Source of the DNA: Candidatus Altimarinota bacterium
GTDB taxonomy: Bacteria; Patescibacteriota; Gracilibacteria; BD1-5; UBA2023
Direction of reading: 5' to 3'
Length of the DNA stretch: 42,408 bases
NCBI GenBank assembly: GCA_024709505.1
Contig: JANJWP010000019.1
Coordinates: 1-42,408, forward strand
In this document: in pieces, positions 1 to 42,408 of the stretch
Position numbering within the stretch: position 1 is the first letter of the stretch
Layout: every line of letters begins with the position of its first letter
Position numbers and translations under genes: made by a program
The notes under the pieces: model-generated
Seen by the model: only the letters and a program-made list of their open reading frames with translations
What the model was told of the DNA's origin: nothing
The model's database searches: none

Positions 1-122
1 CGTTTGGAAATTTTGTGCGCGTCTTCGCGCCATTGGCGCTCCATCCAAGCCGAAGCCACCGTCAATTGCTTTCGTAGCCGTTCATTTTCGGCGCGGAGCG
101 TTTCGAATTCGGAAAGAGTCAT
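1..122 (-). CDS. Partial coiled-coil protein, N-terminus only
   Basis: Only the first 40 codons are in the window; the gene runs off the left edge. The start ATG at 122 lies 11 nt after the TAA of the phosphomannomutase gene on the same strand, so the two are probably co-transcribed. The visible protein begins MTLSEFETLRAENERLRKQL and continues charged and helical, with Leu spacing (L8, L15, L19) suggesting a short coiled coil. There is no signal peptide and no in-frame TGA. I do not recognise a family; the short stretch could begin a cytosolic structural or regulatory protein. Confidence 0.5.
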   Translation of the reverse strand, partial: MTLSEFETLRAENERLRKQLTVASAWMERQWREDAHKISK

Positions 123-133
123 TTCGGAGACGG

Positions 134-1471
134 TTATGAAAGAAGGTTTTTCACGCGTTCGAATTCGCGCGCGAGGACATCCTCGTTTTTAGCTTCCAAA
201 TTCAGCCGCAAAAGGGGTTCGTTGGAACTTGGGCGGACGTTGAGCCAGAATTCGGGAGTTCGGACGGTGAGCCCGTCGAAGCGTTCGGTTTCGGCCCCGG
301 GATAGGACGTTTCGATTTTTTCGATGGATTTCCAAACGTCGTCCACCCGGAAATTCGTTTCCTCGATGGAGGGGTACGTAAAATATTTTTTTCGCAATTC
401 CGAGGCTTTGAGGCCTTTTTCACGCATGACGGAGAGAAGGTGGACGAACGCGATGATGCCGGAATCGGCGTTCGCGTTCTTTCGGAAATAGTAGTGACTC
501 GAATGTTCGCCGCCGAATTCGATGGAAGGATCGTCTTTCATCATTTCCTTGAAATAGACATGTCCAACCATGGTTCGAAGCGGCTTTCCTCAAAGTTCGC
601 TTACCAGTTCGCGGACCGAATCCGAAGAAACGGTGTTATATAAAATTGAAGCTCCGGGTTTTTCCGAGAGAATCCGTTCGGCTATCGCGCACATCATTGC
701 CGAAGCGGGAACGATGGTTCCGATTTCGTCGCAGGCTACGGCACGGTCGGCGTCTCCATCGAAGGCCACGCCCAAATCCGCCCCGGTTTTCTTTACGGCT
801 TCCAAAAGGTCGGCCACGTTTTTCGATTCGATGGGGGAGGGGTGGTGGTTCGGAAAGTTTCCGTCTGGTTCGAGGTACAATCCTACGAGCTCGAATCCGA
901 GACGATCGGCCAGTTTCGTTATGAACGCCCCAGCGGCCCCGTTTCCGGCATCGGCGACGATCTTCATGTTTGAGAAATCCCCTTTCGCAAAAGAGGCGAC
1001 ATGTTCGATCCACGCATTCGAAACGTCCCTTTGTGATTCGCTCCCCGAGGGAATGCCTGAAGGAACCGGGTGGGAACCGAGGAATTCCGCGATTTTCGGC
1101 CCCCATTCCTTCAGGTTGACGGGCTCGGCGTTTTTGAGGCAGGACTTGAGCCCGTTGTATTCTTTGGGATTATGGCTCGCGGTAATCATGAATCCGCCGT
1201 CGAGATCGTCGTAGCAAACAGTGGAGTATTGGAGCATGTCGCTTGAAACGAGGCCGAGGTCCACGGCGTCTTTTCCGGCAAGCCGGAGGCCCGTTCGAAA
1301 GGCTTCTGCCAGTTCTTCGGACGATAAGCGTGCATCGTATCCGACCGAAAACCGAAGCCCCGGAACGAGGCTTCAGAATCCGTAACCGAGCGCGACGTAG
1401 TCTTCGGCTGAAAAATCGCGGCCGAAGACGCCGCGGAAGTCGTAAGATTTGGAAAGCAGGGAGAAGTCCAT
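134..1471 (-). CDS. Phosphomannomutase/phosphoglucomutase
   Basis: Interconverts hexose 1- and 6-phosphates, feeding sugar-nucleotide and envelope polysaccharide synthesis in the cytosol. The 445-residue reading contains all alpha-D-phosphohexomutase landmarks: FRGVFG at the N-terminus, the phosphoserine loop TASHNP (Ser99), the metal loop FDGDADR (237-243), the sugar loop GGEHSSHYYFR (about 320) and the phosphate-binding RPSSNEPLLR near the C-terminus. Two in-frame TGA codons (1373-1375 and 590-592) are read as Gly; the second gives GGKPLRTMVGH, where the family has Gly. Length and TASHNPKEYNG favour the ManB/AlgC type over GlmM, but substrate is not settled. Start ATG at 1471 precedes the conserved FRGV segment. 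A nested palindrome (1506-1670) separates it from def upstream. Confidence 0.93.
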
Positions 1472-1505
1472 GGGGAAAAGGGGTTCGATATCGTATGAAT
1501 TTTCG

Positions 1506-1670
1506 AGCGTCGCGTCGGGAAAATCCGATGTTTCCGCTTACTCCAGTCCTCGGATACGGAAGCCTGACGAGGTCGCAGCGACTTTAACTTCAGTTAGGAG
1601 CCAGACACGTCAGGCTTCCGTATCCTGCGGAGTCGTTCGCTTGAAACATCGGATTTTCCCGACGCGCGCT
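1506..1670 (+). repeat. Nested palindromic element, copy 1 (between def and the mutase gene)
   Basis: Outer arms 1511-1534 and 1643-1666 form a perfect 24-bp inverted repeat, extended outward by AGCG/CGCT with one bulge. Inner arms 1552-1569 and 1608-1625 form a perfect 18-bp repeat starting GGATACGGAAG. Between the two arm pairs ACTCC/GGAGT can also pair. The apical loop (1570-1607) carries GCGACTTTAACTTC followed by AGTTAGGAGC. This core recurs at 19020-19050 (26 of 31 positions by hand alignment) and more loosely at 15533-15558. The element begins at the def stop codon and fills the gap between two minus-strand genes. It has no U-run, so it is not a simple terminator. Confidence 0.85.
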
Positions 1671-2172
1671 ACAAAGCTTCTTGGTTTTCGAACACGGCTT
1701 TCCCCACGGTTTTATCAGTGAAGAGTATGCCGTCGAGATGGTCGATTTCGTGCTGCACGATGCGGGCCATGAGCCCTTCCATGTCGCGCACGACGGCGTT
1801 GCCGTTCATGTCGAAGTATTTTAAGCGAATGCGCTTCGGGCGTTCGACGTCGCCACGCATGCCCGGAACCGAAAGGCATCCTTCAGCATCCCGTTCGCAC
1901 ACTTCGGATTTTTCCAAAATGACGGGATTGAACATTGCCACCGTGCGATAGTTCTCGTCGTCGTAGCTGGATAGGAGGCTCGCCGCGATGAGGCGGACGC
2001 TGTGTCCTACCTGGGGCGCGGCCACTCCGACCGAACCGTTCGCGGGATTTTTAACGTACTTCACCATCGCGTCAGCGAGCGGCGCGTACTTACGGAAATC
2101 GCCCGGGCGAATTTCGGCGCTCGGGGTTCGAAGTATCGGATTCTCGTCGCCGGTTTCGATTTTCAATCGCAT
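1669..2172 (-). CDS. def: Peptide deformylase
   Basis: Removes the formyl group from the N-terminal methionine of nascent proteins. The 167-residue protein shows the three family motifs in order: GVAAPQVG (motif I, GxGxAAxQ), EGCLS (motif II, with the metal-binding Cys) and QHEIDHLDG (motif III, HExxH). No TGA is used. The start MRLKIETGDENPILR fits the usual deformylase N-terminus, and a promoter (TTGAAT, 16 nt, TAAAAT) lies just upstream. Its TAG stop forms the first bases of the palindromic element that follows. It diverges from murE across an 80-bp shared promoter region. Confidence 0.96.
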   Translation of the reverse strand: MRLKIETGDENPILRTPSAEIRPGDFRKYAPLADAMVKYVKNPANGSVGVAAPQVGHSVRLIAASLLSSYDDENYRTVAMFNPVILEKSEVCERDAEGCLSVPGMRGDVERPKRIRLKYFDMNGNAVVRDMEGLMARIVQHEIDHLDGILFTDKTVGKAVFENQEAL

Positions 2173-2194
2173 TTCGTTCGAATGGAATTAGCCC

Positions 2195-2222
2195 TTGGAT
2201 TTTACGTTGAAACGGGTAAAAT
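2195..2222 (+). promoter_or_regulatory. Promoter for murE
   Basis: TTGGAT (2195-2200), 16-nt spacer, TAAAAT (2217-2222), about 30 nt before the murE ATG. It overlaps the def promoter almost completely on the other strand. Confidence 0.6.
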
Positions 2223-2226
2223 TCAA
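2199..2226 (-). promoter_or_regulatory. Promoter for def
   Basis: On the minus strand TTGAAT (2226-2221), 16-nt spacer, TAAAAT (2204-2199), about 27 nt before the def ATG. With the murE promoter it makes a near-perfect palindrome spanning 2195-2226. Confidence 0.55.
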
Positions 2227-2251
2227 CGCGTTTTCCCCTCGCTCGTCCCAT

Positions 2252-3571
2252 ATGTCGTTTTCCGATTCCCTCCGCTCCGCCGTCGCCCTCGATTCGCCCC
2301 TCCGCGTCGCCTACCATTTCGCCCGCGCGGCACTTGCCCGCATCGTTTACGGATGACCGGGAAAAAACATGGTCGTCATCGGCGTTACCGGAACCAAGGG
2401 CAAATCAACCACCGCCAACCTTATCGCTCGCGGACTTGAAGACGCCGGTAAGCGGGTATTCGCCTTTTCTACCATAAGCTACGCCATCGCCGGAGAGTGG
2501 CACGAAAACAACCTCAAGATGACGTCGCCCGATCCGTTCACGCTGAACCGACTTTTCCGCGAGGCGGAGAATGCCGGGTGCGAATATGCCGTTATCGAGG
2601 TTTCGAGCCACGCGCTTTTTTATGGACGCGTTTCGGGTATCGACTTCGACGTCGCGGTCATGACCAACATTTCCCAAGACCACCTCGACTTGCACAAGAC
2701 CATGGACAATTATGTCGATACCAAGCTCCGGCTCTTTCGCGGGCTCGTGGAATTCCGTCGGAAACGCGGAATCAAGAAGGTCTCGGTCGTCAACCTCGAT
2801 TCTCCATATTGCGAAAAGTTTCTCGAACCCACTGCCGACGTGATTTATACGTATGGAAACGCTGCCAACGCCCAAATCCGCGCCACCGACGTGGAAACCG
2901 GAAAAGCCGGAACGAAATTTTCCGTAAAAATGCCCTCCAACCGCTTTTTGATTTCTACCAAGCTCCGGGGGACCTTCAACGTCGCCAATATTTTGGCGGC
3001 TACGGCCGTTCTCATTTCACAGAAAATCCAACCCGACGCCATCGCCGCGACGATGGCGAAGTTCGAAGTCGTTCCCGGACGGCTGGAGGAAGTTCCCAAC
3101 GATCGCGGAATTACCGTCTTCGTTGACTACGCCCATACCGAAGAATCGCTGAAGAGCGTGTTGGAAACGATCCGCTCGTTTCCAGATACCGGTCGGATCA
3201 TCACCGTCTTTGGCGCTACGGGTGACCGCGACCGCGACAAGCGCCCAAAAATGGGAAGGATCGTCGATAAGCTTTCCGATGTCATCGTGCTCACCCAGGA
3301 CGACGACTATACCGAAGACCCCTTCCGCATCATTAAAGAAGTTTCCGCGGGTATCAAGCGGAAGGAGGGGGAGGGTTTTTGGGTCGTATTCTCCCGCGAG
3401 GATGCCATTCGGACGGCTTTGCTGGCGGCCGAACCGGGAGACGTCGTCCTCGTTGCCGGAAAAGGGGCCGAAACGGTCATGGTCACGAATTCCGGATCGG
3501 TTCCTTGGAGCGACAAGGCCGTTATCCGGAAAATCCTTGAGGAAGTCGATGCCAATACGATTCCCACATAA
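2252..3571 (+). CDS. murE: MurE-type UDP-MurNAc-tripeptide synthetase
   Basis: ATP-dependent Mur ligase adding the third residue of the peptidoglycan stem peptide in the cytosol. The 439-residue protein has the ATP loop GVTGTKGKST (about 43-52), the central-domain EVSSHAL and TNISQDHLD segments, and FVDYAHTEESL and FGATGDRDRDKRPKMG of the C-terminal ligase domain. One in-frame TGA (2354-2356, residue 35) gives YGGPGKN just before the ATP loop. The N-terminal UDP-binding domain is almost absent, since family members are usually near 490 residues. The usual DNPR signature for diaminopimelate is replaced by DDDYTEDP, so the added amino acid cannot be predicted. Start ATG at 2252 lies about 30 nt from a good promoter. 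A 32-bp perfect-palindrome terminator follows. Confidence 0.92.
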
Positions 3572-3574
3572 TCG

Positions 3575-3606
3575 AAAAACTCTCCCGGAATTCCGGGAGA
3601 GTTTTT
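3575..3606. terminator. Bidirectional terminator between murE and a small exported gene
   Basis: A perfect 32-bp palindrome: AAAAACTCTCCCGG, then AATT, then its complement ending in TTTTT. A GC-rich stem with T-runs on both strands serves both convergent genes. Confidence 0.9.
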
Positions 3607-3865
3607 AAAACGAAAGCCGCAGCTTGTCCGTTTCGACTTCCTTTTCGAGCAGGAAGGCGTCATAAACCTTCCCGTCAATCTCAATCCGTACCATCCGGCT
3701 TTCCCGGGGGATGAGAAAAGCCGGCGACGGGCTTTCGCGGAACGCCAAGGCGTTCGTTTGGAGCCCGTATGCCGAAACGGGAGATTCCCCGTGTCCGAGG
3801 GAGGCTCCGGCAATCATGAGAAGCGCGATGTATCCGACGATGGACGTCGTGCCCTTGTTCGACAT
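3605..3865 (-). CDS. Small exported protein of unknown function
   Basis: An 86-residue protein with a signal-peptide-like N-terminus: MSNKGTTS, then the hydrophobic stretch IVGYIALLMIAGASLG (about 9-24), with a possible cleavage after it. The mature part contains RMVRIEIDGKVYDAFLLEKE, which looks like a small beta-rich fold. I recognise no family. The reading frame stays open much further upstream, but that part is antisense to the TPR gene; I start at ATG 3865 because the signal sequence begins there and a plausible promoter (TTGACG, 17 nt, TCAAAT) sits just upstream. It shares a bidirectional terminator with murE. Confidence 0.65.
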   Translation of the reverse strand: MSNKGTTSIVGYIALLMIAGASLGHGESPVSAYGLQTNALAFRESPSPAFLIPRESRMVRIEIDGKVYDAFLLEKEVETDKLRLSF

Positions 3866-3908
3866 TTTCCGTAAAAACCGAAGACCGATAAGTTTTATTT
3901 CGTTTTTT

Positions 3909-3937
3909 ATTTGAACACATAAAAAATACCGCGTCAA
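3909..3937 (-). promoter_or_regulatory. Probable promoter for the small exported gene
   Basis: Minus strand TTGACG (3937-3932), 17-nt spacer, TCAAAT (3914-3909), in an AT-rich stretch about 45 nt before the ATG. The -10 match is only moderate. Confidence 0.4.
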
Positions 3938-3962
3938 ATTTTTACCCGCTTTCTCCTCGGAT

Positions 3963-3990
3963 TTGAAAAACGGAGGGTTTTCGGTATATT
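3963..3990 (+). promoter_or_regulatory. Promoter for the TPR-dnaB pair
   Basis: TTGAAA (3963-3968), 16-nt spacer, TATATT (3985-3990), 34 nt before the ATG of the TPR gene. Confidence 0.6.
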
Positions 3991-4024
3991 CTCCCGGCAT
4001 TCGGCGGACACTATCGATTTTCGC

Positions 4025-4876
4025 ATGGACTTCTTTCTTTCCGCAACCCTCGTCCGGTTCGACGCCTGGTTCTTTTTCGCGAACTTGGCGTTCCTTTTCC
4101 TTGCCGCCTCTTCCTACGTTGCCGAGAAACTCTTTTGGTTGTTTCGCGTCGTTTCTCCGGTTCGCGCGGCCCAATCCGCGAAGGAGGACGAGACTCCATC
4201 CCCCGAGGCCTCGGATTCGGTTCTGCCCCTTTCCGTCGAAGAGGTTCCCGAGCCTTCCGCTCCAACTTCCGACGATCGTCAACAGGCCTCGGAAATTGCC
4301 AAGCTTGCCAAGACGAAAATCGCCCGCGGAGAATTTACCGAAGCCAAGGCGAAGATCATCGAAGGGCTCACGTACGATAAATTCGACAAGGAACTCAATT
4401 GCCTTCTCGCTTCGCTCTACGAACGTGAGAAGGACTTCAAAAAAGCCGAACTCGTCTATAAGGACCTCATCGTCGTGCATGATACCGACCCAGAAATCTA
4501 CCTGAAGCTCGGATTCGCCCTCTCCATGCAGACGAAGTACGAAATCGCCTTTGAAATCTATAAGAAACTCCACGCGATTACCGGCGGTTCCGACGAGGCG
4601 GTCGAAATGCTCGCGAATTTGGCCTACCAGCTCGAACGCTACGAAGAGGCTCGGAATTCGGCTAAGGAATACCTGAAAAAACATCCGAGAAACGTCGAGA
4701 TGCTCAATCTTCTCGCGAGTTCTCAGGCAAATCTCGGCGAACGGAAGGAGGCCCTCGAAACCTTGGAAAAACTCCGGGTCATCGATCCGTACAATTCCAA
4801 AATCCGCGAGTTTGCGGAAAAAATCGCCCTCGAACTCGAGCTGGAGGGGAACTTTGGTAAAAACCCCACCGCATAA
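4025..4876 (+). CDS. Membrane-anchored TPR-repeat protein
   Basis: A 283-residue protein: one long hydrophobic segment near the N-terminus (about 12-43, rich in Phe, Leu and Ala), a Pro/Ser/Glu-rich linker (about 50-85), then helical repeats to the end. Repeat units such as LLASLYEREKDFKKAELVYKDL, LKLGFALSMQ and LLASSQANLGERKEALETLE have the W/L-x-G-Y-A spacing of tetratricopeptide repeats. TPRs mediate protein-protein contacts, so it is probably an inner-membrane scaffold with the repeats in the cytosol, but no partner can be named. dnaB starts 11 nt after its stop, so the two are one operon. No TGA is used. Start is placed at the ATG 34 nt after a good promoter. Confidence 0.8.
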   Translation: MDFFLSATLVRFDAWFFFANLAFLFLAASSYVAEKLFWLFRVVSPVRAAQSAKEDETPSPEASDSVLPLSVEEVPEPSAPTSDDRQQASEIAKLAKTKIARGEFTEAKAKIIEGLTYDKFDKELNCLLASLYEREKDFKKAELVYKDLIVVHDTDPEIYLKLGFALSMQTKYEIAFEIYKKLHAITGGSDEAVEMLANLAYQLERYEEARNSAKEYLKKHPRNVEMLNLLASSQANLGERKEALETLEKLRVIDPYNSKIREFAEKIALELELEGNFGKNPTA

Positions 4877-4887
4877 CCGCCCTACCG

Positions 4888-6228
4888 ATGCTTACGAAAG
4901 TTCCTCCCCATTCCGTCGAAGCCGAACGAGGCGTTCTCGGATCCATCCTTATCGACAAGGACGGCATCATCCAGGTTTCCGGACTTCTTGCTCCGGGCGA
5001 CTTCTACGATAACGCCCACGCGCTCGTATACGAAACGATGCTCTCGCTGTTTTCGGCGAACCGACCGATAGATTTACTGACCGTTCGGGAGCATCTCGAT
5101 GACCGGGGGAAGCTCGATGCCGTAGGAGGGAACGCTTACCTTCTTGAGCTTTCCAATTCGATCTTCACGAGTTCGAACATCTACCAGTACGGGCAAATCG
5201 TTAAGAGCAAAAGCGTTTTGCGACGGCTCATCAAGGCCGGAAGCGACATTCTCTCATACGGGTACGACGAGGAAAACGACATCAACGTCCTTTTGGAAAA
5301 AAGCGAACAGGCGCTTTTTACGGTGACGCAGACGTTCATTCAAAACAAGCTCGTCCATATCAAGGACATCGTGGGACTCCGTTACGAAGAATTCGCGGAA
5401 ATCCACGAAGATCCCAACTATGGAAAGGAGGGGGCCGTGTATACCGGTTTTTCATGAATCGATGCCAAACTCGGCGGACTGAAGCCCGGAGACATGGTCA
5501 TTCTCGCCGCGAGGCCGTCGATGGGTAAGACGGCCCTGACGCTCAACATGTGCCTCAATATTGCCGATTCGGGCAAGAACGTCGCCATTTTTTCCCTCGA
5601 AATGTCGAAGGAGCAGCTGACCGACCGCATGATCGCCTCGACGATGGGCGTCGATTCGTGGAAGCTTCACAAGGGCGAACTCGAAGATGACGAATTCGCC
5701 AAAATGGGCGACGCGCTCGAAAAGCTTTCGCGCGCGAACATCTATATCGACGATTCCCCCGCCGGAAATCTCATAGAAATCAAATCGAAGGCCCGACGGT
5801 TGAAAATGGAGGCCGGAGTGGATTTTCTCGTCATCGACTACCTTCAGCTCATGGGGGGAAACAATCCGATGAACCGCGTTCAGGAAATTTCCGAGATTTC
5901 GCGCGGCATCAAATCCCTCGCTCGCGAACTCCAGGTTCCGGTTCTCGCGCTTTCGCAGCTCTCCCGTGCGGTCGAATCGCGCACGACGAAGGAACCGATC
6001 CTCTCCGACTTGCGCGAATCCGGCTCCATCGAACAGGACGCCGACGTCGTCATGATGCTCTATCGCGAGGATTATTACGACGAATTTACCGAAAACAAGG
6101 GTGTGACGAACGTCTTCGTTCGAAAAAACCGCAACGGTCCCGTTGGGCAGGCCGATTTGAAGTTCGAAAAGAAATTCCAGAAGTTCTACGACCTCGAAAC
6201 CAAGCGCGAGTACGAAGAGGTGTTTTAG
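4888..6228 (+). CDS. dnaB: Replicative DNA helicase DnaB
   Basis: Hexameric 5'-3' helicase that unwinds the replication fork. The 446-residue protein has the DnaB N-terminal domain (VPPHSVEAERGVLGSILID at 5-23) and a RecA-like motor with Walker A ARPSMGKTA (about 208-216), FSLEMSKEQL, Walker B FLVIDYLQLM and the LSQLSRAVESR and SDLRESGSIEQDAD motifs. One in-frame TGA (5455-5457) lies in the linker just before LGGLKPGD; read as Gly the two halves join without a gap, and length is normal for DnaB. It is transcribed with the upstream TPR gene. A strong bidirectional terminator follows its TAG. Confidence 0.96.
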
Positions 6229-6257
6229 AAAACCCCCACCTCTTGGGTGGGGGTTTT
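6229..6257. terminator. Bidirectional terminator after dnaB
   Basis: AAAACCCCCACC, loop TCTT, then GGTGGGGGTTTT directly after the dnaB TAG. The symmetric A and T runs let it also stop the minus-strand gene that ends at 6273. Confidence 0.9.
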
Positions 6258-6272
6258 AACGAACCGCCCCTT

Positions 6273-6545
6273 TCATTTTCGGTTCCAGTCGCGCCGTACT
6301 TTGTGGAGCGTTTTGGCGCTTATTCGCCGCTCGGCGTTTTTAGAGCGGGAAAGGTAGGTGGCAACTGCGCTTTCGTCACGTATGCCGTTCACAAGCAGTT
6401 CACCCTTTCCGATCATGCGGGTTTTGACCCGATCGGGCCTCCGATTTTTGCGCCGCTCACTCGCGAGCTCCCGTCGGTGGAGCTCGCTCGCGATGTCCGC
6501 TTCGAGCAGCCACGGACTTCTCCGGTACCTCATACTCATCGCCAT
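6273..6545 (-). CDS. Small Arg/Lys-rich protein, unknown
   Basis: A 90-residue, strongly basic protein beginning MAMSMRYRRSPWLLEADIAS and containing ELASERRKNRRPDRVKTR and SAKTLHKVRRDWNRK. Composition suggests nucleic-acid or ribosome binding, but I see no known motif, signal peptide or membrane segment. The start is set by a consensus ribosome binding site, AGGAGG, six nt before the ATG at 6545; this is the only clear Shine-Dalgarno sequence I find in the window. A possible promoter (TTGACT, 16 nt, TAGTTT) lies upstream, so it may be transcribed separately from the secreted-protein genes before it. No TGA is used. Confidence 0.65.
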   Translation of the reverse strand: MAMSMRYRRSPWLLEADIASELHRRELASERRKNRRPDRVKTRMIGKGELLVNGIRDESAVATYLSRSKNAERRISAKTLHKVRRDWNRK

Positions 6546-6561
6546 GACATTCCTCCTTTCT
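6546..6561 (-). promoter_or_regulatory. Consensus Shine-Dalgarno site
   Basis: Minus strand reads AAAGGAGGAATGTC then ATG. AGGAGG sits six nt from the start and decides the start at 6545 over longer in-frame options. Other starts in the window lack such a site. Confidence 0.7.
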
Positions 6562-6586
6562 TTTGGCGTTTGGTTTTGGTAGCCTG

Positions 6587-6614
6587 AAACTACCCATCCT
6601 CCGCGGAAAGTCAA
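6587..6614 (-). promoter_or_regulatory. Possible promoter for the small basic protein
   Basis: Minus strand TTGACT (6614-6609), 16-nt spacer, TAGTTT (6592-6587), just downstream of the preceding gene's stop. Confidence 0.4.
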
Positions 6615-6619
6615 ACGCG

Positions 6620-7942
6620 CTACTCGCCGTTGCAGTTTCCGCCCATGTTTTTCGCCTGGCCTTTGCAGGCTTCCGAGGAAGTTTTCTTATAAGGGTCAAT
6701 GGCCTTGAGCGTTTTGCTTAACAGAACGTGCATTTCAACGAGTTGCCCCAAATTGTTGTCGGTCGAAACGTTTTCGTCGGAGATGAAGGAAAGGGTTTGC
6801 AGATAATCTTCGGCGATTTCTTCGGCGACGTCGGTTTTTATTTCGGCCAAATTCCGATAGCGTTCCAAATATTCGTCGGCATTCTTGGCGTCTTCGGGCT
6901 TTGGTTGCCCGATTTTTTCGAATCCTCCGGCATATTCCGATCAAAGCGATTTCGTTTCGTCGTACATGCTTTTGACGATTGCCACGCCGTTATTGACGGC
7001 CTCGCCGATTCCTTGGATGGACGCATTCATTCCCTGCCAGCCTTCGCCCCGGTTATAGGCGTCGAGATTCCGGAGCGCCCGATCGGAAGCCGAAGTCGAA
7101 ATGCCTTGGCGTCAGAGTTCTTGCCGGAGAAGGCGCTTTTCCATTTCGGATTGTTGTTTGTGTTCGCCCCGAAGCATCGACCATGCCTCTTTCCAGTCTT
7201 TCGTTCCGTTTTGCATGACTTCACCAAGCCTTCCCAGACGATCTATGGCGCCCTTGATCCTTTCGAAGAAAGTTCCTTCTCCCGAGGTGTTGCAGGATTC
7301 GATTGCCCCCGGCCCGTAGGCGGCCTTGAGTGCCGCGCCGAAATTTTCGGGGCCGACGGGAATTCCCGACACGCTCGCAGGCTCGTCTCAAAGGACCGCT
7401 TCGCGATAGAGGTTCATCACGAGGACGTGTGAGGAGAGCGCGTCCTCAAGCACGTCTCCAACCGTTCGTCACTGGGTTGAATACGAGGCAAAGGGCGACG
7501 CGTTCGAAGAAAAGGTCTCTTCGAGTCAGCATGATGCCGCAACCGAATCCACGCTCATCATGAGCGATCGTTGCCGCTTGTCGAGTTGGGCATGATCCCG
7601 GCGTATGGCCGCAGGAAGTTCGGTTCTTCGAATAAGGTTCACCGTAAAGCGGAACGAAGTCATCACGTTGACGCTCGAGAGCGATTTGTTGACGCTCCCC
7701 ATCACCGAACTTTGCGCTTTATCGACATCGGCGGTAGCGGTCCTTTTTCCGTCCTCGCGATTTTGGCAGTTGGCGGCGGTACCGATTCGTACCGCTTCCG
7801 AAATGATGTGGTCAACGCCTTTGAGGTATTCTTTAAGTGCCGGAGCCGGAGCTTCGCGAATCACGCACGACTCGGCCCCCGCGCTCGAAAATCCTCCCCA
7901 GACCGGGACGGTGACGAGAAGTGCGAGCGCGAATCGTTTCAT
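6620..7942 (-). CDS. Secreted protein of unknown function, TGA-rich
   Basis: A 440-residue protein visible only with TGA read as Gly. Five in-frame TGAs (7526-7528, 7469-7471, 7388-7390, 7112-7114, 6941-6943) join four apparent fragments in one frame. It has a clear signal peptide, MKRFALALLVTVPVWGGFSSAGAES in two pieces (KR n-region, hydrophobic core, cleavage near AGA). The mature part is mostly helical with scattered Cys (SCVIREAP, ESCNTSG, SEACKGQ, GGNCNGE) that could form disulfides outside the cell. No catalytic motif or family is recognised. It starts 12 nt after the stop of another secreted protein, itself overlapping clpC, so the three form one operon. Five glycine TGAs in 440 codons is among the highest densities here. 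Confidence 0.8.
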
Positions 7943-7954
7943 GTGGTTTTAGGA

Positions 7955-9553
7955 TTATCTGCCCTTCGGGATTTCGTAATACTTTTTGGAAAGCGATCCG
8001 ACGTTCATGATGGAATCGACGAACGTTTGGGTAAATCCCCGGAACTCCTGAAGATCGTTCGAAAAGGAATCCGAGTACGATTGGCGGACGGCGGCTTCTT
8101 TTGAAAAGGCGTAGTTTCCCTCCGGATTCCGACTCGGTCAGAGATTGGCAACGGCTTCGTCGGAATTCAGTTCCTCGAGGTTGCGGATCGATTGCGCGGT
8201 TTGTCCGTCGTCGATGACGTTTTGTTTGTCGTAGCGGATGCCGAAGTCCTTGAACGTCCCGGCCGTGATCTCCTGGAATTCTTTTTCTTCGCTGCTCGTT
8301 TTCGAGGCTCCCCGGGGACTTTGTTCGGCATTGAGATTCAATATCGGCGGGGGCATGGTCTGCACGACGACCCCAAGATGGGTGAGGCTCGGGAGATTGA
8401 GGTTCTTCCAGATCGGTCCGAAAAAATTGTTGGTATGCCCGGCCTGGATGAACGACGACCCCCCGAATTTTTGAACGATCTTGAAGTTTTCATCGAGCAC
8501 GCTTTCGATCGAGTACGTTTTGCCTCCTCAAAGCAGGAATTGTTCGTACATGATGAAATCCACCCGAATGCAGAAAAACGCGAAACAAGGAAAAGAGTCG
8601 GTCTTGTTGTCGGATTTTCCCCGGTTTCCTCCGGCAACCGTCGCGGGCGATGCCGGAGCGGTCGGATTTCTCGAATGCCCGATGCTCGCCGAGTTCGATC
8701 CGTAGGCGAGTTGTCGGGCAATGTCGAACGCGAGCGCTTCGTCAATGCCCGCAATTCCGGTTCCGGAACACGCGGCGTCCATCGAGACTCCCGAGGCGGT
8801 AATGCTCCCGGAAAAACTTCCGGCGTAAGCGGGAGGATTCACGGTTACGTCCGGAACGAATCGATAGCCGTCGTACATCGCCCGTGACGAAGGGAATCCC
8901 GGAGTCGCGCCGAAACTCAAAACGCTTTTTGCGCCGTCGTTCGGCATTCCTCCGTAGGGAACGTCCTTCGCGAAAATGACGTCGTGCACGTTTTCCAAGT
9001 CCTTCATGAGGTCGTAGCTCGAATTGTCGAGACTTCCGTCGGTAAAAATCCCCATCGAACCCATTCTGCCGAGAGCTTGGGTTTGTTGTCCCGCTTCGGT
9101 TTTGAGAGCGCTCGCAAAACCGGCGGCCTCCTTGGCGATTTTGGTGATTTCGTCCGCCGTTGCAACGACGCCTTTAGCCAACCGGATGCCGATGGGGGCC
9201 ACCGATCCGGCTTCGATGGCACCGAGTTCCGGCAAAGTGAAATCCTTTGCCGGATCAAGACAGTCAATCCGAAGTCCGTCCACGTTTTTGCAAGCTTTCC
9301 CGAGCCGCTCGTTCAGTTTCCTCGCGTTTCCGGGGATGCGTTTTTCGGCCATCAGGCCTTTCAATTTTCCTACTCCTTGGTCAACCTTCCGGTAGAGGTC
9401 GAGCCCCAAATCTTCGGAAACGAAACCTTCTTCCGCATGCGCGGTCATGCCATGTTTGATCGATCCGTCCCAAAAGGCGCCGGAGGAAATTTCCGACGCG
9501 ACGGGCGGGAGGGCGAGGATCGCCGCGACCGCTATCGTCCTTTGGAGGAGCAT
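7955..9553 (-). CDS. Large secreted protein of unknown function, coupled to clpC
   Basis: A 532-residue protein with a signal peptide (MLLQRTIAVAAILALPPVAS). The mature region is rich in Gly, Ser and Ala, has Cys pairs (KACKNVDGLRIDCLD, AACSGTG), and a distinctive hydrophobic block PCFAFFCIRVDFIMYEQ followed by LLGGGKTYSIES, which could be membrane-associated. Two in-frame TGAs (8528-8530 and 8138-8140) are read as Gly; the first makes the triple glycine of LLGGGK. Its ATG shares a base with the TAA of clpC (TAATG), implying translational coupling. I do not recognise the family; surface, adhesion or secretion roles are all possible. Confidence 0.8.
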
Positions 9554-12114
9554 TATTTTTTCGGAAAAACGAACGTGAGGGCGCCCTTGCTTGCGCTTAC
9601 GCGAATGGTACCACGTTTTTTCCCCGTTATCAAATAGTCGGCGATGGCGTCTTCGATCTTGTCTTGGACGTATCGGCGTACCGGACGCGCTCCAAATTCG
9701 GGATTGTAGGTTTCCTTTTCGATGAGGGTCACCGATTTGGCATCATATTCGAATTCGATGCCGACCTTTGAGAGCCGCTCCCTCAGGTTTTCGAGTTGGA
9801 GGCGGATGATCTTTCCCATCGCCTTTTTATCGAGGGGATTGAATACGACGGTCTTATCGATGCGGTTGATGAATTCGGGAGCGAAATACTCGTCGAGTCC
9901 GCCTACGATTTTATCTCGGATCTTTTCGTAATCCCGGACGATTTTGGCTTCTTCGCCTTCGTCGATGTCGAACCCGATTTGGGCGGCTTTGGACGTGAAT
10001 TCCTCGCTTCCGATGTTGGACGTCATGATGACGATGGTGTTTTTGAAGTTCACCTTTCGCCCCTTTCCATCCGTCACGGTTCCGTCTTCGAGAATCTGGA
10101 GGAGGAGGTTGAATACTTCGAAATTCCCCTTTTCGATTTCATCGAAAAGTACGATGGAATAAGGTTTCCGACGTACTTTTTCGGTGAGCATCCCGCCTTC
10201 TTCGTACCCGACGTATCCGGCGGTCGTGCCGATGAGTTTCGATGCCGACGAACGTTCGTTGTATTCGCTCATGTCGATCTTGATGAGCGCTTTCGGATCG
10301 CCGTAAAACTCTTCGGCGAGCGCTTTTACGAGTTCGGTTTTTCCTACGCCCGTCGGTCCGAGGAATAGGAAGGAGCCGATGGGACGGTTGGTGTCCGATA
10401 TGCCCGAACGGGAGCGCTTGATGGCGCTCGTGATGGCATCGACCGCGTCGTCTTGCGCAATGATGCGTCCTTTGAGTTTTTTTCCGAGCGCGGTGATTTT
10501 TTCCACCTCTTCGGTCCGGAGGTTTTCGACCGGAACCCCCGTGATTTGGTGGACGATCTTGCGAATGTCTTCGCCCGTGATGTGGAGGCGTTTTTCCCGC
10601 GGGACCGTACGCTTCGCCTTCCTTTCCGCGATCTTCTTTTCGAGTTCCGCCTGTTTTTCCTTGGCCTTTATGGCCTTGTGGTATTGTTGGGAAATCACGA
10701 AATTCTCAATGTCCTTCTGGAGCTTTTCGATTTCTTCCTTGGTGGATTTGATTTCTTCCTCGTCGAAATTGTACTTCATCGACTTGGCCGAACAGGCTTC
10801 GTCGATAAGGTCGATGGCCTTGTCCGGAAGGTAGCGGTCGGTGACGTAGCGGATCGAGAGTTCGACCGCATCGGAGACGGCTTCGTCTTCGATGATGAGG
10901 TTGTGGAACTCTTCGAATGACGGGGCGAGTCCCCCGATGATGGCCTTGGCGGTATCGACGTCGGGTTCTTCGACCTCGATCTTTTGGAAACGCCGTTCCA
11001 GCGCGGAGTCCTTTTCGATATGTTTTTGGTATTCGGTCAGCGTAGTGGCTCCAATGACGCAGATTTTCCCGCGACCCATCGCGGGCTTGAGGATATTGGC
11101 GGCATCGAGAGTTCCTTCGCCCGAACCCGCGCCGATGATGGTGTGGATTTCGTCGATGAAGAGGACGATTTCGTTTTCGAGCTTGGACGCCTCGTCGATG
11201 ATCTGCTTGATGCGCGCTTCGAATTCGCCGCGGTATTTGGTTCCGGCGACGAGGGAGGAAAGATCAAGGGAAATGACGCGCTTTCCGCGCATGGCGAGAG
11301 GGACGGTCCCTTCGGAAATCCGACGGGCGAGACCTTCGACGACGGCCGTTTTTCCGACCCCCGGTTCTCCTACCAGGCAGGGATTGTTTTTCGTCTTTCG
11401 GTTCAAAACCGAAATGAGGCGCTCGATTTCCTTGTCGCGGCCGATAATGGCGTCGATTTTCCCCTGCTTGGCTTCGAGCGTGAGGTCGTTTCCAAAAAAG
11501 TCGAGGGCGGGGGTTTGGCTCTCTTCCTTTTTAGTTTCCGGTTTTTTGTTAGCCACGAAGGGATTGTTTTGTTCCGGCGAATCGCCTTGCTGCATCCCGG
11601 TTTCGAGCGCGTTCAAAATGCCGTCGAGCGGACCGAACATGTTTGCCTGTTGGTCTTCCTTGGGCTTGGAGAAATGTTTTTCGTATTCGATGAGGTGTCC
11701 CTCGAAATCCTTGGGGCTTACGCCGATGAAATCGAGGAACTTATAGATCCATGGCTCAGCGTCGGCTCGAAGGAGAGCCAAGAGGAAATCTTCGATCCCG
11801 GCTTTTTTCTTTTCGAACGACGCGGCGATTTTTACCGAGGCGACGATGAGCTCTTTCATGCGCGACGAAAGTCCAGAATACTCGCCCCGACCCTTCGTCC
11901 GGTATTCGGAAAACGGCTTTTTAGCAAACACTTCGGATACGATTTTTTCGTTGATTCCATAGGCGGAAAAAAGGTCGAAGATCGGACCGTTCTGAATTCG
12001 GACCGCTTCAAAGAAGACATTTTCAGGGAGGATTTCGGAGTATCCGGCCTCTTTGACCGAATTCTCGGCGTCGATCATGAGCTTTTTGTATTCTTCGGAA
12101 AAATTGTTGAACAT
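9553..12114 (-). CDS. clpC: ClpC/ClpB-type AAA+ ATPase
   Basis: Hsp100 unfoldase that threads proteins through its hexameric pore, for ClpP or for refolding. The 853-residue protein has a Clp N-terminal repeat region (about 1-145), a charged linker (150-205), AAA+ domain 1 with Walker A GEPGVGKT (249-256) and LFIDEIHTIIGAGSGEG, a short coiled middle region (KLQKDIENFVISQQYHKAIKA in two pieces), and AAA+ domain 2 with GPTGVGKT (about 584-591), VLFDEIEK and the C-terminal GARPVRRYVQ sensor. The short middle domain favours ClpC/ClpE over ClpB. The frame stays open upstream, but Clp homology begins at ATG 12114. No TGA occurs in 853 codons. Its stop overlaps the start of a secreted-protein gene. 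Confidence 0.93.
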   Translation of the reverse strand: MFNNFSEEYKKLMIDAENSVKEAGYSEILPENVFFEAVRIQNGPIFDLFSAYGINEKIVSEVFAKKPFSEYRTKGRGEYSGLSSRMKELIVASVKIAASFEKKKAGIEDFLLALLRADAEPWIYKFLDFIGVSPKDFEGHLIEYEKHFSKPKEDQQANMFGPLDGILNALETGMQQGDSPEQNNPFVANKKPETKKEESQTPALDFFGNDLTLEAKQGKIDAIIGRDKEIERLISVLNRKTKNNPCLVGEPGVGKTAVVEGLARRISEGTVPLAMRGKRVISLDLSSLVAGTKYRGEFEARIKQIIDEASKLENEIVLFIDEIHTIIGAGSGEGTLDAANILKPAMGRGKICVIGATTLTEYQKHIEKDSALERRFQKIEVEEPDVDTAKAIIGGLAPSFEEFHNLIIEDEAVSDAVELSIRYVTDRYLPDKAIDLIDEACSAKSMKYNFDEEEIKSTKEEIEKLQKDIENFVISQQYHKAIKAKEKQAELEKKIAERKAKRTVPREKRLHITGEDIRKIVHQITGVPVENLRTEEVEKITALGKKLKGRIIAQDDAVDAITSAIKRSRSGISDTNRPIGSFLFLGPTGVGKTELVKALAEEFYGDPKALIKIDMSEYNERSSASKLIGTTAGYVGYEEGGMLTEKVRRKPYSIVLFDEIEKGNFEVFNLLLQILEDGTVTDGKGRKVNFKNTIVIMTSNIGSEEFTSKAAQIGFDIDEGEEAKIVRDYEKIRDKIVGGLDEYFAPEFINRIDKTVVFNPLDKKAMGKIIRLQLENLRERLSKVGIEFEYDAKSVTLIEKETYNPEFGARPVRRYVQDKIEDAIADYLITGKKRGTIRVSASKGALTFVFPKK

Positions 12115-12127
12115 GCTTCGCGCTTTT

Positions 12128-12133
12128 AGTATA
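12128..12133 (-). promoter_or_regulatory. Possible -10 box for clpC
   Basis: Minus strand TATACT 13 nt before the clpC ATG, so the transcript would have a very short leader. The -35 candidate is poor. Confidence 0.35.
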
Positions 12134-12275
12134 AGACGTTTGGAACCATAATACTCTATGCGAAAAGAAACTCCAAGCATCCGGAGTGCCTTTACGTTGA
12201 CGAATGTCCAATAATGGGTCGGAAATCGTTTTCTCCCGCGCGACCTTGCTAAAAACCGTTCATTCCGCCGATTTT

Positions 12276-12305
12276 TTGCGCATAAAGCGTGAAATGTGGT
12301 AGTAT
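12276..12305 (+). promoter_or_regulatory. Promoter for the kinase-fusion gene
   Basis: TTGCGC (12276-12281), 18-nt spacer ending TGG, TAGTAT (12300-12305). The -10 lies 16 nt before ATG 12322, which argues against the upstream in-frame ATGs at 12289 and 12304. Confidence 0.55.
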
Positions 12306-12321
12306 GCACCAAAACCGAACC

Positions 12322-13947
12322 ATGCCGAAAATTTCCCTATCCCTGCCTCCCGATATCGCCGAAGCCGTAAAAACCCTCCCGGAAGGAGGTCTTTCCAAGG
12401 CCGTTCAAGCAGGGATTACCGCCGCGATACTTTCGTCTTCGGTAAAAAACGGCGTTGACTCGGCAATGTCCCGAGCCCCGAAGACCCCGGAAGAAAAGAT
12501 GTCCTACGCACTGAAGACGTTCGTCGATTTTCACCGCTCGAAGCTCGAATCCGACGAGGACGTGACCCATCTTTCCGAATCCGATGCCCAAGTCTACCAT
12601 ACGCTTGCCATTGCGTTTGAGTTTTCCATCCGCGAGCTCATGCGCGGCGCAAAATGCTTCACCCAGGGTTCGGAAGCCGAGATATTCCGGGTGAAAGCCG
12701 GGGATTCCGAATTCGTCGTCGTGAAACGCCGTTATGATTCTTTTTCGGGTTCGCTCGGCACCGATCGTGAATGCAAGCTCCAAATAGCCGCCCGAAACGT
12801 AGCGAAAAAGACCGAAGGGGTTCGGGTTCCGAAAATCTTCCACCGAATCCATGGCGAGGACGGTTCGGAATACATCGTCATGGAATACGTGAAGGGTAAA
12901 ACGTTGTGGAACCTCATGCTCGAATCGCTTGCGAATCCGGGGCAGAATTCCCAGTGAACCCTCGCCGTCGGAAGTTCCAATCCGGTGGCCCGGTTTTTCG
13001 AAGCCCGTGCGGGATTCGAAAAGAAATTCGACAACGATACCGAAGCGGAGACCGACATGCGTCTCCGGTATCAGGAATATGGCGAGAGAATCGGACTCAA
13101 GCACGACCTCGGAATCATGAACGTCGATCCGATCACCCGAAAGGTGACATACCCCAATCTCGAACCCTATCTGGAGGCCGATTTGAAAAAGCTTTCGATG
13201 TTCGATGCCGAGACGGTCGGGTACGTCGAAAAAAAGCTTCGGAAATTTCTTACGGACCTTCACGGCGAAGGGATATTCCACCGCGATCTCAATGTCCGGA
13301 ACGTGATGCTTACCCCTGAGGGCGACATCTACGTCATCGATTTCGGCAAGGGCATCCAATCCGCCCCGAACGATTTTTGAGTTTATGACGCCCAAGAGGG
13401 CCGATACAACGATGATTTTTCGATCATCGAACAATTTCGGGCACATGGCCCCAAAGAACTTTCGGAGGCCGAAAGGTACGTCCGGCATGCCGCTGAAGTA
13501 AAGAGTGGCATTCCGCTTCAGCGCATCGCCGAAGCATCCCGGAGACTTGGACTGGATCCCGAATCGGTTGTCCGGTCGGTTGCGAATATCAACATGGTAT
13601 GCGGCGCGAAATATTTCCAAGGACTTTTCGGACAGTACGTTAACGGTACGGCCGAACGCACCCATCCGACCACGTTCATTCGCCCTAATCCGCGTAAACC
13701 CGAAGCAATCAAGGCCAGCGAAGCCGGGACACGTCAACTTTTAGCCCATTTGCTTTTGGCTGATTCGACCGAATTGGAAGAGTTTTCGCGGTATCTCGAT
13801 TCCGTTCGCTCCCGCCTCGATTTTATATCGTCGGGCAAATCGGACGTCTCGATGCTTCCTTCGGTTTTCGGTTCGCCCGCCAAGGATGAACGGGCAAGAA
13901 AATATCTTCCCGTGTTTGAAACGGCCGTGCTTGCGGCCATGGGATAA
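12322..13947 (+). CDS. Ribbon-helix-helix/protein-kinase-like fusion
   Basis: A 541-residue protein joining two modules. Residues 1-40 (ISLSLPPDIAEAVK, then GGLSKAVQAGITAAIL) have the strand-helix-helix pattern of ribbon-helix-helix DNA-binding proteins. Residues about 110-345 carry a full kinase-fold active site: a glycine-loop-like GSEAEIF, the ATP lysine VVVKRRY (Lys135), hinge EYIVMEYVKG, catalytic loop HRDLNVRNVM (Asp322) and DFGKG (Asp340). It resembles the atypical RIO/Bud32/Kdo-kinase group rather than Ser/Thr kinases of the PknB type. A C-terminal helical region of about 190 residues is unassigned. Two in-frame TGAs (12955-12957, 13378-13380) are read as Gly. It is a single gene with its own promoter, convergent with pyk 12 nt away. 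The substrate is unknown. Confidence 0.78.
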
Positions 13948-13959
13948 CGAATGCTTGGA

Positions 13960-15393
13960 TTACCTTCGATCAGCAAGGTCAATGAATTCGAGAACCGGGA
14001 TTTCCTTTCCGTCGCGGATGAGGTCGGTCACGGCCACGATCCTTCCGGAATCGGAAATTTTTCCGCATTCGCGAAGCTTTACGAGCGCCGCCTCAAGATT
14101 CGCCTCATGGTTGTCCGACCATTCGGGAAGACATACCGGCTCCATGCCGAAGAGCGCGTTCATGTATCGAACGGTCGTTTCCTTTCCGGTAAACGCGAAA
14201 ACGGCGGCGTTCGGACGGTAAGCGGCCGCAAGCCGAGCAAGCCGCCCCGTTTTCGTAAAAATGAGAACGGCCTCGACGTCGAGGTCTTCGGCGGAATAGA
14301 TGGCGTTTTTGATGAGGATTTTCTTCTCCCGATCGCGCTTCGAAAGTCCGGCGTCGGAGTATTCCTTATGCTCGGAAACGAAGTGGCTTTCCGCGGATTC
14401 GATAACGCTTTTCATCATCGCGACGGACTGGAGCGGATATTTTCCGGTTGTCGTTTCGCCCGAGAGCATCGTTGCGTCCGCACGTTGGGCGACCGCATTG
14501 AAAATATCGGAAACTTCGGCGCGGGTGGGGAAGGGGTTTTCGATCATCGTTTCGAGCAGGTGGGTCGCGACGATGGAAAATTTTCCCATCTCCCGAGCCA
14601 TTCGGACGATTTCTTTTTGGAGGAGCGGAAGCGTTTGGATGGGGACCTCGATTCATAAATCGCCGCGGGCGACCATGACCCCGTCCGAAACTTCGAGAAT
14701 TTCGCGGAGATTGTCCACCCCTTCGCGATTTTCGATTTTCGCGATGATTTTCACGTGTTCCGCTCCGTTTTCCCGAAGGAGCGTCCGAAGTTCTTCGACG
14801 TTTTCCTTCGTTCGGACGAAGCTCATCGCCACGAAATCCATTCCTTCGGAAATTCCGAAAAGGAGGTCTTCCCGGTCTTTCTCGGTTACTCCGGGAAGCC
14901 GGATTTTCGTATCGGGGAGATTGACGTGGCGACGGCTTCCGACCGTCGCGTCGTTTTCGGCCCGAACGGTAAGCGAACCGGCGTTTTTGGCAATGACCTT
15001 CACGTCGAGAAGTCCCGAATCGATGCGGATGGTTTCTCCCACGTTCAGATCTTCGAGAAGATGGGGATAATCGCAAAAGAGTCCCTGGAGATCGGCATCC
15101 GCCGCCTTTTGTTCGACGTATATCCGAAATTCGTCGTTCTTGGAATACCGCCGTTTCTCGGCGACGTCGCCGGTTCGGATTTCGGGTCCTTTGGTATCAA
15201 GGAGGGTCGAAAGGTTCGTTCGCCCCGAGGCGTTGAGTTCGCGCACGCGCTCCATAATGGCGTGGACACCCTCGTGTTTGGCGTGGGAAAAATTGAATCG
15301 GAGAACGTTCACTCCGCCATCGAAGAGCGCAGCGAGGTTTTCGGAAGATTCCGTAGCTGGGCCGACGGTGGCGATGATTTTGGTCTTTTTCAT
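13960..15393 (-). CDS. pyk: Pyruvate kinase
   Basis: Converts phosphoenolpyruvate and ADP to pyruvate and ATP, the last ATP-yielding step of lower glycolysis. The 477-residue protein starts [17 protein letters not shown] and shows [22 protein letters not shown], the metal/active-site region [13 protein letters not shown] and VMVARGDL, then ATHLLETM and [10 protein letters not shown]. The single in-frame TGA (14653-14655, residue 247) falls in ARGDL-Gly-IEVP, where glycine is essentially invariant; this is among the best proofs of the code. ATG at 15429 is in frame but overlaps the preceding gene's end, so I prefer 15393. It is last in the minus-strand run from nusA. Confidence 0.95.
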
Positions 15394-15413
15394 GCTTTTT
15401 CTGGCGGTTGGAA

Positions 15414-16853
15414 TTATTTTCTTCTCCATTCCTTCGGGAAGGAATTGGTGATTTTTCCGTTTTTTATACGCTCAAGCCCGAGGAACCGGTCTCGATAGAC
15501 GATTTGCGCGAGATTCGCGTGATTCGACGGAGCCGCGACGACTTTTTCCCCATTAGGAATGGGGCCCGTCGAATCACGCGAATCCGCAACCAATTCCGTC
15601 TCGAACCCCGACAAATACCGGTGGAGTTCCTTTTCGTCGCGCAATAGGAGTTTCGCGACGTTTCTCAAATCGCGGTTCTTGCCGAGTGACCAATTGGCTT
15701 CGAATTTTCCTTCTTCCAGGCGACCGATGCGTTCGCCGAATTTGAGAAAATAGCAGGCGTCGGCAAGTTCTGGCACTCCGTTGACTTTGCGGACGGCAAT
15801 CACGTCGTTGCGATATCGATAAAAATGGTGGGTTTTTTCTCCGAAGTCCGGAGTCCCGAGATTTTCGAGCGCTTCGCGGATCCGGTCGGCATCCCGATCG
15901 GAGATTTTCGAAAGCCCGTCGTTTTTTGAGCGGCGGAAGATTTTTTCGTTTTCTGGCAAGGGAGCGGCTTTCTTGATTTTAGCAACGAAAAAACCGCCCG
16001 CACCTTCCGCGTGGGGCCAGAATTTTTTTTGGAAAACGGTTTCGAACGTTCCGGGAAAAGCGGACGCCACGTTTTCGAGCACGCCTTCATTTTCGAAACG
16101 GTTGAGCGTACAGGTCGAATAGAGCATTTCCCCACCCGTTTTGAGTGCCGAAAGCCCGGCGACGAAGAGCTTTTCCTGAAGGCGGGCAATCGTTTTTACG
16201 TTTTTTACGTTCCAGTATTTGAGCGATTCCTCAGCCTTGAACCCAATGCCTTCGCCCGAACAGGGCGCGTCCAAAAGCACGCGGTCGAACGTTTCCGGAA
16301 GCGCTCCGAAAAGAACGCCGTTCATATTCGTGATTCCCGTTCGGTCCGACGTTCCCATGCGTTCGACGTTTTCTATGAGCGAGGAAATCCGCTCCTTGGC
16401 GAATTCGTTGGCCACGACGAACGAATTCGGAAAATGTTCGAGCAACTGGGTGGTTTTTCCCCCTGGCGAAGATGCCATGTCGAGCATGAGGAACGAGTCT
16501 CCCCACTTTCGGTACGGCCCCGTTCCGCCTTCGGCCAAATGCCAGACGCTCATCGAGGCCGAGAGTTCTTGAACGTAGAAATCCCCCAGAAGATGCTCGA
16601 GCGTGCTTCAAAGCGCGGTGGCGGTGTCTTCGCGGTCCACCCGGAATGCCAGGGCGTTTTCGGTGGGCGAGAGCGTCCATCCTTCCGCCGATCTTTTGTT
16701 TTTGAATTCCGTCGGATTGACGCGCTCCGAATTTATCCGGAGCGTTTTTTTAAGGGGACGGAGCAGGGATTTTTGAAACGCTTCGAATTCTTCGGGTTTT
16801 CCTTGGAAGAATTCGGTTTCAAAGTATTCGAGAAACGCTCTGGAAATGGACAT
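15414..16853 (-). CDS. RsmB/RsmF-family rRNA cytosine-C5 methyltransferase
   Basis: SAM-dependent enzyme making 5-methylcytosine in rRNA. The 479-residue protein has an N-terminal RNA-binding part, LGSTLEHLLGDFYVQELSA (its Gly82 is a TGA, 16608-16610), the SAM loop LDMASSPGGKTTQL (about 124-137), DAPCSGEG with Cys198, and STCTL with the second catalytic Cys248. The C-terminal part ending NGKITNSFPKEWRR resembles the PUA-like tail of RsmF. Residues about 424-448 are encoded by a nested palindrome (15512-15584) related to two intergenic elements here, suggesting a repeat inserted in frame into a tolerant region. The modified rRNA position cannot be told. It lies between smpB and pyk on the same strand. 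Confidence 0.9.
15512..15584 (+). repeat. Nested palindromic element inside a reading frame, copy 3
   Basis: Arms 15512-15530 and 15566-15584 form a perfect 19-bp inverted repeat (GATTCGCGTGATTCGACGG and complement). Inside is a second hairpin, CCCCATT-AGG-AATGGGG (15548-15564). The sequence between holds CGCGACGACTTT and then CATTAGGA, aligning with the core of copies 1 and 2 (19 of 30 positions by hand, one gap). It lies within the C-terminal coding part of the RsmB/F gene without breaking its frame. Confidence 0.7.
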
Positions 16854-16887
16854 GGCAATTTTATGTTTTGGGAGTCCGAACCCCCGG

Positions 16888-17373
16888 TTACTCCCTTTCG
16901 CTTACCGAACGTCTTGCGTCACGGTCAAGATCGCGCTCCTTGAGTACCTGCTTCTTATCGTGGGACTTTCGTCCCCGCGCGAGCGCGACCTTCAGTTTTA
17001 TGAGATTGCCCTTGAAGTAGACTTCGGTCGCGATGAGGGCCACCCCTTTCTCCTTGATTTTTCCCGTTAGGCGATCGATGTCGCGACGCTTGAGGAAAAC
17101 CTTGCGTTCGCGAACGGGATTGAGCGCGTGCGCGAGCTTGGGTGCCCGGGAATAGGGCGATATCCGCATTCCGACGATGACGGGCCTTCCGGATGCTAGG
17201 ATGACGTAGCTTCCCTTGAGATTGCATCCGCCCTCCCGAACGCTTTTTACTTCGGTTCCAAGGAGTTCGATTCCTGCTTCGAGCGTTTCGAGCACGTCGA
17301 AATCGAAGAGCGCTTTCTTATTTGAATGAACGCCCTCGATTTTTGGGGATTTTCGGGTTTCAGAATGGGACAT
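16888..17373 (-). CDS. smpB: SsrA-binding protein SmpB
   Basis: Binds tmRNA and delivers it to stalled ribosomes for trans-translation. The 161-residue protein shows the SmpB core: NKKALFDFDVLETLEAGIEL, the signature GTEVKSVREG, ALNPVRERKVFLKRRDID and GRGK-like ARGRKSHDKK, with a basic C-terminal tail (KERDLDRDARRSV) that mimics the tRNA anticodon stem. No TGA is used. It sits 33 nt downstream of uppS and 34 nt upstream of the RsmB/F gene. The tmRNA gene itself is not in this window. Confidence 0.96.
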   Translation of the reverse strand: MSHSETRKSPKIEGVHSNKKALFDFDVLETLEAGIELLGTEVKSVREGGCNLKGSYVILASGRPVIVGMRISPYSRAPKLAHALNPVRERKVFLKRRDIDRLTGKIKEKGVALIATEVYFKGNLIKLKVALARGRKSHDKKQVLKERDLDRDARRSVSERE

Positions 17374-17406
17374 TTGACGTATTTGACGCGGAAAAGGTCG
17401 TCGCGG

Positions 17407-18081
17407 CTATTTTCCGAAGTTCCGTTTTGCCGACTTCAGGCTGGAGATTGCCCGGTCGAATTCGTCGCGGTTGAAATCCGGCCAGAGGAGGTCGGAAAAA
17501 AAGTATTCCGAATATTCTGCCTGATAGAGAAAATATCCCGAATGCCGCAAGTCTCCGCCCGTTCGGACGATGAGGTCCGGAGGAGGCACGTCGCCAGTAT
17601 CGCAGTAGGAGAGAAAGCTTTTTTCGTCGAGCGTTTCCGGGTCGGCACCTTCGGCAATGGCCCGCTTTGCGGCTCGGACGATCTCGTCTTGTCCCCCGTA
17701 TCCTACGGCCAAAACGAGCAGGAGATTTTCGTGCGAAGCGGTTTCGAGCTCGACCGCGTCAAGCGCTTCAACGACGTCTTGGGGAAGAATCGACCGGTTT
17801 CCGATCCACCGGAACCTCGCCTGTTCTTTCTTGAGTCGTGAACGGAGTTTTTCAACTCGTTCCAAAAGGAGGCGGTACAGGTGGGAGAGTTCTTCTTCGG
17901 AACGTTCCTCGACGTTTTTCTTGGCTAGCGCCCAAAAACTCACGGCTTCGATTCCATTCTCCAGGCAGTAGTCCACGACGTTTTCCATGACGTCGGCGCC
18001 TTTCGTGTGGCCGAGGAGGGTCGCGAGTGCGTGGCGCTTGGCCCAACGGCGGTTGCCGTCCATGATGAAACCGATATGCAT
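17407..18081 (-). CDS. uppS: Undecaprenyl diphosphate synthase
   Basis: Cis-prenyltransferase that condenses isopentenyl diphosphate units to make the C55 lipid carrier for peptidoglycan; MraY, also in this window, uses that carrier. The 224-residue protein begins MHIGFIMDGNRRWAKRH with the catalytic Asp, and has WALAKKNVEERSEEE (family: FSxENWxRPxxEV), VGYGGQDEIV, DLIVRTGGDLRHSGYFLYQ (family: RTSGExRLSNF) and SEYFFSDLLWPDF. The open frame extends far upstream over ruvX in another phase; the start at 18081, one nt after the ruvX TAG, matches the family. No TGA is used. Confidence 0.94.
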   Translation of the reverse strand: MHIGFIMDGNRRWAKRHALATLLGHTKGADVMENVVDYCLENGIEAVSFWALAKKNVEERSEEELSHLYRLLLERVEKLRSRLKKEQARFRWIGNRSILPQDVVEALDAVELETASHENLLLVLAVGYGGQDEIVRAAKRAIAEGADPETLDEKSFLSYCDTGDVPPPDLIVRTGGDLRHSGYFLYQAEYSEYFFSDLLWPDFNRDEFDRAISSLKSAKRNFGK

Positions 18082-18082
18082 G

Positions 18083-18478
18083 CTATCCGTGCGAATCGAG
18101 GTAATCTTGTAAAATAATGGCCGCCGCCATGGAATCGACCCTTCCGGCTTCCTTCCTTCCGATTCCGGCTTCCTCGAGACTGAAGTACGCCGCCGAACTC
18201 GAAAACCGTTCGTCCTGTTCGGAGAGGGGAAGGTTTGGAAAACGCTCCCGGAGACGCTCGGAGAATCGTCGCATGAGCCGGGTTTCTTTCGATTCGCGTC
18301 CGTCGGCATGATTGGGAAGTCCGATGACGAAGCCCGTAATCTTCCGTTCGGCGACGATCCGTTCGAGCACGTCCGGGGCTTTTTCCGTCTCAAGGTCTCC
18401 GATGGGGACGGCAATTCCCGCGATTTCGGCCGCGAGGCCGATGCGGCGGGTTCCGTAGTCGATTCCAAGAAGCGGCAT
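18083..18478 (-). CDS. ruvX: RuvX/YqgF nuclease
   Basis: RNase H-fold nuclease assigned to 16S rRNA 5'-end maturation and/or Holliday-junction resolution. The 131-residue protein shows GIDYGTRRIGLA with the first catalytic Asp, VIGLPNHADG, DERFSSSAAY with the second acid, and RVDSMAAAIILQDYL with the last Asp, in the usual order and at the usual length. It follows rplI by 12 nt and precedes uppS by one nt. No TGA is used. Confidence 0.93.
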   Translation of the reverse strand: MPLLGIDYGTRRIGLAAEIAGIAVPIGDLETEKAPDVLERIVAERKITGFVIGLPNHADGRESKETRLMRRFSERLRERFPNLPLSEQDERFSSSAAYFSLEEAGIGRKEAGRVDSMAAAIILQDYLDSHG

Positions 18479-18490
18479 GTTCGAAAAGGG

Positions 18491-18961
18491 TTAGTCCGCT
18501 TTCACGGCGATTTCGATCCGCATTCGGATGTAGGTATCTTCGCCCAAGTGGATTTTTACGTCCGCGGAGCCCTCCTTTTTCAGGTGATGGCCATCAGGAA
18601 GGGCGACATGTCGGCGTTCGAGGGTTACGCCGAAATCCTTTTTGATGCGTTCGATGATTTCGTGTTCGCCCACGCCGCCAAAAATTTTCCCCCCCGATCC
18701 GACAAGTTCGAACCGCAAGGTTTTCGCATGGAGCTTTTCGGCGATTTTATGTCGGTCTTCCACGAGTCGGCGTTTCTCATCCTGCCGTTTTCTCTTTTTC
18801 GCTTCCTCTTCGGCTATGGCCTTTTGGTCCATGAGAATGCCGAGCCCCTTGGGAATGAGATAATTTTTCGCTTGTGCGTGGCTGACCTCGACGATTTCGC
18901 CTTCCTTTCCGATTCCGGCGATTCGGGTCGTCAGTTTCACTTTGAGCTTTTCGGTTGCCAT
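18491..18961 (-). CDS. rplI: Ribosomal protein bL9
   Basis: Large-subunit protein that binds 23S rRNA and helps maintain frame. The 156-residue protein has the N-terminal L9 fold LKVKLTTRIAGIGKEGEIVEVSHAQAKNYLIPKG in two recognisable halves, the long connecting helix (EEEAKKRKRQDEKRRLVED) and the C-terminal domain with KIFGGVGEHEIIERI (family: LFGSVT). Some candidate-phyla lineages lack L9, so its presence is a useful marker. It is separated from nusA by palindromic copy 2. Confidence 0.95.
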   Translation of the reverse strand: MATEKLKVKLTTRIAGIGKEGEIVEVSHAQAKNYLIPKGLGILMDQKAIAEEEAKKRKRQDEKRRLVEDRHKIAEKLHAKTLRFELVGSGGKIFGGVGEHEIIERIKKDFGVTLERRHVALPDGHHLKKEGSADVKIHLGEDTYIRMRIEIAVKAD

Positions 18962-18986
18962 GGAGTTGGGGGTTGCGATTGTGCGG

Positions 18987-19094
18987 GAGATTGCTCTTCG
19001 GGTGTGAAAGCCGTTAGAACCGCGGCGACTTTAACTTCGGTGAGGAGCAAGGTCCAAGGTTTTCACAACCGAAGGATCATTATTCGGCAATCTC
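18987..19094 (+). repeat. Nested palindromic element, copy 2 (between nusA and rplI)
   Basis: Outer arms GAGATTGC (18987-18994) and GCAATCTC (19087-19094) pair; the right one overlaps the last nusA codons. The inner stem 18996-19012 with 19058-19074 is 17 bp with one mismatch and one GU-type pair. The loop carries GCGACTTTAACTTC then GGTGAGGAGC (core 19020-19050), nearly identical to copy 1 although the stems are unrelated in sequence. It has the same orientation relative to the flanking genes as copy 1. Confidence 0.8.
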
Positions 19095-20165
19095 TTCCGC
19101 TGCCGGAGCTTCGCCGCCGATCGTTTCGAGGATGATCTTGTATCCGAGGAGTTCGCTCGCGAGGTTGATGTTGGTTCCACCTTTGCCGAGAACCTTGGGT
19201 TTTTCTTCGGAAGTGACGGTCGCCGTAATCGTGCGGGAATCTTCGTCGATGACGACGTCCGCGACTTCTCCCGGAACGAGCGCCTTTTTCGCGAGTTCGC
19301 GCATGTCGGGGGAGTAGTTGATGATGTCGATCTTTTCTCCGAAAAGCTCGTCCACCACGCCCTTTACGCGGATTCCCTTCGGTCCGATGAGCGAGCCAGC
19401 CGGATCGATTTCATCGTATTCGGTGGCGGCGATGAGCTTGGTCTTGAGTCCCGGGATGCGCGCGATGGAAACGATTTCCACCGAACCTTCTTCGAGTTCC
19501 GGAACGTTGGCTTCAAACAGTTTGACGACGAGTTCTTTTTCACGCCGGGTAAGGACAACGCGCGGTCCGGTCATGGTGTCTTCTTCGATGCGGGCGACGT
19601 AGAGGTACATGCGTTGGCCTGGAACGTAGCGGTCCTTGGAAACCTGTTCGGATTTGGGAAGGACGACCTGGGTCCCGTTGTAGTCGAAGATGACGCGGTT
19701 TTTTTCGACGAGTTCGACTTTGAGGTTCACGATCTGCCCTTCCTTGTCCTTGAAGAGGTTGAAGATCTTTTCCTTTTCGGTTTCTTGGATTTTTTGCACG
19801 ATGACTTGGCGTGCGGCTTGCGAGGCGATGCGTCCGAAACCTTCGGATCCGACGACTTCGTCGGTCACGTCGAGTTCGATGGTGTCGCCCACCGAAAAGT
19901 TTTCGGCGTCTTCGCCCAGGTCCTCGAGGGAAATTTCGAGTTCCGGATTTTCCACGGTCTCGACCACGGTCTTTTCGAGGCCGATTTCAATGGTTCCGGA
20001 TTCGACGTCGATCTTGACGTTGACGTTGGAATCCTTGTTTCCGAAGTCTTTTTTATAGGCGGTTTTAATGGCTGCCTCGATGATTTCCACGAGCTTCTCG
20101 CGCGAAATCTTCTTTTCTGCGGAAATCTGGTTGATGGCCGCTTCGATTTTTCGAATGTCGATCAT
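19080..20165 (-). CDS. nusA: Transcription termination/antitermination factor NusA
   Basis: RNA polymerase-associated factor controlling pausing, termination and antitermination. The 361-residue protein has the N-terminal polymerase-binding domain (ISREKLVEIIEAAIKTAYKK), an S1 domain (about 130-205, ending PGQRMYLYVARIEE), then KH1 (SLIGPKGIRVKGVVDEL) and KH2 (VLGKGGTNINLASELLGY), with an acidic tail. The C-terminal acidic repeats of Proteobacteria are absent, as is common. The frame is open upstream, but the domain begins at MIDIRKIEAAINQI and the promoter (TTGCGA, 16 nt, TACAAT) lies 80 nt away. No TGA is used. It heads the minus-strand housekeeping run. Confidence 0.95.
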   Translation of the reverse strand: MIDIRKIEAAINQISAEKKISREKLVEIIEAAIKTAYKKDFGNKDSNVNVKIDVESGTIEIGLEKTVVETVENPELEISLEDLGEDAENFSVGDTIELDVTDEVVGSEGFGRIASQAARQVIVQKIQETEKEKIFNLFKDKEGQIVNLKVELVEKNRVIFDYNGTQVVLPKSEQVSKDRYVPGQRMYLYVARIEEDTMTGPRVVLTRREKELVVKLFEANVPELEEGSVEIVSIARIPGLKTKLIAATEYDEIDPAGSLIGPKGIRVKGVVDELFGEKIDIINYSPDMRELAKKALVPGEVADVVIDEDSRTITATVTSEEKPKVLGKGGTNINLASELLGYKIILETIGGEAPAAEEIAE

Positions 20166-20245
20166 AAATCGGGAAAGATAGGGGTAGGGATATTTACGAA
20201 AAAAGAATCCGTCCGAACGAATTCTCTGCTTCGAATCTGGGGGTG

Positions 20246-20273
20246 ATTGTATCTGATTCCGGACGCTTCGCAA
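20246..20273 (-). promoter_or_regulatory. Promoter for the nusA operon
   Basis: Minus strand TTGCGA (20273-20268), 16-nt spacer, TACAAT (20251-20246), giving a leader of about 75 nt. Confidence 0.55.
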
Positions 20274-20329
20274 GGAAAAAGGGGCCGTCATCATGAAAAA
20301 ACATGAAACGCATTCGTCAAGCGCTCTTT

Positions 20330-20359
20330 TTGGAGCGGGAGGAACGGGTATGGTAAAAT
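20330..20359 (+). promoter_or_regulatory. Promoter for the 3D-domain gene
   Basis: TTGGAG (20330-20335), 18-nt spacer ending TGG, TAAAAT (20354-20359), about 48 nt before the ATG. Confidence 0.55.
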
Positions 20360-20407
20360 CAGAAGGTCAGAGGCCTCCAAAGCCGCCGTAAAACCAAAAC
20401 ATAACGC

Positions 20408-21568
20408 ATGACGATTCGTTCCAAAAGGCTTCAGGCCGCCATTCTCGCCCTCGTTCTCGCCCTTCAGTCCGCCATTCCTTTCCGCCAAGCCGCGGCCGAT
20501 GCCGAACCCGAAGACCGAACCTTCGTGGTAACCGCGTATTACTCGCCCCTTCCGAATCAGGAGAAATATCTGCGCGGAAGTTACGAAGCCGACCTCCGGT
20601 TAAACGGTAACGGAACTCACGGAGCGAGCGGAAAGGCCGTGTACGCCGGAATGCTCGCGGCCCCGAAACACTACGAATTCGGAACGGTCATCCACCTTGA
20701 AGGGCTTGGAACCGGAACGGTTGACGACCGTGGCGGCGCCATCGTGAAGGCGGGCGAACGGGGATATTCCCACGACCGAATCGACGTGTGGATGGGGTAC
20801 GGCGACGAAGGGCTGTCAAAGGCTTTGGCTTGGGGGAAAAGAACGGTCAAGGGAAGGATCGTTTCCGAAATTTCCGAAACGAAGCACGTCAACACCATAC
20901 GCATTGCTGGAAATTCCTTGGAAAAACCGGCCTTAAAGAAGCCCGCCCCGAAACCCGCCGCCCAAAGGATATGGACCGAACCGGTCGGCCCGAACAGTTC
21001 GACCGAAATGGTCCGCGCCCTTTCCGAGAAACTTCACGAAATCGGATATCTTCCGGCGGGAAAGCGTGATGCTTACGATGCGGAAATCAAATTCGCCCTC
21101 ATCCGTTTCCAAACCGACAACGGCCTCTTGAAAGGACCGAAGGATTCCAATGCCGGATATTACGGTCCTGCGACGAGAAAAGCCTTGAAGGCCGCCCACG
21201 AAGAGAAGCTCGCAGAGGTTTCGGCCATTTCGTCGGAATTGGCTTTCCTCTCGGAAGAATTAACGAAAAAAGTCGTCGAAGTCGCGCAGGAGGCCGAATC
21301 TCTCAAGGCATCCCTCGAGCGAATCGGAACTCCGAAAGAAAACGAGACGGGAGCGCACGTCCGCGTTTTGCAGGAAGCTCTCGTGTCGCTTGGATACCTT
21401 GACGCGAAGCCTACGGGGATTTACGGCCCGAAAACCAAGGACGCCGTCGCGAGATTTCAGATCGATCAAAAGCTCGTGCTCTCAAAGGAAGATCCGAATG
21501 CCGGGAAATTCGGAAAACTGACCCGCTCGAAAATGATTCTTTCCCTCATCGAAAAAAACGTCCCGTAG
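20408..21568 (+). CDS. Exported 3D-domain protein with two peptidoglycan-binding domains
   Basis: A 386-residue probable cell-wall hydrolase or lytic enzyme. It has a signal peptide (basic start MTIRSKRL, hydrophobic AAILALVLALQSAIP, cleavage near AAADA), a 3D domain (about 38-155, VVTAYYSPLP, then VIHLEGLGTGTVDDRGGAI and DRIDVWMGYGDEGLSKALAWG, with the Asp residues that name the domain), and two PG_binding_1 modules (about 195-270 and 305-382), each ending in the G-x-Y/F-G-x-x-T pattern (GYYGPATRKAL; GIYGPKTKDAV). A helical linker joins the modules. It would act on peptidoglycan outside the membrane. Its TAG sits in the loop of the terminator hairpin. No TGA is used. Confidence 0.88.
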   Translation: MTIRSKRLQAAILALVLALQSAIPFRQAAADAEPEDRTFVVTAYYSPLPNQEKYLRGSYEADLRLNGNGTHGASGKAVYAGMLAAPKHYEFGTVIHLEGLGTGTVDDRGGAIVKAGERGYSHDRIDVWMGYGDEGLSKALAWGKRTVKGRIVSEISETKHVNTIRIAGNSLEKPALKKPAPKPAAQRIWTEPVGPNSSTEMVRALSEKLHEIGYLPAGKRDAYDAEIKFALIRFQTDNGLLKGPKDSNAGYYGPATRKALKAAHEEKLAEVSAISSELAFLSEELTKKVVEVAQEAESLKASLERIGTPKENETGAHVRVLQEALVSLGYLDAKPTGIYGPKTKDAVARFQIDQKLVLSKEDPNAGKFGKLTRSKMILSLIEKNVP

Positions 21569-21579
21569 GGGACGTTTTT
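21552..21579. terminator. Bidirectional terminator between convergent genes
   Basis: AAAAAAACGTCCC, loop GTAG, GGGACGTTTTT. The 3D-gene stop (21566-21568) lies in the loop and the opposing EAL gene ends three nt beyond. T-runs are present on both strands. Confidence 0.85.
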
Positions 21580-21581
21580 CG

Positions 21582-24500
21582 TTAGGAAAACCTTTTCGAA
21601 GGCGAATTCCGATTGGTCGAACGGAGTTGGGATAGATCGACCCCGACGGGAAGTTTGGATCCGTCCATGAGTCCTTGCGGCTTGTGGAAGAGGTACCCCT
21701 GGCTCAGGTGAATCCCCATGTCGGTGACGATTTCCCACACCGCCAAACTGTCAACGTGTTCGGCGACGATTTCGCATCAGAGTTTTTGGGCCGAAGCGAC
21801 GATGGCTCCCGCGATGATCCGATCTTCCTGGCTTTTATCGAGATCCTTGATGAATCCACCGTCGATTTTGATGATGTCCGGCCACCAACCCTCTTTGAAC
21901 CGCTCGAAATTGGAGCTTTCCGTTCCGAAATCGTCGAGGGCGATTTTGCATCCCGCCCGTTGGAGTTCGATGATTTTTCCGACGTATTCGGCTTGCCCCG
22001 AAATGAATTTCCGAAAGGCCTTTTCGAGGATTTCTATCGTGACGCGCGACGGATGGATGTCGAACCGTTCCATTTTTTCCCTGAGGTACGCCACGAGTTC
22101 GGGGTCAGCTAAATCCTGCCAGTTGATGTTGATGGTAAAATGGGTGTCGGTTCCGGAAAGGGCCCGGCAATTCTTTTCGAACATTTGGCGGGTAATGAAC
22201 GGAATCGTTCCGCCTTGTTCCGCATGGTCGATGAAGGCTCCCGGGGAAAGAACGGTCCCATCGGCCTTTACGATCCGCGAAAGGCTCTCGAATTTGGTAA
22301 ACTTTCCGGTCGCGTTGTCGATGATTCCGTGATAGTGGGGTTCGAAAAGGTTTCCGTGCAACGCTTCGGCAACGAGGGCGCCGCCCTTGAGGTTGGCGAT
22401 GATCCGGCGTTCGGAATGGTGGGTTTCGTCGTAGGCGACGACCCTGTGGCCCTTGCGCGTTTCCTCCATCGCGATCTGGAGTTTTTTATAGATGTCGGTT
22501 TTCAGCTGGTCGGAATAACTGACCGCGATCCGGGCCCTCAAACAAAGGCCGTTTCTCGATTCGCCGCCGAGGTTTTCGGCTTCCGGAAAGAAGGCGAATG
22601 AAGAGAACAGTTCGTGAAAATAGGGTACGACGTCCGAAAACGGAATGCCGTTTTCGTTTTCTTGGTAATCCCCGATGATGAGGAATTCTTTGGGCGACGT
22701 CCGGTAAACCTTCCAAAGCTCCTGATTGGTCGCGAAAAATTGGTTTATCGGCCCGTCCACGATGCTCTTGAGGAACTTGTCTCCGGTATCGATACCGTAA
22801 GCCCCGTTCACTTCGGTAAGATTTTCGACCTTGATGAGAATGGAGGCGACCTTCGGGATGTCCGAGAAAAGCGGAAGATCGTCTTCGTATTGCCGGAGAT
22901 TCGGAAGCCCCGTGAGCGCGTCTGCGCGCAACTGCCGGTCGATTCGTTCGTTGGCTTCACGCAAGTGGACGTTCGTTTCCGACAGTTGGTGGCGGTCGGT
23001 AATGATGCTGAGAAGGTTCGAAATGTTATTGTGAATGAATTCCCGGTGCTGTCCGAATATTCTCGAGAACGCCTTTTCGAGGTTTGCCGGATACTGGAGC
23101 GAGAGATAGTGTCCGTATCCCAAAGGCACGGGCGCATGCCCATTGCCACGAAGCACCCCGCCTCCCGAATCCTTCGGAACGCACGAAGTCTTGGCGCAAT
23201 CGGTGGTGGAAAGTCCGAATTCCGAGAGTTCGCACCCGCAGGCTTTTATTTGGGCCGAACACATTCCGAAAAAGAATTCCTCCACGATTTCGCAAGCCGC
23301 TCGGTAGGCGTCGAAATCGCTCCCGCCGCGAATGGTGTCTCCAATGAGCTTCAGGAGACGGGCGTGGATGTCCCGTTCCATTTTAAGGGAGTGGTATTCC
23401 TCGAACTCCTTAAGCTTCTCATTTCCGCCAATGAGTCGCAGAAATTCCGCTTCGTGGCCCTCGAATTTTGCCTTCCAGCTTTGGTCGGTCACTCTGGATG
23501 CCCGAAGGTAGCACTCCATTGCGTTTTCCCGGGAGGCTTTTCCCGGAAGGGACGCGAAATACGCCGCGAGCGATATGTAGAGTTGGGAAAAACTCAGTAC
23601 CAATCCCGAAGCCTTTTCGTGCGTTCTCGCGTATTCCCGAATCCATAATGCGACCTTCGCAGTCTTCTCGGAACGTTCGAGTCCCCGAAACTTTTCGATG
23701 ATGACCGAAAAGAGCTTGATTTTGAATTCTTCGTGATAGGCGTTGTGGTATTGGTCGTCTTTAATGAGCTTCGTTGCCACCCGAAACAGCGTTTCCTCCG
23801 AAACTTCTCCGAAAAGAAGGAGGTGGTGGACCGTTTCGATCATGAATTCCTCGTGGTCTTCCTGCCGTACGAAATCGACGGCCACTTCGGCGACGTCCGT
23901 AAATTCTCGACCGCTTCCGGAGACCTTCGAATAAAGCTTGAAGAGCACGTCGAGCCACTTTCGCTCGAGTTCCAAAAGCCTTTCGTCGAGCGGTTGGATT
24001 TTCCGGATTTTCGCGATGGCCGTCAACCAAACGTGCGCGAGATTTCCGAGTTTGACGCGATTCGCGATTTCTTCGCGCTCGGGGACCCCGCCGAACCCCG
24101 TGAATTTTTGCAATTGGAAGCCGAGCTCGATATTCTCGCAAATCCTTTCCGCGTTCCGGAGGATTTCGTCCGCGGTCTTTCCGTCGAAGAACTCCAAGTG
24201 GGAATAGTTTCCCAGAAGCTTTCCTTCGATGAACCGGAGTTTTCCTTGCGCCAATGGGTCGGGAGACGTTCCTTCCAGCTCGTTCCCTACGGCTTCGATT
24301 TGCGCGGCGATCATGCGGATGAGCGAGAGGGCCCGATCTTTGTCCAGGGCGCTGATCGACTGCATCGCCGCGATTTTGTTGATGATTTCGCAAAGTTGTT
24401 CGAATGCCGAAACCTGTCGGTCAAAGGATTGGACCCGTTCTTCCACCGCCTCGATTGCAGCTCCGCTCGCACGGAGCGTTTGGACGGCCGAAAGTTCCCT

Positions 24501-25088
24501 CGTAATGGCGGAGTGCCTTCGGGCGAAAAGTCCCGAAATCCCCTTCATGCTTTCCAACCGGATGTCTTCGAGCACGTCGAAATTTTTGGGCGATCCAAGC
24601 AGGAACAAAGCGTATTCGATGTCTTCGTAGAGCGATCGGCTGTACTTGTTTTTAAAGATCGTCGGAACCGTTTCCTTGAGGTATCGGATGACGGCGGTTT
24701 CGAATTCCGGTTCCGCGCGCAACGCCTCCCAAAGGAACGGGGAGTCTTTTTTGGACGTGGAAGCGAATTCCGTCCGCATGGCGGAAAGAAAGGCGGCGTA
24801 AGATTCGGTCGGATCTTCGAAGGGGAACGAACCGCGAATCGTCGCGAGCGCTTCTTTTCCCGTGGAGGCTCCCAAAATCTTTCGCACGAGAACCCCGGTT
24901 TTTTCCGCGCGCACTAAGCTTCCCGTTTCCGCTCCGCGGGGATTTTCGATTTCGCGGTGACGAATCGAGTCGGCGCGGATTTTCGTTACCGCGGCTTTCG
25001 CCGGCAAAACCCCGTTCGCTTTCTCGGCGGGCGGTGAAGTTGGATTTTCCGGTTTCTCCGGAATGGAACGAGGAATGCCTAAGACCAT
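21582..25088 (-). CDS. Large GGDEF-like/EAL cyclic-di-GMP signalling protein
   Basis: A 1168-residue protein. A long helical N-terminal region (about 1-550) is followed by a possible GAF-like sensor segment with a Cys cluster (CSAQIKACGCELSEFG, TTDCAKTSC), a GGDEF fold (about 715-870; starts DALTGLPNLRQYEDDL) and an EAL domain (about 900-1160). The GGDEF active loop is degenerate (RTSPKEF), so cyclase activity is unlikely. The EAL domain keeps most catalytic positions: FESLSR, NINWQDL, TIEILE, LDDFG, IKIDGGF, IVAEHVD, QGYLF, so cyclic-di-GMP hydrolysis is plausible. One TGA (21777-21779, residue 1104) gives QKLGCEIVAEHV, matching the conserved Gly. There is no signal peptide or clear membrane span, so it is probably cytosolic. 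Confidence 0.87.
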
Positions 25089-25156
25089 GGAATGGGGGAG
25101 AACTTTCCGATTCTATCCACGCATCGGAGGAAATCACGAATTTCGCCCATTAATGT

Positions 25157-25185
25157 TTGACAATACTATAAATGTATTTTTTAAT
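25157..25185 (+). promoter_or_regulatory. Strong promoter-like sequence in an AT-rich gap
   Basis: TTGACA (25157-25162, perfect), 17-nt spacer, TTTAAT (25180-25185, five of six). It points toward the hairpin and T-run at 25286-25328 with no gene between. Confidence 0.55.
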
Positions 25186-25191
25186 TTAAAT

Positions 25192-25328
25192 GCCACAGGC
25201 ATAAAAAAGGAGAAGTCAAATTACTCCTAAGGTTCTTACCCATGTCGTACCACTACTAGAAAAAACGCAAATTCCCGGGAAGGTCGGCATTGCCGCGCTA
25301 CTTTGAGCGCGGCTGCCGCCTTTTTTTT
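25192..25328 (+). ncRNA. Candidate small RNA of about 135 nt
   Basis: A complete transcription unit without a credible gene: promoter TTGACA-17-TTTAAT, expected start near 25192, and an intrinsic terminator ending in eight T. Predicted hairpins are TGCC-ACA-GGCA (25191-25200), AGGAG/CTCCT (about 25208-25227) and the terminator. Open frames are only four or five codons. It does not match 6S, tmRNA or SRP RNA consensus that I can recall. The 3' end is antisense to the last codons of rnr. It could instead be an untranslated gap with chance promoter similarity. Confidence 0.4.
25286..25328 (+). terminator. Intrinsic terminator overlapping the rnr stop
   Basis: Stem GGCA..GCCGCGCT, loop ACTTTG, AGCGCGGC..TGCC, then GCC and TTTTTTTT (25321-25328) on the plus strand. 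The rnr TAG (25298-25300) is inside the hairpin. On the minus strand there is no T-run, so it fits the plus-strand RNA best. Confidence 0.7.
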
Positions 25329-27232
25329 CCAAATCCCTTCGGACGCTTCGCCGGATCTTGGATTTTGGGAGCGTGTTTCATTCGGACGGGCTCGAAATCG
25401 ATTCGCCCGTAGGCCCGCTCCACCCGAACCAGCTTCACTCGAACCGGGGTTCCGAATTCGGGAAACGTCCCTTCATCGGCGCGTTTTCCGAGAAATACGG
25501 CTCCTTCTACCCCGTTCGGTATCCGGACGTAATAGGCGAACTTCGACGCGCCCACGACGATCGAGTCGAATTCCTTGCCGATTTCCTTTTCCATGAAACG
25601 GGCGGTTTCCAGTCCTTCGATTTCGCGTTCGAGCGCTTCCGCCCGGCGTTCCGATTCGGAGTTGCGCTTCGCTCGTACCGGAAGTATTTCAACGTAGTGG
25701 CGCTTGCGTTCGGCACTCAGTTTTCCTCGAAGCGTTTCCTTGATGATCCGGTGGATTTGGAGGTCGGGATATCGGCGTATGGGCGAAGTGAAGTGCGAGT
25801 AATATTGGAGCGCCAGTCCGAAATGTCAGAGGGGATTTTCGCTGTAACGGGCTTTCGAAAGCCGGGAAAGAAGGCTTTTTTCAATTGGCGGGATGCCCGG
25901 CTTCGCCTTCATTCGCAAATAGGCTTCGCGAAGTTCTTTGGGCGAGAAATCGCCGTGCGGAAGGTCGATCCCGTATTTTTTAAAGAGGATTCTCAAATCG
26001 GCCCGGTTTTCTTCCGAGGGGGGTTCGTGCACCCGGTATACGAAAGGGATGCCGAGTTTCGAAAAAGAACGCGATATTTCCTCGTTGGCCAAAACCATGA
26101 ACGTTTCGATGAGTCGGTGGGAGGCCTTTCGCTCGCGCAAGGAAATCGCGACCGGTTCGCCGTCCGGTCAGAGTTCGACGTTCGTTTCGGGGATTTCAAA
26201 ATCGATGCGTCCTTCGGCATCCCGTCGCATATCGACGATTCCGGCGAGTTCGAAGGCATCGTCCACGAGCCGGAGGATTTCTCCGTGGGGGAGGGGATGG
26301 CTTCCGTCCCGATCCTTCCATGACTGCACCTCTTCATAGGTGCATTTCCGGGCCGAATTGATCTTCGTTTCCGCTATTCTCACGTTTGTTATCCGGCCCT
26401 GGGCACCGATTCCGATAAAAACCGAAAGGCAGAGCTTTTTTCCTCCCGGATGAAGCGAACAAAGTCCGTTCGAAAGGCGTTCCGGAAGCATCGGAATGAC
26501 GCGGTCGGAAAGATAGGCGCTCGTTCATCTCCGGAGCGCTTCTCGGTCGAGGGCCGAATTTTCCCTGACGTATTCCGCCACGTCGGCGATATGCACGCCG
26601 AGCTCGAATCCGTCAGGGGTTCGTTTTACCGAAATCGCGTCGTCGAGGTCTTTGGAATCCGCTCCGTCGATGGTAATGATGGTTTCCATCGACAAGTCTT
26701 CCCGGTTCGGCGAGGTATCGTCCGATTCCGAAAAGCGTTCAGCTTCCAAAAGCGTCTCGGAGTCGAATTTCAACGGAAGTCCGCTTTTTCGAACGAGGAT
26801 TTCGCGTTCGGTATTGAAATCGTCGGCAGGACCGAGACGCTCGATAATCTTTCCCGAAAGGTCTTTCCCATACCCCTCGACCGAAACGGACACGGCTTCG
26901 CCGTCCAAAGCTCCGTTCGAATCGCGATCCGAGACGTAAACGTTTTGTCGTTCCGGTACCGTAAGAAACACGAAACCGTAGCTTTTTCCGGGATTTTTCC
27001 GAAAGGTTCAAAAAAGCGGTTTTCGCGTTCGCGCGAGAATTTTCGTAACCTTCGCCTCGGCGGTTTTTCCCTCTGCCCCCTCGGTTTCGCTTATGGCTTC
27101 GACAAAATCTCCGTCGAGCGCTCCGGAACGGGAGCGGTATCCGACGAAGAATTTTTCGCCCGTCGGGGTTTCGACGAATCCGAATCTCGGATCGCTTTGC
27201 GAATAGGTGCCTTGAATTTTTCGACGTTTCAT
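25298..27232 (-). CDS. rnr: Ribonuclease R
   Basis: Processive 3'-5' exoribonuclease that degrades structured RNA. The 644-residue protein has cold-shock domains (GFVETPTGEKFFVG; SYGFVFLTVPERQNVYV), the RNB catalytic site IDGADSKDLDDA (about 188-199), LGVHIADVAEYV, DRVIPMLPERLSNGLCSL, the HFTSPIRRYPDL signature and a C-terminal S1 domain with a basic tail. Four in-frame TGAs (27008-27010, 26525-26527, 26168-26170, 25826-25828) are Gly; two are nearly invariant (RR-Gly-TSAYL and NPL-Gly-HFGLAL). It is shorter than the E. coli enzyme because the N-terminal HTH is absent. Start ATG 27232 is nearly leaderless relative to its likely promoter. Confidence 0.95.
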
Positions 27233-27239
27233 GGGACGT

Positions 27240-27268
27240 ATGATAGGGGGCTTGGGCCAAAAAGCGAA
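27240..27268 (-). promoter_or_regulatory. Possible promoter for rnr
   Basis: Minus strand TTCGCT (27268-27263), 17-nt spacer, TATCAT (27245-27240), only eight nt before the ATG, which would give an almost leaderless mRNA. Confidence 0.35.
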
Positions 27269-27281
27269 TCGAGGGCGAAAT

Positions 27282-27310
27282 TTGGAAACGCGCTCGGGCG
27301 TGGATATAGT
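27282..27310 (+). promoter_or_regulatory. Promoter for rsmE with long leader
   Basis: TTGGAA (27282-27287), 17-nt spacer, TATAGT (27305-27310). Transcription would start near 27317 and pass through the whole palindromic region before rsmE at 27533, a leader of about 215 nt. Confidence 0.6.
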
Positions 27311-27331
27311 GTGGGCGAAATCCTTTTCTCT

Positions 27332-27509
27332 CGGACTCCCGCGTCTTCCGGACGGACGATTTTTGAGATTCGTCCATTAAGACGAATCGGGACCTCGGGA
27401 ATCCGTTCGTCTCAGCCCTTCGTGAAATCGACGAAGCGGATTCCCGAGGTCCCGCCTGCGCACTTGGCACGAATCGATGATGAGTCCGTCCGGAAGACGC
27501 GGGAGTCCG
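27332..27509 (+). repeat. Large nested palindrome in the rsmE leader (divergent copy 4)
   Basis: Outer arms 27332-27357 and 27484-27509 are a perfect 26-bp inverted repeat. Inner arms 27388-27405 and 27437-27454 are a perfect 18-bp repeat. Small hairpins GATTCGTC/GACGAATC (27367-27388) and CTTCGT/ACGAAG (27418-27436) add branches. Outer and inner arm lengths match copy 1. The apical segment reads GTGAAATCGACG, weakly like the complement of the shared core (GTTAAAGTCGCTG). With the promoter this is the only content of the 300-nt gap between rnr and rsmE. Confidence 0.75.
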
Positions 27510-27532
27510 GGTTACAAATTTTCCTCACATCC

Positions 27533-28249
27533 ATGCAGCGTTTCCTTTTTCCGCACGTTCCGGGGCCATCGCTTTCGACCGACGATCAAAATCTCGTGCA
27601 CCAGTTGTCGCGGGTTCTTCGGAGCAAGCCGGGGGACCGCGTCGTGCTTTTTTCGGAATTCGGGGGAGGGGAATACGAAATCACCAGCATCGAAAAGCAC
27701 CGAATATCCTTTTTCCGCGTTCGCGAAATCGAGCCTTCCGGTGACCCGAAAACGCGAATCACCCTCTACCAAGCCCTTCCGAATCGTTATGAGAAACTTG
27801 AATACGCCATTCAGAAGGGCGTGGAAGTCGGAATTTCCGAATTCGTATTTTTCCCGTCCGAACGCTCACAAAAATTGGCGGTTACTCCGGCTAAAATCGA
27901 ACGCTTCACCGCGATAGCCCGCGAGGCCGTCGAACAGTGCCACGGTTTTAAAATGCCCGGAATTTCGTTTCTGGACGCTTGGCCATCAATGCCCGAGGGC
28001 ATGCCCTCAATGTTTCTCCATACTGATTCCGAGACGACCGCAAGCCTCCGGCGTTTCGTTTCGCTTTTGCCGAAATGAACCGATCAAATCGGGATTTTCG
28101 TCGGTCCGGAAGGAGGGTTTTCTCCCGTCGAATTGGAACGCGCTTCGCGCATGGGATCGGTTCCCGTCAAGGCCGGGGAACGAATACTGCGAACCGAAAC
28201 CGCTGGCCCGGTGGTGGCGTTCTCCCTCTTGCGCCTACTCGGTGAGTAG
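27533..28249 (+). CDS. rsmE: 16S rRNA m3U1498 methyltransferase RsmE
   Basis: SPOUT-family methyltransferase acting on assembled 30S subunits. The 238-residue protein has the PUA-like N-terminus (HQLSRVLRSKPGDRVVLFS), QALPNRYEKLEYAIQKGVEVG (family: alp.K.kme.iiqkatElGv), the SAM-binding knot IGIFVGPEGGFSPVELE and LRTETAGPVVAFSLLRLL (family: ILRTETAa). One in-frame TGA (28076-28078) before TDQIGIFVGPEGG is read as Gly. The long open frame upstream is antisense to rnr; ATG 27533 starts the domain. Its TAG lies in the terminator stem and overlaps the convergent gene's end by 15 bp. Confidence 0.94.
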
Positions 28250-28259
28250 GCCGGTTTTT
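28233..28259 (+). terminator. Terminator containing the rsmE stop codon
   Basis: GCCTACT, loop CGGTG, AGTAGGC, then CGGTTTTT. The rsmE TAG is in the right arm and the TAG of the convergent gene, on the other strand, is in the left arm. Confidence 0.8.
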
Positions 28260-29644
28260 GAGGCTCCGGTTCGAACGTTCTTCTTGCGCGGTGCCGGAAC
28301 CGACTCCGAAAATTTCGGCAGGGGATTTTCGTTGACGGAATCGCTCTTTTTCGCGTAGATCGCCTCGTCAAACCACTTCGCCTTAAGGGAAATCGACTCG
28401 AACGACTCGGTCTGCACCCGATCGGTCTTTCCTTCGTAGTAGGAAATTTCCGTAATTTTCCCATCGTTTCCGAATTTTGCCCCGACAATGATTCCCACGT
28501 GCTGTCCGACGAAGCCGGTCACGTCTTGTCCGTCCTCGGTTTTCCATTGCAACCGCGAAAATCCCCTTGAGGGGTCGGTGGAAAGGACGTACCAAAAAAA
28601 GACCGGATTCCCCTCCGAAAGCGATCGCAATATCCGATTTTGCTCAAATGCCCCCTTCTCCGCTTGAAGGCCGTATTTTTTAAGTTCCCGCCGAAGGTAG
28701 GGAAGCAGTCCGTCGGCATGAATCCCGTATCCCGTCAGTTTATTCGGATTCGAACTCTGCCGCCCGTTCATTTTCCCTACGAAAGCGCGGTTTGGGTTTC
28801 CCCAAATTCTCACGCCGTTTTCGTGGCGCAAAGGAGTGGGATCGGAAGGAATCATGAATACGAAGGACGATTCCGGGAGCGCTCATGCTCCTTGGGAAAT
28901 CCGGTAATAGTTCACGAAATCCCGCATGGAATTCGCTTCGCAAGAAAGGCTCCATTGTTGTTTTTCGTGGGGAATTTCGGTTTTGAGACGGATGGTGCCA
29001 CGACGCTCCTTCAGTTCTGATCGGGCAACCGCATAAGCTCGAAAATACCGGGTTTCCGGCCCGATTTGCCGTTCATCGATAACGTTCCGCATGCGGGAAA
29101 CTTGGTCCGAAGACCAGGCGTTGACCGCCACTGCTTCGAGCGTTTCGAACGCCTCGCGTTTCCTCTCGGGATTTTCTGCCGGCAGGTCTCCCATCGAGGC
29201 TTTCTCGAGCATTTCCGAAAGCTCCGCTTTCCGCAATGCCGCCATCGCCCCCACGTCGGCCTTCGAATCCCTAAGGGAGAGGAGAACGTGCACGTAAGCT
29301 CAAAAAAGAGCTCCGTCTTCCTTGAATGCCGGGGCCGAAAGGATCTTCCTTTCGAGTTGGATGAGGTATGCCGGATGGATTTCGGCCGTCGGATCGGTTT
29401 TCGCGACGGATTCGAAGTTTTTTGCGAAGCGCTCGCGCGTGGGAACCGGCGCCTGCGAATAGCGGGAAAGGGCATATGCCGAGAGCTTTCGTTTGGCAAG
29501 GGTTTCGGCCGATTTCGAAATCCTTTCGGCCACCCCCGAAACCGCTTCGGTTTTTCCGGAATCTCCGGGATTTTTTTTCGTGATTTCCGCGAAAGACGGC
29601 GAAAAATTCCCCAAAGAAACGGTTGCGGACACTAGGAACGCCAT
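28235..29644 (-). CDS. Secreted C39-like peptidase-domain protein
   Basis: A 469-residue exported protein. The N-terminus is a signal peptide (MAFLVSATVSLGNFSPSFAE); an in-frame TTG at 29680 would add FRPPFHL and give a more basic n-region. A helical region follows (about 30-240), then a papain-like C39_2 domain: KQQWSLSCEANSM with the presumed catalytic Cys, GNPNRAFVGKMNG, GYGIHADGLLPYLRREL, GNPVFFWYV, and GFVGQHVGIIVG with the presumed catalytic His. Two TGAs (29300-29302, 28883-28885) are read as Gly. Such domains cleave peptides, for example bacteriocin leaders or wall peptides; the substrate is unknown. It is divergent from ligA and convergent with rsmE. Confidence 0.8.
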
Positions 29645-29707
29645 TAGGTGGAATGGCGGTCGAAAACAAAAAGACGACAAGGCCCCTGAAAATTACGAAC
29701 GTGCTTG

Positions 29708-29735
29708 AGTATAGCGGCGGACAGGTCTTTGTCGA
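29708..29735 (-). promoter_or_regulatory. Promoter for the C39-like gene
   Basis: Minus strand TCGACA (29735-29730), 16-nt spacer, TATACT (29713-29708), placing the start near 29701 and a leader of about 20 nt to the TTG or 57 nt to the ATG. Confidence 0.5.
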
Positions 29736-29781
29736 GGGTTTCCTTCGGAGAAACCCTCGTTTCAAAAACGGCATTCCAGAA

Positions 29782-29809
29782 GTGACAAAACCCGGTATTC
29801 GGATATTAT
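29782..29809 (+). promoter_or_regulatory. Promoter for ligA
   Basis: GTGACA (29782-29787), 16-nt spacer, TATTAT (29804-29809), 38 nt before the ligA ATG. Confidence 0.5.
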
Positions 29810-29847
29810 CGCCCCCGATTTCCCTATTTCGAAAGCCCTGCGAAAAC

Positions 29848-32103
29848 ATGTCCGAACGCGATTTCGGAGACGTGCTCTCCCGCACGCTCGAAATCCTGGG
29901 AAACTCCGAACGCCTCGCGCGTTCGGACCTTCCGGAAATCCGGGAACTCCTCCGGGAACACAACCGCCTCTATTACGTCGAGTCCGCGCCCGTCATTTCG
30001 GATGCCGAGTACGATCGTCTTTTTAAGCTCCTCTCCTCCCTCGAGGGGAAATTCGGCGATTTCGACCCGTCATCGCCCACCAACCGCATCGACGTGCTCC
30101 TTTCGCGCCAGTTCGAAAAGGGGGAGCATCGCCATCCGATGATTTCGCTCGATAACACCTACGACGAAGCGGACCTTGCCGATTTTGAAAAAAGGATCCG
30201 GAACATTGTAAAAACCGAAGATTCCCTCGAATACGACGTCGAGCTGAAGTTTGACGGACTCTGAATATCCCTTTCCTACGAAAAAGGCCGGCTTATCCGG
30301 GCGTTGACCCGCGGAAACGGCCGGGAAGGCGAAGACGTCACGGTGAACGCGCTTTCGATTTCGAACGTTCCCAAAACCATCGCGTACCAAGGCGGCATTG
30401 AAATCCGGGGCGAGGTCATCATGCCCCACGAAGCCTTCCGACGTACCAACGAAGAACGCCTCCTTTCCGGCGAAAAGCTCTTTGCGAATCCCAGAAACGC
30501 GGCATCGTGAAGCCTTCGGCAATTGGATTACCGGGTGACCGCAAGCCGCGGACTCCAGTTTTTCGCATATTCGGCTCCCGAATTCGAAGCGTCCGGGCCG
30601 GATTTTGGAATCGATACGTACCGGCAGTACGTGGCGAAGCTCCACGAATGGGGGTTTGAAATCACTCCCTACCTCCACCACTGCCGCGACCTTTCGGAAC
30701 TTCTTTCCGAAACCTCGCGCCTGACGTCGGCCCGACCGGCCTTCCCGTTCGACATCGACGGGCTCGTCATCAAGTTGGACCGGCTCGATTTGTGGCGGGA
30801 ATTGGGCACGACCGAACACCATCCACGATACGCCATCGCCTATAAGTTTCCTCAAACCCACGTTCGGACGAGGGTGTTGGACGTCGAGCATTCGGTGGGG
30901 CGTTCCGGAATCGTTACCCCCGTCGCGCATTTGGATCCGGTCAACGTGACCGGAGTCACCGTCCGCCGCGCCACCCTTCATAATTACGACGAACTCGCGG
31001 CGAAAGACGTGCGGATCGGCGACCATGTTTTCATTATCCGTGCCGGGGAGGTCATTCCGGAAGTCGTTTCGGTCATTTCCGAAACCCGTGACGGAAACGA
31101 AAGGATCGTTGAAGTCCCGAAACTTTGTCCGAGTTGCGGGACCCTCCTTCGCAAAGACGAAGGGAAGGTCGCCGTATATTGTCCGAACCGACTCGAATGT
31201 CCGGCGCAGACTTCCGGCTCCCTGAAGACCTTCGTCGGCAAACATGCCGCCAACGTCGAAGGCATCGGAGAAAAGGGGATAGCGCTCTTTTTGGAAAAAG
31301 GATTGCTGACCGATTTCGCCTCGGTATATCGGCTTCCATTCCGTCGCGAGGAGATTCTCGCGCTTGAAGGATTCGAGACGAAAAAGACCGACAATCTCAT
31401 TTTCGAAATCGAAAAAAGCCGAACGATGGACCTTGCGAACCTTTTGGTTGGATTGGGGATACCGGAAGTAGGGAGAAAAACCGCGAAAACCCTTGCCGCA
31501 TACGTCGCCGCACGCATTCCGGACGCGCTCCGGTTTTCAAAAACCCCGTCCGAAGGGGGATTCGAAAAACCGATTCCTTCAAAATCGCAACGTTCGCTGT
31601 TCGATTCTGACGAAGAGGGGTCCTTGGAAGGGGCTGGCACGGAGGGCGGAATTTCTTCGAAGTCCAAACCGGGGGAGACGGAAAATGGTCAGGTTTTTGG
31701 GAAAGACCTGCTTCCCATCTTCTTCGAATTGACCCCCGAAGAGCTCCAAACCATCGAGGATATCGGTCCGAGCACGGCGGAAAGCGTCGTTTCGTACTTT
31801 GAAGAAAACCGCGATTCTTTGGAGGAACTTTTCGCCGAACTTTCGCCGACTGTCCCGGAAATCCCCTCGGGCGGGCCGCTTTTGGGAAAATCTTTTTGCG
31901 TCACGGGCAGTTTTGACGGTACTTCCCGCGATGAAATTCACGCGTTCATCGAAATGAACGGAGGGGAGGTGCGATCTTCGGTTTCCGCGAAACTCGGATT
32001 TCTTGTCGTCGGCGAAGATGCCGGATCAAAGCTCGAAAAAGCCCGATCGCTCGGAGTTCGAACCATCGGGCTTGCGGAATTGCGCTCGCTCGCGGGGGCT
32101 TAG
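29848..32103 (+). CDS. ligA: NAD-dependent DNA ligase LigA
   Basis: Seals nicks in replication and repair using NAD+. The 751-residue protein has domain Ia (LLREHNRLYYV), the adenylation site ELKFDGL with Lys134, TRGNGREGEDVT, GEVIMP, FANPRNAAS-Gly-SLRQLD, an OB fold (FKFPQTHV-like YKFPQTHVRT, VGRSGIVTPVAHL), a four-Cys zinc finger (CPSCGTLLRKDEGKVAVYCP, CPAQ), helix-hairpin-helix repeats and a C-terminal BRCT (GKSFCVTGSFDGTSRDEI). TGAs at 30262-30264 and 30508-30510 are Gly; the second is essentially invariant in the family. An unusual polar insertion of about 60 residues (31540-31710) splits the HhH region. It tail-overlaps the next gene by 4 bp. Confidence 0.95.
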
Positions 32104-33317
32104 GCCGGAATCCGATCGACTAGTCCCGAACTCGCGGAGGGGCTTTTGAGTTTCAGTTCCATTCTCCGGGCTTCTTCCTGTGCGAGAAGGATGGAATTCA
32201 CGGTTTCTTGGGCGCTTGCGGTAAATCCGAACGACTTCGTTTCCGTCGTGCCGTTGGTCGTTATTGGCCGGAGTCCTTCGACCCGATTCCAACCTCTGCT
32301 AGCCTTGTTGGTATCGGGATCGTTGAAGGCGTTCCAGAGCCATTCTCCGTTTTCCGCATCAAATTTGAAGAGCACCGGAGCGCTGAATCTGTCTTTCCAG
32401 AAATTCGTTTTCACGACGTATTTGTCGCCTCCGAGCGGAGTGAGGTTGGCTACCGCGTCGCGCTGGTATTTCGAGAGAAGCCGTTCGCTTTGTTCGCGCG
32501 ATTCCGTCTCGATGCGTTCTCGTTCCCGTTCGACCTCGGAAGAAGCCGGAGGATTCTCCTGTCCGACGCTCCCCGCTGTTTTTTTGGGGGCGGGGATTTC
32601 GGAATACTCTTTTTGGGAAGGACGGGGAGGCTCTTTGACGGTCCGCGCCGATACTGATTCGGGTTTGCTTACCGGCTCCCAAGCGACCTTCGCGAGTGTT
32701 TTGAGGGTATGGTTTCAGAATTTTCCGTCCGCCCCCAACGCTCCTTCGCCCCGAAGTCCGAGAAGGGTTTGAATTTCCCGGACGTTGTCCGAACTCGGTT
32801 TCGAAAGCAGGGCGGGAATCTTGGACTTCGCTTCGCCTTGGGGAAGCCGTGCCACGAGCGCCTCGATTTTTTGGCGATTTTTCGCGATGAATTCGGCGTT
32901 CTTTTTTGCGATGCCATCCGCATCCGCCCCTTCCGCGCCCCCCTTTTCTTTTGGAAGGGCGTTCGTGGAAGGTCATACTTCGATTTTGAGTGCCTGAACG
33001 TTCTCCCCGGTGGCCTTTTCCACTTTGACCACTTCAGCGCGCCGCTCGTCCGCAAGCCGTTCGATATGGGAAAGGTACGTGGCAAGCACGTAGGCGAGCT
33101 CGTCGTTCGCTTGGGTCTTGGATACTTGGCGTTCGCGCATTTCGGCTTCGATCTGCGCGCGGGTGCGCTTCGGTTCAAGCTGCGCAATTTCGGCTTCCGC
33201 GGCGCGTTTCATGACGTCGAGCCGAAGGGCGTTAAGCTTTCCCAAAATCCTCGGGTCTTTTTCGGACGAATACCGTTCGAACAAATCGTTGGCGGTTTGG
33301 AGTTCGAATTTGCTCAC
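32100..33317 (-). CDS. Peptidoglycan-binding-domain protein, function unknown
   Basis: A 405-residue helical, charged protein. A PG_binding_1-like segment lies around residues 180-215: VREIQTLLGL, then GADGKFGNHTLKTL, whose Gly is a TGA (32715-32717) at the family's conserved position. A second TGA (32973-32975) follows KATGENVQALKIEV. The C-terminal part has Glu/Arg coiled coil (SSEVERERERIETESREQ) and a globular end (TNFWKDRFSAPVLFKFDAENG). There is no signal peptide. The GTG start at 33317 makes the N-terminus (SKFELQTAND) align with the start of the neighbouring LysM protein (MRKYEVQTATD). An ATG at 33395 is in frame, but would add 26 residues holding two TGAs within six codons, so I prefer GTG. 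Confidence 0.72.
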
Positions 33318-33414
33318 GCCCGAAAACGAGAACGGACGGAGTCATTCCGATCATGGGAGGGACAAGGGCTTTTCGGAGGGGTTTTCTGCTGACATGCGTT
33401 CGTGATGGGAAAAA

Positions 33415-34302
33415 TTAGGCCTTCTTTCCTTTTTGTCCGTCGGTCGGCGCTTGTGCCGGCGCTTCTTCCGAATTCTTCTTGGCGGGGAGTTCTATTTTTT
33501 GTCCGATGGAAATTTTGTTTGGATCCGCGATCTTGTTGATGAGGGCGAGTTCCTGATAGGTGGTGGAGTATTCCTTGGCGATCTTCGAAAGCGTCTCGCC
33601 CTTCTTTACTTCGTGGTATTTCTTTTCCTCTCCGGCTTTTTCGGTTGTAGGTTTGGCGCTTTCTCCTGCGGCGGCGGGTTTTCCGGTTTCCGGTTTGGCG
33701 GATTTGGACGCCTCCGCTGCCGCAACCGGAGCGTCGCCGAATTTTTCCACGCTCCGAACGGAATGGAGGGGTCCGAGATCCCGTTCTTTTCCTCCGACGC
33801 TCTTAATGAAAAGGTTTCCGTTTTCCACCTTCGAAAACGTTCCGGCAATGCGGACGTCGCCGCGTTTCCCGTCTTGAAAAACGACTTCGACCTTGTCTCC
33901 TGGACGGATTCCGGCGAGAAGCTCCTTTTTTTCCGGCGCGATGCCGATGGCGACTTCAAGTTTTGAGATTTCCTCTTTGGACGCTTGTCGAAGTTCCTCT
34001 TTGGACGCCGCATAAGATTCCCGGAGTTTTGCGATTTCCGAATCGAAGCGGTCGAGAACCCCCTTCATTTCGTCGTGGGAATTTTTTTCCACCCGGTATT
34101 GGATTGCCGCCTCGTGCGAATCGGATGACGCGGGAAGGGCCGGTTCTTTTTTGGCCGCGCGTTCCTTCGAAACCCAATCGGACAATCCCTTAAGATCGAG
34201 GGCATTGGCCTCGGAGAGTTCCTTGAGGGAGAGTTTCGCGTCCTGATTCATTGCCTCGAGTTTGTCGGTCGCAGTTTGGACTTCGTATTTTCTCATTTCC
34301 AT
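33415..34302 (-). CDS. LysM-domain protein
   Basis: A 295-residue protein. Residues about 1-125 are helical and charged; about 128-185 look beta-rich (GIRPGDKVEVVFQDGKRGDV, NLFIKSVGGKERDLGPLHSV); a Lys/Pro/Ala linker follows; residues about 232-276 form a LysM domain (YHEVKKGETLSKIAKEYSTT, then LALINKIADPNKISIGQKIELP) that binds peptidoglycan or related glycans. There is no signal peptide, so export would need another route. Its N-terminal EVQTATDK resembles that of the next gene, suggesting paralogous or co-sorted proteins. A promoter (TTGCGG, 17 nt, TAGGAT) lies upstream. No TGA is used. Confidence 0.82.
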   Translation of the reverse strand: MEMRKYEVQTATDKLEAMNQDAKLSLKELSEANALDLKGLSDWVSKERAAKKEPALPASSDSHEAAIQYRVEKNSHDEMKGVLDRFDSEIAKLRESYAASKEELRQASKEEISKLEVAIGIAPEKKELLAGIRPGDKVEVVFQDGKRGDVRIAGTFSKVENGNLFIKSVGGKERDLGPLHSVRSVEKFGDAPVAAAEASKSAKPETGKPAAAGESAKPTTEKAGEEKKYHEVKKGETLSKIAKEYSTTYQELALINKIADPNKISIGQKIELPAKKNSEEAPAQAPTDGQKGKKA

Positions 34303-34341
34303 AATCGGTTGGAAGAAAGGGGGGATAAGGCCGTTTCAAAA

Positions 34342-34370
34342 ATCCTACCACGTTCTTTTCCTTCCCGCAA
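34342..34370 (-). promoter_or_regulatory. Promoter for the LysM gene pair
   Basis: Minus strand TTGCGG (34370-34365), 17-nt spacer ending TGG, TAGGAT (34347-34342). The -35 directly abuts the mraY terminator. Confidence 0.5.
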
Positions 34371-34397
34371 AAAAACCGCCTGACTGGCGGTTTTTTT
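34369..34397. terminator. Terminator after mraY
   Basis: AAAAAAACCGCC, loop TGACT, GGCGGTTTTTTT; a symmetric intrinsic terminator between mraY and the LysM gene. Confidence 0.9.
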
Positions 34398-34418
34398 GCG
34401 AATCGACGTTCGCGGCGG

Positions 34419-35477
34419 TTATTTTCCCATGAGTCCCACTACGAGTCCTACGGCCGAGAGGACCATGCCGATGAGCCAAAACCTCATGACGACCGTTTCT
34501 TCGCTCCATCCGAGCGCTTCGAGATGGTGGTGGAAGGGCGCGATTCGAAATACCTTCTTGCCGTTCCGAAGCTTTTTGGAAGTGATTTGAATGACGACCG
34601 AGAGAATCTCAAGCACGTAGATTCCCGAGACGATGAGCAGTACGAGAAGCGTGTCGGTCATGAGCGCCATAATGGCAAGATTAGCTCAAAGCGCGAGCGA
34701 TCACACGTCGCCCATGTAGAATTTGGCGGGCTTGATGTTGAACCACAGGAACGCGATGAGTCCTCCGACGACGAGCAAACAGAGTGCCGAAAGGATGAAC
34801 AGCCCCCGGTCGTAACAAATGAGCGCGTAAACGGCGTAATTCATGAGGAGAATCCCTCCGGCCAATCCGTCGAGACCGTCGGTAATGTTTACGGCGTTCG
34901 CCATCGCCACCAGTACGAAAACGAAAAACGGGAGATAGAGGTATCCAATGGAAACCGTTCCGAAAAACGGAATGTCGAGTCCGGTGCGTCCGAGCTTGAA
35001 GTGGAACCAGTATGCCCCAATGGCTCAAAAAATGAGAAGAAGCACCATTTTCACCCTTCCCGAGAGTCCCTTGGTCCGTCCGATTCCCCGCACGTTCAGG
35101 TAGTCGTCCACCAATCCGATTGCCCCTACCGAAGCCAAAGTGAAGAGCGCGAGGTAGGTTTCGTTTCGGTTCCAGAGCGAAAACCGGAGATTGACGCCGA
35201 AAAACTCCTTGATTTCGGGGGCGAAATACACCGCGATGACCGATCCGACGACGAGCAATCCGATGGAAAGAAGGATTACGCCGCCACCCATGGTAGGCGT
35301 GCCCGCCTTGTTTTTGTGAAGTTTGGCGAACTCGGTGGCCTTTCCTACGAACGCTTCCTCGCGGATGGATTTTCAGAGCTTGTATTTCCAGAGAAGCCGC
35401 AAATACGGAGGGATGAGCGCAAACGTCAGGAGGAACGCGACGACCAAATAGGAAAGCAGCGGGGCAAGATGGTTCAT
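34419..35477 (-). CDS. mraY: Phospho-MurNAc-pentapeptide transferase MraY
   Basis: Integral membrane enzyme making lipid I from UDP-MurNAc-pentapeptide and undecaprenyl phosphate. The 352-residue protein has about ten hydrophobic segments and the family motifs AGTPTMGG, GLVDDYLNVR (catalytic Asp pair), NITDGLDGLAGG, KFYMGDVGSLALGA and PFHHHLEALGW. Four in-frame TGAs (35373-35375, 35025-35027, 34701-34703, 34686-34688) are Gly; the last two are both glycines of MGDxGSLALG, nearly invariant across MraY. It complements MurE and UppS in this window. Its promoter has TATACT with an upstream TTGCAA-like box and a leader of about 30 nt. Confidence 0.95.
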
Positions 35478-35513
35478 GTTTTGTGTTTCGGACCAAGGAT
35501 TCTTTTCGGTCCA

Positions 35514-35541
35514 AGTATATCTCCCCATGGCGTATTGCAAG
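35514..35541 (-). promoter_or_regulatory. Promoter for mraY
   Basis: Minus strand CTTGCA (35541-35536; TTGCAA at 15-nt spacing), 16 nt, TATACT (35519-35514). A weak GGACC/GGTCC hairpin lies in the leader (35490-35512). Confidence 0.45.
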
Positions 35542-35581
35542 GATAAAACCGGGATTCCATAACCTCCCCGGCGTTTTTGGA

Positions 35582-35610
35582 TTTGCGCTCAAAGTTTCCT
35601 TGGGTATACT
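35582..35610 (+). promoter_or_regulatory. Promoter for the envelope operon
   Basis: TTTGCG (35582-35587), 17-nt spacer, TATACT (35605-35610), 29 nt before the AbrB-like start. Likely drives the five genes to the right edge. Confidence 0.5.
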
Positions 35611-35639
35611 TTTCATACTTTTATCCATTTTGGCGAACC

Positions 35640-35885
35640 ATGTCAGAAACGATTCCGCAATGCAGCTTCAAGATGTACGGAAGCGTCGTAGTCGGATCGA
35701 AAGGCCAAGTGGTCATTCCGAAAGACGCCCGCGCCGAACTTTCGATTTCTCCCGGCGATTCCCTCATCGTCATTACGAAATTCGGGAAAGCCATCGGCAT
35801 GATCAAATCCGACGATTTGAACGAATTCATGGAGTACATGAAGCGCGAAATGGAAGCCGCTAAAACCGCTTCGAACGCCCATTAA
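35640..35885 (+). CDS. AbrB/SpoVT-type DNA-binding regulator
   Basis: An 81-residue protein whose residues 12-55 form the swapped-hairpin AbrB fold: MYGSVVVGSKGQVVIPKDAR, then ELSISPGDSLIVI. This matches the family pattern V..KGQ(V/I)TIPK.vRe.LgI..GD.l. These dimers bind promoter DNA or act as antitoxins. The C-terminal part is a short helix (FMEYMKREMEAAK). No toxin gene is adjacent; the RND adaptor follows by 9 nt, so autoregulation of the export operon is the simplest idea. The frame is open upstream, but the ATG at 35640 lies just behind the promoter. No TGA is used. Confidence 0.88.
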   Translation: MSETIPQCSFKMYGSVVVGSKGQVVIPKDARAELSISPGDSLIVITKFGKAIGMIKSDDLNEFMEYMKREMEAAKTASNAH

Positions 35886-35894
35886 CCTTTCGAT

Positions 35895-37763
35895 ATGAAC
35901 GCCCAAAGAATCCTTGCCGCCGGACTTTCCGCAATCCTGCTCCTTTCTTCTTGCGGAAAGGCGCCCGCCGACTCTCCATCCTCCGCCGAAAAAACGGAGT
36001 TCCTCTTTGAAACCCGGAAATTTTCCGAATTTCCCCGGGTTGCCACCGTCGAGAAAATCGGTCGGATCGTCGGTTCTTCGTCGGTATCCGTTGCTTCCCA
36101 GGGGATTGGACGAATCGAATCGGTTCTCGTGAAGGAAGGCGATTTCGTTCGAAAGGGGCAACCGATCGCCCGTCTTTCAGACACCGTCGCGAACTATTCC
36201 ATCCGCTATGAGCAGTCGGCGAACGGCCTCGAATCCGTCGATGCCAATTACGAATCGACGAAAATATCGCTTGACAAGGCCGTTTCCGATTCGGAAATCG
36301 CCCTCGAAAGAGCGCGAATAGACTATGGCCGAACGGTTTCCGACGCGGAGAAGCAGTTGGAAAAAGCCCGACGCGACGCCGAAAAATCTTCGGTGTCTTC
36401 GAGCGGCTCCGACGCGCAGACCACCCTTGCGAAGGCGGAACTCGACTATTCGAATCTCGTCCTCTCGAACGCGAAGACGATCGAAAATTTCGCGGCGACT
36501 TTCCGCGTGACCGTTTCCGATTTGAAAAAACTCGTTTCCACGGTGCTTTTCGATTCTGACAAGCTCATCGGATTTTCCGACCAAAACCGCGACTATAACA
36601 ACGCGTTCGAGGCGTACCTTGGCGTCCGGGATTCCTCGATCATGCCCGAAGCCCAGCTCGCCCATGGGAAAACGGTCCGAGTTTCCCGTTTTCTCGACGA
36701 GAAATCCCAAATCGAGGTCGGCGCTGAAACCATCGTTTTGGAACTTTCTTCTTTGGACGGGCAATACGCGATCGTTCGGGAACTTCTCGATTGGAACATC
36801 CGCCTCTTGGAAAACTCCCTTGCGGCAACGACGTTCCCGCAATCGACCATCGACGCCCATATCGCCACCTACAACGGCTACAAATCCAACCTTTCCGTCC
36901 TCGAAAATTCTTTCGTGGCCTTTAAAAATTCTTCGACCGCCTTCATTGCCAATTATAAGAACAACGAAGCCTCCGCCCTTGCTGGAATCGAACTTCAGCG
37001 CCGCAATCTCGTTTCCGGCGAGTTTGACGCGAAAGTCGGTTTCGACCGTGCGAAAATCAGCATAGAAGCGGGAATTCGAACCGCCGAACTGGCCGTAAAG
37101 ACCGCCGAACTTAACTTGGACAATGCGGTAAAAAATCGCGAATCGACGCTAAAAAAGTTAGCCGTGAACCGAACGGATGCCGAACTCCAACTCAAGCAGG
37201 CCGGAGTCGAACTTTCCAAGCTTCAGATCGTATCTCCGATTGACGCGACCATCGTCAAGGTCATCGCACAAGTCGGACAAGAGGTTTCGGCCGGAACTTC
37301 CATCGCCGAAATTTCGAGCCGAACTCCGGAGGTGCTCATCGACGTGGATGCGGCCACGGCGACCATTTTGAAGTCCGGCGATTCGGTCGAAGTTTCCGCC
37401 GCTGGAAAATCGTTTTCCGGAACCGTCGTCGGAGTTTCGAGCGTCGCGAATTCTTCCCTTTTGCACTCGGTGCGAATCGCGCTTTCGGATTCTCCGGACA
37501 CTCTCGGATCCGCCGCTACCGTAAGGATTTCGCTCCCCAATCCCTACCCGGTGGTTCCTGTTTCGGCGGTAAAGATTCTCTCCGAACAATCCGGCGAAAT
37601 GACCGCCTTTTCCGGAGGGGCGTTCGTTCCCGTCGCCGTAAAAATCGGAAAATTGTCGGGTGGAACGGCGGAAATCCTTTCCGGACCGAATCCCGAAGAT
37701 GAAATCGTATTGACCGACGTTTCGAATTTCGACGCGAAGACCGCCGAACCCAAGAAGAAATAG
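35895..37763 (+). CDS. RND/MacA-type periplasmic adaptor lipoprotein
   Basis: Membrane-fusion-protein family subunit linking an inner-membrane pump to its exit route. The 622-residue protein has a lipobox (signal ILAAGLSAILLLSSC, Cys about 19), the first half of a biotinyl-lipoyl-like barrel-sandwich (ASQGIGRIESVLVKEGDFVRKGQPIARL in two parts), very long alpha-helical coiled coils (about 100-430), the second half (LQIVSPIDATIVKVIAQVGQ, then AGTSIAEI), and a beta-barrel/membrane-proximal end (VSAAGKSFSGTVVGVSS). The coiled region is much longer than in AcrA-type adaptors. It is followed after 54 nt by the RND permease. No TGA occurs in 622 codons, in contrast to its partner. Confidence 0.9.
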   Translation: MNAQRILAAGLSAILLLSSCGKAPADSPSSAEKTEFLFETRKFSEFPRVATVEKIGRIVGSSSVSVASQGIGRIESVLVKEGDFVRKGQPIARLSDTVANYSIRYEQSANGLESVDANYESTKISLDKAVSDSEIALERARIDYGRTVSDAEKQLEKARRDAEKSSVSSSGSDAQTTLAKAELDYSNLVLSNAKTIENFAATFRVTVSDLKKLVSTVLFDSDKLIGFSDQNRDYNNAFEAYLGVRDSSIMPEAQLAHGKTVRVSRFLDEKSQIEVGAETIVLELSSLDGQYAIVRELLDWNIRLLENSLAATTFPQSTIDAHIATYNGYKSNLSVLENSFVAFKNSSTAFIANYKNNEASALAGIELQRRNLVSGEFDAKVGFDRAKISIEAGIRTAELAVKTAELNLDNAVKNRESTLKKLAVNRTDAELQLKQAGVELSKLQIVSPIDATIVKVIAQVGQEVSAGTSIAEISSRTPEVLIDVDAATATILKSGDSVEVSAAGKSFSGTVVGVSSVANSSLLHSVRIALSDSPDTLGSAATVRISLPNPYPVVPVSAVKILSEQSGEMTAFSGGAFVPVAVKIGKLSGGTAEILSGPNPEDEIVLTDVSNFDAKTAEPKKK

Positions 37764-37782
37764 CATGGGGCATTTCCCATGC
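37763..37782 (+). other. Intercistronic hairpin between adaptor and permease
   Basis: GCATGGG, loop GCATTT, CCCATGC, directly after the adaptor stop. Without a T-run it is not a terminator; it may protect or process the mRNA. Confidence 0.5.
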
Positions 37783-37817
37783 GACTTCGAAATCTCTCCG
37801 CCCCTTAGAACCTTCTC

Positions 37818-40800
37818 ATGACGAAAACGCCTGCCATTCCCGAAAACGTCGCCAAAATCCGTAAGGAACTCGAGTCCGGTTTTTTGGGATTTTGGGTCAA
37901 GAAATACCGGATATCCTACATCATCGTCGCGGCCGTCTTTTTTTTGGGGACGGTCTCGCTCCTTTCGATCCCCAAAGAATCGAGCCCTTCCATCGAGTTT
38001 TGAATGGTCTCGATCACGACTTCCTATCCCGGAACAAATCCGGTGGACATGGACTCCCTCGTAACCGACAAGCTGTACAAAGAAATCAAGGACATCGACG
38101 GAATTAAGAAGATCACCTCTTCTTCTTCCCTCGGAATTTCTTCCATCGTCATCGAACTCGAACCGGGAGCGGAAACCCCCGACGTCATGGCCGAAGTCCG
38201 GAACAATATCGGTCGGGCCGCGCTCCCCGCCGATGCCAAAAACCCAACCGTTACCGAAATCAAAACCGACACGAACCGGATGTTCACCGTTACGCTTTAC
38301 AGCGAGGACGAGGACAAAGTCGGTACTGACAAGCTTCGAAAACTCGCCAAAGAACTCGAAGAAAAGATCGAAAAGGTTTCCGGAATCGAGAGCGTCGATT
38401 TTGAAGGAACCAGCGCGTACGAGCTTCGGATCGTCGTCTCCGAAGAAACCCTCCGTTCGCTCGCTTTGACTGCCGACGACGTCGCGAGCGCCATCCGAAG
38501 CGTCCATCGCGACGCTCCAATAGGAAATTTCGAAGTCGGAAATAAGAACTACGACTTCCGCATCGAAGGAAAATATTCCCAAGGATGGGAATTTCTCGAC
38601 ACCCCCATTCCCCTCGCTTCGGGGAAATACGTCCGTCTTGCCGACATTGCGAAGCTCGAGCGTTCTTACAAGGACGAATCCGTGAAGGAGATCGGGTTTT
38701 TTTCCGATCCGGGCCCCCATGCGTCCGTGGAGCTCAACGTCAATAAAAACGACGGGACGAGCATTTTCGCCGTTTCCAGGTCAGCAAAATCGGCCATTGC
38801 GGAAATCTTGGAAAATCCCGAATACGCGGGCGTTTTCTATCGGTTTTCGAGCGATCTCGCCGATAACATCATCGACGATTATCGGGAACTCCTCCGCGAG
38901 GCGGCCATCACGATAACCCTCGTGTTCGTCATCATGTACCTTTTCGTCGGGTTTAAGGATTCGCTTTTCGCGACGCTGACGCTACCGCTCGCTTTCCTTT
39001 CGACTTTCACGCTCCTCCATTTCTTTGGGTACACCCTCAATTTTCTCACGAATTTTTCGTTCATCCTTTCGTTCGGCATCGCGGTTGACACCATCATCGT
39101 CATCGTTCAGGCGGCCAGCATGAAGCAGCGTGTCGGATACGATCCGAAAACCGCCATTCTCCTCGCGCTCAAAGAATACGCCGTTCCGATTACCGCGGGA
39201 GTCATGACGACCATCGTGGCATTCATTCCGATGATGACGCTCCCGGGAATCATGGGAAAATTCCTCGCGTTCATTCCGGTGACGATTTTCGGGGTCCTCG
39301 CGACCGGACTCATCTTGGCCCTTACCGTTAACAGCGCCCTATACCTCGCTTTCGTGGGGCGCAAAACCGCCTTCGTCAAAGACTCGCACGCCCTCGAATA
39401 CGCGAGCGACGAAGAGCGCGAACTTCTCGAATTCGAACGTCGGGGGAAAACCGAAATTGCCGAGTGAGCCGCCCCGTTACGCCTCCGCATCATCCACTCC
39501 GTGACTTCGTGGTATAAAAAAACGCTCCTGTGGTTTTTGGAAAATGCCAAAGTCCGAAGGATTTCGATTTTGCTCCCGATCCTCTTTTTCGTTTTCTGAT
39601 CGGTTTTCCTCGCGCCGAAAGTCGGATTCGACCTTTTTCCGGCCTCTGACAATTCGCTCATCACCTACAGCGTCGAAGGCGCGATTGGCGAAACGACGGC
39701 CTCGTTCCATGCCCGTCTCGAACCCGCATACGACCTCCTTTCGAAGTACGAGGAAATCAAGTTTTTCAGTATCTCGACGAAGGACAATTCCGCCACCATA
39801 ACGGTTCAATTGCAGAAACTGCACGAACGGAAATCCGCCGGACTCCGATCGGTTTTTGAAGTGGAAGAGGATTTGACCCGGTCGCTCGAACCCCTCCGTC
39901 GCCTCTGACTCCAAGTGGAATCAAAGGTTCTCGAATGAGGTCCTCCAGGTGGAAAAGCCGTAGGATTGAAGCTGAACGCCGATTCTTCGGACGGACTCGA
40001 ATCGCTCGTCGCGGTTTCCGAAGATTTTGAAAAATTCCTTCGGTCCCTCGACGGAACGAAAAACGTTTCGACGACTTCCGGAGAAACGCCCGGACAATTC
40101 GTTTTCGTCTTGAAGAAAGACGTTCTCGCAGAATTCGGCATTCCGGCATCGAGGATCTATTCCGAAATTCTTTCGACCGTAAACGGAGCCAACGTCGGTT
40201 CGATCGAAGATGGCGGCGAGGATGTTGACGTAGTCGTGAAAATCGCCGAATTTTCCGATTCGCTCGATCCCCAATCCGTTCTCGCCCGCAGCTTCGCGCA
40301 TGCCGGAAAAACCTATCGGATCGGTGATTTCGCGGTTTCCACCGTCAAAAACGCCGTGGCTTCCGTCAAGCGCGAAGAAGGGAAAATTACCATTACCGTA
40401 GAAGGCGACGTCGAAAAAGACGTTTTGCCGGCAACCGTGCAATCAAAGTACGAAGCCTTTGCCAAAACCTACCCGTTCCCGTCCGGAATATCCTTTTCGA
40501 AGGGGGGAGAAAACGAAGAAAACAAAGAGCTCATCGTCGCGATCCTCGTATCGTTCGTCGTCGCGCTTGTATGTATTTTTGGAATTCTCGTTCTCCAGTT
40601 CAACAGTTACGGACAGCCGTTCATCATCATCTTTTCGGTCGTCATGGCGTTGCCGTTCATCATGATCGGACTCCTTTTGACCGACAATCCTTTTTCGATG
40701 CCGTTCGGAATCGGATTCATTTCGTTTACGGGCATTGCCGTCAATCACGGAATCATCCTCATCGACGCCATCAACCAGAACCTCAAAAAGGGCATGAAGG

Positions 40801-41135
40801 ATTTTACGGCGCTGGTCGAAGCGGGATCGAGCCGTCTCGAACCCATGATGCTCACCACCTTTACGACCGCGTTCGGAATCCTTCCCATCGCGCTTCGCGA
40901 CCGTTTTTGGTCGGGACTGGGATTCACCATCATTTTCGGCCTCATCGCGGCGTCGGTGCTGACGCTCTTCGTCGTAAAGGGCATTTATTACGAGGTCTTC
41001 ATGGCCGATCACCCGTGGTTGCGGAAACTCACCCGTGCTTTGGCTTTTCCGTTCCGTTTGCCCGGATGGCTTTTCCGTTCCGTCGTTTCGTCGGCAACCT
41101 CGGCTTTGCGCGGAAAACGCCGGTCGATCCGATAG
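37818..41135 (+). CDS. RND-family efflux permease
   Basis: Proton-driven inner-membrane transporter, partner of the adaptor upstream. The 1105-residue reading contains two RND repeats: an N-terminal helix (YRISYIIVAAVFFLGTVSLL), a large porter domain, a six-helix bundle (ITLVFVIMYLFVGFKDSLFA; NFSFILSFGIAVDTIIVIVQ), then a second helix (ISILLPILFFVF), porter domain and bundle ending FTIIFGLIAASVLTLFVVKG. Five in-frame TGAs (38001-38003, 39465-39467, 39597-39599, 39906-39908, 39936-39938) are Gly; the last gives EGGPPGG, a conserved RND turn. Only one Asp remains where many RND pumps have a pair in the fourth helix (AVDT), so coupling may differ. The substrate is unknown. Confidence 0.92.
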
Positions 41136-41160
41136 CTTTTGGCATTTTCCCTTCGATTCC

Positions 41161-41820
41161 ATGCGTCCGTTCCCGATCGTCGTCTTCTCCGCATTCGCCT
41201 TCTCCGCATGTTTTGGTTCTGGCGACGAACTTTCGCGTCCACCATCCGAATCCGGAATGCCTCCGGCAACCATTCTTGTCATGGGCGATTCGCTCACGGC
41301 GGGCTACCAATTGCCGCCCGAATCCTCGTATCCATCCCGGCTCGAAGCCCTGCTTCGCGAAAAGGGATACGCGTATGCCGTGTCGAACGCGGGGGTTTCG
41401 GGCGATACTTCGGCGGGATTCCTTTCGAGAACCGACTGGCTTTTGGAGGAGCCCCTTCCGACCCTCGCGCTCGTATGCATCGGCGCGAACGATGGACTCC
41501 AAGGGCTTCCGGTTTCGCAAATGGAGGCAAACCTCCGTTCCATTCTGGCGAAACTCCGCGATAAAAAAATTCCGGTCGCGCTCATTGGAATGGCGCTGCC
41601 GAGAAATCTCGGTCCGGATTACGTTTCGGAATTCGAGGCGGTCTATCCTCGGCTTGCCCGGGAGTTCGACGTTCCGTTCTTGCCGTTTTTGCTTGAATGA
41701 GTCGCGAAAAACCCTACACTCAACCTTTCCGACGGCATTCATCCAAATGCCGAAGGATACGTCATCGTCGCGGAGAACGTCTTTGAATTTCTTCAAGACG
41801 AAGGACTTCTCGCGAAATAA
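41161..41820 (+). CDS. TesA-like GDSL esterase/lysophospholipase lipoprotein
   Basis: SGNH-fold hydrolase, like E. coli TesA (thioesterase I/lysophospholipase L1). The 219-residue protein has a lipobox-like signal (VVFSAFAFSAC), block I VMGDSLTAGY (Ser44), block II NAGVSGDTSAG, block III GANDGLQG, and block V SDGIHPNAEGY (Asp191, His194), so the catalytic set is complete. Its TGA (41698-41700) yields FLLEGVAKNPTLN, where TesA proteins have LLEGVA. It lies 25 nt after the permease and 10 nt before an ABC ATPase. In E. coli tesA is next to ybbA, an ABC ATPase, so the pairing is conserved. Activity outside the membrane is expected. Confidence 0.92.
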
Positions 41821-41830
41821 TTTTTCGAGC

Positions 41831-42408
41831 ATGATCCGCATCCAATCGGTTTCCAAAGCATTTTTCTCCGGGGACGAGACGGTGGAGGTGTTGTCGGGCG
41901 CTTCGCTCACGCTTCCGAACGGCGCGTTCTATGCCGTCGTCTGACCTTCGGGCTCCGGAAAATCCACGCTTCTGAACCTGGCTTCCGGCCTGATCCTTCC
42001 GGATTCGGGAAGCGTGTTTTTCGACGATACCGACATCGCGCTTTTGGATGAGGATGCCCGGACCCGTTTCCGCGGAAAGAACGTCGCCTTCGTGTTTCAG
42101 CAGTTCCATCTCGTGCCGAATCTGACCGTCGAAGAAAACGTCGAACTCACGCTCGAATTGAACGGACTCAAACGGCGCTTTGACACCGAAGTCATTTTAG
42201 AACGGGTCGGACTTTTAGGAAAGGAACATCGCTATCCGTTCGAGCTTTCGGGCGGCGAACAGCAAAGGGTTGCCATTGCCCGGGCGTTTGTGGGAGAGGT
42301 TCCCTACCTGTTCATGGACGAACCGACCGGAAACCTCGACAAGAAAAACGCCGACCGGGTCATGGACCTGATCGGCGAATTGCGCCGCGAGACCGAAATC
42401 TCCATTCT
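41831..42408 (+). CDS. LolD/YbbA-type ABC transporter ATPase, partial
   Basis: The first 192 codons of an ABC ATPase cut by the window edge. The Walker A motif is GPSGSGKST (38-46), and its first Gly is a TGA (41942-41944). The Q-loop (FVFQQFHLVPNLTVEENV), signature LSGGEQQRVAIARA and Walker B YLFMDEPTGNLD follow in order. PNLTVEENV and EPTGNLD point to the MacB/LolD/YbbA group, whose permeases move lipoproteins, lipids or drugs. The ten-nt gap to the tesA-like gene supports one operon; the permease is expected just beyond the window. Confidence 0.93.

Follow-up and report, generated by a model that had tools for sequence, protein, structure and literature searches.

In-frame palindromic repeats are, to our knowledge, known from few lineages only, namely Rickettsia, Wolbachia and Methanocaldococcus. 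Short dispersed hairpins that are probably mobile are also found in mitochondria of fungi, as the double-hairpin elements. The Rickettsia palindromic elements (RPEs) are ~100-150 bp long, palindromic and genus-restricted, and occur in intergenic DNA as well as in frame in conserved protein genes, where they are tolerated (PMC2229807); their arms lose identity with time, whereas the coding palindromes of nematomorph mitochondria keep theirs (PMC6649704). The latter are perfect inverted repeats whose arms, made of native coding sequence, change together, for which template switching has been proposed; a family of repeats sharing a conserved tip is not part of that description (PMC6649704). The mitochondrial RHE hairpins of sponges, likewise short, dispersed and probably mobile, conserve their stems and vary in their loops (PMC2800124). 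A search of the literature returned no report of in-frame palindromic repeats in Gracilibacteria. Here, we show that a palindrome lying in frame within an rRNA methyltransferase gene of this class belongs to a hairpin element that is specific to one genus and present there in multiple copies.

The window, by which we mean the whole stretch of 42,408 nucleotides that was analysed, comes from a 1.17-Mb, 98% complete genome (G000) of Candidatus Altimarinota bacterium, which is read with code 25 (TGA = glycine) and has a G+C content of ~54% vs ~39% in sampled relatives. The pyruvate kinase gene at window positions 13960-15393 carries an internal TGA read as glycine (RGDL-TGA-IEVPIQ), and residue 82 of the neighboring rsmF-like methyltransferase is likewise encoded by TGA. 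The latter protein matches PF01189 (E=1.3e-33), and its closest NCBIfam model is RsmF, at a score under that model's cut-off. The original prediction, made from the sequence alone, had placed a 19-bp perfect inverted repeat with an inner 7-bp hairpin in the C-terminal coding region of this gene, without disruption of its frame, and both statements hold: the two arms are complementary at 19/19 bases across a spacer of 35 nt, which contains the hairpin CCCCATT/AATGGGG (15548-15554/15558-15564), and the reading frame is open throughout the palindrome, at residues 424-448. A chance palindrome was ruled out by 100 dinucleotide shuffles of the window, in which the longest arm reached 14 bp vs 19 bp in the real sequence.

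To place the palindrome within the protein, we aligned the rsmF-like sequence with those of 29 relatives, 28 of them from outside the genus. Nearly all of the 28 have 3-5 residues between a 'YLxGxExx' motif and the last beta-like segment, with a few reaching up to ~12-14, and the host protein carries ~25 residues more at this site, as an insertion there had been expected to look. In the sole congener compared (G001, JAUPLX01, a 79% complete Patescibacteria MAG), the element occupies the identical site in the same frame and shows the core CTCCTAACNNNGTTGAAGTCGC, which resembles the reverse complement of the window element at 1511-1666. The proteins of the two species are 72% identical overall; their inserts share almost only PNG. 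This makes it probable that occupation of the site predates the divergence of the two species, or else that the site was hit twice. The congener gene, at a contig end and thus possibly including assembly artefacts, has two tandem tip cores (L078/L079, G001:C75). An AlphaFold run on a two-row alignment gave an unusable model with a mean pLDDT of 34.

Membership of the reported element in a family was established with a covariance model trained on eight copies; as the reported element was among them, the model was rebuilt without it. The resulting leave-one-out model detects the element with E=2.4e-8 when structure is used and 0.0019 by sequence only, and ranks it third of three matches in the window. 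With the full model, 8 copies are found in the host genome and 13 in the congener, and the 97 other relatives drawn from the family, order and class yield none. Furthermore, a core-pattern scan of one genome per species returned repeated matches only in JAUPLX01, and the six remaining matches, each single and in unrelated taxa, are probably chance. The core was present in no viral contig, on which ground a phage origin was rejected, and a search of Rfam gave nothing above the gathering score, with weak matches to unrelated families, mostly microRNA models. Direct palindrome scanning covered a 646-kb sample of the host genome, the remainder being scanned by the covariance model alone, and found seven inverted repeats with arms of >=17 bp and spacers of 15-60 nt, vs none in 351 kb of relatives poorer in G+C than the host. 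Three further loci of the host genome (L026:8364-8435, L018:16491-16562 and L024:16025-16082) are long-spaced perfect inverted repeats whose tips are of neither type described below.

Table 1. Coordinates of the carrier gene, the reported element and its parts, further copies, and an unoccupied site within the window.
Feature	Position	Strand	Basis or remarks
rsmF-like rRNA cytosine methyltransferase gene, carrier of the in-frame element	15414..16853	-	479 aa + stop, code 25, start at 16853
Reported element, covering residues 424-448; type 1 tip on the coding strand	15512..15584	-	Inverted repeat and leave-one-out model
Stem arm, 19 bp	15512..15530	+	Inverted repeat
Stem arm, 19 bp, perfect complement of 15512-15530	15566..15584	+	Inverted repeat
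Conserved tip GCCCCATTCCTAATGGGGAAAAAGTCGTCGCGGCT (- strand)	15531..15565	-	Contains the inner 7-bp hairpin
Intergenic copy after peptide deformylase-like gene, type 1 tip	1511..1666	-	Model and inverted repeats; outer arms 1511-1534/1643-1666, 24 bp; inner arms 1552-1569/1608-1625, 18 bp
Intergenic copy with imperfect stem and type 1 tip, ~9 nt past the stop codon of nusA	19000..19071	-	Leave-one-out model, E=1e-9
Intergenic double palindrome, type 2 tip	27332..27509	+	Outer arms 26 bp; inner arms 27388-27405/27437-27454, 18 bp
Empty site past HlyD/AcrA-like gene, occupied by a copy in the congener (L093)	37764..37833	+	Site comparison

The copies share a common anatomy, in which a stem P1 of ~18 bp and free sequence is followed by a short GGCC-like stem P2 with a one-base bulge, by a conserved asymmetric internal loop (UUGCUCC on one side, AAGUCGCYGC on the other) and by a small, covarying tip helix P3 with the variants UAAC/GUUR, UCAC/GUGA and UAG/CUR. 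Several copies, including that at 1511-1666, extend outward through a second conserved loop, CCGCAG/CGAGGAC, into outer arms of 17-24 bp. At L083:1371-1651, one copy is enclosed by three nested inverted-repeat tiers with arms of 19, 12 and 24 bp. A second type of tip, GCCCTKCGTGANNTCG, is found at window positions 27388-27454 and at loci L018, L032, L006 and L072; at L018:10525-10664 and L032:4634-4775, it lies within the outer loop CAAACAATCCGCA/GAGGACGTTTG, as in the type 1 copy L083. As this outer loop is shared in at least two cases, we regard type 2 as a related type, a weaker link to the type 1 family. As stated in the original prediction, the center of the palindrome resembles the core of an intergenic element, that at 1511-1666, and the leave-one-out test makes the palindrome a significant member of the family; the other intergenic element, at 27332-27509, has a different tip, and the copy past nusA had not been on the list of the original prediction.

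Across the two genomes, 14 of the 21 copies are intergenic, several of them directly past a stop codon, and 7 lie within open frames of genes, where gene calls around the copies were made by codon bias. The open-frame copies occur on either strand and reside in rsmF, tsaD (both species), uvrC, mfd, gnd (contig end) and a gene without a Pfam match that we take to be nucleotidyltransferase-like. That further members of this family are intergenic, or in frame within genes other than rsmF, supports the proposal of an element that, like those of Rickettsia, enters both coding and noncoding DNA. In tsaD, the two species carry the element at the same site in opposite orientations, and the host frame reads a TGA within the tip as glycine. 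The insert is absent from the orthologues of other relatives, mostly with ~5 residues at this position and in a few cases with unrelated longer loops, and sits in a length-variable segment of TsaD that, judged by this comparison, would be a tolerant site. The uvrC site of the host genome holds a palindrome without a recognizable tip. At least one copy of the congener, that after the HlyD/AcrA-like gene, is missing at the matching host site, and the orthologous sites of nusA and mfd were not recovered in the 79% complete congener genome. Between the two species, intergenic sequences have diverged too far to be aligned, so that neither a clean insertion boundary nor a target-site duplication can be read. 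At a contig end of the congener (L102:5-243, G001:C12), gnd sequence on the two sides of an element tip folds back perfectly over 76 bp; this is either a true fold-back copy or an artefact of the assembly or the library.

Identity across copies is 38% in the 5' arms and 77-84% in the loops, yet stem pairs are formed in 94% of cells and 23 of the 25 stem pairs show changes on both sides. The covariation score is 0.81, whereas shuffles give 0.20 and slid structures no more than 0.21; it was obtained on rows aligned to the tested structure, but the strongest copies form perfect inverted repeats irrespective of that alignment. At two sites that match between the species, after the deformylase gene and beside an exonuclease gene, the arms differ and the loops are alike. 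This turnover of stems that stay paired, together with the conserved loops, the occurrence of both orientations and the distribution restricted to the genus, goes beyond what had been proposed from the window.

Covariation and loop conservation of this strength would also be expected of a structured RNA or regulatory hairpin under selection, acting for example in mRNA stability, whose stems are maintained by compensatory selection and whose genic copies are accidental. In line with such a role, 10 of the 14 intergenic copies are oriented along their genes and 4 against, several follow immediately upon a stop codon, and the pairs of the tip helix vary between U-A and U-G. However, a selected RNA should tolerate G-U over A-C, and among 363 stem cells the deviating ones comprise 8 G-U, 12 A-C and 11 others; without a G-U excess, and within the limits of these small numbers, pairing appears to be maintained at the DNA level, this being the single observation that tells drift with correction from compensatory selection. 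The RNA explanation is further at odds with the two orientations seen even in one gene, tsaD, of the two species, with the third of all copies (7/21) that lie in open frames, with the difference in occupancy after the HlyD/AcrA-like gene and with the lack of an Rfam match above the gathering score, and we consider it a serious but unlikely alternative.

Short, palindromic, multi-copy and without a gene of its own, the family also resembles classical REP/RAYT or MITE-type elements that are moved by a genome-encoded transposase. REPs and MITEs, however, conserve their stems or termini and have a transposase partner, whereas conservation is lowest in the stems here and the Y1 transposase domain (PF01797, the only transposase family searched) is absent from both genomes, so that an origin of this kind is quite improbable. 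More improbable by far is the idea that the methyltransferase merely has an old variable extension, within which template switching produced a palindrome with no relation to the intergenic copies: the C-terminal region of rsmF-like proteins does vary among relatives and the stem sequences are not common to other copies, but models built from other copies detect the tip, even by sequence only, and the congener has an unmistakable tip copy at the same rsmF site. An integron attC-like recombination site is a negligible candidate, rejected on the tip variants: many tips read YYYAAC...GTTRRR, with a TAAC...GTT core resembling R boxes, and tyrosine recombinases are present, though their domain is found in every control genome too, but attC sites need GTT and, once folded, end in invariant AAC/GTT boxes, whereas the same helix here reads UCAC/GUGA or UAG/CUA in other copies, with the GTT lost, the boxes lie 3-4 nt apart and no cassette array is seen.

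The best reading, to which we assign a probability of about three in four, is that of a selfish repeat similar to the Rickettsia palindromic elements, whose arms are homogenized by template switching. Such an element would be non-autonomous and, as we infer, is or was mobile and tolerated rather than useful, its copies persisting where they are harmless, that is, beside stop codons or in protein segments that tolerate ~25 extra residues. The tip would be conserved because it is recognized by a factor supplied in trans or by some step of spread, and the stems would drift freely, with template switching across the hairpin during replication (quasipalindrome correction) copying one arm onto the other. 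Template switching is known both to homogenize arms and to invert spacers (PMC8604942); it may also flip the center of the hairpin, which would account for the opposite orientations in tsaD. Both genomes encode one retron-type reverse transcriptase beside a CTP synthase-like gene (L180:1258-2289, G000:C32; L181:664-1797, G001:C33), which we consider a candidate partner; as a genus-specific partner it was rejected, being present in many relatives that lack the family, with no correlation. Upstream of the host reverse transcriptase, L180 contains an inverted-repeat structure (2335-2454) that could be a retron RNA. A bolder proposal, tentative and distinctly unlikely at present, is a separate class of selfish elements that inherits only its hairpin loops and whose self-homogenizing arms might be formed anew, either from local DNA at insertion or through template switching; its spread could involve a structured-RNA or single-stranded DNA intermediate, with the reverse transcriptase as one candidate partner.

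Compared with the described systems, the family shares with the RPEs its genus-restricted, palindromic repeats, their placement between genes and in frame in conserved genes, and inserts that are absent from orthologues (rsmF, tsaD). It differs in that its arms turn over yet stay paired, the loops alone being conserved, in that it inserts in either orientation and in that one frame requires TGA to be read as glycine; nor does the exact core pattern, which was scanned in one genome per species, have a match in Rickettsia. By analogy, the family would work like the RPEs and is probably not a member by descent. The coding palindromes of Nematomorpha are likewise perfect inverted repeats with arms that change together, but in the present family the element is repeated, its tip is conserved and a peptide is inserted. 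The family combines an RPE-type repeat with nematomorph-type arm behavior; the sponge RHE hairpins, similar in their dispersal and probable mobility, show the reverse of its conservation pattern.

With this family, in-frame palindromic repeats extend to a Patescibacterium whose genome is recoded, and to a property that the known in-frame elements are said to lack, namely arms that stay paired during sequence turnover. The family offers a natural test of whether template switching in replication can sustain a selfish hairpin without selection on its stem, and indicates that the recoding of a stop codon can provide additional frames for in-frame insertion.
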